Below are positions 1-64,000 of a stretch of DNA of 64,000 bases, piece after piece. The stretch is from Scytalidium lignicola (lineage: Eukaryota; Ascomycota; Leotiomycetes). Location: positions 148,157-212,156 of the forward strand of contig NCSJ02000034.1 in the NCBI GenBank assembly GCA_002812745.2. Direction: 5' to 3'. The notes beneath the pieces were generated by a model that was not told the origin of the DNA, did not search any database, and saw only the letters and a list, made by a program, of their open reading frames with translations. The stretch's first letter is position 1, and every line of letters begins with the position of its first letter. The translations under genes were made by a program, and so were the position numbers.

Positions 1-1179
1 GTCTTTAGCTTTGCGAGACCAGAACGCGAATCGTCGTCCACCGGGGATTGAATCATCCTCCATCATATGAAGCTGCATCCTCTCGCCGTCTAGTTTCTCT
101 TCAATCCAGAACTCGGGATCCTCCTCTGTTGGCCTCATACTATCAACCATCTTCTGGAATGAATGCATTTGGAACTGTGCAAGTTGTGGCTGAAAACATT
201 GCATAAGAGCTATCCCGGCTTCATCCCCTTCTAGTCGAATTGAGGGATCTGTCAACTCCCAGCAGACTCTCCGCAGACTTGAAGATACGCTGAAAAGTGC
301 TTCACCATCGGGATGCCATAACTGTAAGCTGGTTAGACCAGAAACTATAATTCGAAACGTCTGTACATACGTCTAGGAAGGTTTTCTCTGTAGCTCCAAC
401 TTTCATCTGTCTAAGGATCATTCGAATCAACCACATCATTTCAGTAGCATTCATTCTTCCATAAAACGTCTCAAATATTTGTTGCTGCTGGTCTTCTTTC
501 TGAGCAACCGAGAGCTTATCGAGTAATTCATTGACCTCTGCAATCCTCATATCTCCCGGATCTGATCTCATTTGGCGCTTTGATAGGACTTCATAGCACC
601 TTCCTCCAAAATCTCCGGCAACTCGACTGGCTGCAGTCGCTCCTGGTAACTTCCACTTGAGCAGAGTGGTTGCATCCTCCGAGTTCCTGTCGAGTTTGAG
701 AACTTTCACTAAAACCTTGGCGATCGTGGCCTCTTTCATACCATACATAGCCCGGTCTCGGTCTTTCTCGGGAATTATGAGGCGTAGTGCTGGATAGAAG
801 TCATCTCCAACCTCATTGCGCCACCTAGTCATGAATCGTACTATGATATTTCGCCGAATCTCATGCGGGGAGAGATTCTTTGGACCGTGTGGGCCCTTCT
901 TAGCACGAGCCGCAGTTGGACCAGTTGGACGTTTTTTATTCTCATTTAGAGGGTTGAAGAGAAATGTATAGAGTTCATGAAAAGGCAGTGTTTTGGAATG
1001 ATTGTGTGGCCGGTTTGGATATCTTTCATTTTACTTAGCTTATGCTAAGTATGAAAATTAAAAAATATGGCTTACTTTTGATCCAGCTCTTGTTGAGCTT
1101 CTGGCCCACCATACTGGCGCTCATCTTCCTCTATAGCCTCTGCATCCGGTGCTTTGCTATTTCTTCTACTTGACGACAT
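1..1179 (-). CDS. LIG4: DNA ligase IV, N-terminal part (cut by window edge)
   Basis: ATP-dependent DNA ligase that seals double-strand breaks in non-homologous end joining in the nucleus. I read exons 1179-1076, 1022-371 and 321-1, with introns of 53 nt (1023-1075) and 49 nt (322-370). The protein starts MSSSRRNSKAPDAEA, carries the helical DNA-binding domain (about residues 60-250), and reaches the nucleotidyltransferase motif EEKLDGER, whose lysine (about residue 328) is the adenylated residue in this family. The gene runs off the left edge, so the OB-fold and BRCT repeats that bind XRCC4/Lif1 are not visible. Identification rests on family recall of the motif and flanking residues. The start is the only ATG before the conserved N-terminus. 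Confidence 0.93.
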
Positions 1180-1554
1180 TGTCTCAACCTTTGATATGAC
1201 GTAATGTAAGGATGAAGCTAACTACTAAGCATCGATAAATTAACAAGTAAAATTAAGCTGATTATAGAGTCTCTTAATAAAGACACCTTGACTGTGTCAT
1301 GTAATAATCTACATGTTGGTTGAAACCAATAATTAAAGTCAACTAGTCAAGGCAGACGCGTTTGACCATTAGCATCATAGTCGAACCAGTCACGAGCTTG
1401 GCACGTAGGCACGTGATTCTCTGTAAATACCCACCAGTCTTTTAATTTGAACCTTAATCCTTTCAAGACGTAGATTCATGATCTCATATGGGTCATTTCT
1501 CTCTTTTGTGGCGTATGTTCATGGTTGTATCTCTCTTACTTCATACGTTTTAAC
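1180..1554. other. Intergenic: LIG4 upstream / RAM2 downstream
   Basis: About 375 nt between two minus-strand genes. It should hold the LIG4 promoter and the RAM2 3' end. It is AT-rich and shows no ORF or RNA gene that I can support. Confidence 0.5.
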
Positions 1555-2603
1555 CTACGCTGTAACCTGCCCTTCCTTCAACAAACCCCTTTTCCAATCC
1601 CAATAATTCTTCCTAATCCCATCATACTTGTCACCTAAAAGCATCAATGCCGTATCCGCCTGCTCAGCCCTTCCATCTTCAGCCCAGATATCAGCCAATA
1701 AATCTAATGCGTGGCTGCTCTTTACATCTTCCTCTCCATCCTTAGGGATCTTCACAAATTCACCCGCAAACTGCTCCACAGTACTCAACTTCCTCCCTCC
1801 CTTTCTTAACACTCCTCTCAGATAGTTCCAAGGACTTGGATTCTGCGGCGCTTCGTATGCTGCAGCTTTAGCGAAATCGACCTCTCGGTCTATGATCTCC
1901 TTTGGAATTTTCGGGTCATGCTCAGTGGCTTTGCTGCCTGGAGTACTATATTTAGGATCAGAGAACACGAGGAAGAAGCGCTGGGACCAAGCACTGTTGT
2001 TTCTGACATCCTTGCGTAGAAGTGCTTCAATCGACCGGAGCTCCTCTCCGTCAAACATGTTCAGCTTTCGCACGAGATATTGTCTGTAACTCCACACGTG
2101 GTAGTTCTTCGAATCTTCGTCGAACATCTCGGTCATGAAAGCGACTTCTGATTCCCTCAAGGCTTCGAGATCAGACGAAGAGGAGGACACGTTTGGGTAT
2201 ATATAGTCAATGAGGGTCTGGCGATGATGCCATATTTGATAGTTTTTTTGGTTCTCAAGCGCTACCTCGTTAACCCACTCTAGTTCTTCTTTAATGGGCA
2301 TCTTCAGTGCGAAGATGGTGGAGGCTCGATATAACCAGACCGTATAATGCGCAGCATTCATCGATATGATGTGGTCTGTCAGATCTAATACCCGTTTTGA
2401 GTGTTCTCCTGCAGCCATAACTGCTCGGAGGTACCCCATTGCTTCCTCATGTCAGCTAAGAGAATAAATTTCAGGGGCATCGTAGCACAATTACCTTCTG
2501 CATATTCATCCGAATAGGCAATGGCAGCTAAAGCTCCTTCTCCATCATCTTGTGGGATTGGTACAACGTCCTCCCATAGGGGATCGGATTCATATCTGCC
2601 CAT
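1555..2603 (-). CDS. RAM2: Protein farnesyltransferase / geranylgeranyltransferase I alpha subunit
   Basis: Shared alpha subunit of the cytosolic CAAX prenyltransferases, which attach farnesyl or geranylgeranyl to Ras- and Rho-type proteins. Exons are 2603-2495 and 2441-1555 with a 53-nt intron (2442-2494); 331 residues, close to the usual fungal length. Joining gives the conserved YAEAMGYLRAVM. Repeated PPTA motifs are visible: NYQIWHHRQ, NYHVWSYRQ, NSAWSQRFF and NPSPWNYLRG, each with the Trp and Arg that contact the beta subunit. The acceptor ends GAAG. A different, more canonical acceptor would break the frame, so this choice is forced by the reading frame. Confidence 0.94.
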
Positions 2604-3510
2604 GTTTAGGTCTGGTTGTAGCCAATTCTTTGGCGTCCTCAGATTCCTTATTCGTCTAACTTTTCAAAGCTGGCTGCGACTTAGATTTTCCCTCTCAAAA
2701 AGAATTCACCTCCTCCTTGTCGGATCTCTAGATATATTTATCAATGTCAATATTTGTTGTAATACTCAAGGCTCTGGATAGATCTTCCTTCGCTTAGTTG
2801 TACCCGAAACCTTCTTGCTGAAGTAGAGAAGCAATAGATCCTTTGCTAATTCTGGGTCTTCGGCAAGTACTGTAGTTAGCTGTATCAAGGCCTACTACAA
2901 TTGAGAACCCTTTACGTCTTTAACAGGGAGGCAAGGACACAAGCTGTATATTCGTACTTCTGATGCGGGGTCGATTTGTTGACAACACGTTAGATGAGGG
3001 TGTTACAACAGACAAAGAGATGATATTAGACAGAGAAGCCAGCGAGTTTGAATATTAATTAGAAAACACGCAGTTGTTAGACTTCTATAATGCGAGCTGT
3101 CATGCTTTTGATCATCTTAGAATGTGTGATTTCTACTTGGCGGGGTTGGAGAAGGCGACGAATCCCACAGCCTTGTCGCTCGCCAAAACCCAGAACAATA
3201 CTAAGAGCATCAAAGAAAAACCAACAGTAAAGAGTTTTTAACAATATGAGAGATCAATTACGGGCAGTAGAGCGACTAAACTAATACATTAAAACATTAA
3301 GCCAAAGCCATCCTATGTTGCCCTATATAATCCATAATTATTGGCCCATTCCCAATTACGCACCTGACTCAGATAGTATGCTAATGTACAACAGAGGCTC
3401 GAGTGAAGTATCTACGTTGATATCAATGATGGTATACACAACCAGTAGACTTGAGATTCAGAATGCAGCCCGAGCTTTGCCGTAAAACTCGATATGCCGT
3501 TGCCAGCGTA
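2604..3510. other. Intergenic between RAM2 and ERG12
   Basis: About 0.9 kb holding the RAM2 promoter and the ERG12 3' region. There are short ORFs on both strands but none with a recognisable motif or a codon pattern that I trust. One TACTGTA heptamer lies at 2868-2874. Confidence 0.5.
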
Positions 3511-5198
3511 TTATTCGTTTTCCACCCGCCAGAATTTCCATGCATCCCTCTCTCCTTCCCCTTTTACGCCAACCAATTCTTCGACGCCTTCAATGCCATT
3601 GGCGTTCAGAAACTTCTCCTGATCGATTTCCTGCCCCCCCACGTCATCCTCTTCACCGCCATTTTTTATTACGGCAGGCCACAGCACGCCGATACCATCA
3701 CATCCCAGAGTGACTTTAAACCTCCCGTAGCCTTCCGAATCTAAGGTTCTTTCTAACCGCTCCAACTTCTCATCCGATACTCCTGGCTTCAATAATGTAA
3801 TAGCACATCCGCCACCACCTGCACCAGTCAACTTCGTCCAGCCAATACCTTCGTGATCCACCAATTCTCGTATTCGTTCTAGTCGTGGATGTGATACACC
3901 CAGAGCCACGAGAAGGCCATGGTTAACGGTCATTAGTTTTCCCATATCCTCGACACACGATAATTGAGCAGGATCAAAGTCTTCATTGGATATCAGCTCT
4001 TCGGCTGAATCTGTGACCTTGTCTATTGCATGTAGTATGGATTCCGTTATCTCTGGAAGCGTCTTCTTCAGCCGTCCTACTTTTGCAACCTCCGCTGCTG
4101 TAGATTTCGGTGTTTTTGTATCCACCAGTAAAAGAGGTAGCTCTGGGAAGTCCCACAAAGCCTTCACGAGAGGTGGCTTTGTATAATCTGGTCTCTGGAA
4201 AAGCACACCCTTGCCTTGGGTAACCACGGTGTTATCTATGCCAGAAGGATTTCCATGGATGCACATTTCACCCACGAATGCCCAGCGGTTTATGCGTTCA
4301 ACTTGGAGACGGGCTTCTTCAGATGGTTGATCCGGATGTGGTCCAGAAAGGGTCCGGATTTGTAGAAGAAGGGCGGCAGCCAAGCAAACAGAAATCGAAG
4401 CACTGCTGCCGAGTCCAGCGCCAATTGGTAAGGTTGATCGTAGAGTATATAAGCATGCCGGAAATGACTGCGAGCCTAGAGACAACAAAAGGTATAGGAA
4501 GGCCATTGCAGAGTTGTGGTGGACTTTGCGAATATCATCTGGCTGGTCTTTGGAGACATCGGCAAGGTGGGGCTTCATAGCTGCAAGGAGCTCAGGATCA
4601 AGAGACGTGACAAGATCATAGTAATACTTCTTCTTGCCAGGCTGAGAGAATGTTGACCATGGGAGATCATCGATATTCCATGTGTGGGATAGGTTTATGT
4701 CAGGGAATCGTAAAGAAATCGTCCGTTTTGATTTTGACAAGGCCGTCACGAGGAGATATGATCGCAAGGATATAGCTGCCGCAACAGATTTCTGGGAGGA
4801 GAAAAAATGGTAAGTTTTCTGAAATACCTTGTAGCAAGAGGTTTACCTCAACGCACCTTTCCATGGACCACCGCATGTTCGCCGAAGACAATGAGCTTTC
4901 CTGGAGCAGAGACCATAAAAGCCGGCATCAAAGGGGCAGATTGTTTCCTTTCGACACGCAACTTCTTCATCGCCTTGGTTGCTCCATTAACCTTCTTGCT
5001 AGGAGTGTCATTACGGCTGTCCTTGATGCCATTTGCGTCGCCATGCCGCTGGGACATGTCGAGAACTGGAGATCCTACCGGGCTGGTCGTCGCAGGTGTC
5101 GTAATGTCGAGAGACGCGTTACTTGAGCTTGACCAGGAATGGGCACTAGAGTTGCGTGGCTTAGCACTGAATTGGCGGTTTGGCGCGGAACTGGTCAT
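3511..5198 (-). CDS. ERG12: Mevalonate kinase
   Basis: Phosphorylates mevalonate with ATP in the isoprenoid/ergosterol pathway. Exons are 5198-4857 and 4791-3511, with a 65-nt intron (4792-4856); 540 residues. GHMP-kinase motifs are clear: substrate motif SAPGKLIVFGEHAVVHG (about 97-113), ATP loop PIGAGLGSSAS (about 236-246) and C-terminal KLTGAGGGGCA. HGNPSGIDNTV is the family's second substrate motif. The first 90 residues are low-complexity and Ser/Thr-rich. The start could instead be the in-frame Met at about residue 91 or 95, which would give a length nearer the yeast enzyme. An isolated N next to a 12-A run lies upstream at 5441 and does not touch this reading frame. Confidence 0.93.
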
Positions 5199-6326
5199 TG
5201 CACAGAAAGCATGTTCTCCGTCCGACCACGTCCAGAGTGGTGGTGGTGATGTCGAGGGCGAGGAAGGACGATGGAAGAAGTCCAGGTGACGGACTTCCCC
5301 ATTTCCTGGTACTGTAATTTGGGGATATTCTACCAAGGGGCGTGCACAAAAAGTCCCCCTAGTGGCTGATAGGAAGAACCCTGCCGGACAAGGGATAAAG
5401 GCTTGGGAGGGGATTTTAGCCAGGGGGATTCTCCCTCTCCNAAAAAAAAAAAACCTACGCACGGATAAAGGTACCGAAGTCTCAGCGACTCTTGGCCCCT
5501 CACAGTGCGACAATAATTGATGATCTCCACGTCCTGTGGCGAATACAGGAAATAAGTTATGGTCCGTCCTAAAAGCAGTATCGCTTTCTATGGCTCAAAT
5601 TCCCGCATACTGTTTTACGATTCATTATTACAGAAGCAATCTAGTCAAAATACGCTGTCCCACGCCCTCTAGGAACCCTCTGCTCTATGCGGATTTAAAG
5701 CGCTCATAGTTGAATTGTTGTCTTCGATCTTCAGTGCTTGATTTCGGGTCTAGATTCCGAATCTACTGCGCACAAAATCCACCAATCGCCCTGTGCTTGG
5801 CCAGCTCATGGTACTGTAATACACAATTATATCCTTGCAACATCGCGACTTACCATTAATAAGAGAAGCCTGATTGTGAAGGAACCTATCTGGCCACCGT
5901 ACCGAGGCTGGACCAATTGTTGGACGATGCAACTCCTGTAGTATAGAAACATCTCGCTGTGCAAAACTAGAAGGTGTGGGTACATGTTATCTCTTGCATA
6001 GCGGAATATAGGTATCAGTTAGGCTGAAAAGCTGTGCCCTCCCTTTTCTCTTTACGTTACATTTCAGCTCACTTCGCAAGTCAAGCAGCACATAGAGAAC
6101 AGCTTTGATCTTTAAGAGGTTGGATAACAGAACTAGTTGCAGTAAATTGGTTCCACATGTAACTCCGCTTGCAGTCACTGGCTCCTGTCACAAAACGAAA
6201 CAAAATAGATTGACACCAAATGTAATGCACCTGATACCTGACTGCGCACTAGTGTACACATCGACATGATTCTATATTTCCTTTGTACAATCAACCGATT
6301 TCGGCCCCGCTTCGTACCGCGTCTAT
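5199..6326. other. Intergenic: ERG12 upstream / IDH1 downstream
   Basis: About 1.1 kb, with one N at 5441 followed by a run of A. Two TACTGTA heptamers lie at 5310-5316 and 5812-5818. I see no supportable gene. Confidence 0.5.
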
Positions 6327-7581
6327 CTACATCTTATCCAAGACCGCTCTGGTGAATTCGTGGGTGCTGTTGACGCCTCCCATATCGCGAGTTCTTACCT
6401 TGCTGTGAAAATCGTTAGCATTATACATATAAGCGTACGGGAAATGAATACTAACCCTTCAGCAATAACGTCATAAACAGCCTTTGATATGCGGTTCGCA
6501 TGGTCATCAAGACCAAGATGTCTCAGGAGCATAGAACCGGAGAGGATCATGGCCGTTGGGTTGGCTTGGTCCTTACCCTTGATATCAAGACCGACGTGTC
6601 TGCATCCTGGCTCGAAAACAGCAACATCACGACCCATGTTGCAGCCTGGAACAATACCTGGTCCACCAACAAGGGCTGCACCAACGTTAGACAAGATACC
6701 TCCGTACAAGTTGGGCATAACCATGACATCGAATTGTTGTGGCCGCGACACGCACTGCATGGAAGCGTTATCAACAATCATGTCGTTTGTCTCTAAGGTA
6801 GGATAATCCTTCGCAACGGCATTGAAGGTGTTGCGGAAAAGACCATCTGCTAGCTTCATGATATTTGCCTTGTGGATACAGGTGACCTTCTTGCGGTTGT
6901 TGGCCAAAGCAAATGCAAACGCAAACTTGGCGATACGCTCTGACTTGGCTCGAGTAATGATCTTAAGCGATTCGACGACACCAGGAACGGACTGATGCTC
7001 GAGACCAGAATATTCACCCTCGGTGTTCTCTCGGATGATGCATAGGTCGACGTTGTTATGACGAGTCTGGTAGCCAGGAATGTTCTTGATCAGGACGATT
7101 GAGGCGTAGATGTCGAGCTCTTGACGCAGAGCTACGTTGAAAGATTGGTGGCCGGATCTTTCGATTGGTGTGTGCAAGATACCCTTCAATCCAAGCTTGT
7201 TTCTCTTCAATGAGGCAATTGACTCCCTGAACAGCTCCTCGGAGTGTTTGTTACCGGATTCTACACCGGAGACATTGATTTGCTCCCACTCAACTGGGAC
7301 ATTATCTGCCTTGAAGATAGTCTTGACGGATTCGGCAACTTCGGCGCCAATACCGTCACCAGGGATCAAAGTTACTGTGTATTTGCCTCCATATTTAGTC
7401 GGCTTGAAGATATCGCTCTGCACGGTCGCAAATGCTCGAGTGGAAGCTGGGCATGAAGCTTGAGAGGACCGCAGAAGGATCTGATAAGAAGAACCTGCTA
7501 GTTAGCTATGATGTCATGCCATTGGCAGCTCTCCAAATGAAAACACACCTGGGCCGATCGTGCGGAGCTGCGAGATAACAT
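6327..7581 (-). CDS. IDH1: NAD-dependent isocitrate dehydrogenase subunit 1, mitochondrial
   Basis: Subunit of the mitochondrial octamer that converts isocitrate to 2-oxoglutarate with NAD in the TCA cycle. Exons are 7581-7549 (33 nt), 7480-6456 and 6402-6327; 377 residues. The N-terminus MLSRSSARSAQILLRSS is Arg/Ser-rich, as expected for a mitochondrial presequence. The core shows VTLIPGDGIGAEV, IRENTEGEYSGLEH, HKANIMKL, VDNASMQ and HVGLDIKG. The substrate segment reads HTPIERSGHQSFNVALR, matching the regulatory IDH1 type and not the catalytic IDH2 type. The exon-2 acceptor is the second of two AGs; the first would shift the frame. It is divergent from the CLC gene. Confidence 0.94.
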
Positions 7582-8052
7582 TTTGAACGACGGGTATATG
7601 TTCAAATTACTTGTGATGTGCAAATTCGTCGTCCATAAAGGTTTGAGAGTAAACCGCGGGCGAACGCGGGCATTTGGGCTAGAAAAAAACCCGCCTTTCC
7701 TGTTTTAGAACCCGGCGAACCGGAACGGCAGCGCTGCGTCTTTGGTTCATTCGCGAATAGCTATCTACGACATCATTGAGCAGATAATCTGGCCTTTCAA
7801 AAGTTGCAGAACAAGAAGAACAAGAATATTGCATAGTATACTCATTTATTTACTTATTAAATTAGACTTTAGATGTATTAAGATACACCACAATATTATG
7901 CGCATGCCGTCGCATTCCTGATCACGGGATCTCTCAAACGATACCCGTGCAACTAAAAGGCAACTAACTTGTAAATACCAACGATGGAACTTGACCAGTA
8001 AAGATACCGTGAAGGAGAGCTATAAAACTATGCGTAGCCCACAGACAGGGTC
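7582..8052. promoter_or_regulatory. Divergent promoter region IDH1 / CLC
   Basis: 471 nt between two start codons that face away from each other, so both promoters must lie here or overlap the 5' ends. I see no TATA box or factor site that I would name. A CG-rich patch (about 7655-7740) is followed by AT-rich sequence. Confidence 0.5.
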
Positions 8053-10844
8053 ATGACTTCACGATCCTCTTCCTTCTCTCTCCAAGGGCAACGCGTTCAA
8101 TCACGTCCATCCTTTAACCATCGCCTGTCCTCTGCGCTGTCGTATATAGAGAATGACGAAGCTGCATCGTCGCCGATAGCTGCTGATCGTCAGATTCACG
8201 AGGAGATTGAGGAAATCAAAAGATATGAAGTAATAATAATACACAATCATCTATTGCTAACAGTTTTGACTGATCTCTCATAGGACTTTACTACAATAGG
8301 TTATTTCCCTCGACACCCATACGCGACGACATAGACTAACAACCCACTATAGACTGGGTACAAGATGCTGCGAAAGAGCAAGCTCGACGAAAAATACGAC
8401 GGAAAGAGACCGCAGGTTTCTTCGAGAGAGGTGGACGGGCAGGATGGAGATATAAGCTATGGCAATCCTACGATGCAGCTCAAGGCTGGATAGTCATGAC
8501 ACTAATTGGTTGGTGGCTTTTGCAATGCCCTCTAGAGAATTGGCGCTCATAATGATCTAGGGGCGGCGATCGGATTAAATGCTGCATTTTTAAATATTAT
8601 TACCGAGTGGTTGTCGGATATTAAGTTAGGATACTGCAAGACGGCGTTCTATCTTAATGAGAGCTTTTGTTGTTGGGGAGAAGACAACGGTAATATTGAA
8701 TCTCACAACTGGCTAGATTCCCCAGCTGATGGTAAAACAGGTTGCGATGACTGGCATCGATGGACCTCATTTGGCCCGGCCAACTACGCTTTATACATTA
8801 CAGTGGCTGTATGTCTCTTAAACTGTGGCGCTGATGAAGTTTACACTAATATTTCTAGACTATATTTGCTCTCACCTCTGCAGGACTTGTAAAATTATTT
8901 GCCCCGTATGCAGCCGGTTCTGGTATATCTGAGATCAAGTGCATCATTGCGGGGTTTGTCATGAAAGGCTTTCTAGGATTCTGGACCCTGGTCATCAAAT
9001 CTGTGGCTCTCCCACTTGCTATTGCGTCAGGTTTATCAGTTGGGAAAGAAGGGCCAAGCGTACATTACGCGGTTTGCACTGGAAACGTCATTTCAAGATT
9101 GTTTGATAGCTACCGACGAAGTGCATCAAAAACCCGGGAGATCTTGAGTGCTTGTGCGGCGGCTGGAGTCGCCGTTGCTTTTGGAAGTCCGATAGGAGGT
9201 GTCTTGTTCTCGTTGGAAGAGATGTCTTCTTACTTTCCTCTGAAGACCATGTGGCGCAGCTACTTTTGTGCCCTTGTTGCCACTGCAGTTCTATCTGCAA
9301 TGAATCCATTCCGGACAGGTCAACTGGTCATGTTTCAAGTTTCGTATGATCGCTCATGGCATTTTTTCGAGGTTGTATTTTTTATCATCCTGGGGGTATT
9401 CGGGGGTTTGTATGGAGCCATTGTCATAAAATGGAACTTACGAGCCCAAGCTTTCCGAAAGAAATATCTCGCCAAATATGCCTTACTCGAAGCTACATTA
9501 TTGGCAACGGCAACGGCAGTAATTTGCTATCCAAATATGTTTCTCAGGATAGATATGACAGAAAGTATGGAGATTTTGTTCCTGGAATGTGAAGGAGCAG
9601 AAGACTATAATGGACTCTGTGACAAGGAAAACAGATGGAGGATGATCCTTTCACTGTCTTTGGCAACCGTCATTCGAATTGTCCTGGTCATCATATCCTA
9701 CGGTTGCAAGGTTCCGGCCGGTATTTTTGTTCCATCTATGGCGATAGGAGCTTCATTTGGTAGAACGGTCGGCATTATGGTCCAGGCACTTCACGAAGCA
9801 TCGCCAGGATCCGTATTCTTTTCGGCATGTGAGCCGGATGTACCATGTATAACCCCAGGAACTTATGCTTTTCTAGGAGCAGCAGCAGCGTTGAGTGGTA
9901 TCATGCATCTCACAGTTTCCGTGGTGGTGATCATGTTCGAATTAACAGGAGCCTTGACATACATATTACCGACCATGATTGTTGTCGGTGTTACAAAAGC
10001 AGTGAGTGAACTGTTTGGAAAGGGAGGGATAGCAGATAGGATGATTTGGTTCAATGGCTTCCCTTTCCTAGATGCCAAAGAAGAACACACCTTTGGGGTC
10101 CCAGTTTCGCAGGCTATGATCAGCGACGTTGTTGCTCTACCTAGCACCAACCTTTGCTTGAGCGATGTCGAGAAACTCCTCCAAGAAGGCAAATACCAAG
10201 GTTTTCCTATAGTGGAAGATGCACACTCGAAAATACTAGTTGGATATATTGGGAGGACAGAGCTCGGATATGCGATTACTCGGCTTAAGAAGGATCGGTC
10301 TATAAGTCCTTCAGCAAAGTGCTACTTTACGTCTCTTGGATCGTTTGACTCGATGACACCAGTCACTCCCGGTGTTCCATCTGATGCTACCCCATTAACA
10401 CCTGTCGACTTCAGTCGATTTATAGATGCAACCCCAGTTACAGTACATCCTCGCCTCCCTCTTGAAACCGTAATGGAACTCTTCCGAAAGATTGGACCCC
10501 GTGTCATTCTTATCGAGCACCACGGAAAACTCTCCGGACTAGTCACAGTGAAAGACTGCCTGAAGTACCAATTCAAAGCCGAAGCGAGTGAAAATCCTCG
10601 TGATGATAGACAACTTGTTGAGAGCCAGGAACGTCTTTGGAACGTCCTCAGGTCGACTGGAACATGGGTTTCGGATCGAATCTCTCGTATTTCTGGTGAT
10701 CGGGTTAGACTGCACACTCCAGATCTCCAGTATTCAGGTTTTGGGCGTAGAGGTAGCAACAACACTATTGCTAGTCCAAGCATGGATATGATGGATGGAA
10801 CGGAAGATCTTGACGATGAAGGCGTTGAATTGGAGGATAGATGA
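8053..10844 (+). CDS. CLC-family chloride channel / Cl-/H+ antiporter (GEF1/ClC-3 type)
   Basis: Integral membrane chloride transporter, probably on Golgi or endosomal membranes by analogy with yeast Gef1. Exons are 8053-8229, 8284-8299 (16 nt), 8353-8508, 8561-8808 and 8859-10844; 860 residues. Selectivity motifs are GSGIS (219-223), GKEGP with the gating glutamate E263, GIFVPSMAIGASFGR, and FSLEEM whose second Glu (E320) is at the proton-glutamate position, which argues for an exchanger and not a channel. Two C-terminal CBS domains follow (VSQAMISDVVALPS and IDATPVTVHPRLPLE regions). The 16-nt exon is needed to keep the conserved RYEDFTTIDWVQD in frame. Confidence 0.93.
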
Positions 10845-11284
10845 ACATTAGGATATACCACGCATTTTTGTATGATTATTACTACTTTGGATATGGGCAT
10901 CACGATCAATTAGAGGGAATACAGAGTTAATGGGTTACGGGGTATATAAAAATACCCCAGATATCAACCTATCTCTAGGTTCTAAAAATTAATTTTCTTC
11001 TACTGGAAAGTAAAGGTATTGAGTAGTATCTTCTGGGTTGTGAAAATTAAGATAAATCATGCCACAGTAATTGTAACTGAGATCTGCTGTATCCTTTTCG
11101 AATATATAACTTTCATCTTTCCCGAGCAGAAATGTCCAATATTCATTTAAGAAAGGAATCAAATACTCAAGTATAGTCATTAATATCAAATCAACTTCTG
11201 TTTTTTTATAATGCATCAATATCACCCGTATATTCCACTAAAAGAGCCTGAGAGAAAAAAAATGTGAGAGCGGGAAGTTCTTTT
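10845..11284. terminator. Convergent 3' region of CLC and beta-mannosidase
   Basis: 440 nt between two genes that end toward each other. It is AT-rich and suits two polyadenylation regions. A 78-codon minus-strand ORF (10989-11225) has no recognisable feature and I do not call it. Confidence 0.45.
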
Positions 11285-14015
11285 TTATATCATCCCTAAA
11301 TACCTAACCCCGAGCTTTGTCTCCTTATTTGCCCCCCGTACTCTAATCCTCACTATTTCACCGGGGACAATATCCACCAAATTATCCTCAAACACAACAT
11401 TATCATCCTCACATTCCAATGCAACACCCTTAACCGGCACCTCAGACGAGATCTCAACGACTTTTCCTTCCTCCGTGATCTCCGTAGTCAAATTCTTCGG
11501 CTTCTGTAAGTGCACGTACTTCAATGGCTCAGGCCAATTCACGTATCTAGCTACATGGTTGCCATTTTCAAGGATGTAGGCCGCTACTACCGTGCGAGCT
11601 TCTTCTCCTGTGTTGGGGTTCTGGACCGGAACATCCATAGCGATCACTTCCGTGGACTGGTTTTGCGGGAGGAGTAGACTCGAGGCAACAGTCTTAGAGT
11701 AGGTTTCCTTACCAGTAATAACGTCGAATGCCTTAACGACCACATCGACTGTCATGTCTTTTAGTGAAAGGTTTGAGCCCCATATCTCAATGCTGTAGGT
11801 TTTAGTGATGTATGCCTGGGTGTACTTGTCCCTAGGGACCAAGTGTTCCTTTCTCGTGATACCGCAGGAAATAGGCGCCATCTCACGCTTCACAGTATAA
11901 TAAGCGTGTTTAGGACGGAGATGATAGTCAGCAATTGACCAAGAGGTGACCGGCCAGCAATCATTAATCTGCCAAACGAGTGCTCCACCGCAGTATTCTC
12001 GTCCGGGGCCTTTCCATTGCCGTTTCCAGAGACGGTACGCGCTAGCTAGACACTCGGCTTGCATTAGTTGTGTAGAATAGATGAATTGCTCAATGGGATC
12101 TGGTGCATATCGAAAGTTTTCCACAAGGTAGAGGGCAATTCGGCGCTCGTGGCCGTCGGCTTTATTGTGGAAATCAACGGTTGAGGATTGTGGGTAGCGG
12201 TCCGGATCATCTTTTCCTTTGGGGAGGTATCCATCAATAGTCTTGATGTTAGGGAAAGCTTCCATGCCAAATTCTGAGACGAAGCGGCCGACAAGCTTGT
12301 CGAAGTTTTGGTACTTCTCTTGGGATCCATGCCAGACATTCCACTGGTGCAGATCACCAACTGTAGGATCGGTCGTATCCTTTCCTCCCCAGGGACTGCC
12401 ATAGTGATAGTATGTGTCTGGAACCAGTTCCTTGCAAACATCGACGAGGACCTTCTCATAGATGTACCGGGCAGGGAAATCGGTCTTTAGCCAGCTTTCT
12501 GCATCCTTGTTCTCAAAATCATAGGTGAGTTTAGCCTGTTCTTGGTATTGATAGTCCTCATTATTTCCAGCCCAGATGACGATAGAAGGATGGTGTCGAA
12601 GAATTTTCACGTTCTCTTCAGCCTCCTTCTTAACTGAAGCAAGGTATTCAGGGAAAGCCGGGTAGTTTCCGCAGCCAAAGAGGAAATCTTGCCAGACAAG
12701 GATACCTAGTTCATCACAGGCGTCGTAAAATGGCTGTTCCTCGAAAATGCCACCTCCCCATACACGAATCATGAACTGATTTCCGTCTGCTACCAACTTG
12801 ACCCAGTCATAATATTTATCTTTTGAGATTCGTGGAATGAAATTGTCAGCAGGAATCCAGTCGCTTCCGCCACAGAAAATGGGGACATTGTTGACTTCGA
12901 AGAAGAAGCTTGTTCCTGGTTGTTCTTTCAACGATCTCTGAATAAGCTCTGCTCTCCGTAGACCGAATCTCTTGCTCTGAGTATCAAGTTCTGTGCTGTC
13001 ATGTAGCAATGTAGCTGTGATAGTATATAATGGTTGCTTGCCATATCTGATCGGGTACCACAACTCTGGATTCTCGAATATGAAAGTGTGTGTAGCATTC
13101 CCATCCGTGACCTTAGCACTCTTAGAAGCAACTTCCTTTCCGTCTAGAGTCACCTGGAATTTCACATCCGTTGCATTACCTTCGATATCCAATTTCGCTA
13201 CCAACTCTGCTGATTTCAAAGATTTATCAACATTACTTGTGAAATAAAGGTCGGATATTCGAGATGAATAAATCTCCAGGTTAATTGGTCGCCATGGACC
13301 ACAGGTCATGAGCATTGGTCCCCAATCCCACCCCTACGAGCATTATTCTCAGATAAGTCCAATTCTGAATTTCTTTCTTGACCATTTTACGAATCATAAC
13401 TGGGAAATTGCTTACCCAGTGGTATTGTGCCTTACGCACTGCCAGTCTGCTCGTGTCTCCATTCCAGCATCCCCAGTGATGGTCAGGATACTTCTCGACA
13501 AGAGTACAACCTTTCAGAAATGCACTTTCAAAAGTGATCTCTAATTCATTATCATGGTCCTTCTTCAAGTGCTGGGTGACATCCACTCGTTCGGGGATAA
13601 ACATGTTTTCTGTTTTCAAGATCTCTTGCCCGTTCAGCACAACTGTAGCGAAGGTATCTAGCCCATCGAACGCAAGGACAGCCTTGACATTATTAGAAGA
13701 GAGTGTGGCAGGCGAAGAGAAGGTGGTCTTGTAAACCCAAACCGCTTCGCCAACCCATTGTACATCAAGCTCATTCTTGCCTATGAACGGATCTGGGATG
13801 ATGCCGTTGGCAATTAGATCAAGGTGAACATTGGTTGGGAACTGTGCAACGGGCAAAAACTTGGAATCCTCGTTATCCGCCTGCTTGAATGTCCAATTCT
13901 TGTCGATTGGCGTAACGATGCGATTAGACATGTTGGGCAATACGTTTCCTAATGTCTGCTCTCGAGCTTGATCTCGAACTTGGTGATTCACAGAAAACGC
14001 GTGGTCGGTACGCAT
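11285..14015 (-). CDS. Beta-mannosidase, glycoside hydrolase family 2, intracellular (MndB type)
   Basis: Removes terminal beta-1,4-mannose from oligosaccharides. Exons are 14015-13416 and 13333-11285, with an 82-nt intron (13334-13415); up to 882 residues. Joining the exons restores HWGWDWGPML, a hallmark of the family's N-terminal domain. The acid/base is the Glu of WAGNNED (about E459) and the nucleophile is the Glu of VSEFG (about E554). There is no signal peptide, which fits the intracellular MndB clade and not secreted MndA. An in-frame Met at about 13931 (MSNRIVTPID) would give 854 residues, nearer the family length, and may be the true start. Confidence 0.92.
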
Positions 14016-15265
14016 CTTTCAAAAGAGAAGAAAAGATCACGAGCAAATGAGCGTATCCTAGGTCGATTTATTGTGCGCTACATCAGGTAACCATCAGGCG
14101 CTTCCGAGGCCAGACAATTAGAGGAATGGACGACATGGAGCAATTGGCACGCCGCCCGACAACTGAGTTGCGTGCAGTCCCTTCGCGGAAGCTCTCCAGA
14201 TTAGGAGATTGGGACGCGGGGTCCTCATCCCGCTGTGTGGTGTGGTGGGGCAAGAAGAGCTGCCCAGTTGCTTAGTCGTCAATTAATTAATTATTGATTG
14301 ATCTGCGCATGCGAATGAAAGTAAAAGTACTGAAGCTCCATGGGGGTTAGATGCATGCAGGAATTACAGCAGAAGACAGCAACTTCGACCGCAATAAAGT
14401 GGCCCCTGATGTTGTTGATTGATAGATAGATAGATGGATCGTTGCAGGCTTGATTGTCGCTCCTTTGGAAGCGGAGGAGGTGCCTCCGAAGTAACTCGGT
14501 GCCGGAAGCTGGTCCAGCGTACAGTACAGTCTACATCAGTACGAGGTGTGTTGCATGGACAAGTATGTCTGGTGATGATTTTCCGATATTCCGGAAAGTA
14601 CCTGAAAATAACGTCTGCTCCAAACGACAGAGCAGGTATTACTTTTGGTATTTCGTTGTCTTGTACTAGTAATACAGTACCTTTCTGTGTCACTCTTCGG
14701 AGTATCTCACCTCGATACAAGCACACCCATGCCCAAGATATGCACACAGACATATCCTTTTGTTCTACTTAACTGTTTCTAATGTTGTTATCTCAGTCTA
14801 CACCTAATGGATATAAACCTATGGAATTAAGATATATTTAATTCAGTTGCGCTTTCGTATATTTTCAAGTGAAATATTCGGAGAAGCTTAAGGAATGGCA
14901 AAAGTACAAAAACTGAGGATTAATTTCGTTGTCAAGGTTTTCCAGACTCCCAAAGCCCAGTCTATATCATACATCTAATCTTCTATTGTTACATTTATTT
15001 GCAGCCATAGACAACGAAAAGCTGGGAACATATTTAAAAAGAAATATATACGTATAAAACAAGAGATGAAATAACAAGTGCCGCTCTGCGTCCTTGTCCA
15101 TCATGCATCCAAAGTCAGATAGCTCCATACGCCAGAAATGAAACCCTACAACGATCCATTTTATGAGTGATAAGACAAGCGTGATAGTACAATATAAGTA
15201 AGCCGACTTCGAAGAATTATCCATGCATATCTGGGTACCAAGACCAGACTATAGATATTATGTGT
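14016..15265. other. Intergenic, 1.25 kb
   Basis: Upstream of the beta-mannosidase and downstream of the TPR gene. It holds a short GATA-type simple repeat (about 14421-14437), two TACAGTA heptamers (14520-14526, 14673-14679) and small ORFs of 71 to 129 codons without recognisable domains. I see no supportable gene. Confidence 0.5.
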
Positions 15266-16483
15266 TCAGTCATTCATCTTTCCAAGGCTTTCCCAGGCTA
15301 GTGCTTGTGTCCTAAACTCTGGTATAGCTTTCGCCATTTCTAACCACCTCAAACCATCATCCCGCTGACCTACAGTCTTGCATATAAGTGCCATACTCAA
15401 CATGCTTGGGCCAAACCCTCCAAATGCGGCAGCTTGGAACCACTCTCTTGCCATTCCGTAATCAGAAATCGAAGGAGGACCAGGTTCATCGGGAGTTTTC
15501 TTTATCAGTGCAAGTTCGAAAGAACCAAGCTCATGACAAGCCTCTATAATGCCGGATGAAGCAGCCTTCATTAAGTACTCTTTCCGTTTCAACGAATGGG
15601 GATTTTCTAATAGAGCCAAGTGGTAGTATGCTGCTGGTTCGTCTAGCTCAAAAGCTGCTTTTTGAAAAGCAGTCTGAGCCCCCGTTTGGTCACCTTGCTC
15701 AGAGAGTATCTGGCCTTCAAATACAAGAGCTTCGCCAGCTCCCTCGAAGTCCAGAAAATACTCTGCGTTATCAGCGGGTAATCTGGTAGCGTTACGAAAC
15801 CAATTAAGGGCTTCGACATTCTTGCCCCGAGCGAAGAGGACCTTGCCTATAAGATGCATTGCTCGACGATTGCCATCCTTTTTAGCTAGAATATCAAGGC
15901 GTTGCAATGCATCCGCATACAATCGCTCATGAAGTAAATTTCTTTTTAATCCCCTTTCTACGATAGTAAAGATGGCCGAAGGATCTCCTAGTGCAGAGGC
16001 AGACAATAAGAGTTCGAAGCCAAACAATTTCTGGTCTTCTCTGCTGCATCGGCCAAGAATTCTCGCGAGGAGAGTTAAGCTGCTTGGCTGAAGGCCAAAC
16101 TCTGTGTATGGGTTAGGGCAATAAGAAATTATGATAGGGGGTGTTACAGACCAGTACATAATTGCGTCTCCCATCCAGTAGAGCCGGTTTGTGATAGGTT
16201 CTGATATTGGCGGAGAGCCTGAAGGGCAACCTCTGGCTCTATATCTAATGCTCCTGACTTGCTGGCGGAGTTTAGCAGAGTAAGCGGCGGAAGAGCTTCT
16301 GCAGAGGAAAATTTGGCAGGAAGCATACGCGGACGAGAATTCTCAGATATCTGATCCCGAATTCTAGGACTTTTTTTTGGGACTTGGTTTTGCTCTCAAG
16401 TGGCAGCTTGTATAAAATTGTGCCGAACAAATCATCTTGCAACGCTTTCCCAGCATTGGGGCTGATCTTTGAAGGGCCGACAT
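15266..16483 (-). CDS. TPR/Sel1-repeat protein, probably mitochondrial, with an apparent 1-nt frameshift
   Basis: Tandem helical repeats are visible (GKVLFARGKNVEALNWFRNA, YYHLALLENP, CHELGSFELALIKK, YGMAREWFQAAAFGG), so this is a TPR or Sel1-like scaffold of unknown role. The safe part is exons 16326-16152 and 16101-15266 (50-nt intron), 336 residues from an internal Met. Upstream, an ATG at 16483 opens a basic, presequence-like start (MSALQRSAPMLGKRCK). It meets the downstream frame only if one base is dropped from the 8-A run at 16371-16378; as written it stops just after the run. The codons between the run and 16326 are open and basic in the downstream frame, so the break is more likely a homopolymer error than a true start at 16326. 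Confidence 0.65.
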
Positions 16484-16829
16484 GATTGCGAATTTATTCT
16501 CAATATGCTGCTGTACAAGAAGTCTAGAATATGGAGATGGCTATAAATGCTAGAGTTAAGTCTGAATTTATGTTGAGGGAGATCACCGGGCCATGCTGTG
16601 TCTCAGACCATCTTCAGAGCTCACAGAAGCTCCTCTCCCGCACTACTATTGGACAGAAATTCTTCCCCGATGTTGACAAAAAGTTCCTGGGGAGCTTCAA
16701 AGGCGGTGAATAATACCAGACTAGCGCGATAATTTTGCCCCCACATTTGCAAAATAAATCCAGTTTGAGACTTTCAATGCTGCCCTAAGTATCGGAGTCT
16801 ATCTTTTCCGCACCATAAAAAGTGATCTA
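16484..16829. promoter_or_regulatory. Divergent promoter region, TPR gene / UTP16
   Basis: 346 nt between two outward-facing start codons. A 60-codon plus-strand ORF inside it has no support. No specific site is recognised. Confidence 0.45.
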
Positions 16830-18231
16830 ATGTTATCCAAGTTTCTCAATTCAGCCAGAGATCTTCTAGCGCTGAAGCCCAAATCTGATACAGATACAGC
16901 AGGTAGTACTCCAGCAATTGCCAGTGAAAGTGCTGCTATGGTAACAACCCGAAGCCATAGCGGCAGCAAATCTGCTACCGAAAGTCAACAAGAGGAACCA
17001 CAAATAACTTCGAGTCAGAATGGTAGTGGGAAGAAACGGAGAAGGAGCGTAGATCGAGATGCTGCTAGTCCAAAATATTCTAAAGTTGAGACACCTCCGA
17101 GCTCGAAACGACAGAGACAGCTTCCTCTACGATCAAAAGATGAGGTGCGATCGAGTCCACGGACTCGTGTAGTAGTAGAAATACCTGCCAAGAATGGAAT
17201 GTTAAGTAGTACAGTGGATCTAGCTGAGGAGAGTCAAGAGGAAGATGGGATCGAAATCCAACTACCAAAGAAGTCTGAACGGGAAATTCTAGATTCTGCC
17301 GATGGTAGCGAGATCGATTCTTCAGACACATCTGAGACCAGAGGCAAGGTTCAGAAAACCACCAAGAAGGAATCCCCCAAGAAACCAACTAGGAGCGAAG
17401 AATCAGACCCAAAGCATGTACGATTTGGGAGTGAGGATACTCCAACCAAGGATTTATCTGCTCTTTTAGAGGGAGGGAATGTTATTCCAGTGCAACAGGA
17501 AGAGGAAAGTAGCGATGAGGACGATGCTCCCGAGGAGGTGGTTACTCAAGATGCTTTCAACTCCGTTAAATCGAAGGAACGGGAAGCGGCGAGAGCGGTA
17601 GAAGAGTGAGTAATCTCGAATCTCCTGGATATCCTGGATATTCTAACTGACAAACCTTAGACAACAATTGACCGAACGGAAAAAGCGCAAAGAGAGAGAT
17701 GCACGGCTGAAAAAGCAAGCTGAAACTGCTGGGAAGAAGCGGAAGAAGGCGACTCAAATTGAAGAGGATGAGGAATCATTATCAGAAATTGAACTGGAGT
17801 CAGATGAAAACCTGAATGCTAAGACCCAGAATAAGAAACGCAGATCAGATGGTGATGAAACCACTGTCACTTTGACCGGTCGCAAGCAGAAAGACCTTCC
17901 GTTCTATCTCCCAGAAGAGCTTTTAGAAGACGATGAGGAGGAACCTGCGATGGATTTAGACCTAGTGCGTGAAGTGAAGAGGCCAAAGAAGATCAAGTTC
18001 TCTGAACTACTTGAAAAGAAGCCCAAGGATAAGAGAGTGGGCTCAACTATATACCGAGTAGCTGGAGTCTCTCATCCTAGTCTGGCACCGAAGGCGACGC
18101 AACAAGCTCGATCTACGAAAGAGCAGTGGCTGAAAGGACGATCTGGGAAAGCAGTAGGTATCCAACGCAAGCCGTTTAAGAGTGGATTTTTTGTATCGGG
18201 GAAGAAAAGCACGTATATACGAAGGCCATGA
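16830..18231 (+). CDS. UTP16: U3 snoRNA-associated protein UTP16 (SSU processome)
   Basis: Nucleolar factor of the small-subunit processome, needed for 18S rRNA maturation. Exons are 16830-17605 and 17661-18231, with a 55-nt intron; 448 residues. The first half is disordered, Ser/Lys/Glu-rich, with basic clusters such as GKKRRRS. The conserved part begins near KHVRFGSED, passes through a charged coiled-coil (DAFNSVKSKEREAARAVEE and RKKRKERDARLKK) and ends with FSELLEKKPKDKRVGSTIYRV and KPFKSGFFVSG. These C-terminal blocks are what I recognise as the Utp16 family. The ends of this gene and SEC28 converge. Confidence 0.83.
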
Positions 18232-18607
18232 TAAGGTCTCTTCATTTTTATATATATTTATGACTATATAGATGCGTTACGGGTGATGGTTAGAACCCAT
18301 TTAACTATGCCGCCCTTTAATGGAATCAAACGTGCGACTCAAATCTGAGTCCATTGGTCCCTTGTTCATCTATCCCAACCTCCGGCCGAGCAAGTGTGAA
18401 GGGGTTCAGGGGTTTAGGGGCTATCATGTGACTCTGGCGACACCTCAGACCGTCATATTACTTTGTGCATAGAAAAATAGAGCCTCTATTTTGGTTGGCA
18501 TGACATAAACCCTCAATTGGTGCAATAATTCTAGACATGGATAAACATCCGCTTTTAATTTGATATTGACCCCAGACGCCAAAATACCACATTAAACATT
18601 CAGGTTC
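18232..18607. terminator. Convergent 3' region of UTP16 and SEC28
   Basis: 376 nt between inward-pointing gene ends. TATATATTTA-type AT tracts follow the UTP16 stop. No tRNA or other RNA gene was recognised here. Confidence 0.45.
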
Positions 18608-19654
18608 TCATGTTGCAATCTTCGCCGAGAATTTCGCAGCCGACTTATCGAACAACGCGCTCTTCTCAGCGAGATCTTGTAGGAAAGGATGTTCTGGCGC
18701 GGTGCTCTGTAACGAACTAAATTGAAACCTCTGTCAGCACCTAAAGATCGTATTCCTCAACGTTCTAGGAGCCATATATAACGTACCTAACCAGATCCTT
18801 TGGATCTTTGCCTGAAATGACCTCTAAAACAATGCTGTTTGCAATCACGTCTGAATCCTTTTCGTTGGATGTTCTGGCTTGTTGTAGGGCGGCCTCTGCT
18901 TCCTCCAAACGACCGAGGTGAATCTCAGCAATAGCTTGCGCTACTAAGCTCCGATTAGAAGAGGTTGCAGGAGCCTGAGCGAGCTCTTCAAAGACGTAGA
19001 AAGCTTGTTGATATTTCTCTCCGCCCTGCAATTCATGTTAGTTGCCTAGTAGAACAACAGCACAACCAAACCGCCCTCCAAAGGATAACACACACAACAA
19101 AAAAAGGAGAGCATACCAATCTCAATCCAACCCACGACTCAGCCAAGTTAACCAACAAACTATCCTGCGCCCACCTCTTCGCAGCCTGCACCTCCTTAAC
19201 CGCCAAATCCGTCCTATTTAACTCGAGCTGAATCTGCACAATAAGCGTCACAGCCTCCAAATTCCCCTGATGCTTCCCCAGTAACTCCAACGCCTTCTCC
19301 GACTCCCCACCCGCATGTAATACCGTACCCGCCAACACCTGTACAATGCCATTATCCCCACTACTAGCCGCCAGTCCTTCCGCGGCCTTGACTGCCCCGC
19401 TCTGGTTCCCAGCGCTGAATTGCGCTAGGGCTCCAACGGCCTGGAGCTCCGGCTCTTCCTCCCCTTGAACATCAGCGAGGACATCTTCGTGCTGGCCTAG
19501 GACGAGACGGGCGCGCAGAGTGAGGACGCGGGCGGGGAGGTGGTTCTCNGGGGGAGAGGGCGCTGGTGTCGAAGTCGATTACCTGTTGCCATTGGCCTTG
19601 GTAGAAGTGATTTAGGAGGTTCAAGAGCTCGCCGTCTGAGGAGAAGGGATCCAT
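18608..19654 (-). CDS. SEC28: Coatomer subunit epsilon (COPI), frame interrupted by an N
   Basis: Epsilon subunit of the COPI coat on Golgi-to-ER vesicles, a TPR superhelix that binds alpha-COP. Exons are 19654-19117, 19025-18787 and 18716-18608; 294 residues once the N at 19549 is ignored. With the N counted, the frame breaks after DFDTSALSP; without it the protein continues ENHLPARVLTLRARLVLGQ, which is the family sequence. Landmarks are MDPFSSDGELLNLLNHFYQG, AKRWAQDSLLVNLAESWVGL and the C-terminal LQSTAPEHPFLQDLAEKS. The N lies beside a C/G homopolymer, so an assembly artefact is far likelier than a pseudogene. Confidence 0.9.
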
Positions 19655-20039
19655 GCTGGGCGAACTTATAGCGGAGGGTTGGGTTTTGTTTTTTTAGTCG
19701 TGGTGGTGGTAGTTTAGTGGATAATGGAGAGTCGCCTGGATATACGTGTTCTGGTCGCAGCCCATGGGATGCAGCTAGCGAGGGTTTAGCGCCACGTTCC
19801 AGACCCTGGGGTCGCCTTTATTTCAACTTCGAAAGATACTTAACTACTTTCTGATTTGGCCGGATATCTGCATTAAGTCGTCACTTTATTCAAGACTTAT
19901 ATTCTCTAACTCATCTAGAAAGTTTATCTTCATATAGTAACCATGAAGTACTAGTTCTATGCTTAAAACAAGATCCGCCGCACCAGAAGCCCAAGAGCCA
20001 CTATGAACTATGCAAGATATATATACTAAACTCAGCCTA
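19655..20039. other. Intergenic: SEC28 upstream / GCS downstream
   Basis: 385 nt, with a G/T-rich patch next to the SEC28 start. No gene seen. Confidence 0.45.
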
Positions 20040-22328
20040 TCAACGACCTACATGCGACCCAAGCAGCTCTTTAACATGCTTGACCCCCTTCGGCCTATTT
20101 TCCTCAATAGCTATAACGGCCCCAATGAGGTCATGATTAATAGCTTCATTAACGACGCTATCCTTCTTATACTCCGGATGCTCAGCGACAAATGTCCTAA
20201 TCCACTTTGCTGCAGTCCACAGTTCACCATTAGCCCTCTTACGGATAAGACTCAAATATGCTCCTAGTTCACATCGTGTCTCCACATCCATGTTCATACT
20301 ATCAAGGTATGTTTCAACGAGTGGAATCAGGCCAGGGAAACCATTGCTATCTTCGTCGCCTTCGTCGCTTCCATTCATGATCTCATCAATGGTCATGAGA
20401 GCGTACTCATCCTCAACTGGACCAGTCGGTGTAGGAGGACGACTTAATAGACCTGGTGTAGTTGATCCCGATCTCGATCTCGTCCCGTTTGCTGAATAAG
20501 GGCGTTGCACCCTAGGAGGGAAGGGGTTCTTGCGGAAGTAAAAATTTTCCTTAAGCACTGCATCGCGTCGATGGGCCGTCTCCATGTTCTCAGAGACCTT
20601 GGTGATAGGTATGTAAAAATTTAAATCGAAAGACAGGATTGCTCGAGTGATGAGAACCATGAAGACCGAAAAAGCGGCATTCTCGAAATCGGTGATTTGG
20701 ATTTCCATCGGGCGAAATTCCACACGCCAGCCTATATCCACAGCAGCTGGAGGTGGCTTAAACCGCATATGTTGCCAATTGGTTGATTGGAGGTTCTCGA
20801 AGTGATCTGTCTTGGTGAGATCAAGCTCTTCTAGGTCTTCTGAAAAGATAACAATCGGGTCTCTGATAAATAAGTGTGCGAAATGAGTTGCAAGTCGATC
20901 ATCCATACCACCATTGAGCAGTTGCTGCTTGACATCAGGGTCGATTACCAGGTTGGGGTCTAGATATTCCTTTCTTAATCGGGGATCTTCAGATATGTAA
21001 GTTGAATTTGAAGCATATCGTGATTTAGGTATCCGCCACCGGTCATTCTTCAGGGGCTATTGTAGCATTAGCAAGACGAATTGTGTTTATGGATGAAATC
21101 CCAGACCTTCTCTCCTAGTTCTTCTGGTGTTCGATCATCCACTGCACGGCTGATTTGGTTCCACCGTACGTCGGTGTCGGCCAGGAAGCCTTTGTAGATG
21201 GGAGTTGCAGCTGTCAAAGCGAGCAGTATCGGCCCCAATGGGCTTAACTGGTCGTACATTTGTCTCCCTTCTGTAATGTTCTTCGCTTGAAAGGTAATCT
21301 GCAGGCAGCAACTACCCATGCCGAACGCCATTGCATCCATATGTATGAAGTTGTCGGGAGCAGCGCCATTGCGTACATCATCATCCTCGGGCCAGTTATG
21401 CAAGTCATAATTGACTGTAGGATCTTTCCAGGGCCAAGGAGTATTCTCATCTCTGAAGACGGGAACGTTAACTTGTACTTTTCGACCTCTACGAGCTCGA
21501 ATATTGGCTGCTAGGGTTGGAAATCGGATGTGAGGATTGGCAATCTCGTCGGGGACAAATTGTGAACGCAGCCTTGGGCCAGAAGGTGGGTAGTAAGGCG
21601 ATATAAACTTGCCCGGACTCCCAAGACGAGGATAGGTAGTAAGCGTAATAGGATACTCATCAGGCTGCATGTGTTCTTTGGCGATTTTCCGCCTACAGCG
21701 AGTTAGATCAATGAATGAGGGATATCTGCGATAATTTTGCCTTGCCTCCATTTCATATTCAGCTCTACATCCAGCAGATCTTTGAAGCCAATACCCCAGG
21801 GTTGACCGGGAGTTGCTTCAAGCATAAAACGGCCAAACTCCGGATGGAAAACTGGTAATGAGGTTCCTCTGTACCCCTGTTTAGTCAAGACGCCATGTAC
21901 GCAGAGAGCCCTATACCATACTTTGCGACTTGAGTGAGATCCGGCACACAACCGCCTTTCTCGGATAGCTCCTCATCCTGAGCCAATGCGGTGAGAATGT
22001 CTGCCTGTCGTAATGATAGCGTGACATTGGGATCTGATTCGGAATAATTGACTACTAGATATTCAACCTGTATATATTTGAGCCCATGAGTCCATCTTTA
22101 CTGCACCAAGAAATCTGACCTCATCTCCCCAAAGTAGGGCATCTCTCTCCTTTCCCTTCGCTCGATTCCAGATAGCAAGAAGTTGCTAGAATATCTATCA
22201 GCACAGGCAATCGTGATATTCTATGAGGCAGATGCTATATGTACCTTTATTCCCCATTCACGAACTTGGTTTGCCTTACCTTTAGCCTCTTCCCATTCTA
22301 ATGGCGTGCCCAAAGCACTGGATGACAT
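20040..22328 (-). CDS. Glutamate-cysteine ligase catalytic subunit
   Basis: First and rate-limiting enzyme of glutathione synthesis, joining glutamate and cysteine with ATP. Six exons: 22328-22245, 22185-22120, 22067-21922, 21868-21746, 21692-21107 and 21056-20040; 673 residues, normal for eukaryotic GCS. Landmarks are LGTPLEWEEAK, PVFHPEFGRFMLEATPG, FIHMDAMAFGMGSCCLQITFQ and GWRVEFRPMEIQITDFENAAF. The fourth intron (21693-21745) has a GC donor with an AG acceptor; no GT alternative exists near it and the join restores NMKWRRKIAKEHM. The third intron could use another AG, but the chosen TACAG acceptor is the one that keeps the frame. A linker of about 50 residues rich in Ser/Thr/Pro sits near the C-terminus. 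Confidence 0.92.
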
Positions 22329-24278
22329 CAGTGTAAGTAGCTGGTCACTTTTCTTCCCCAGATTCAGACTTACAGCAATCCCATTTCTACGACGTCCGAT
22401 CTCTAGATCGTGTATCTCAATGATAAGTGATGATGGACTAGCCAAAGCCCCCAGGGCGAGAACATGCAGGACCTTTTTATCTCAAAGCTTGGTAATGTGG
22501 AGAGACAAGAGTGGCCTGCTACTATGGCAGGAGATGAATCGAAAGACTGACCGCAGAGTGTCGTAATAGGAGAAGAAGTAGTAGTAATAAAAGCAGTGAG
22601 ACTAATTCACTGTATGGTAATCCAAGGATGCTTCACTGCATGAAGGGAATGGCCACGGCAGTGGTAATGGCCCAATGGTTGTGTTGAGCAGCTCCTTGAG
22701 GAAACCCCCACTATGCACTCAATCACGTCTCCATGCTTGCCCCGCGACTAGAGAATGGCAGAGGCTTGCACGCAATTCAGGGCTTGATGTGGCGTGCTGC
22801 TTGTGCCAGTCGAGATTGGGAGGAACAGATAAAGATGAAGATAGCAGGACAAGGAGAAGTAAGAGAAAAAAGAAGAAGAATTGAATTCGGTCGAGAGAAC
22901 CTTGATGGCCGAGAAATATTTCTGTTCCGGAGATTCTCCACCCCCCGGTATCGATAGTGGTCGGACTTAGCTTAGTGGGGGGTTTGAGATTCTCTTCGCG
23001 CCGCGCTGACAAATGCTTCTTTTAATTTGCGGAACACCGCGCCCTTCGATTTTCCTTCGATCGGGTTAAATCTTCCAGAAAACATCACACCTGCAGAGAG
23101 GTAGGTACAGCATGGGCATCGGGATACTTGTTCGCCGGCTTCATTTCCAGCCGAGTCAGTCGGAGTTGCTGCCAACGCAGAATTGCTAAATGCACTTACG
23201 TTTTCCCAAGGCGGATTACTGAACGAGGAAATGAGGAAAATAAGAGGAGAGGACGCGGACCCTTGCAGCCCATTCGATCCTGCCCATGTCGCAGAACCCT
23301 TGGGCGCACGCAAAGGCAGGCCGTACCGGGACGAGCCTCAGCAGTGCGGCAATCTCTGGGCGAGTGGTTGAAAGGGAAAAATCCCGAGAGTGTTGCGGTA
23401 CGGACGTATTGGTAATGTAAATCCTGTACATCCGTCGAGCTGTGCACGTTGGTACCCAATCTCCGTGCTGCAACCAACGAACCTGGAGGCTACCGGATAT
23501 AAGTTAATCTCTTTGTTGCACGGCTCTTTTGACTTGGTTTGCTCTCATGATAAAGTGATGGTATTTTCCCCCTTTGCCTCTTAGACAACAGTTTTTTAAG
23601 TAGCTGTCATTACCGTCCTATATTGAGCTCTTTCAAATCCAAGCAGCCATCTGTCTCAAGCTGGGGAACTGAGTTCTGTACTGAAGCACCAGACGAGGAA
23701 GTTATAGTTTAAGAGTATAGAAAGTAGAAAGTACGAAATATCTGATAAAAACAGCTTGTGAACCTTTTTGGGTTTACCACGGTGGGAAAAAGTAGGTAAA
23801 TCCCACCTATCGTTGATACTTGCGAGGCTCGATGGCGGGGTTGCACTGAGCTGTGCTGAGCCAAGAGACGGGCAGGAAGATAAAGTTTGTCCTGGCGGCC
23901 TGCGATTGGGGTTGCCGTTGCAGGGATGTTCCAGCATCTTATCTGGCACCAAAAAGGAGGTTGATCACTTGTATTTGTAATCACGCACATGCAAAAAGAA
24001 GGGTCAATTAACATTAATCTCTCTCAGTTTAATTTAAGGTTAATTCAATGTTAGTATGTACTGTAGAGCACAACTTTAAATATCCTTCACCTTAGATGTA
24101 ACATTAACACTGGTCTATATCTCTAGCAAATAACGACGTATTATTTGCAAATAACACGATCTTGCCATCTAATAGAAACTGCTCAACAGCACAGCACACA
24201 ACGTAGTAAAGTCNACAAAAACCATGTGATACACCCATATCCATAATATCCCATATCACCATCCAGCAAGCATGAGTC
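22329..24278. other. Gene-free stretch of about 1.95 kb
   Basis: Contains the upstream region of the glutamate-cysteine ligase gene and the downstream region of the FMN reductase. Several 80-113 codon ORFs overlap on both strands around 22.7-23.5 kb, where GC is higher, but none shows a domain, a signal peptide or an intron-linked extension. One TACTGTA lies at 24059-24065 and an isolated N at 24214. A long 5' leader or non-coding transcript is possible but not shown. Confidence 0.45.
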
Positions 24279-24893
24279 TTATGCTGTCTTCGTTGGTTCC
24301 GGGGGTGTGTTAACAAGCTTCACCAACTCCTCATACCCCTTAAGTAAATCGGTAGTGTTGTTCTTCCACGCTTGCAAGCTCAGCTCTCCTAGCTTGCCTG
24401 CACTTGCGGCGTATCCTTCTTGCCCTTCAAACGCCAATTGTGGCCGAGTCTCCACGACCTGTAGCTTCATACTGCCAAGTACCCCCTTCAAGCCTTCGCT
24501 AGCCAGGGACCCTCCCTTTACACCATATGTGACAATCAAGACAGGCTTGCCGACGAAGCCTTTGAAGAGGTAATCGATAGCATTCTTCAATCCGCCTGGA
24601 ATACCGTAGTTGTACTCTGGGGAAACGATGACATAAGCGTCGGGGACAGCCATGGCAGCACTCCATTTTTTAGAGGGTTCAAACTCGAATTCACCCATTG
24701 CTGGGATACCAGCTGGGACAGCTTTCTCGTTGAAGACAGGAAGGTTAAAGTCTGCAAGGTCGATGATGGACAGTTCTGCTTTTGGCGTTGCAGGGGATGT
24801 AAGGAGAGTCTGGTGGACGAAGTCGGCAACCTTGTCGCCAATTCGAACGGGTCTAGTGCTTCCGATCAATATTGCTATCTTCTTGGCTGCCAT
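24279..24893 (-). CDS. NAD(P)H-dependent FMN reductase (flavodoxin-like)
   Basis: Intronless, 204 residues. It has the FMN_red fold signature: an N-terminal phosphate-binding loop IGSTRPVRIGDKVA (about 9-22) and the flavin-contact motif SPEYNYGIPGGLKNAIDYLF near residue 90-110. Such enzymes reduce FMN or quinones with NAD(P)H in the cytosol. The substrate cannot be told from the sequence. It starts at the first Met, MAAKKIAILIG, which opens the first beta strand. Confidence 0.88.
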   Translation of the reverse strand: MAAKKIAILIGSTRPVRIGDKVADFVHQTLLTSPATPKAELSIIDLADFNLPVFNEKAVPAGIPAMGEFEFEPSKKWSAAMAVPDAYVIVSPEYNYGIPGGLKNAIDYLFKGFVGKPVLIVTYGVKGGSLASEGLKGVLGSMKLQVVETRPQLAFEGQEGYAASAGKLGELSLQAWKNNTTDLLKGYEELVKLVNTPPEPTKTA

Positions 24894-26468
24894 CTTGATC
24901 GATATTGAGGATATGAGGAGCGATGAGCAAATGGGTTAATATCCTTTTGAGAATAAGGGGCTTTGTAGAGAACTGTATGGATATCCTAATAAGAGAGAAT
25001 GAAGGTGGAAAGAGAGAGAAAAAATATATAAACAACAAAGAATTCGAGATTGATTATATAGAAGATAGGCAATTAGGTGTAAACTGAGAAAACCCACATT
25101 CTAGTGAGGGGCACAGTTGATTATGGCATTATAGACCATTGTGGGGACTTATTTATTTGACTTTCATAATCAACATTACCCATTATTAATCCAAAATAGC
25201 AACCAAACACTTTGATTTGAAATAGGGGACCTGGGCATATTGGATAATGGTAAAATATCTACGTGGGGAGTGGTGCTCGGATGCTAGAGCTTCCGAAAAT
25301 TCCCCTAATTATGTCGTAAAGAAACGCTTGTCTCTTTGAGGGAAGAATCGAGGTACGAGCATATAAGGGTTCACTACTTAACTCGCCCACCTTATCGTCA
25401 TATTTCTCTTTACCATCGAGGGAATTCGAAAAGCCTAATTAAAAACCTCGCAGGTCTAGCAAATGGATAAGAGACCCACAGGGGGAAAAAATTCCCACTA
25501 CTGGTGGCGACTAGCCTCCATTTCGGGAATCTAGTTTTGCCGGTAGGCAGCGAGTCATTCATTTCCATCATAAGAAGAAGAAAAAGGGCCGAACTGACAG
25601 GTTTGAAATGGTACTTATTCTCTTCATATCCTCTACCTGCCCGGTTACTTATTTTCGGGTATTGGAGGAAGGTACAAAGCTGTTTAAAAAGAACCAAAAA
25701 ATTTCGCATTTAACTGAGATAGATTTAGATTTAAATAAACGACGATGAATTGAACGAAAAGAAATCTCCTAGCTAAACTTTACCTATCAGATAATATACT
25801 ATAACAAGTCAAATTTACTCTAGAACTGTGAGACATAATCTAGTTCATAGCCTTATCCTTTTCGTTTTGGTGGCCCCTAAATGTGCCACTAGGCGTCATT
25901 TTGTGCTTGTTGGACACTTTGCCACGTACGAAGGTAATATTGTAGCCTAAATCTCGGACCGGATATCGGCGCTGTGTGTTGAAATGACAATGCATACCGA
26001 TGTTTGTGCCAGTTTGAAGATGTCTAGATAAAGATGTCGTGGCTAGTTGCTAGTTGTAGAAGTAAACAGTAATTTCAGTGGCCTTGGGCTTCAGGCAATG
26101 GTACATTTCTTCTCTTTCCGAAGCTGAGTAAATGCTGACGAGAACTTCCTTTGAGAGTAGCAGTTTGAATTTTAGCGACGAGCAGTTCTAGATCATACCG
26201 CCAATGATTACAGCGAGGAGACGGCTTCACCGAAAGGACTTTTCCATTAATGAACTGGGAGAAATCGCATCATGACAATGCCCGATCATCCTATGCAAAA
26301 GCCATATCCCAGAGTAGAGATACACTGGTGATCCCGCCCCTTCTCACAAGACCAAGCACCAATCTTGTAATACATCCTATATAATACAGTCGTTAAACCG
26401 ATGCCAATGTACCCACCAATCCATTATCTTATACAAATATACCCAAGCTTTTCCTTCACGGACTGAGA
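24894..26468. other. Gene-free stretch of about 1.6 kb
   Basis: Upstream of the FMN reductase and downstream of RSM22. It is AT-rich with only short, unsupported ORFs (for example 25410-25709). No RNA gene recognised. Confidence 0.45.
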
Positions 26469-28907
26469 TTATAGATCGTCCTCCCCAATTGGTTTCTTCT
26501 CCTTCCAGATTCTACCACCCTTCGTTCTCTTTTCTGCTCGTACATACTTGCTCATACTTGCGGCTTCTTTTATACCTTCCATGCCCTCCTCTCCCATGAT
26601 GATATCAAATCGATTCTTCTTAATTTTCTTGCCACCTTTGCCTTGTCTCCCGTCCCTCACACCTTTGAGGTCCGTCTTTCCAGGTACCCCATGTCCTCCT
26701 CCCAGCCTTGGCTCCCTTGGTATCCTGGTCTTGGCACCCAGAGCCCATAGATCACCCCATTGAGACTTCCGGGCATCACGATAAGCTTGGGCACTGAAGC
26801 TCTTGGGTACGGTCCATCTTTCTAGCTTTCCAGACGGGGTGCAGAGATCTAGCGTCACATGTCCCCGCCGTTTGAGTGGAGGAAGGATAGCGCGTGGTAA
26901 GGAAAGAGGGTTGAACTTGGAACTCTCCGGGCTATCGGCTTCTCCCGAGGTCTCACCGACAGGATGCTGCTCATAACCAGCGAACGACCGATCAGAAGCG
27001 ACGTCGCCTTGAATTAGTGGATCAACGGCTCTGCGACTATCAACACCTCGACGAACAGCAATGTAGCTATACTTGACATCCTCATGATTCCTAGAAGTAG
27101 CTCCAAGAACGCGTTGCAGATAGGCCGGACGTATAAATCGCTGGTGGAAATGACAGAAATCCTGTCTTCCAAAACTCAAGCCAGGAACCGGATACATGGG
27201 GCATTTGCTGTGATTTGTGCAGGGCGCAATAATCATGCCTTCTTCTTTCTCTGTATATCGCGCAGTTGATGTAGACGATGCTTGAGTCTCTTGTTCAATC
27301 GTGGATGATCCAGGAGAGGAGATATGATTATCCAGCAGCAAGGATCTAGCTCCTGCGATGGCTTCAAAGCCTCTCGGAAGACCCTTTTCAATCATGATAA
27401 GGACCCCACCGTTGGAGTCTAGGAGGGACCAAAGATTTTGCACAACGTGCTTGCGTCGAAAATCTTCTTTTAGGGGAAATAGAGTGTGTGGAGCAATGAT
27501 AATGTCGAATGACTTTCGTTTTTGAGCAGGCGCACCATCTAGCTGTGCTTCAGGCTTGGCGGAATGAACATAATCCGGTAGCCTAGGGAGGAATGTCGTA
27601 TTCTCAAGGAAGCGTGATATGCGATGCCGGAGTGTCGAAGGACCCGTAAGGACTGTTGCTTTGCTGGAAGGGGCCTCACGCCCCTCAACAATACCCTCTT
27701 CTCTTAGAATGTCCCATTCCGCCTGAACAATCTGTTGCCAGGCGATAACTCCAGCACCTCCGGCACCAGCATCAAGAATTCTGGGACCTTCACCGTTATT
27801 ATTTAAGATGAGATCTCGAAGCCACGAGCTCCCTAATCGTTTCCGTACCTCAACCAGAATACCCATGGCGGCAGCGTATGTTCCCGGCATCACCGCGGCA
27901 AGATATGCATCCGCCTCTATTTCAGTCATCCTGTGCTGTCCAGCTTCCAGTCCAATATGCTTTTGAGGGAGTAGCTTTTTAGATGCTGGCGTGGCTGTTG
28001 AGTATGGTAATCCTGGTCCGCCAAATGCCTTCTCTGCTGCTTCAGTGAGGTGCTTCATGTTGGTCCTTTCTAGCAACTCTGAAATCGGGGTGACAAATTC
28101 TTCTCGAGGCAACGATAAAGTGCTGGGCATGGTGCGCGAACGAGCGCTAATGGTATGCGGATGGGTACGAATTGAATCTGACGATAGCGGAAGATCCTGG
28201 TCGTCATAGTCTTCCTCGTCCTCCTCTATATTCTCTTCGTCTTCTTCGAATTCTTCTTCAATATCTTCTTCCTCCGCTGGCTTAGCAATTGATTCTTGTA
28301 AATCCTCTGCCAATCTCGATATGGCTTCAAATTCCCGCTGATTATTTGCCTGTACCTGTACTGCATCTGGTTGCGCATCAGTTGTTGACGTGAGTTCCGG
28401 TTCGAACTCAACTTCCTCAAATCCTCCATCTTCAGTTTGTCTAAGGAGAACATTCTTAACCACATCCTCTTCTGAGTCAATAGCGCTTAAGCTCTCAAAA
28501 TCACGTATGTACTCCAGATCTTCGGCAAGCGTTTCCCTCAGGGGAGGTCCATAAAGTCTTTCATATAGCAAGTATTCTTCTGTAGACAAGTAACCCTTAG
28601 GTAATGTGTCTCCGAAAGTCTCTCTCGCTTGTCTAACCACGGATTCGGTGGTAGTAGGGACAGAGGCATCTTTTTCAGCCTGCGTGTCTTCAATAGTAGA
28701 ATCTAGGAAGCGTCTCGTTGATGAGACCGATCGCAAGCTCGATGAAGTTTTGGAAAGTGGCGCTCGAGGGCGAAGGCGCGCACCAGTACTATATCGAAGT
28801 TTTGAGGCAGTTTTGGTCGCGGGCGTGATAGAGGGAAGTTCGAAGAGGGAGAGAATTTGCAGGCGGCATGACCGGCATACCGTAGGAAACTGCCGACTTC
28901 GCAGCAT
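26469..28907 (-). CDS. RSM22: Mitochondrial small-ribosomal-subunit assembly factor RSM22 / METTL17 type
   Basis: Intronless, 812 residues. Methyltransferase-like protein that associates with the mitochondrial small ribosomal subunit. The N-terminus MLRSRQFPTVCRSCRLQ followed by an Arg/Ser-rich stretch suggests import into mitochondria. The Rossmann motif ILDAGAGGAGVIAWQQ and RHPI-like RRKHVVQNLWSLL follow. A cysteine cluster, PCTNHSKCPMYPVPG then QDFCHFHQRF (C-x5-C-x15-C), resembles the Fe-S ligand region described for METTL17. A strongly acidic insertion rich in Glu/Asp lies at about residues 215-245. The C-terminus is Lys/Arg-rich (KGGKKIKKNRFDII), as in an rRNA-binding tail. It is longer than yeast Rsm22. 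Confidence 0.85.
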   Translation of the reverse strand: MLRSRQFPTVCRSCRLQILSLFELPSITPATKTASKLRYSTGARLRPRAPLSKTSSSLRSVSSTRRFLDSTIEDTQAEKDASVPTTTESVVRQARETFGDTLPKGYLSTEEYLLYERLYGPPLRETLAEDLEYIRDFESLSAIDSEEDVVKNVLLRQTEDGGFEEVEFEPELTSTTDAQPDAVQVQANNQREFEAISRLAEDLQESIAKPAEEEDIEEEFEEDEENIEEDEEDYDDQDLPLSSDSIRTHPHTISARSRTMPSTLSLPREEFVTPISELLERTNMKHLTEAAEKAFGGPGLPYSTATPASKKLLPQKHIGLEAGQHRMTEIEADAYLAAVMPGTYAAAMGILVEVRKRLGSSWLRDLILNNNGEGPRILDAGAGGAGVIAWQQIVQAEWDILREEGIVEGREAPSSKATVLTGPSTLRHRISRFLENTTFLPRLPDYVHSAKPEAQLDGAPAQKRKSFDIIIAPHTLFPLKEDFRRKHVVQNLWSLLDSNGGVLIMIEKGLPRGFEAIAGARSLLLDNHISSPGSSTIEQETQASSTSTARYTEKEEGMIIAPCTNHSKCPMYPVPGLSFGRQDFCHFHQRFIRPAYLQRVLGATSRNHEDVKYSYIAVRRGVDSRRAVDPLIQGDVASDRSFAGYEQHPVGETSGEADSPESSKFNPLSLPRAILPPLKRRGHVTLDLCTPSGKLERWTVPKSFSAQAYRDARKSQWGDLWALGAKTRIPREPRLGGGHGVPGKTDLKGVRDGRQGKGGKKIKKNRFDIIMGEEGMEGIKEAASMSKYVRAEKRTKGGRIWKEKKPIGEDDL

Positions 28908-29562
28908 ATTTGATCAAGAAGGAATGACTGGAAATGGCTATTTTGGCCTAATTGTGAGAGGCTGAGGGATGAATCGGAAATTTTAAGAATTGAATGTTAA
29001 ATGCATCCTTTCATGTAAGGCAAAAACAATCTATTGCCTGAGGCTTCAATAATAAGGTTTTAACGCCTCGATCCGTCTCATGCATGCACTCCGATAGCTG
29101 CACCTATCAGAAGCCATGTATTAATATCCTGGAGAAGTCCGTATCAAAGATCTGGATTCCAATTAACCTGGGGAGCTACACGGGTGCAACAACAGAACCC
29201 AAGGGGCAGTGCAACTCTAATTTATCCTATTCTAAATTTATTACTGTGTTCTTGCTCATCAACTGCTCATCTTTTTTTCTTTCTCTCTTTTTCTTTTCCG
29301 TCCTTATCTCTCTGCTGACATCGTTAATACACAGTAATTATTGGACGAAACCCTAAGGTTCATCCTTCTCCATAGTTATTGTATCTTCCGAACAAATGTT
29401 ACCATGACAGCAGTACAACTGATTATTACTTATTCCGGTGTTACAACAGCACACTGCAGTGCTGCCTTATATCAACACAGAGGTAAAAACGGGGCCGAGG
29501 TCCGAGAGTTGTGACGAAACGAAAAGCCCATCTGAAACTCATATCATCCTTTTTCAGCTCAA
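28908..29562. other. Intergenic: RSM22 upstream / ALG10 downstream
   Basis: 655 nt with pyrimidine-rich tracts (about 29270-29310). No supported gene. Confidence 0.45.
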
Positions 29563-31676
29563 TCACCACATAAATCTCTGTACATTCCCCTTCTCCTGCG
29601 GCCACTCAAACCCTCGATACAGGAACACATATCCCGTCCCCGCATTAATAACAAGGAACCATACGGTTTCGATCAAGAGCTGGTACTTTTGCATTATGCC
29701 CCGCAAAAATCCAACGCTCTTGTCCACGACGCCGAGGATTCCTTGATGATCTTGATCTTGGACGCGTGTAGTTGAGGAGCCCGGTGGAGAATACGGGACA
29801 TGCAGTCGCCAGATTACCCACGGAATGATGAAGTATCTTGGTTCCACGAGCGGCGCTGTGATGAGCGAGAGCGCTGTTGAGAGTAGCAGGATGAGCGCAA
29901 ATGATGTTTTGGGCAGCGAGGATGTGGTTTGATTACTGATCGTCGTTATCTTTGCAGCTTTGATCGCCGATGCATCTTGCTTTGAGCCTGCGATGGGCTT
30001 CTCGGAAGTTGATGTAAATAATGAATTTCCCTCGGATTTTACAGATGTATCCCCTCCGAGGCAGCTATATGTCAAGTATCCGCAGATAAGGTAGATCGGT
30101 GCCAGGGCATAGCGTATGTATTGATGCCGCAATATTGTGTAACGGAATATGTAAAAGACGTAGTGTCGGTTGTCTGCTAGAGTAAATGGGTGGATTATGG
30201 TATTGTATCTGATGATGCACAAGGTCGCCAATAAGGATATTGTGATACAGGCTGTGCATAAAATGAACTTGTAGGTGGGTGAAGATGTTGACTGAGATTC
30301 GTGACGGATATACAACATTGTTTGAGTCGTTCGAAGTATGCACTGTAAAGTCGAAAGAGCGTATGGTACGATTAAAGGAGAAGAGAAGAAGGCAACAAAC
30401 GGCCATATGTAGAGCATCTGAGGCAAATGAATAGTGGCGACGTGATTTGACTTATCCCCTATAAACTATTTAGATAGATGAAGGATGAGGAAAGTCGCTG
30501 TACATACCTAGCACTACGCCCCCGTTCCATATGATAAATGCTGCAAAGGAGATGAGGAGTGAGATATAAGGAACCAATCTCGTAAACACGAGTATTGGAT
30601 GATAGAGGGCGGCAATTAAGATGCTGATTCCACAGAGGGCAAAATCTACAAAAGTTAGAGGGATGAAATATTATTGAACATGATATCCTACCTTCTATAC
30701 CAGCATCGTTCAATGCTACATTATGGATTTTCCCATTTGAGTACTCAGTGAATTTCTCCCCAATGGTCGCTTTCCAAGAGCCTGTCCCCTCCACAGCCCT
30801 CACCGTTGTAGAAGATTCAGCGNTTTTGAACTGTCCTCGCAACTTCGAGTCCACCCAAAAACACAGCAACCCAAAAGATATTGGTCTGTCGCATGGTAAG
30901 TGCTAGTAAACCTAGAACAAACAATGCAAAGCTGCTCCCAATAGTATAACTACTTGGACCATCTCGCTGCAGAAATGATTTATACACTCTCAGCACAACA
31001 CATGTTGAGAGGATATCTGTATAGTAAAGTCCTGAGAAGAAAAACAGGGGCGGGAAAAGAGCTATGTTCGCTGCAGCATAGACATCTGATAATGAACGGT
31101 CTCGCCCTGAGGTCCGGGTTATGAGCATTCGACAGTCATTCGCATAGAGCATAGTTGCCATTAGGAATATTGTGTTGGTGAGACGCAGACCGGAGACTGA
31201 ACATGCTCCATTTCCCCAAATCTTTAAGAGGAGGGTCGAGACACCATAGCTACGTAGTAATTAGTTCGCCATTCCATAAGTCAAACAACTTTCACCCCCT
31301 TCTTTCTGTCTCACTAAGCAACTGAATCAGAAAACATACAGGCCGGGTGGAGTAGTCAGCTTTGGGTCCCATGTAAAATAATCTCCATTACAATAAGCTT
31401 GTGCTTGAGGTATATGAAATATCTCATCCTGTCCTCATTTTAGTGGCGGGAAAAGGCAATAGGATTTTGCGGAAAAGGAGAGGCACATACGAGATAGGGG
31501 ATGGGAACAATCTCGTTGACTCGGGTTCGCCAGAACGTAGCCAGAAGATATACTGCGACATAAAATAACAAACTGGCTGGTTTTTGAGATATCCTGATGA
31601 CTGAGGGTAAAGTGTCCAATAAGACAGCCACGCCGGTCACATAAGGGAGCCACGTGACGATGCCTGAGATTTCCAT
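29563..31676 (-). CDS. ALG10: Dolichyl-P-glucose alpha-1,2-glucosyltransferase ALG10 (DIE2), frame interrupted by an N
   Basis: ER membrane enzyme that adds the terminal glucose to the lipid-linked N-glycan precursor. Five exons: 31676-31491, 31428-31340, 31249-30692, 30645-30508 and 30458-29563; 621 residues when the N at 30823 is ignored. With the N, the frame stops just after ARTVQ; without it, reading continues [13 protein letters not shown] into the rest of the gene. Key blocks are [32 protein letters not shown] in the lumenal loop (the Asp-Glu near its start is conserved in this family), MRQTNIFWV, and [17 protein letters not shown]. Many hydrophobic segments are visible. The exon joins all restore family sequence. 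Confidence 0.91.
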
Positions 31677-32640
31677 GGCTAGAATATTTGGCTGTGAGTA
31701 TTAATCAAACAGATTCGTCTTCGAGAAGACCGGAAAGCTTATTTAGCTTTGACTTTTGTGGTGTGACATGGTGTAGATATGTCCGTTGCTAGAACACTGA
31801 TATTCATCATGAGCATACTCAAAGGTGTTCCTTTTGATAATTTCGGCTAGCTCTGCTCATTGGCCAGCGGGCTAATCACGGCTCAGATACTGTGTCATTC
31901 AGCGTTATGGTATGGACACGCGACAAAATAAACTACATTGAAGTCTGCTAATAAAACCATAGAATACGTAATATATATAGGGCATCACTACTATGAGTAG
32001 GATCTAAACACTACTAGAAGCTTTAGTACTCCCCAAAGACTTATTGCATGTTCTGCAGCCCTTTACAGGCTATGTGAGCGCCAGAAGACCTGTAGATGAG
32101 CCTAGAACACCTGGAAATTGCGTCCAAGGATCTTTTCATAAGTTCTGTAAATGCCTTGCACTAACAGAAATGCCAATTGAACATTGACCACAATTTAACT
32201 GTTATCCATTTTTTTGCTGTGCTGTGTCATTGCTGTCTGTAATCCTTAAGTGTGGCCGATGATCGGGAAGAGCTTTGACGCCGTCTTATCGGTCATTCAC
32301 TGTGAGGAATTTTGCGCTGGAAAATTTATTTATGGTTTAAGTTACCTTAATCCGAAAGCAGCACATACGTACCTCGCTAAAGTCTTTGCATCCAATCAGA
32401 GGCTGGTTTTCAGATTTCCACTGATCCTGATTGACCCAACTTGCCCCACCATGTGAAAATGCTCTTTTTCGCCTTCCCGCCCTGTCAAAACCTTTGACGC
32501 ATCTTTCACCTCCCCGCCACTTCAACAATTGGAATTGCTGCTCTCTCCCTGCTCTCTCCTTGCTCTATCATTCAAGAAACCATATCTAAATACTCTCCCC
32601 AAACCTTACTCTTACGGTGGAAGAGGATACAGTCGCGCGT
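31677..32640. promoter_or_regulatory. Divergent region ALG10 / CPA1 leader
   Basis: About 0.96 kb between the ALG10 start and the uORF of CPA1. A pyrimidine-rich run at about 32505-32580 sits where the CPA1 transcript would start. No Gcn4/CPC1-type TGASTCA site was found by eye. Confidence 0.45.
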
Positions 32641-32960
32641 ATGACTGGTCGGCAATCAGTCTTCACGTCTCAGGTAGGTACCTCCCGCTCCTCCATCTGC
32701 TTTCCTTTTGATGCTTTCGTCATCCCGTCATTCCATGCCAGTCTCTCAACATCGCGCCTGGACAATGGCATTGAACTTCCTTTGTCCTTTATTGTAGACA
32801 GACTTCGGCCTATATCAGGTCTTCTAAATGCTCTTGCTAACATGTTTCTGCAGGATTACATTTCAGGTATGCTTCAGCTATCCAGCCAGCGAAATTCTTT
32901 TCTCACCGCCCCAAACTAACCAATGCGGAAGATCATATCTGGAAAGCAAACGTAAATTAA
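32641..32960 (+). promoter_or_regulatory. Spliced uORF encoding the arginine attenuator peptide (AAP) of CPA1
   Basis: A 24-codon uORF in the CPA1 leader. Exons are 32641-32673, 32854-32866 (13 nt) and 32932-32960, separated by introns of 180 and 65 nt. The joined peptide reads MTGRQSVFTSQDYISD and then HIWKANVN before TAA. It matches the AAP of fungal arg-2/CPA1 in length and in the VFTSQDY-SDH-W core, including Asp12 and Trp19. In Neurospora and yeast this nascent peptide stalls the ribosome when arginine is high and so lowers translation of the downstream gene. The uORF stop is 54 nt before the CPA1 ATG. Splicing is inferred from frame and GT/AG signals. Confidence 0.95.
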
Positions 32961-33014
32961 TATCACTGCAATCGCAGACCACATACATTCTCTCGATCAA
33001 TTAAACGTTGCAAT

Positions 33015-34456
33015 ATGTTTACGCGATTTATAAAACCCGCGGCTTTCAAGCCGGCAGGCTTTACTATCAATACCCGCATTGCCCAGCAAGTCCGATCTCT
33101 AGCTACCGTCGAAGGCAGTGCTGGACGGACCCCACCTGCCCCTCGCAAGAGGGCAACTCCCGTCTCTCATGACCGAGCTACGCTTACCATTAGAGTATGA
33201 GGCATCATTGAATAGAGAGATAGAGTAATGTTGGCTAACACGACTGTTTATAGAACGGCCCAATCTTCCATGGCAAATCCTTTGGTGCAAAGTCCAATAT
33301 TTCTGGCGAGGCGGTTTTCACAACGTCCCTCGTTGGCTATCCTGAGTCTATGACCGATCCTTCTTATCGTGGACAGATCCTTGTCTTCACTCAACCATTG
33401 ATCGGAAACTACGGTGTGCCGTCGTCGGCTCGAGATGACCACGGTCTCTTGAAGTACTTTGAATCCCCGAACATCCAATGCTGCGGAGTAGTTGTTGCCG
33501 ATTATGCCGAGAAATACAGCCATTGGACTGCTGTGGAGAGTTTGAGCGATTGGTGTGCTCGTGAAGGCATCCCCGCTATCTCTGGCGTAGATACGCGAGC
33601 CATCGTTACGCATCTTCGAGAGCAGGGTTCATCCTTAGCCAGAATCACCATTGGAGAGGAGTATGATGCAGACCAAGATGAAGCGTTTGTTGATCCTGAA
33701 CAGATCAACTTGGTTAAGAAGGTCAGCACCAAAGCGCCATTCCACGTCAGTTCCCATAACGGAGATATGCACGTTGCTGTCATCGATTGCGGTGTGAAGG
33801 AAAATATTCTTAGGAGTTTGGTTGGCCGTGGAGCCAGTGTCACAGTCTTTCCATATGACTTCCCCATCCACAAGGTTGCTCATCACTTCGATGGCGTCTT
33901 TATCTCAAATGGCCCTGGTGATCCAACGCACTGTCAAGAGACTGTTTACCATCTAGCACGATTGATGGAGTCATCACAGGTTCCTATTATGGGTATCTGT
34001 CTTGGTCATCAATTGCTAGCCCTTGCTACTGGAGCTCGTACCATTAAGTTGAAATACGGCAACAGAGCCCACAACATCCCAGCCCTAGACTTGACCACTG
34101 GACAATGTCACATCACTAGTCAAAACCATGGATATGCTGTCGATACTACAACACTCCCTTCCGACTTCAAGGAGTATTTTGTCAACTTAAATGATGGTAG
34201 CAATGAGGGAATGATTCACAAGACTCGTCCCATATTCTCCACTCAATTCCATCCTGAAGCTAAGGGTGGCCCTATGGATTCGTCCTATCTCTTTGACATG
34301 TATATCGAAAATGTCCAACGCTACAAGACGAACCAGGCTGTCTATCCAGCTGCCAAGGATAACAGACCCAGCCCTCTTCTAGTGGATATCCTTTCCAAGG
34401 AGCGTGTTGGTGTTTATCCAGCTCAGCCAGTCGCTGCTGCTGCTGCGGCTGCATAA
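33015..34456 (+). CDS. CPA1: Carbamoyl-phosphate synthase, arginine-specific, small (glutaminase) chain
   Basis: Class I glutamine amidotransferase subunit that feeds ammonia to the large chain for arginine synthesis, in mitochondria in filamentous fungi. Exons are 33015-33194 and 33254-34456 with a 59-nt intron; 460 residues. A basic N-terminus ([17 protein letters not shown]) suits mitochondrial import. The small-chain domain begins at [15 protein letters not shown]. The amidotransferase triad is visible: Cys in [12 protein letters not shown], and His and Glu in [12 protein letters not shown]. The C-terminus ends in a run of Ala. It is preceded by the AAP uORF at 32641-32960, so it should be repressed by arginine at the level of translation. 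Confidence 0.96.
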
Positions 34457-34938
34457 TGTTGATCCTATATTGGGGGTTTCATTTGGCGTTTGGGGACTTT
34501 CAAGTTAAGCTATGATTTTTACATCAAAAAACATGAGGATATTTGGTCCATTTATCTGCTGTTGCTTGAAATATTTTGTGTTTCTGCTAGTGATGTTTTG
34601 CTTGCTTCATTCCCTACATACATGACGAGTCTTGAAATAAGAAAACAAAATTAAATATGTCTTGATTCATCTTAGAGCTTTTCACCCATTTGTGTTTTTT
34701 TGTGTTTTAGTGCTCATTCCTATAGTTCGCTTCTGAATATCATGAACTATTCACTCGTGCTGTCGTTTTTATGATCTCACGAATTCACTCACTTTACGTC
34801 CCATGTTTAACCAGCTGAATTGAAGCCCTTCATAACTCTATCCTTCTGTATTTTATTCTGTTCTCTCAATCTGAAAAAAGTCCCAAAATAATTTAATCAG
34901 TTAACGTCTTTGGTGGCAACTGTCAACATTCACCTAAA
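34457..34938. other. Intergenic: CPA1 3' region and NRK promoter
   Basis: 482 nt, T-rich, between two plus-strand genes. No further gene. Confidence 0.45.
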
Positions 34939-36399
34939 ATGGGCAACAATTCACAAGACTTGGCAAAGGTGTTGACTATAGGCATCTCAGGATGCTCATC
35001 CAGTGGCAAAACGACCCTAACCCAACTACTCAATGAGATATTCTCTGATATCAGTTTCATCACTCCACGACCTTCTACGAACTATAACTCTAATGGCTCG
35101 GAAGAAAAGAAGAAGGAACTCAAATTATCTTCTTCCGGTAATAGCGAGCTTGATGACGAGGAAGCAGAGATTGGGGGATCCCTAAAATTTCAAGAAACGG
35201 AACTAAACAACGGCGAAAACAACATTACCATGAAAACCGTCGTAATCCATCAAGATTCATTCTTTGTTCCAAAACCAGAATGTCCGAACGTCACATTTGA
35301 ACTTCTGGGCGATGATCAAGCATACCTTTTGCTTTCTGAGACGGAAAGATCTCCAGAGATCTCCAGGAACAGTCCTAGCAGTATTCAAAGACTGGATGAG
35401 ATAGGCATCCACGAACAGAAGGCAAAATCCACACATAAGATACTAGAGATAGATATCGAATATGGAAAAACATACCAGTTAAACAACAACATCTCCAAGA
35501 GTTCCCGTGACAAACCGTGCAAGAAACAGCAGCAAACTTATTCAGAATCTCAACACCTAACTACATCTTTTATCACCAGTCCTAACACCGACTGTATCTC
35601 AGCCTTAGACATGATCTCTTTCCGGAAAACTATTAGCTTGGCATTAGAGACTGGTTCCGTTCCCCCAGCCTCAACTTTTCCATCTCCTAGACTCGGTTCT
35701 CCGACAATAGCATGGATCAATACTCTAAAGACGGATTATAAACTTCTCATCCAAAAACAACGAATGCGCGTTAGTGATTGGGTATCTAGTCTCTCTCCTA
35801 CAATCACTCTTCCTCAAACTTTATGCTTTATCGAAGGTTTCCTCCTCTATTTGCCATACATCCAAGTACCACCCGGGACCGAGATCAACGGCAATATAAA
35901 AGAGCAATATGCCGCTGCGAGAGAGGTTTTTGATATGATTGACCTAAAGTTGTTTCTACAGATCGAAAGAAATGAAGCGAAGGCACGACGGTTTCGTAGA
36001 CCAGAGTACTGCGATCCTTCAGTTGGAGGGACGCGGAAGGTTGGACAGTTATGGAAAACGGAAGGATATTTCGAGTCAGTCGTGTGGAAGGAACATCTTG
36101 ATAATCTCAACAGATTACGCAGTGAAGAGGGTCCCAGCTGGAGGTTTCTATGCTGGAGGAGCGAGAGGTGGGAAGGGTGCTCGGAAAGGAGAAAAGATGA
36201 GAATTTGGAGAGTTTCACCCCGCAACAGCAGCATGCTATGACGGTTGAGGAGGTAGTCGAATCTGCAGTTGGTCTGATTCTACATTACTTGGAGCGGAGT
36301 ACTATTGGTGTGACTAATGAGGGTTACGTTCAGCAAAATGGAGCTAGGAATAGGGAGGTTATTGGTAGGAGGGATATTGTGTGCCTTGGCAAGAATTGA
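34939..36399 (+). CDS. Nicotinamide riboside kinase-like P-loop kinase
   Basis: Intronless, 486 residues. Walker A GCSSSGKTT at 18-26, IHQDSFF (103-109) at the place where NRK and uridine kinases have DDFF, and a lid/substrate block RRFRRPEYCDPSVG followed by GYFESVVWKEHLDN, which resembles the R-x-x-R...GYF...VWP motif of NRK1. The likely reaction is phosphorylation of nicotinamide riboside to NMN in NAD salvage. It is almost twice the length of human NRK1 because of two low-complexity insertions, residues 45-95 and about 135-225, rich in Ser, Glu and Asn. Assignment to NRK over uridine kinase rests on the GYF-VW block. Confidence 0.8.
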   Translation: MGNNSQDLAKVLTIGISGCSSSGKTTLTQLLNEIFSDISFITPRPSTNYNSNGSEEKKKELKLSSSGNSELDDEEAEIGGSLKFQETELNNGENNITMKTVVIHQDSFFVPKPECPNVTFELLGDDQAYLLLSETERSPEISRNSPSSIQRLDEIGIHEQKAKSTHKILEIDIEYGKTYQLNNNISKSSRDKPCKKQQQTYSESQHLTTSFITSPNTDCISALDMISFRKTISLALETGSVPPASTFPSPRLGSPTIAWINTLKTDYKLLIQKQRMRVSDWVSSLSPTITLPQTLCFIEGFLLYLPYIQVPPGTEINGNIKEQYAAAREVFDMIDLKLFLQIERNEAKARRFRRPEYCDPSVGGTRKVGQLWKTEGYFESVVWKEHLDNLNRLRSEEGPSWRFLCWRSERWEGCSERRKDENLESFTPQQQHAMTVEEVVESAVGLILHYLERSTIGVTNEGYVQQNGARNREVIGRRDIVCLGKN

Positions 36400-36704
36400 A
36401 CAGGATTGTGGTATTGGATTTCATTGATCTGCTTTAGTTTTTACGATGATTTTGGCGTCCAAAAGCTTGTTCCCTTGGAGATTGCAACTAGCAAAACAGT
36501 TTTCATTCTTGAACAGATTAAAAAAAGTAAAGACTTTTTAATACAGGGTTACAAATGACTACAATTAAACCATCCTTGTATATAGCGCCTCTCCCTCTAC
36601 CTGCCATTTCCTTACCTAGCCTTAAAATAAAAACTACACAAGATCCACCCGTTATTTCATTCCTGAATCCGTTGGGTTACCTCTTCTTCTCAGAAAGAAT
36701 TGAT
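36400..36704. terminator. Convergent 3' region
   Basis: 305 nt between the NRK-like gene (+) and the membrane protein gene (-), which end toward each other. AT-rich; nothing else seen. Confidence 0.4.
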
Positions 36705-38062
36705 TCATCTAACTGAACGATCCTCCTGACTTCGACTTCGAGAACTGGAGGTAGGAGGATTAGGACTTCTCTCAGATCGGGATGCAGGGGTATCATGAAT
36801 TGCACCAGGTCTAGGAGGCAGCGCAGGACTACGGCTCCTAGACCTAGCTTCTTTGACATCTTCACCAGCGCTAAGCCTTGAATCATCATCGTGCTCAATA
36901 GTCCTGCCTTCATTATTCATCGATTTCTCACGCTCAAGTCGAACTTCCCGACCACGTTTATGGCAATACCAGAAGACGAATAGTAGTACTGTCAATGAGT
37001 TAGATCAGAATTAAGAGATAGTAAATTCAGAGCAGCAGAGAAGTAGGAGATAGAATAAAACTTACCGAAAAGAGCTAAGCTTAACAATACATTTGTACCC
37101 ATAAAAGCAGGCCACCGTAGTTTGAGGGCATTCAGAATCGTTTTTAAGAGTGACACCACCGCTCCTGGTTTGCCAACTAAGTCTCTTAATGAATTTTGTT
37201 TCCAAACTTTCTTTGCCGCACCTTTTAACCCCGCACTTGTACTTGCACTTGCGAAAGCTGGTGCCTCCGCAGCAATAGCTAGTGCTTCAGGTGCTAAGTT
37301 GCTTGTTAGCTTGCCTGGCAGCTGTGCGATTAACTTTTTCATAAAGCCAGGAAGTGATTCGTATGATTTTGTCAATGTGGAATTGGATGTGTCAAGAAGA
37401 TGGACTAGATCATCGTAGGCTGTTGGGACCCCGTTTATCAGATCCTTCAGGATCACAGTGAACTTTTGGACCAACTCCTGCGATTCTTCAGATAAGCTAA
37501 AGGCGCGGTTGNTCACTGCGTGAAGATTAAGTTCTTCGAGGACTCGTCGCATATCCTCTTCTTCTTTGTCGGCTTCAGCCGGGGGGATTTCTAGTCTTGG
37601 TTCGAGATCTCCAGTTTTGTCCTTAAATCTTTTGTTAGATATGCCAATGAAATCGCAGGAGCGTAGTAGATAATAGCTTACTTTCTTACCGAAATGAGTT
37701 GTCAAAAATGAAAACCTATTTGCCTTCTTTGGTTCTTTATCATTTTCTTTCTCCTTCTCTTTGCCCTTGCCCTTCACCTTCTCCTCTTCCGAAGTAGATT
37801 CTCTAACAGCTACTTCTACCTCACTATCAGTTGCCTCACGAGTTACCGTTAATTTACTCGGACGAATGGGAAGAGGTGGCGGCGTTCCTTCTTCTGAAAC
37901 GATTCTTTCAAGAAAATTCTCATCATCTGCGGTGAGAACTGGGACTTGAACATGAGACTTAGTTCCAGAAGCTGGAGGTGAAGATGCTTGACGTTGATCA
38001 GGCTCCATAGCTTTCTCCTCTTTATGCTTTTTAAACTTCTTATATGCGAAGTATTCCAACAT
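36705..38062 (-). CDS. Unrecognised single-pass membrane protein with RS-rich tail
   Basis: I do not recognise a family. Likely exons are 38062-37682, 37621-37066 and 36988-36705, about 406 residues. The 60-nt first intron (37622-37681) is a multiple of three and stop-free, so splicing of it is not forced by frame. Visible parts are a basic N-terminus (YKKFKKHKEEK), a long Lys/Glu tract (KGKGKEKEKENDKEPKK), a helical middle (SEESQELVQKFTVILKDL, then LPGFMKKLIAQLPGKL), one strong membrane segment (TNVLLSLALFVLLFVFWYC) whose codons are split by the second intron, and a C-terminal tail with SRSRSP and SSRSRS repeats. The N at 37512 sits inside a codon and does not break the frame. Confidence 0.72.
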
Positions 38063-38365
38063 CTTTGCGATATTGTTTAATGGGCTTCACTAGTAATATA
38101 AATAACGTAGAAAGACTTCAACAAACAGGGAAATTGATCTTAGGACGAAGGACATATCGGCCTTGCCTGATTAGTCGCTCATGTCTCACACGTCATAAGT
38201 GGCTGATCCTGCCTCTCTAGACCGCTTTTCCTATCAGACGAAAGTATTGAGGCAACGACCGATAAGATAGTCTCCCTGCTATGGCATCCCAACATTTCTA
38301 GAAAATTTGGATAGGGAGAGGTGGATGCATTAGGTGAGGTGATGTAGATGATAGTACTGTGAACA
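38063..38365. promoter_or_regulatory. Divergent promoter region
   Basis: 303 nt between the starts of the membrane protein (-) and WDR83 (+). No named site recognised. Confidence 0.4.
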
Positions 38366-39535
38366 ATGGCTTTTCCTTCTAGGCCTGTGACACAATTGCT
38401 TGGTTCCAATGGTATATACTTCTTTCCAAAATTATTTACTCTTTTTAAAACCTTGAAAGATCAGCAATTGAGATGATTCATTGGCTGACACAATCCTCAT
38501 GCTCTAGGCCCAGTGCACGCTCTCTGTTACTCCTCCACGCCTTCAACCTACATCCTAACTGGCTCAGCGGATCGCACAATTAGACTGTACAATCCTAATC
38601 GCCAACCCGCCTCTTCAACTAGCCCTCTGGCTCCGAAGCCAACACAGCTAATCCAGAGTTATTCGGCGCATGGCTACTCAGTGTTAGATATTTCCGTCGC
38701 GTATGACAATGCCACCTTTGCCTCTTGTGGCGGTGATCGCAATGTTTTCCTCTGGAATGTCGCAACTGCGCAAACGATATGCCGCTTCGGCGCAACCAGC
38801 AATCAAGGCCACACAGCGCGCGTAAATACCGTCTCTTTCGGGGGTGCAGGAGATAGTGTCCTTGTTAGCGGGAGCTTCGATGCCAGGGTTAGAATATGGG
38901 ATGTTAAGAGTCGCAGTGGAAATCCTGTGATGGTGTTAGATGATGCGGGGGATTCTGTGAGTTGCGTTCTAGTCGGCGGAGGTGGAGAACGAAAAGGGGC
39001 AATTGGAGAGTATGAGATTGTTGCCGGAAGTGTGGATGGAAGGGTTAGGTACTACGATATTCGGATGGGAAAGTTGGAGACAGATGTCATCGGTGCTAGT
39101 GTTACTAGCCTTGCAAGAACAAGAGATGGGAAAGGAGTGCTTGTTGGTGCACTTGATTCAACGATCAGGCTAATGGATAGGGATAGTGGAGGATTATTAA
39201 GGGCCTACAAGGCTGATGAACCGAACAAATTTAAGAATGATGAGTTTAGGTTAAGGAGCTGTTTTGGAGGTAATGAAAAATGGGTTCTTTCAGGAAATGA
39301 GGATGTTAAAGGCAATGATGGGGAAGTTGTGGTATGGGATACTCTAACGGGCAATATCATAGAACGAATCCCCATCCTTGGATCGACCGATTCTAAGAAG
39401 AAGAAAATTGGAAGCGACGGGAGAGAACAAGAGAACAAAGTTGTTATTAGTTGTCTAGCTTGGAAAGAAGACGGCAGAGGCGATCAATGGTGCTGTGCAG
39501 GAACAGATGGCATAGTTACGGTCTTCGGGCCATAA
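38366..39535 (+). CDS. WD40-repeat protein, WDR83/MORG1 type
   Basis: Exons are 38366-38411 and 38508-39535 with a 96-nt intron; 357 residues. The short first exon supplies MAFPSRPVTQLLGSN before GPVHALCYSS. Seven-bladed propeller repeats are visible, with clear Trp-Asp or equivalent ends: ILTGSADRTIRLYNP, FASCGGDRNVFLWNV, LVSGSFDARVRIWDV, IVAGSVDGRVRYYDI, LVGALDSTIRLMD and GEVVVWD. The pattern and length match MORG1/WDR83, a scaffold found with the spliceosome and with MAPK modules in animals. Its job in fungi cannot be read from the sequence. Confidence 0.87.
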
Positions 39536-41111
39536 CTGAGTTAACTTGAAATACGTCTTTATCGATTATCAAAGTCAGAGCTTGTTAGTGTGTTCGAAGG
39601 ACTACATTCTAGAGTGCCTCCGTCCTCTAGCTAGACCAGCTTAAAATTTTGATCCAAGGTCCTGAACAATTGACGAAGATATAAACTAGTCTGATTTTGA
39701 GTCTCGGCTTGATCGAGCTATCCTTCTCGGAGATGGTAAGTTCCTCTTTGTGAAAATACCTGTTACCAAACTCCCTTCATAAGAGTTTCTAAATATCTAA
39801 TCTAATATCAAACATAGCAGACTTGGATTATTGAGCTCTTAATCTTGGATCGGCTCAGCTTTGTCATGTCTCTCAATAAAGCACTGTTCTTGACAGATTG
39901 AAGAAAGCCCGGTTTATCATTACGAAGAGACTACATTCTTCGGCAATTAGTTAGAAGGAAGTTCTCCGTCGACAAAAAACTTTTATTATAAAGTAAAATG
40001 TATTTTTTTATTGTCAGCGTGCTATTGGGAGTTTACTGTCAGAACGTACGATTGCAATGGTAGAGTAACTCTCTGTAAGGTCTGAGGCACGTAACAATAA
40101 CTAATCACAGCGAGTAAATCTGTACGTAGAAGGAAAGATGGTTGTGTATTAATTACAGTAGTAGCGACCACGGTTACAGCATACTAAAGTGTGGGGTAGC
40201 GAGCTACGGCAACGGGAACTCCCGCATGGGCCCACAGTATATCCCTATCTGTAGGAACCAATATTCCCAGCCACAGTACCGATAGTAGTTCAGTTATCTC
40301 CGAAAGGTGATCGACTCTTCTGGCTGACTACCTTTAGGTGGCGAAAAATTAGCATACTGACTATTACTCTTTAGGAAACCAAGTAATTAAGCTTGGTGTC
40401 GCCTAGTTAGTCAACAGCAATTTAAAGTTATCATTATTCGCATGTGTCAATGCTTATCACTTAGTTAATCAACAGCGATTTATAAAGTTAAAATCGCCAT
40501 TATTTACTATGCTTATGGCTCTAATGTCTGACTACAATACTATGCTTGATGTCGCTTAGATAGTCAGCACCAATTTGCAAAGTTAAAACCATCATCATTC
40601 GCCATGCTCATGACTTTAATGTCTGACTACAATGTCATGCTTGATCCCGCTCAGTTAGTCAACAGCAAATTGTAAGGTTGTCTGCATCACTTGGGGAGTC
40701 GAAAGTCTTAGTTGTGGAATCAAGGTCGTTGCAATTGGCTTTAGACCTGGCCCCCGAAGACTCGTCGTCAATCAGCATGGACGGAGATTGGATAGTTCCA
40801 ATCCGAGTCATAGCGAAGTTGAAAAATTTGGTGTACTGGCGTTGAATTCTACCTGTTGTTGAGCGGCTAGAACTAAGAAGATTATCATCTCCAATTTGGT
40901 TGCTATCGCAGTCGAGCAGCTGGTTTTAACGCTTGGTGCCATACTTGATGACTTCCTGTATTGATATATGGTCTAATATAAGTCCAGAAGATTTATATAC
41001 AGACAGCCCCACATCTGTTCTTGTCTCATCCACTATTTTTAACTTTGATTACATTCCTCTTTCTTGTGGAAATATTTTGCATACTACTTGACGTTAAGAC
41101 CCCCGATCAAC
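39536..41111. other. Gene-poor 1.6 kb block upstream of the ice-binding-type gene
   Basis: No supportable gene. It includes the degenerate tandem repeat at 40391-40680, annotated separately, one TACAGTA (40154-40160), and a TATA-like TTTATATA at about 40992-40999, roughly 115 nt before the next start codon. Confidence 0.5.
40391..40680. repeat. Degenerate tandem repeat, about 92-95 nt unit
   Basis: Four related segments start at about 40391, 40452, 40544 and 40639, each opening GCTT and followed by AGTTAGTCAACAGCAATTT or close variants (40405, 40463, 40558, 40653). The 17-nt string TAATGTCTGACTACAAT occurs exactly twice, at 40522 and 40617, 95 nt apart. The first unit is shortened to about 61 nt. 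No coding potential is seen. Confidence 0.75.
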
Positions 41112-42101
41112 ATGAGATTCTTATGCAAGGTTGCTTGCGGTCTCGCATTTCCTTTCCTGATCAGAGCGCAGGCTATTACTCTGGGAACAGCCGCTCCGTT
41201 TGGTGTTCTAGGAGCATCAACGGTTACAAACACAGGACCCACAGTTATCGATGGTGACCTTGGAGTCAGTCCTGGTACAGCCATCACAAATTTCCCTCCC
41301 GGTACTTTCACTGGATCAGAGCACGTCAATGATGCTGTTGCAGCACAAGCCCAAGCGGACGCACTGAATGCTTATAACATTGCCGCTGGCATTGCTTCCA
41401 CTGAAGACTTGAGTAGTCAAAACCTTGGAGGTCGAACACTCACCCCTGGGGTGTACACCTTCACGTCTTCTGCTCAACTCACAGGAGCCCTCACTTTGAA
41501 TGCCGAGGGTAATTCCAATGCTCAATTCGTTTTTCAGATCGATAGCACGCTCACCACTGCCTCCGATGCATCTGTGATAATAGAAAATGGCGCCCAAGCA
41601 TGCAATGTCATCTGGCAAATTGGGTCTTCGGCAACGCTGGGCTCTAATACTACTTTTATAGGGATTATTTTGGCTCACACATCTATTACTGCTGTCACAG
41701 GAACGACAGTTTCGGGTTCATTGATAGCACTCACTGGCGCAGTGACACTTGACTCCAATATCATCACGGTTGTTAATACGTGCTCTACCACTACAACCAC
41801 CACCACCACAACCACCACATCTATCACTGCAAGTACCACAACCACGTCAACTACTCCCACAACGACTTCTACCTTAACCACCACAACCACCCCCATGACG
41901 ACTTCTACCTCTACAATATCTACCACTCCGTCAGCCATCACCTCCACGACAACTACTACCTCTACAATATCCACCACCACTTCAATCACTCCCACGACAA
42001 CTTCTACCTCTACCACCGTTCCTACTACGTTAACTACTCTCACGACAACACCTATTTATCCTATTTACCCTGTTTACCCTGTTTATCCGCAATATGAATA
42101 A
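41112..42101 (+). CDS. Secreted ice-binding-type protein (DUF3494) with Thr/Ser-rich tail
   Basis: Intronless, 329 residues from the ATG at 41112; a further in-frame ATG at 41064 would spoil the signal peptide. MRFLCKVACGLAFPFLIRAQA is a likely secretion signal. The DUF3494 domain covers about residues 22-222, with the family blocks FGVLGASTVTNTGPTVIDGD, LGVSPGTAITNFPPGTF, LTPGVYTFTSSAQLTG, FVFQIDSTLTTAS and CNVIWQIGSSATLGS. Members form a beta-solenoid; several bind ice, others may act in adhesion. After Cys at about 223 come some 85 residues of nearly pure Thr/Ser/Pro, probably O-mannosylated, then a short Pro-Tyr repeat end (YPIYPVYPVYPQYE). Ice binding itself is not shown by the sequence. 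Confidence 0.9.
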   Translation: MRFLCKVACGLAFPFLIRAQAITLGTAAPFGVLGASTVTNTGPTVIDGDLGVSPGTAITNFPPGTFTGSEHVNDAVAAQAQADALNAYNIAAGIASTEDLSSQNLGGRTLTPGVYTFTSSAQLTGALTLNAEGNSNAQFVFQIDSTLTTASDASVIIENGAQACNVIWQIGSSATLGSNTTFIGIILAHTSITAVTGTTVSGSLIALTGAVTLDSNIITVVNTCSTTTTTTTTTTTSITASTTTTSTTPTTTSTLTTTTTPMTTSTSTISTTPSAITSTTTTTSTISTTTSITPTTTSTSTTVPTTLTTLTTTPIYPIYPVYPVYPQYE

Positions 42102-42715
42102 TGGGAGCAGGTTTGTCCTTGATTCTTAGAGCATTTATTTTCTGAGTTTAAAACATTGTAATTGGATAATCAACTACAAAATTAAAAGTTAAGATAATAT
42201 ATACAATATTATATACAATATTATAAAAGTTCTTTTATAGTTAAAGGTTTAAGAACTGAATAATGTATATTATATAAATGAAATTTATTGTGTTTAATTA
42301 AACTTAATAAGTTATAAATTTTCAATTATTCAGTGTCGTTGCATAAAGTAAAATTACACGTGAATTTGCTTCAAATAGAATCAATTGCCCGGTATTAACT
42401 CCGCTATATATCTAACGTCGTGATCATGCTTCAAAACTTAGGCGTGGAGATACTGAATTAATGAGAATGTATTTTTATTTCCTAGCGCATCTTATGCGCA
42501 ACAGTTCCCACGTTGAAATTACTTCGATTCATAAGGGATATCGTACTTTAGGGTAATGTAACTTAAACATCCTGATGAGAGACAGACAGATACTCTATAT
42601 ACAGTTTTATATTCGTATAGTATACATTAGGTAGCCTTCTGGTGTGATCTACAGTACAATGTGATCCTACCCTACCGTTATATAGCGATAAATTTGCCAG
42701 GCCGACCTAGTTTAT
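42102..42715. terminator. AT-rich convergent 3' region
   Basis: 614 nt between the ice-binding-type gene (+) and fumarase (-). Very AT-rich around 42170-42330, with a short direct repeat ATATACAATATT near 42199-42225 and one TACAGTA at 42650-42656. Confidence 0.45.
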
Positions 42716-44342
42716 TTATTTCTTCTTGTATTCCTCAGGACCAATCATCAGTTCTGGTCGAACCAAAGCATCGAACTCCTCCTCACTTAGAGCCTTCAAC
42801 TCCATAGCACTCTCCTTCAGTGTCAACCCCTTTTTGTGGGCATTCTTGGCGACCTTGCTTGCCATATCATAACCAATCTTGGGATTCAGGCAAGTGACAA
42901 GCATAAGGCTAATGTTTGTCAGTTTTATATTTCTATGGGAGAAAGCAGATTACTTACGATTCCTTCATGATATTGCTGATCTTCTCCTCATTGGCCTTTA
43001 ATCCAACCACAAGGTTCTTTTCAAAACTCTTCATTCCATCGGTCAGGATACGGATACTGTGTAACAAGTTCCTGATCACAAGGGGCTTGAAGACGTTCAA
43101 CTCAAATTGACCGTTCATTCCACCAATTGTAGTAGCGGTATGGTTTCCGATGACCTGAGCACATACCATGGTCAAAGCCTCGCATTGAGTGGGGTTAACC
43201 TTTCCTGGCATGATAGAACTTCCTGGTTCGTTTTCAGGAAGAGCCAATTCTCCAAGACCACAGCGAGGACCACTACCAAGGTATCGAATATCCTGAGCAA
43301 TTTTAAAGAGAGAGCTTGCAAGTGTATTTAAGGAACCAGATGCTTGCACAATAGCATCATGAGCAGCAAGAGCCTCGAATTTATTTGGTGCAGTCTTGAA
43401 CTCAATGCCGGTCATCTTGCTGACCTCTTCTGCGATGGCCTCAGCGAATCCCTTGTATGTGTTGATACCTGTTCCAACTGCTGTTCCACCTTGCGCAAGG
43501 AGACGGAGGTCAGGGAGAGAGGACTCTATACGCTTAAGGCCGAAATCCAGCTGAGCTACATAGCCGGAAAATTCTTGGGCAAGAGTCAATGGTGTAGCAT
43601 CTTGCAGATGGGTACGTCCAATCTTTATGATCTTCTTTTCTTCGAACTCATCTACCTTCTCCTGTAAGGCATCTCGGAGTGACTTGATAGCTGGGATAAG
43701 CTCATATTCTATTTCGAGCACAGCAGCGATATGCATAACAGTAGGGAAGGTATCGTTTGACGAAGCACTCATATTAACATGGTCGTTCGGGTGAACCGGC
43801 TTCTTGGTACCCATAGTACCACCTAGGATTTCAATCGCACGGTTTGAGATGACTTCGTTGGCATTCATATTCGACTGAGTCCCAGAACCAGTCTGCCAAA
43901 CAACGAGAGGAAAATTATCGAGCAATTTGAGGTCAGCAACTTCAGCAGCAGCTTGCTGGATAGCCTTGCCGACTTTCGGATCTGTTGAATTAGGTAGATT
44001 AGTGAGTGCAAGTCACTTTCGATTTGGATCTTGACGGCCCTTACCAAGTCCATACTGCATGTTAACAGTAGCGGCCGCGCCCTTCAAGATACCGAAAGCC
44101 TTGATAATTGGAGGTGGCATCCGGTCTTGTGGTTGATTGATCTTGAAGTTCTCCAACGACCGCTCCGTTTGAGCTCCCCAGTATTTGTCCGCCGGGACTT
44201 GGACTTCTCCAAATGCATCCGATTCTGTTCTCGTAAATGCCATTCTGTATGCTGTGATGTGAAATTGTTTGGTGTATCGAGGAATTTGGACGAAGCGACG
44301 ACTTGTAGGCGTTAACCTATGTGCTAAACGGAGGGTGTTCAT
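42716..44342 (-). CDS. FUM1: Fumarate hydratase, class II
   Basis: Converts fumarate to malate in the TCA cycle. Exons are 44342-44045, 43981-42958 and 42908-42716 with introns of 63 and 49 nt; 504 residues. The N-terminus [19 protein letters not shown] is a typical mitochondrial presequence. Family motifs are [29 protein letters not shown], the catalytic loop [15 protein letters not shown], and NVFKPL. A second in-frame Met at residue 34 (44243, [14 protein letters not shown]) sits just before the mature domain and could start a cytosolic form. Splice joins restore YGLDPKVGKA and MKESLMLVT. Confidence 0.95.
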
Positions 44343-45439
44343 GGTTGCGGATATGGATTGGCAGGCGTGACAGGATAAACTTTAGGAAAAGAATTGTGAT
44401 TCAAGTACGGACTGACTTTCCACGCATGTTGTGGCCTAAGGCTGAGGTACCATACTATTCCGTTTATGGATTATTTGGGTCATTGCGTTTAATTGAGATG
44501 TTTTTATTTAGCAGATAGTCTAGCTGTTACAATTATTCATATATTTGTAAAGTTTGCTAAGATTTAATGCTTAGTTGTTGTCTTCAATGGGTCATAGACA
44601 GTTCCTGAGGAACATTGAAACTATTCGATGACGGTCTCAACTGAGTGAGGCAGCCTCGGTCATCGGACGGTTTCGGAACACTGCAATTCAGGTGCGAACC
44701 GGCTTTCGCACCAAAGGAGAAAATTCTCGGAGAGCCAATTGATCAATTGATAGATATTATCAGTTTTTCTATCGCTATTACTATTGATTTATTACTGTAC
44801 ACTCCTAGAAGAGCTCAGGTCTAGGACAGTGATACGGTTCTTCTCTTTCCTTGCACGACCTGCGATAGGGCTGTGCATTTAGTAATTACAGGTAGCGACT
44901 GTAGCAAACAGCCTTGCAAACCTATCAGATCTAGTAACCATCAGAGACGTCTACTGTAAAAGCTCTTTATGTCCATGAATCACCAACAGTCATCAACAAC
45001 TAGGAATATTTTCATATCTGTTTGCTCCCAAACTATAAGTACTATTAGTGAAGCCTTGACGCCTTATATACGCTCATTACATGACGTTCAATTAAGGTTC
45101 CCTCTTTGAATCATGGTCTTGGCCTCAGGTGTAAGTGTCATATCGTCAAGGTAAGTGGATGACAACTTCTTTGCCTGAGACCTTGACAGTTTAAGGAGAT
45201 GAATTATATTGCTCTTCTGTTCTACTATCATCATGTTCAGCTTTCATATGTACCGTACCAAATCCTCATAGTTAAGGGTTGAATTAAATTACGGGGGGTC
45301 ATAATTCAGATTCATCAAGTATACTGTCTTCTGATATACAAATTGAAGAACTCTTCATGTCTGTAGCAGCCTGCCCTGGCCGAGTCAACAAAGCCCTGAA
45401 GGATTAAAGAAAAAGAGTCAATTCAAATCACTGAGGTCG
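44343..45439. other. Intergenic, 1.1 kb
   Basis: Upstream of FUM1. Two TACTGTA heptamers at 44793-44799 and 44952-44958. No gene or RNA recognised. Confidence 0.45.
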
Positions 45440-46645
45440 TCATTGTTCTCCCTGATAAGAGTCGTCGGCATCCATTGGCCTCAGTGATGTAGATACAGTT
45501 GACTCATGAGTATTCCGGTGCGCTGTAGTCGGTTCCTTCTGCTGAGCATATGAGATGTTGTTGATTTCCCTAGACTCCCTAGGTGCCGAGACTCCGCCCG
45601 CATTCAAAGTATTTATATTTTGAGGGCCATATCTCATGCCTAAAAGAGCTAGTGCGACCTTCATTTCTTCTTCAGTATGCAGATAGAGATCTTTTCCGCA
45701 CAAGGCGATACCATCAAATGGTTCGCTGCTAACTTGATGTCTTATCTTAGACCTGACTTCTGCTGCCGTGATTTCTTCCGAAGTTGGAAGACTATGGGTG
45801 CTTTTCTTTTTCTAAAATCCTATATTAACCTCAGATACTCAACTCAAGACCTTTTCACATACATCTTGCTCTTTCCCTCTGAGTAGCGCAAGATTTCTTA
45901 TGCGACTGTCTGCCTGGCCAGCTGTGGTGTGAGGATTGTGCCCTTGTATCTGGAAAGAACATCTCGGAACTTCTTGTGAAGCCTTCGGAGCCGTGGAAAC
46001 GTTCGCATGTTGTTGGATAGGACTATCATTATTTTTATCGCTCGGTTTTATCGTTTCTCGTTGTCCTTTTTCCTGTTCCTCATTCTGAAATCGAGTCTTG
46101 CGTTTCTTTGTTTGTCTCTGTCTCTGGTTTTCTGGTTCGATCCTTTTTCTCTCCTTCTCTTTCCTTCTAGTGCCTGCCTCGCAATCTCTACGTCGACCAC
46201 AATATTCACATAAGTTTCGAGTCGCTCTTGGTCCTGTTAGTTGAGTGTCACTAGATATTTTATAGCAGTTGTCGCACTCTTTCTTCACGTGGGAGCGATT
46301 CGGGTCGTCCCGAGCGCTGTTGCGGCGATGCCCGTCTCGGTTTATAGTTGATTGAGATTTCATCTTATATAGGATAAAACCAGGAGAGTTGGCCGAATGA
46401 TTAATAAATGGATAACTCGAAGATTTTCTTTTGGTGTCTTTTCGCTGCCATCCCCTGTTCGTCGACCAATTGTCAGGATGAGAGAGTAGTCTTAACAAGC
46501 TCCGCATATGTCGATTCGAAACAGTGTCTTGAGACCCCTCCAAAATTCTGCCATCGACACAGAAGCCGAAGTACAGAATAAAGCGTTTGTTATCAAAGGC
46601 TTTGGCTAAGCTAGGAGAAAAGAACTCTCGAGCTAGATTTTGCAA
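45440..46645 (-). CDS. GATA-like zinc-finger protein, uncharacterised
   Basis: The first exon is open from 46645 to about 45851 and contains CDNC, an 18-residue loop, then CEYCGRR (Cys 124, 127, 146, 149). This C-x2-C-x18-C-x2-C spacing and LCEYCG ending match the GATA type IVb finger, but the usual WR in the loop is replaced by QL. A Lys/Arg/Glu-rich helix follows (RRKEKERKRIEPENQRQRQTKK as two blocks). A second exon from 45811 to 45440 fits in frame after a 39-nt intron (45812-45850), giving KKKSTHSLPTSEEI and later LYLHTEEEMKVALALLG. That intron is short with a weak donor, so the join is uncertain. The start could also be the Met at 46363. Confidence 0.55.
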
Positions 46646-47418
46646 CCGAAAGTTTCAAAGATATGTTGAGGATTGGACATGCGTGCCAAGATTTAAGAAC
46701 GTGAATGAAAGGATTCAATACATTCCTTCGAGTCTACATGCATAAGTATTTCGCTCGCTTTTCTACAATTACTGAGCTCATTATAGTGAGGTATGGGCAC
46801 CTCGACAGCGTCCGCTATCTAGCTAATTGCTATTATGGTGTCCTGGGTTGACCCGCTAATATGGAAGAAGATAGATGACTTTGAAGGATATATTTGGGCC
46901 CACTTCGTATGTAAGGTAAAGTTATTGTAGGTAAGGTAATTCGTTTTTATTGTATTAAACTATTCTCTCTCTGCTACCTCCATCTGAATTTCCCCGTCAA
47001 GTAATCTCAAATAAGCGTGGGTCTCTTTCACGCGCAAGATTACCATTTTTGCAATGTTGACCCGTGGTAACAACACGTCATAATCCAAGTTTTGACTGGT
47101 TAGCATGTTGAGGGAGGAAGGCGTTGACGGTTGACGAGGCACGTCGGAGGATCTAGTTGGCTAGTGCCAGAGGAACTGACTGCTGACTGACTCTCTCATG
47201 CTTCAGTCTCTTTCTTAATCTTGCACGTACAAGAACTTTTCTATTTCTATTTCTCTTTCTCTTCAGCTTCTTAACAAATACTCATCTTTTACTTCTCAAG
47301 AAATTTCATTATTCGGCAATCAGCAAAATCAACTACTTCACTCAGTAACGTCGACTATCTCAAAGTTTAAGCTTAACTATTCAATTCGTATCATAAATTT
47401 ATTTTCTCTAGAACTCGA
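46646..47418. promoter_or_regulatory. Divergent region, GATA-like gene / small ORF
   Basis: 773 nt. A pyrimidine-rich TTTCTATTTCTCTTTCTC-type tract at about 47240-47265 may mark a transcription start zone for the plus-strand ORF. Nothing else seen. Confidence 0.4.
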
Positions 47419-47862
47419 ATGCTTCTTTCAGGCATCATNGCTAGCCAATTTTCAAATAACGTCGCTTCAAAGACACCTGAGAAAAATATTACCATAAAGC
47501 TTCTTACGCCTCCCAAATCTACATCTAGGGCAGACAAGACAGTTAAATCACAGCTTCCTAAATCGCCAGCTATATTTAAAATCAAGAGTTCCGTCACCAA
47601 AGTCTCAAAACCAAACTCAATTCTCAGAAGCTTCCGCGCTAAAGCCTTCCAAAGCGTCAAAACCACCGAGGCTTTTAGCACCACTTCTACTACTCGATCT
47701 TACTACGAGTCCAGCTCTGATGATGACAACAATGCTAGAATCCCAGTCATGAAAAGAATTCTTAGATACACACCTGGAGTCACTCTCAAACTTCGCAACG
47801 GCGATAATGTCGGCATCCTTAAAACTCACTCTCGTTGGACTTATTGTCCCAGATTTTCTTAA
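47419..47862 (+). CDS. Hypothetical small basic protein
   Basis: A 147-codon ORF with no recognised domain. It is rich in Lys, Ser and Thr, with a small acidic patch ESSSDDDNN and a C-terminal part VMKRILRYTPGVTLKLRNGD. It contains one N at 47439 inside a codon ATN; if N is G that codon is an in-frame Met and may be the true start. A pyrimidine-rich tract upstream is consistent with a promoter. It could be a chance ORF. Confidence 0.4.
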   Translation: MLLSGIXASQFSNNVASKTPEKNITIKLLTPPKSTSRADKTVKSQLPKSPAIFKIKSSVTKVSKPNSILRSFRAKAFQSVKTTEAFSTTSTTRSYYESSSDDDNNARIPVMKRILRYTPGVTLKLRNGDNVGILKTHSRWTYCPRFS

Positions 47863-48564
47863 GAATAAGATAGCTCTTTGATTATTACAATTTGACAATC
47901 CTAAATTTCGGCACCCTCTGTACGTCACTTCACTTCTATGTATTTAAAAGTAGGTCACTAATGAGTTCCCTTTGCAGCAGTCTTAATAATAAAAAACGGT
48001 TTCTCGTCTCTCGACTTTCGGGTTTTGGGTCTAGGAGTTGGATAGGGGAGGAAATATGGATTTCGGTTTCTTGGACATAGGCATTTGGTTTAGAATAGTA
48101 ATTTGGGTTATTCAATCGCAACAAAAATCACTGCATTGTTTTTGAAAGTTATTCGGTCGGTAATACAGTTTAAAGGAAGGGCTAAGAATGGAATGAATGA
48201 GAGCATGGCGTTTGGGTCTAAAACTTTAAGCTTGGAATGGTGTTTCATGTATATTCTGTTGCATCCAATAATGACAACCTCATTACACCTCATCACTCTT
48301 GATACTCTATATTATCTAAACGGTGACTAGTTTACAAGCTAGGAGTTCATAGTTGACTTATACTAAGGAAAGATGAATGGCAATCCTCTATAACAATCCT
48401 GATTAAAGATTCTTGATACTAAAATATAGATGGGTCTATAAGTACCTCAGTCTGTACCTAGTATGAGCCATCTATTGGTTTCATCGAATCAGGCAGTCAG
48501 AACTTCTTTTGAGACCATAGATTTACAAACTTAATTCATTACGTCATATTATCGTATAATGCAC
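47863..48564. other. Intergenic, 0.7 kb
   Basis: Between the hypothetical ORF (+) and RAD10 (-), which converge. Two overlapping short ORFs without support. Confidence 0.4.
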
Positions 48565-49731
48565 TTAAGGCTGCTCTCGTAGTTTAGCTAAGGCAGCAGT
48601 AATCCCGCTGCTCAACTCTTCGTCTTGTTGAGCAATACTCTGCTGCTTTTCTCTCGCTATCCTATCGTTCTCCTCAATTGCCGAAGCAATCATAGCTTCT
48701 GTTTCATCGTCTTCAGGTTCATACTCAGTGTTTGGCTTTGGAGGTGCCGAATCAACCACTTTCCCATTATGGCTTTCTTGGTCTGGCTTTGGTGATGGCA
48801 CCTCTCGTAAGGGGACCCTGCTTAATGGTATCGCGCGATCGAAAACACCACCATTTCCCACCATAGTACCTCCATCCGGTCTAGAATCATGGGCCCTCTT
48901 TGTCGCTTTCCTCGCCCTGAACGGCTCGTCAACTACAGAACACCACCGTTTCACCTTCTTTTCTCCCCATCCATCTAGTACTGCCAGTTCCTCAGGTCTA
49001 GCATTAACGGCTGCCCTCAAACTTCCAAATGCGCTGACAAGAGTAACTGCGTCCGTTTTATTGATACTCCGTGGCACAGTTACGAAATCGACCATCTTCT
49101 CGGTGTAACTCTTACTTTCAACGCCTCTAATGGCACCCGCATTTGCATGCTCAAAGCTTTTGTAAAGCTCGAGATACCGCGCTGCTTCAGCCGCGCTCCA
49201 GCATAATATTAAAGTGACATTATTAACCAGACCGGTTTTAGATAATTCTTTCAGACTATCTTCGTGGTTGCCGATATCTACCATTGTAAGTAGAACTCGG
49301 AGGTTGAATTTGCCCGCTAGACTTTTAATGCGGTTATAGATGTACTCCGGGTGGAGACGGTGATATTTTAAAGATAGAAAGAGAGCACATGTCGTTTGGC
49401 CCAGAACGTAATCAGCGGGGATATCTGAGTACTCCCACGCAAATGAGCGCAGATTGGTGAGGATTGGATTGCCTTTTTGACGAGGCGAGACAAGGATAGA
49501 AGAACCACTTGAGCGGCTTGGAAGTGCTTGTGGAGTTGGCTGAACTATTTTGGGCGTACTGGAAGAGCTTGCAGCCGGTGGTGGTCGATCCAAGCGCTGG
49601 GGGGTTGGCTGTTGAATCCGTTGAGGCGCAGGCTGTACGATTCGTCGAGGGGTGGCGGACGCTGAGGTCTCAGTTGCAGCTAAAGCTGCAAGGAAGTCGG
49701 CATCGGCGCCAAAGTCATCGTCGTCATCCAT
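48565..49731 (-). CDS. RAD10: DNA excision repair protein ERCC1 / RAD10
   Basis: Non-catalytic partner of XPF/Rad1 in the structure-specific endonuclease that cuts 5' of lesions in nucleotide excision repair. Intronless, 388 residues. The N-terminal 85 residues are low-complexity with Pro/Gln repeats (RIVQPAPQRIQQPTPQR). The central nuclease-like domain starts at NPILTNLRSFAWEYSDIPADYVLG and contains LFLSLKYHRLHPEYI. The tandem helix-hairpin-helix that dimerises with XPF is at SINKTDAVTLVSAFGS and LAVLDGWGEKKVKRW. A further 100-residue tail is acidic and disordered. Confidence 0.94.
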   Translation of the reverse strand: MDDDDDFGADADFLAALAATETSASATPRRIVQPAPQRIQQPTPQRLDRPPPAASSSSTPKIVQPTPQALPSRSSGSSILVSPRQKGNPILTNLRSFAWEYSDIPADYVLGQTTCALFLSLKYHRLHPEYIYNRIKSLAGKFNLRVLLTMVDIGNHEDSLKELSKTGLVNNVTLILCWSAAEAARYLELYKSFEHANAGAIRGVESKSYTEKMVDFVTVPRSINKTDAVTLVSAFGSLRAAVNARPEELAVLDGWGEKKVKRWCSVVDEPFRARKATKRAHDSRPDGGTMVGNGGVFDRAIPLSRVPLREVPSPKPDQESHNGKVVDSAPPKPNTEYEPEDDETEAMIASAIEENDRIAREKQQSIAQQDEELSSGITAALAKLREQP

Positions 49732-50366
49732 TGAATTATTATCCTGGATGATAAGATATTTTTAATTGACAGATGTTGATAATATAAGTTGTTGTATAAG
49801 TAATTAGTGTGATAATGACACTCCGGGAATGTTGATGTTCAGCCTCGTGCTGTGAGAGAGGTCTGAACTCTGCGGGTAGACCCGAGTGGAGGAAAGGCAA
49901 AGTAAGGCAACTACAAGTATGACAGGAAAGAGGCCACAGAAATTATCATCCGAATAGAGCCACAATAACAGTCAACTCAAACTAAATATTCATAACATTT
50001 AAATTATTTTCTTGCTAAATAAATGGTATTGCACGCTGATGTGAAAATCAGTGGAATTTTTTGAGGCTCAATAACTTAATGCAAGGCTGCAGCGCTAAAC
50101 ACCTTGTTGGTTAAATCAAGCGCACGGGCCCTAATTTACGTTCACGTGATGTAATTCCATCCCGTCGCATTTGCTGAAGCCAAAGGAATCCGTTCTCTCA
50201 ACTTTTCTTTTCTTTCATGTTAATCATGCAATATAATCTAATCACCCTTGAATCTGTGTAGTGGTATAAGAGCATTCGACGAAACATAAGATAAGTGTAG
50301 AGAAACGCAAGATTTATAAAAAATATTATTGCCAGTTAAAATCGGAAGAGGAATCGGAGATTCAAA
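49732..50366. promoter_or_regulatory. Divergent promoter region RAD10 / SPT3
   Basis: 635 nt between outward-facing starts. No specific site recognised. Confidence 0.4.
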
Positions 50367-51721
50367 ATGGCGGACAAAGCAGGAACTGTGAAGTATCGGA
50401 CGGAGATCCAGCAGGTCAGTAAACCAATTTCTATCGTTTTCTATAATGTAGTGTGATACGGGAGTATCACTAGTTTAAGCTCGCCGTAGTTAACAAAGCA
50501 ACCGTTTTCCTTTTCTCTTTCCTATTTGGGAACCACCGCTATATTCCTGTTGGACCCAAATCAGAACTGCATTCAGCATTTTCAATATTAGAATGGATTC
50601 TACTATAGGGAAAGCTAGCCCAGGAAATATGAATTCGAATTCTGATACCTTTGGCTGTGAAACAGAGACGATGGAAGTATTCAAAGCAAGACTAATTCAA
50701 GACTTTAAACAGATGATGTATGTCTCTGGTGAAACCTCCGAGCCTTCAGCAGAAACTACGGGCATGATCGAGGAGATTGTACGTCAGCAAGTCATTGAAA
50801 TGGTACCCTATCCTCCTATCCCACTACCTGTCATATGATACTGATCACATGAAGCTTCGGCTCTGCACTGAGCAGGCTTCTCGTCGTGGGAGTAGATCCA
50901 TTTCTACAGACGACCTCATCTTCTTAATCCGGCATGACCATGCTAAAGTCTCTCGTCTCCGCAACTTTCTGTCTTGGAAAGATGTCCGAAAGAATGTCAA
51001 GGATTCAGATGACAAAGGTGGTGATGCCGATATTGGAACCGCCGATGAGCCTACTGCAGCAGTAGCCGGAGGGCCTGTAGTTGACACCGCGAAAAAGAAC
51101 AAGAAAGCTAAAGTCGGTCTTCCGTGGGAGGTCCCATCTCTCTACAGCCAGGAGGTCCCAGAGCGGGAGGATGAAGAGGATGAAGATGAGGAGGAAATGA
51201 ATTATGCTACTTTGCAGCGTCTTAGGAAAGCTGATGAGAGAACCAAAGTCATGACTAAGGAGGAGTATGTTACGTGGTCTGAATATCGACAAGCATCCTT
51301 CACATTCCGTAAAGGCAAACGATTCAGGGAATGGGCTGGCTTCGGTGTGGTTACTGACTCCAAGCCTAATGATGATATTGTTGATATCTTGGGATTTTTA
51401 ACCTTCGAAATCGTGCAGACACTAACGGAAGAAGCTCTTAAGGTTAAAGAGCAGGAGGAACTTGGTAAAGATAAATCGGGTGGGGAGCAGCAAGGCAAGA
51501 AGCGTAAGGTCCAAGGATTATTCGATCCACCATCCGAGGGACGCAGCCCGGTTGAGACGCGCCATATCCAAGAAGCTTTCCGGCGTTTGCAATCACGACC
51601 AAACAGACAACGGGCAATGCTTAACTTCACTAGAGGTCTAAATAGGACACCTTTGAAACTGGTAACGCTGATCTTTCTAATCGTCATGGATCCTGCTAAC
51701 CATCTTCTTCTTCAGATTTAA
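50367..51721 (+). CDS. SPT3: SAGA complex subunit SPT3
   Basis: Histone-fold protein of the SAGA coactivator, which delivers TBP to promoters. Exons are 50367-50414, 50713-50802, 50855-51661 and 51716-51721; 316 residues. Joining gives the family start [16 protein letters not shown], then [45 protein letters not shown]-like [22 protein letters not shown] and [16 protein letters not shown]. The last exon holds only one codon and the stop (ATT TAA), giving PLKLI, comparable to the short hydrophobic end of yeast Spt3. The first intron is 298 nt, the longest in the window. Confidence 0.93.
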
Positions 51722-52143
51722 TCTGTGCACTATTGTATTTCCATCTGTGTCGCGCCCAGTGAAAAAAGAGTTATCACGAAGAATGGCAGGGCAATGGAGT
51801 CACGGATGGTTTTCGGAAATGGCGTTTGGGTGGGTATACCCGTTCTTGTAAGGGTTTGCAGACATTATTGCAAGAGTGGAAGGAGTAATCAAGCACCGAT
51901 GGTGTTTCGCAAACGATTTACATTGTGTTGAGGAATTATTCTTGGTCTGTTGTTGGCTTGGGCATTGACTCTCCTTTATCCAGCACAGTTCATTATTCTA
52001 GGTATTCTTAGGTATAAAGGCACTTTTGGTACCTTAGCTTGTGTTTAGAATACACGTATGTTCTTCGTTAAACCTTCTATTTTTTTAATTGATAACCTTA
52101 ACCTTCTTCTGTCTATTCATAAACGCATTGGATTGACTCCCGT

Positions 52144-52181
52144 TTAAGCCGAGGATACGGACTGACCGGGCATCGGCTTAA
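52144..52181. repeat. Inverted repeat, 9-bp arms
   Basis: TTAAGCCGA at 52144-52152 and its exact complement TCGGCTTAA at 52173-52181, with a 20-nt loop. It lies about 420 nt past the SPT3 stop and 450 nt before the next start. Confidence 0.6.
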
Positions 52182-52467
52182 AGAGTCAGTCTTTAGAGAG
52201 TGGTTTTAGATCCAAAATTTACGAAGTCAAGAAACCGTGCGCAAGAAGAAATCCAATATGGTTTCATAGAGCTAGAATAAGTATATATAAAAGATTCCAG
52301 TTGAGAAAAAAAAAAGATTAGAATCTATTGGTAAATCGCGGTTGGCGGAAAATGTTATCCACGGTTCTCGGCACACACCAGTGAGGGGACCTGACGTCGC
52401 TCCGGACGCCCCAAAATCTCCTTTGCCGAGGGGAACCGCTGGGGAACAAGTAGAATGGATTTGGAGC

Positions 52468-52481
52468 TCCGATAAACCGGA
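52468..52481. promoter_or_regulatory. Possible zinc-cluster factor site
   Basis: TCCGATAAACCGGA, an inverted pair of CCG-type half sites, 152 nt before the methylisocitrate lyase ATG. Zn2Cys6 factors bind such spaced CGG pairs; which factor is unknown. Confidence 0.3.
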
Positions 52482-52632
52482 CTACTTTCATAAGCTCTCA
52501 ATAACTAAGTTAACTTCTTCCGCCATCTAGGGGCACTCTTCGATTTCATCTTTTTGTTATATACCCTCCTAATTTGCATTGTTTTGAATCTCAATCACCT
52601 CCCGCATAACATCACTTCCCGCCGTCCTCACG

Positions 52633-54487
52633 ATGCTGCGGAGAATCGCCACCGCTGCCCCGCGTCGAGTCAATGTTGCGAGAATTGCAGCGTCTCATAC
52701 CCAAATTACTCCCTTAAATGCTCTTAGTGCCTGTCGAATGGCCTCTACATTAAAACCTCCCCAGCATCCCTTAAGCACAAGTCTCACCTCGGACGCTTTC
52801 CAGCTCTTGCCGGAGTCGCAGAAGGCTGGAGTTGCCGAGGATGAGCTTTATGAACAACAGCTCAAAGATGTGGAAGCTTGGTGGGCAAGTCCTAGATATG
52901 AGGGCATTAAAAGACCATACTCTGCAGCAGATGTGGTGTCGAAGCGGGGGAGTCAACAACAATCATACCCAAGCTCGGTGATGGCGAGAAAGCTTTTCAA
53001 TCTTATCAAGGAAAGAGAGGCGAAAGGCGAGCCAATTCATACAAGTACGTATATCTAGCATACCCACCATGTAAGGAAATACTAACATACTTTCAGTGGG
53101 TGCTATTGACCCCGTACAAATGACACAACAGGCTGTAAATCAAGAAGTTCTCTACATATCTGGCTGGGCATGTTCATCCGTCTTGACCACCACGAATGAG
53201 GTATCACCAGACTTTGGAGATTACCCGTACAACACGGTCCCCAACCAAGTACAAAGACTAGCAAAGGCACAGTCAATGCACGATCGGAAACAATGGGACG
53301 CAAGGAGAAAGCTGACAGCTGAAGAACGTGCGAAAACACCATACACGGACTACCTGCGACCCATAATTGCGGACGGAGATACCGGTCATGGCGGCCTTTC
53401 CGCTGTTCTCAAGCTTGCCAAGTTATTTGCTGAGAATGGTGCCGCGGCAGTCCATTTCGAAGATCAATTGCATGGTGGAAAGAAGTGCGGGCATCTTGCC
53501 GGCAAGGTCCTCGTACCCGTGGGAGAACACATAAACCGCCTTGTAGCGGCTCGATTCCAATGGGATGTCATGGGATCCGAGAATCTGGTTATTGCAAGAA
53601 CGGATTCAGAGAGTGGTAAATTACTCAGCAGCGCCATTGATGTGCGCGACCATGAGTTCATCCTCGGCGTGGCAGATCCGAATATTGAGCCTCTCGCGGA
53701 AACTCTGCAGGCTATGGAGCTCAATGACGCATCTGGGGAGGAGATTAACGTCTTTGAAGCCGACTGGGTGAAGAAGACCGAGATGATGACCTGCGATGAG
53801 GCGATAGTCAAGCAATTGAAGGCTCATGGAGTTTCCCAATCGAGCATTGACGAGTATCTCAAAGCCACCTCGGAAAACCGCGATATGTCGATCGTGCAGC
53901 GCCAGAAGCTTGCAAAGAAATACACCGATAAGCCGCTTTACTTCTCAATCGATGTTCCACGAACGAGAGAAGGCTTCTATCACTACCGTGCTGGCATGAC
54001 GGCCGCCACAAAGCGAGCAATTGAGTATGCGCCCTATGCCGATCTCCTTTGGGTTGAGACCGGCGATCCAAACGTCAAGAATGCCGCGCAATTCGCAGGT
54101 GAGATCCGAGCAAAGCATCCCCACAAGGGATTGGTATACAACCTGAGTCCATCCTTTAACTGGATGGGCCACGGCTTCACCGACGAGACGTTGAAGTCCT
54201 TCATCTGGGATATTGCAAAGCACGGATTCGTGATCCAACTTATCTCGCTCGCCGGATTACATTCTACAGCTGCGGTCACGTACGAGCTTTCCCAGGCTTT
54301 CAAGACGGATGGAATGAAGGCGTATGTGGATCTGATTCAGAAGAGAGAGAAAGAGCTGGGTGTGGATGTGTTAACGCATCAGAAGTGGAGTGGTGCCGCT
54401 TACATCGATGGGATTTTGGGGGCGATCCAGAGTGGAAGCAGTCACAGCAAGAGTATGGGTGATGGAAATACCGAGGGGCAGTTTTAA
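52633..54487 (+). CDS. 2-methylisocitrate lyase, mitochondrial
   Basis: Cleaves 2-methylisocitrate to pyruvate and succinate in the methylcitrate cycle for propionate. Exons are 52633-53044 and 53097-54487 with a 52-nt intron; 600 residues. The start [19 protein letters not shown] is a mitochondrial presequence. The isocitrate lyase superfamily signature is [13 protein letters not shown] with the catalytic Cys at about 268; [10 protein letters not shown] and [10 protein letters not shown] hold metal and substrate residues. The mitochondrial presequence and the fungal [24 protein letters not shown] block favour methylisocitrate lyase over glyoxylate-cycle isocitrate lyase, but the two are close and the call is by family recall. 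Confidence 0.87.
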
Positions 54488-55392
54488 GAGTATTATGTAT
54501 ATAGCGTCTAAGCTACTTTGCGATTTGGAGCATGAAGGGGCGTTAGGGATACATCTATCATTGTTGGCATAACCTTATCAAAGTTATTTTCATTGTTTTT
54601 CAATGCAAAAGTTTAGATCTGCTATTAATATCCAGCCCCGAAAGTGTTATGATGAGCATGGCATAGGGGAATTGAGATTCTGTCAGGGAGTGTAGCCATG
54701 CAGTATAGCCACGTGACCTAAGGGGATGAAGAAGGGGCTGAATTGCAGGGATGACTCATTGATATCGAAATACCTAACAAGTGCAACGTTCTGGTTGGTT
54801 GCCTGCAGAGCAGATGGAAATTTTACGATAGAGAGTAAAACGATTGCCGCAATGACTCATAGACCGGTCCAACCACAGTTTCCCTTAACTGAGGCTGCAT
54901 TAAGATTTCACGCTTCACATATTCCTCATTTCGACTTTGCCACAACAAAATATGAATTATAATCATCATTCATTATAGTATGGTGTGCTACACATCAAAA
55001 ACCTATAACTTTTGTCTTTTTTCATCATTAAGCGAAGACCCTAGACACGATGAGTTCATTCAATCGTGAAGGGAGACATGACTTTTCTCTAAGCCAACCA
55101 AGGAAATGTGAAACATTCAATATAACATCAAACAAGGAAATCATTAAATGAAAGTGGTTGAGGCCAGGGATGACGATCACCGGTATGGGATCGTTATGCC
55201 GTCCATCAGGCGTGTTTAGGCATCAATGTAAAAAAAATACATGAATACCGTTATGTGCGAATGTAGCATCATTCAGATATGAAGCGATACATTACTAGAA
55301 CAATAGCTTAGCCAAAGCCAAATGTATAGTGTTCTGGGTGTAATAAAAGGGGCATATAGTCGTAGAGCCATAGCAATGTAAAATACAACTCG
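54488..55392. terminator. Convergent 3' region, 0.9 kb
   Basis: Between methylisocitrate lyase (+) and the acidic protein gene (-), which converge. Only short unsupported ORFs. Confidence 0.4.
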
Positions 55393-57230
55393 TTAGAATA
55401 GGCTTCGAGTCCTCTTATGGCCAAAGTGATCGCCAGAGAACTTGCGCTTTTGTTGAGCGGTTGCTAGAGGGCTTCCAGGGCTGGATGGAATGGTGGAGCT
55501 TGGTAACTTCCGCTTTCTGAGTGGCGTTATAGGAGTATTGGCAGCCGCAAGGCGATCTCCTTTAATCCCTCGGAGGGTGCCTTGACGATACGGTCCCGAG
55601 AAGGCGAGAGAATCTCGCGAAGCGGCATTGCAGCTGAGAAGATGATGGCGGTTCTGGTTGCGGCGAAAAGCACCGACAATGCCGCTATTAAAGTGGTTCA
55701 GGAGAGGATGGATTTGATCTTCACTGCTAGCAGTTGTTGGACGCGCTGGTGTTGAGGATGGAGGTTCGGCAATCGTCGAAGTGTTATCATCTTCCTCCTC
55801 CCTCCCATCTGCCACTTCCTCTTCATCTGAAGTATCTTCACCAAAATTTAGAAAGTCTTCAACATTCCACATATCTTCAGAGTCCACGTCATCCTCGTCA
55901 TCCTCATCATCCTCATAAGATGAGGGACTATCTTGAGTTATGGTGCCATCGGCAGAGATATTCACGAATGGGTAGAACGCCTCGGGTGGCCCTAGGGGTT
56001 GTCCACCAGTAAGATGAAGATATTGATCGAGAGGAGAGTACATTGCACTCATCATGAGATTAGCCGAGTTGCTAATCATCGGAGACAGATCGATGGTTTG
56101 TTTGTCTTGATCACTCTCCCTGGCAAAGCTTGATTGAGGGGTGGCAGCCGACATGGATTGGTTGCCAACGCCACCAAAGCTGAATCGACGGTTAACTTTT
56201 GCTCTAAACATGATTAGATTCTTGCCATGATTATCCAATACCAAGAAGGGCTTGCTTCGATCATGAAGCCAAGACCCAAGCCTTGGGCCACTACGTTTAA
56301 TGGGACGATAAGGCCCTCTGCGCGTGACAGTAATCTCTTCCTCTGACTCAGAAGAAGAGGACGAGCTAGTCGAGGGTCTACGTAACATAGACCGAGCAGG
56401 GATATACTTTGCAGCCGGGGGAAGATCCTCTTCGGTTGTTTCACCTTCGTCGGCTGCAGTATCATGTTAGCTCAACCATGAGGGAGTACGTTCCTTTGAA
56501 ATAACCCACTTTCGTAGCCGCTAGATCCTGTAGAGCTGTCGCTTTCGTTGCCTTTATCAGACTCCTCAGCAGGGACGTCAATTTCACTTCCTTGGAAGTC
56601 CCAATACGAACCTTCATCACTAGATCCGCCCGCTTCATCTTCATTATTATCATCCTCAGCCTCAATTGCCTTCCGGAATGTGGGATCGAGTTTGCTCTGG
56701 TCCATGAAGATATCAGGGAAGACATCGTCTTCGTTGTCTGACAAGCCAGTGCTGCTGTCAGACAGGTCGAATCGGACACGGCGGGGAGCGCTAGGAGTAT
56801 CCTCATCATCAGACATGCCACTGGTGGTGTTCCAGGCAGCAGTGTCAGTATCGTGATCTGGTGCGTTCATGCGTGCAATGTGTTCATTAAAGAAATCAAC
56901 ATTGTCGCCTAGAACATCCTCTTGTGAAGTAATATCAAAGCCATCCCAACTACTTTGGTCATCGTCTGCTACCGGCCGAGGAGTAGAACTTGCAGAATCA
57001 TCAGCGTGCTTGTTATCATCAGCATTGTCTTCTTCTGCTGATTCGATGATTGCCTGCTCCTCGGCCACCTCCACATCCGGCTCATCCTCATCTGAGTCAG
57101 TGATGAGATCTACCCCAGCATAGTCATCATCATCCTCATCTGAACTCAAGGAAGTCGTGGAGGCGGATCCCCGTCTAACGGGCTTCTTGGTGGGAAGAGC
57201 ACCGGATTTTTGCCTCAGATTTCGAGACAT
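55393..57230 (-). CDS. Acidic, probably nuclear protein, possibly IFH1/CRF1-like
   Basis: Exons are 57230-56510 and 56453-55393 with a 56-nt intron; 593 residues. Much of it is Asp/Glu/Ser-rich, with basic patches at the N-terminus (RNLRQKSGALPTKKPVRRG) and the end (KRKFSGDHFGHKRTRSLF). Ordered-looking blocks are FPDIFMDQSKLDPTFRKAIE, SYWDFQG, GYETDEGETTEEDLPP (across the splice), RSMLRRPSTSSSSS and LGSWLHDRSKPFLVLD. These recall fungal proteins annotated as IFH1/CRF1-type transcription cofactors of ribosomal protein genes, but I recall this only loosely. Gene structure is firmer than function. Confidence 0.75.
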
Positions 57231-59255
57231 TGTGTATGTGTGTAATAGTGTAGTGCGGTTGGGTATTCCAATAAAAAGTGGGAATTTTTTATGTGACCCA
57301 AAAAATTTGTGGTCAAAAAATGAGGAGATTTGTTTGAAACCGAGATTTGAAGTTTTAAGTCTTGGAATTGGGTGTTTTCAGATTGCCTCTATTATGGAGA
57401 TTGGACTCTCTTATTGAATGGTCGATATATATGGTAAGGGCGTTGTGGCAGATATGGCTTGCCGTTTCGAGGAGTGAGAAGTCGAGCAGCCGCGGGGTGC
57501 AACGGAAAGTGGTTCGAGGACAGAGTTCGCACTCTCGCGCAGAGTGTAACTCGATCAGTGGAATTTTGTAATATTCAGGCCTCCAATTGCTTGAGCCAGA
57601 GTGGCTGGAAGACAATGAAAGTCCGGTGCTTCGTCGAGGTCGATTGGGATATTGAAAGTCTCGTTGGCTGAAGGACTGCAGCCACGCTTCGATCAAGCGC
57701 GGCCACAGTGGGCGTTCACAGCTCAGCGATCGCCTGCGGCATGATTCTCGACGAAGTGGTAATGGGTTTCCGGGGTGCTCTATTTGCTCTGGATAGTGTG
57801 ACTTCGTTGTCTTTGGGGGATTGTGGGTTGATTGAGGAGAAGGAAAAGAAGAAGAGAAGGCGTGGTGGGAGGCAGTTAATTATTTTTCGCTTAGCGCTGC
57901 TCACTCCTCTTTTGCTCTGTTTCTGCCCGCACTTTTTCCCGCCCGCCAGAAGAGCGTGAAGAGGTAATTAGGCCCGCAGCAGGCATGACTCTCTCCAATC
58001 GCCCTACCGTAATCGCCCCTGCCCGCAGTACCAGAAATCATACCCAGAATCATTCATTCATTCACCCTACCAACGCGCAACTCGGACGCAGGCCCACGGT
58101 TGCTGCATGATTGGGCGCCAGCGTCATCGTTCACCGCCAGAACGACTCACTCAAAACCTCCCCTCTAGTCTCTCTACTCTCTAGTCTCGCTCCTCTTCAT
58201 TTGAAAAGCAGCAACCAGCAGCAGCAAGACTCCACCTGCTCCGAGCCTGCTGGCCACTTTGCGCTTGCCACGGAATCATCTACAGTACAGACGCATCTCG
58301 CTGTGTGGCATGTGGCATGTACTATACTCTACTGTACATCTGACGATGTCATACGGAGGAGCACGGGCACGGGTACTACCTCAGATCGGAGTAATAAAGT
58401 CCTCGGGTTGGGTTCACTACTGAAGCATAGAAGCACAGAAGCAAGTACCGGAGGGACAGAAGACCAGGAAAAAAACGGGGGCTTGGGCTAGTCTCAACAT
58501 GGTCTTACTGCATTTGCTGATATCGATCGCTTTCCCAGTCTTTGCTCTGGTTACAGCACCATACCGCCGGTATGGTACAGTATTGGTATCTACCGTAGCA
58601 GTCTTATTAGCTATGTACAGTACCATCAACTAACAAAACGCATGTCATCTGGCTCGGGCTGGAGCTCTAGCTGTGGCTTTAGTCCCCAAGTCATGACCCC
58701 AGGTTCTACAGTAAAAGGCCATAGCTCAAGAACACGCTGGGAACCGCAAGATAATGCACGCAAATTCTAGCTCTCTTCTCTTGCATTGAAGAGAAGCGTG
58801 GTTGTTCAGATGTTAGCCAGGATGTTATTTTTGTAGGGTGACTTGGCCGCTGTACTGAAAAAAATCCACATTTTGCCAACATGCCTTGTGGGGAGTGCGT
58901 CAAACACGCCGTGTGATGTGTTCTGGAATGCATTCTACAATGTAGTACAGGGCTGCTGCAATAATCAACAGCATAGGCCCCGTGATCTTGTTTCGAGTCC
59001 ACTCATTACCAAAATATCATTTGGCACCAAAACAAGCCAAAAAAAGCTTCATGGCCAATAATCATTCGAACGCCTAAAAGGACTTGTGTGCTGCTGCACA
59101 AGACAAGGCTGTCAGGCGCCAGCCAATCAGAAGCGCGCCGATTCTGCTGCCGAAAGCACAGCTAAAATCCGGGGAAATCTTGACCAAAGCGATGATTCTT
59201 GTGTTTGACGAGAGCGAGAGGTTCTGCAACAACTTCCAGGCCACGATTCAAAAAC
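57231..59255. promoter_or_regulatory. Divergent gene-free stretch of 2 kb
   Basis: Lies between the starts of the acidic protein (-) and LYS4 (+). Five TACTGTA/TACAGTA heptamers cluster at 58281-58287, 58330-58336, 58576-58582, 58616-58622 and 58707-58713. A 126-codon ORF at 58111-58491 is low-complexity and unsupported. Confidence 0.5.
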
Positions 59256-61789
59256 ATGATACCGGTACGCGCGCTTTGTCTCCCCTGATGCCAATGAGGA
59301 TATACAACTAACATGTCTTTTTTTCTAGCGAATTGGCCCTCACCGGCTGGGGCTTCGACTCCCCCGCCCCGTGGCCGAACTCGCTGCCCTCCGAGGCAAG
59401 TATCGTGCCTATACAGCAACTGCTCGACGATTTCAGGATGTCTTTCATTCACTGCAAGAAGATCCTGCGTCTTCGGCCGTCCTGTCCTCCCTGAAAGCAG
59501 CTCCGCGTGTTGCTCAGACTCTCACCGAGAAAATCGTGCAGAGATATTCGGTAGGCCTTCCAGAAGGCAAATTCGTCAAGTCGGGAGGTACGAACAATCT
59601 TACATACGAAGCTTTCGGTGCTGACAATATTTAGACTATGTCACGTTGAAGCCCCACCACTGTATGACCCATGAGTAAGTACAACCTCGTTTTAGTTTTA
59701 TTATTTACAAAGACAATGTTTGTTTCTAATGTCTTGTAGCAATTCCTGGCCAGTTGCAACAAAATTCTTTTCCATAGGAGCCTCAAAAATCCATGACCCC
59801 AAACAGATAGTCTGTACTCTGGACCATGACGTACAAAATAAGAGCGAATCCAACCTTAAGAAGTATCGACAGATTGAAGAATTCGCAAAGCAGCAGGGCG
59901 TGAGCTTCTATCCCGCAGGAAGAGGCATCGGACATCAAATTATGGTTGAGGAGGGATTTGCTTGGCCAGGCACCGTTACCGTCGCATCAGACAGCCATAG
60001 TAACCATTACGGTGGTATTGGATGTCTAGGAACACCAATGGTTCGAACCGATGCTGCCAGCATATGGGCGACTGGAAGAACGTGGTTTCAGATACCACCA
60101 ATCGCAAAGGTCACGTTTACTGGAATTCTTCCACTTGGTGTCACTGGCAAAGATGTTATCGTTGCACTCTGTGGCCTTTTCAACAATGATGAAGTCCTTA
60201 ACCATTGTATCGAATTTACGGGTTCGGAGCAAACTTTGAGAAGTATTAGCATTGACCATCGACTGACTATTGCAAACATGACGACTGAATGGGGTGCCCT
60301 CTCGGGCTTGTTCCCTATCGATTCCGTCTTGCAAGCCTGGTTACGGTATAAAGCAACAACTGCTGCCATGTTCAACCCAAATGGCGGGCAGGAGCCTCGT
60401 TTTACCCATGCACGCATCGATGACCTGATCCAAAACCAATTAGTAGCGGATAAAGGGGCCACATACGCCAAATCACTCTACCTTAACCTCTCAACCCTCT
60501 CTCCATACGTTTCAGGCCCCAATAGTGTCAAAGTTGCCACCCCGATTCGTGACCTTGAACCACAAAAAATAAAGGTGAACAAGGCTTACCTTGTCTCATG
60601 CACTAACTCTCGCGCTTCCGATATTGCTGCAGCTGCCAAGGTATTCAAAGATGCTGCCAAATCATCTCCTGACAACAAAATTCCAAAGATCGCTGCGGGG
60701 GTAGACTTCTACATAGCAGCAGCTTCGCTCCCAGAACAAGAAACCGCAGAAGCTGCAGGAGACTGGCAGGTCCTCCTTGAAGCTGGTGCTAAACCTTTAC
60801 CAGCCGGCTGCGGACCTTGCATTGGATTGGGTACGGGGCTCCTAGAACCTGGTGAGGTAGGAATTAGTGCCAGCAATCGTAACTTCAAGGGTCGCATGGG
60901 CTCAACAGATGCTAAGGCTTACTTAGCGAGCCCCGAGGTCGTTGCTGCAAGCGCCCTGGACGGCCACATCAGCAGCCCAGGATGGTATGAAGCTCCAATC
61001 GGAGTGAACAAGGTTGTTCTTGGTGAAGGTAATGGAAATGTGGAAGAAGACAAGGCGATGAGCATTGAGGAGGCGCTAGACAGAATCATTGCTCAAGCAG
61101 ACTCAATCATCGACAGTGCGGAGGCTGATTTCTCAAGCTCTGAGGGCAAGCCTGCTGAAGACTCCGCAGAAACCTTGACCGAGATTCTTTCTGGTTTCCC
61201 AGAAAAGATCACTGGGGAGATTGTCTTCTGTGACTCAGATAACATGAACACAGATGCTATCTACCCAGGAAAATACACATACCAAGACAACGTCTCTGTC
61301 GAGAAGATGGCGGAGGTGTGCATGGAAAACTACGACCCAGAGTTCCGCAACATTGCTAGACCAGGCGATATCCTTGTATCCGCTTTTAACTTCGGATGTG
61401 GCAGCTCAAGAGAGCAAGCCGCAACGGCAATTTTAGCTAAGGGGATCCCCCTGGTGGTATCGGGCAGCTTTGGCAACATCTTCTCGAGAAATAGCATCAA
61501 CAATGCGTTGATGGGTGTTGAGGTGCCCAAGCTTGTGCAGCGGCTGAGGGAACACTTTGCTTCTTCTGGTACTCCGGAGCAGAAGAGCCCTGCTCAGGCA
61601 AAGGTGCTCACGAGGAGAACAGGGTGGACATTCACTTGGGATCTGAGGAGGAGCAGAGTTGAGGTGCAGGAGGGCGAAGGCGGTGAGCGGTGGACCCAGA
61701 AAGTAGGTGAGTTACCTCCGAACGTGCAAGAAATCATTGCGAAAGGAGGCTTGGAGAAGTGGGTTAAGGCACAGATCGGTACCCAATGA
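59256..61789 (+). CDS. LYS4: Homoaconitase, mitochondrial
   Basis: Fe-S hydro-lyase that makes homoisocitrate in alpha-aminoadipate lysine synthesis. Proposed exons are 59256-59264 (9 nt), 59329-59587, 59635-59674 and 59740-61789; 785 residues. The 9-nt exon supplies the only in-frame Met (MIP); the next exon has none, but reads [15 protein letters not shown], then [12 protein letters not shown], an Arg-rich presequence. Core motifs are [44 protein letters not shown], and the cluster cysteines of SCTNSRASD and GCGPCIGLG; the swivel domain has [14 protein letters not shown]. Core assignment is firm; the first exon is inferred from frame. Confidence 0.93.
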
Positions 61790-62147
61790 ATGTGAGAAGG
61801 CAATGTTGACGTGTTGTATATTGGGATATATTGCTTATACTAAATTTCAATCAAAAGTTTGGGAGTAGTTTGGGAGCAAAATTAAGCATTCATAGAATCT
61901 TTCATCCAGTTCATAGTAAAATAGAGTACGATTGAATTGAATCCTAACTTTTTTTGGGAATATTTAATATTTAATTATGTGATTTACAGTTTTTGTGGAA
62001 GCTCAGGGGAGGTTTACGTGCGGTTGAGCTAGCCTAATAAAGACAAGCGCAGTGCCTGCCCGCAGTGATAGGGAAAATGTTTATCGCCGGCATATCGAAA
62101 CTTTATTTGGCAAAGCCATTTAATAGGTTCTCATTCTGCAATCAATC
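61790..62147. other. Intergenic LYS4 / FCF2
   Basis: 358 nt between two plus-strand genes. AT-rich 3' end, then a short promoter. No gene. Confidence 0.4.
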
Positions 62148-62963
62148 ATGGCTGCAGTATTAGAGGAAGAAATTGCAACAACAACGACAACAATGTCCTT
62201 CTTAGACGAAGACGAAGACCTCTCTGATAGTCAGATCCAAATACTTCTCAAAGAAGCAGAGCAACGATTACGGCTTCAGTCGACTCTTTCACAAGTACCG
62301 CAAAATCCAACGGAAGACAATCTGAACACCAATATCCCTCACCTTGACAGCAGAGCCGATCGTTCATTAAAGCCTTGCATCACGCTATCAAAAGGGGGAG
62401 CTCAGTTAGATTCGGAATATGTGCGACAGCAGGCAGATCCTCAAGGCGCCGCCGCGAAGATCAAGCCACTAGAAACCACCAGCGCAAAGAACGAGAGATT
62501 AAAGAAGGTGAGTTTTTCGCCTACCTCTCCTTTTTCCATATACTCTTCTTTTCACAATAATCTATACTCACACTCCTAAACCCTCCAGGAAAAGGAAGCC
62601 ACTGCTGGACCCCAATGGTTCAACCTCCCTAAAACAGTTCTTACCCCCGAACTAAAGCGCGATCTCCAACTGCTCAGACTTCGTTCCGTCCTGGATCCAA
62701 AGCGACACTACAAGAAGGAAAACAGCAGGGCAAAGCCACCACCGTATTCCCAAGTCGGAACCATCGTCGAGAGCCCAGCGGAATATTTCAGCGCGAGATT
62801 AAGCAACAAGCAGCGCAAGAAGACACTTGCGGAGGAGGTTCTCGCGGGTGAGAAGGAGACGGGGAGGTTCAAGAGTAAGTATGCGGAGATTCAGAGTGTG
62901 AAGACTAGTGGGAAGAAGGAAAGCTATAAAATTCGGAAGGCGAAGAGAACGGCGAAACGATGA
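62148..62963 (+). CDS. FCF2: rRNA-processing protein FCF2
   Basis: Nucleolar factor for early pre-rRNA cleavage leading to 18S rRNA. Exons are 62148-62507 and 62589-62963 with an 81-nt intron; 244 residues. The first 120 residues are acidic and disordered after MAAVLEEEIATTTTTMSF. The conserved Fcf2 domain begins at GPQWFNLPKTVLTPELKRDL and continues LRSVLDPKRHYKKEN and VGTIVESPAEYFSARL. The C-terminus is strongly basic (KIRKAKRTAKR), as is usual for this family. Confidence 0.91.
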
Positions 62964-63450
62964 AATTGGTTAATGTCTTGGCTTGGAGACGAAATTTTGC
63001 ATTGTAAGGAGTTTATTACTATGTGCATTTATAAAAGGCCAACTGCGCCTGGGTATTGGAGTTAGGCTTTGTTAAAAGTTTTTTTGGCTGGCTGTGTTAT
63101 TCGGGATTTGAATTACGTGTATGGCACGAGAGAATTCTTAAGATCTCAGTAATTGATAGAAAACATGCAAGAGTATGATCTACTTCTAAAAGATATGATG
63201 AATGGTTGTTGAAATATGTAACTATGTTATCTGCTCTGAACCCTTCCATGTGAGGAGTCCTCGTAGCTGAAATTGATATACTTCATGCAAGCCAAGAATG
63301 TTCCAAGAACACGGTCTAGATATAATACGTCATCGCCAGGTACTTTCTAAGCTCCGGGGAATGAACATAAATCTTTCAACTTCCACCTTAACAACGCAGC
63401 TCGAAGCTCTATTTTTTTCTCCCAGCAATTTGAACGCCAAAAGAAAAATA
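62964..63450. other. Intergenic FCF2 / thioredoxin-like gene
   Basis: 487 nt. The following ORF is open upstream to 63298, so the true start could lie within this stretch. Confidence 0.4.
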
Positions 63451-64000
63451 ATGCGTACCAGGTTTACATCAAAGCTCCTACGAGCTTCAAAAATACTTCC
63501 AAACCAACCAATTGCGTCTCCAATCCGCCATCTATCAAGCACCCCTGCAGCAGCGGCACATGGTACAAGAAATCGCATCTACAACCCGTAAGCTCTCTCT
63601 CTCTTTCTTTCCCTCAGTATTCATACTCCTCTCCTCATCTCTCAAACAGAGTTCGCATCCCAGATGACTTCCATACCTACCTCCAACTCTCAACCTCCTC
63701 CCGCCGTCCTCTAATAACCCTCTGGACGGCATCCTACTGCTCAACCTGCCGGCAAATCGCGCCGGTGCTGCATGATCTCATCTCTAACGAAGGCGTGGGG
63801 GAGTCCGAGGGCGGGGTCACGTACTGCGAAGTCGAGTACGATGCGCCGGATATTATGAGGAGTGGACTCGGGATGGAGTATATGATTACTGCTATGCCTA
63901 CGCTGTTGGCGTTCGATGGCGGGGAGGCGATGACGGGGACGAAAATTGTGGATGCGAGGAGGATGAAGGAGAGGGAGGTTTTGAGGGAGTGGATTAGGAC
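63451..64000 (+). CDS. Thioredoxin-fold protein, probably mitochondrial (cut by window edge)
   Basis: Exons are 63451-63587 and from 63650 to the window end, with a 62-nt intron; the C-terminus is missing. The Met at 63451 opens MRTRFTSKLLRASKILPNQ, a basic, amphipathic presequence. An upstream in-frame Met at 63298 is possible but adds a non-presequence stretch. The second exon has LITLWTASYCSTCRQIAPVL, with a C-S-T-C pair at the thioredoxin active-site position, and MPTLLAFDGGE with the cis-proline (TAMPT). The family has uncharacterised fungal mitochondrial members; the redox partner is not known. Confidence 0.78.

Follow-up and report, generated by a model that had tools for sequence, protein, structure and literature searches.

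A predicted three-exon arginine attenuator peptide uORF in the CPA1 leader of Scytalidium lignicola

Our analysis of the arginine-type CPA1 gene of Scytalidium lignicola is best explained by an upstream open reading frame (uORF) that encodes the arginine attenuator peptide (AAP) of CPA1 (arg-2), is split by two spliceosomal introns and very probably stalls ribosomes at its stop codon in response to arginine. The gene lies on the plus strand of a window of 64,000 nucleotides, the whole stretch of DNA that was analysed (contig NCSJ02000034.1, positions 148,157 to 212,156). When three segments of this window are joined, the resulting 75 nt encode MTGRQSVFTSQDYISDHIWKANVN followed by TAA, giving a uORF of 24 codons. 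Exon 1 (32641-32673) contributes codons 1-11 (MTGRQSVFTSQ), exon 2 (32854-32866) is a microexon of 13 nt carrying codons 12-15 (DYIS; Asp12, Tyr13, Ile14 and Ser15) and the first base of codon 16, and exon 3 (32932-32960) supplies the remainder of codon 16 through codon 24 as well as the stop codon. The exons are separated by the predicted intron 1 (32674-32853; 180 nt, phase 0, GTAGGT...CTAAC...CAG) and the predicted intron 2 (32867-32931; 65 nt, phase 1, GTATGC...CTAAC...AAG), and the uORF stop is followed by a spacer of 54 nt (32961-33014) that extends to the CPA1 ATG. The VFTSQDY core, Asp12, the SDH motif and Trp19 are all present in the joined peptide. A preliminary description of this DNA had proposed just such a three-exon uORF of 24 codons, with these motifs and this distance to the CPA1 start, and its borders proved exact on re-translation. 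The window contains six single N (at 5441, 19549, 24214, 30823, 37512 and 47439); the uORF and CPA1 are free of them.

Judged by its sequence, the uORF product is a member of the AAP family. Against the Pfam profile PF08252 (Leader_CPA1, 'arg-2/CPA1 leader peptide'), which has a curated cut-off of 18.5 bits, the joined peptide scored 53.7 bits (E 1.3e-14), the match covering positions 1-22 of 23. Its sole match in the PDB up to E 10 was 2xl1, ARGININE ATTENUATOR PEPTIDE (E 2e-8), to which it is identical at 16 of 24 residues; an NCBIfam profile search with the joined peptide and an Rfam search of the window at gathering scores returned no match. The 2xl1 entry is the AAP of Neurospora crassa arg-2, and like the peptide found here it has 24 residues, an SVFTSQDY core, Asp12, SDH and Trp19. 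The two differ at the other 8 of 24 residues; the coding sequence found here is cut by two introns. To our knowledge, the uORF of Saccharomyces cerevisiae CPA1 has no introns, unlike the uORF described here. An alignment of the uORF peptide, 2xl1 and P0025, a CPA1 gene model from Pseudogymnoascus, contains 15 invariant columns, with Asp12, Tyr13 and Trp19 identical among all three. According to the accessible text of PMC3130931, these three residues are critical for stalling, as is residue 14, which is printed there as Lys14; this residue is Ile in the uORF peptide, P0025 and a second gene model, P0121, and Leu in 2xl1. The same text locates the N. crassa AAP upstream of the gene for the small subunit of the arginine-specific carbamoyl phosphate synthetase (CPSase), and the accessible part of PMC7049704 describes S. 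cerevisiae CPA1 as an orthologue whose AAP uORF is conserved and whose nonsense-mediated decay (NMD) depends on the uORF.

The window is not enriched in intron candidates relative to a random control, and a free choice of splice sites could in principle assemble an AAP-like product by chance. We set the uORF against a list of all splice paths that begin at an ATG on either strand of the window and include zero to two introns (GT-AG, 45-250 nt, CTNAY 6-45 nt from the end). The list comprised 145,499 paths, 2,045 of which encode exactly 24 codons plus a stop. Scored by BLOSUM62 against a Neurospora AAP reference whose last three residues were entered by hand, the uORF reached 87, compared with a mean of -17.7 (s.d. 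10.0) across the 2,045 24-codon ORFs, the uORF included. The runner-up scored 26 and shares its start and exon 1 with the uORF, while the best ORF from a different start scored 16. The CPA1 leader alone gave 118 paths and three ORFs of 24 codons. Against a chance origin stand this separation of 87 from 16, the E value obtained with PF08252, the placement of the uORF beside the right gene in the right position and orientation, and the presence of an AAP in two other CPA1 models, P0025 and P0121. A chance product is thus vanishingly improbable, and the PF08252 score and the splice-path control rule it out for practical purposes.

The adjacent gene comprises exon 1 (33015-33194, with its ATG at 33015), an intron of 59 nt (33195-33253) and exon 2, which runs to the stop (33254-34456); CPSase_sm_chain and GATase domains were found in the ORF at 33350-34453. 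Removal of the intron yields a protein of 460 aa, 97-100% of whose length is covered by the homologues at the top of the matches listed. The best named relatives listed are Halenospora varia (Helotiales, Leotiomycetes), a Mollisiaceae isolate, Chlorociboria aeruginascens and Phialocephala subalpina, at 92-91% identity, which makes a Helotiales-like Leotiomycete the most likely source; several near relatives bear the name 'arginine-specific small chain'. The genomic sequence thus places the uORF in the 5' leader region of an arginine-type CPA1. A search of the genome (a 46.9-Mb assembly of 664 contigs) for the CPSase small subunit gave four matches among the best candidates scored, two of which are the exons of the CPA1 gene in the window. 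The other two, at 53-54% identity, are on a different contig, one of them inside an open frame of 2,054 aa, and were taken for the pyrimidine-pathway enzyme, so that one arginine-type CPA1 was found in the genome among the best candidates scored. Upstream of CPA1, a gene of the DIE2/ALG10 family occupies 29563-31161 on the opposite, minus strand in at least two pieces (29566-30426 and 30820-31161). Downstream, a 486-codon ORF on the plus strand (34939-36399) had no Pfam match at E 0.001; by eye, it contains a P-loop-like GCSSSGKTT near its start.

Both uORF introns are of the GT-AG type and possess a CTAAC branch-like site, the A of which lies 13 nt (intron 1) and 12 nt (intron 2) from the 3' end. 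The CPA1 intron, which served as an internal control for intron signals, has a similar layout, with GTATGA, CTAAC at 15 nt and TAG. The AAG at the end of uORF intron 2 is a less common acceptor. Ten donor-acceptor pairs on the plus strand of the window satisfy a strict grammar for introns (a GTRNGY donor and CTAAC, with the first AG 6-16 nt further on), and two of them are exactly uORF introns 1 and 2; this total does not exceed that of random sequence (8.3, s.d. 3.8), and CPA1's own intron, with its GTATGA donor, escapes the grammar. Likewise, the window contains 18 CTAAC-type sites versus 17.2 in a first-order Markov control, a count that by itself lends no support. Since the strict-grammar total is no higher than random, the case is carried by the peptide, and the intron signals agree with it and add support. 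From the splice signals together with the encoded product, we infer that both introns are removed. Intron 1 is a multiple of three in length and contains no stop in the frame of the uORF, which is only mildly unusual, given that the same holds for 9.1% of composition shuffles.

The preliminary description had further held that the functional uORF exists only after two splicing events, and the profile scores bear this out for the whole peptide: the 53.7 bits of the joined form fall to 35.2 bits when intron 1 is retained and to 26.3 bits when intron 2 is retained. Retention of intron 2 would produce a uORF of 32 codons, retention of intron 1 one of 84 codons and retention of both one of 92 codons, while skipping of the microexon would give an 18-codon uORF, MTGRQSVFTSQIISGKQT, which lacks Asp12 and Tyr13. 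Because these two residues are carried by the 13-nt exon and the forms with one intron retained score lower with PF08252, correct splicing is needed for the whole peptide, and the product of a mis-spliced uORF would probably be a poorer arginine sensor or none. A protein search with the 84-aa isoform that retains intron 1 found none among three candidates. Such an arrangement could also serve as a switch, in which the AAP is real and regulated skipping of the 13-nt exon or intron retention yields CPA1 mRNA with a non-sensing uORF, adding a second layer of control. All four mis-spliced forms terminate before CPA1, as this reading would have it, and the accessible text of PMC11121469 offers a precedent in the glucose-dependent 20-nt microexon of Trichoderma virens Xlr2. 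As in the uORF, a very short exon of a filamentous fungus there encodes essential residues; unlike the 13-nt exon of the uORF, the Xlr2 microexon belongs to a transcription-factor gene and is conditionally included. However, the signals of the uORF introns look ordinary, and the form that retains intron 1 still holds the last 14 residues and the stop and might still stall ribosomes, leaving regulated splicing of this kind very unlikely.

Under the favoured explanation, an AAP uORF that acts once both introns have been spliced out, CPA1 is predicted to be under the same translational control by arginine as its relatives. As described in the accessible parts of the sources, arginine causes the AAP to stall the ribosome at the uORF stop (PMC3130931), this stalling keeps ribosomes off the main start (PMC3130931, PMC10501990, PMC7049704), and transcripts of the S. 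cerevisiae and N. crassa orthologues are subject to NMD (PMC7049704). In S. lignicola, removal of both introns from a transcript whose leader begins at 32461 would leave one upstream AUG in a weak context, from which a fraction of ribosomes would make the 24-residue AAP. When arginine is abundant, the nascent chain would stall the ribosome at the uORF stop and block scanning to CPA1 54 nt downstream, and the stalled mRNA may be exposed to NMD. At low arginine, ribosomes passing over the weak AUG would get to CPA1.

Several features of the leader bear on these steps. In the spliced leader from 32461, the only ATG is that of the uORF. Seven others, located between this start and CPA1, are all within the two introns, and two further ATGs upstream, at 32451 and 32459, would add uORFs if the leader is longer. 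The start of an AAP uORF is expected to stand in a context that permits leaky scanning. Position -3 is C at the uORF ATG and A at the CPA1 ATG, which fits what leaky scanning would want. In addition, the first predicted junction past the uORF stop falls within CPA1, at a distance of 234 nt; should exon junctions play a part in NMD in this fungus, it could flag the mRNA for decay. The AAP would be a relic without control if most CPA1 transcripts began downstream of 32641. We consider this highly improbable: the start codon, D12, Y13 and W19 are intact, as are the two splice borders that keep the frame, and a relic would soon lose them.

Finally, we examined how visible such a uORF is to genome surveys. 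The preliminary description had stated that the peptide is invisible to single-frame ORF scans and would be missed by automatic annotation. The first statement held, as did the second for ORF scans: a six-frame PF08252 search of the genome gave no match over the 18.5-bit cut-off and three weak matches of 17.1, 13.8 and 13.2 bits, and the unspliced 92-codon frame scored 11.1 bits. Among 14 control genomes searched with the same profile, one gave a match, which was below the cut-off. The 17.1-bit match is a second AAP-like site, on contig C32 (L006 1501-1527, minus strand), that reads ISDHLWRAL and aligns with profile positions 14-22. It resembles the C-terminal part of the Neurospora AAP, yet it is out of frame with a long hydrophobic open frame on the same strand, and it was rejected as chance.

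With respect to gene finders, the statement on annotation did not hold in full. Of 7,999 CPA1 homologues, 120 matches were listed, and among these a precomputed PF08252 domain was present in one, P0025 (Pseudogymnoascus sp. VKM F-4246, Leotiomycetes), which starts with MSARPSVFTSQDYISDHIWKA and continues directly into CPA1. A protein search with residues 1-40 of P0025 found two among five candidates, namely P0025 itself and P0121 (source 'merc'), a CPA1 gene model with MSGRPSVFTSQDYISDHIWKA at residues 6-26. Both exceed the PF08252 cut-off (48.3 bits for P0025 and 48.6 bits for P0121) and agree closely with the uORF peptide, at 18/21 and 19/21 residues, respectively. In these two models the AAP runs into CPA1 without a stop, whereas in S. 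lignicola it forms a separate uORF, and the joining of AAP and CPA1 is apparently a gene-model error. Annotation can therefore swallow the AAP instead of missing it. A search of DNA contigs of other genomes and of viral contigs with H. varia CPA1 (P0003) as query gave no confirmed locus (0/17 and 0/7 pattern matches).

Few eukaryotic arrest peptides with a metabolite-sensing function have been characterised, and the AAP is one of them; its family is known, and the uORF described here is a further member. The way this uORF is split, which places Asp12 and Tyr13 on an exon of 13 nt, is possibly unusual and may already be known. Hood et al. 2007, cited in PMC7049704 and reportedly the key paper on the AAP gene family, may well have described interrupted AAP uORFs, and we do not claim the split as new. 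A literature search covering titles and abstract openings found no intron-split AAP uORF among the matches listed; the main AAP papers were outside its reach, so this result is no evidence that the split is unpublished.

Growth-dependent inclusion of the microexon would tie splice choice to nutrient sensing, and if splicing did act as a switch, splicing and nascent-peptide sensing would form two layers on one leader. More generally, a uORF can be conserved and functional and yet become readable only through splicing, as in the CPA1 leader of S. lignicola. Single-frame surveys of genomic leaders would count too few of these peptides, and in gene models a leader peptide may end up fused to the main protein, as seen in P0025 and P0121.
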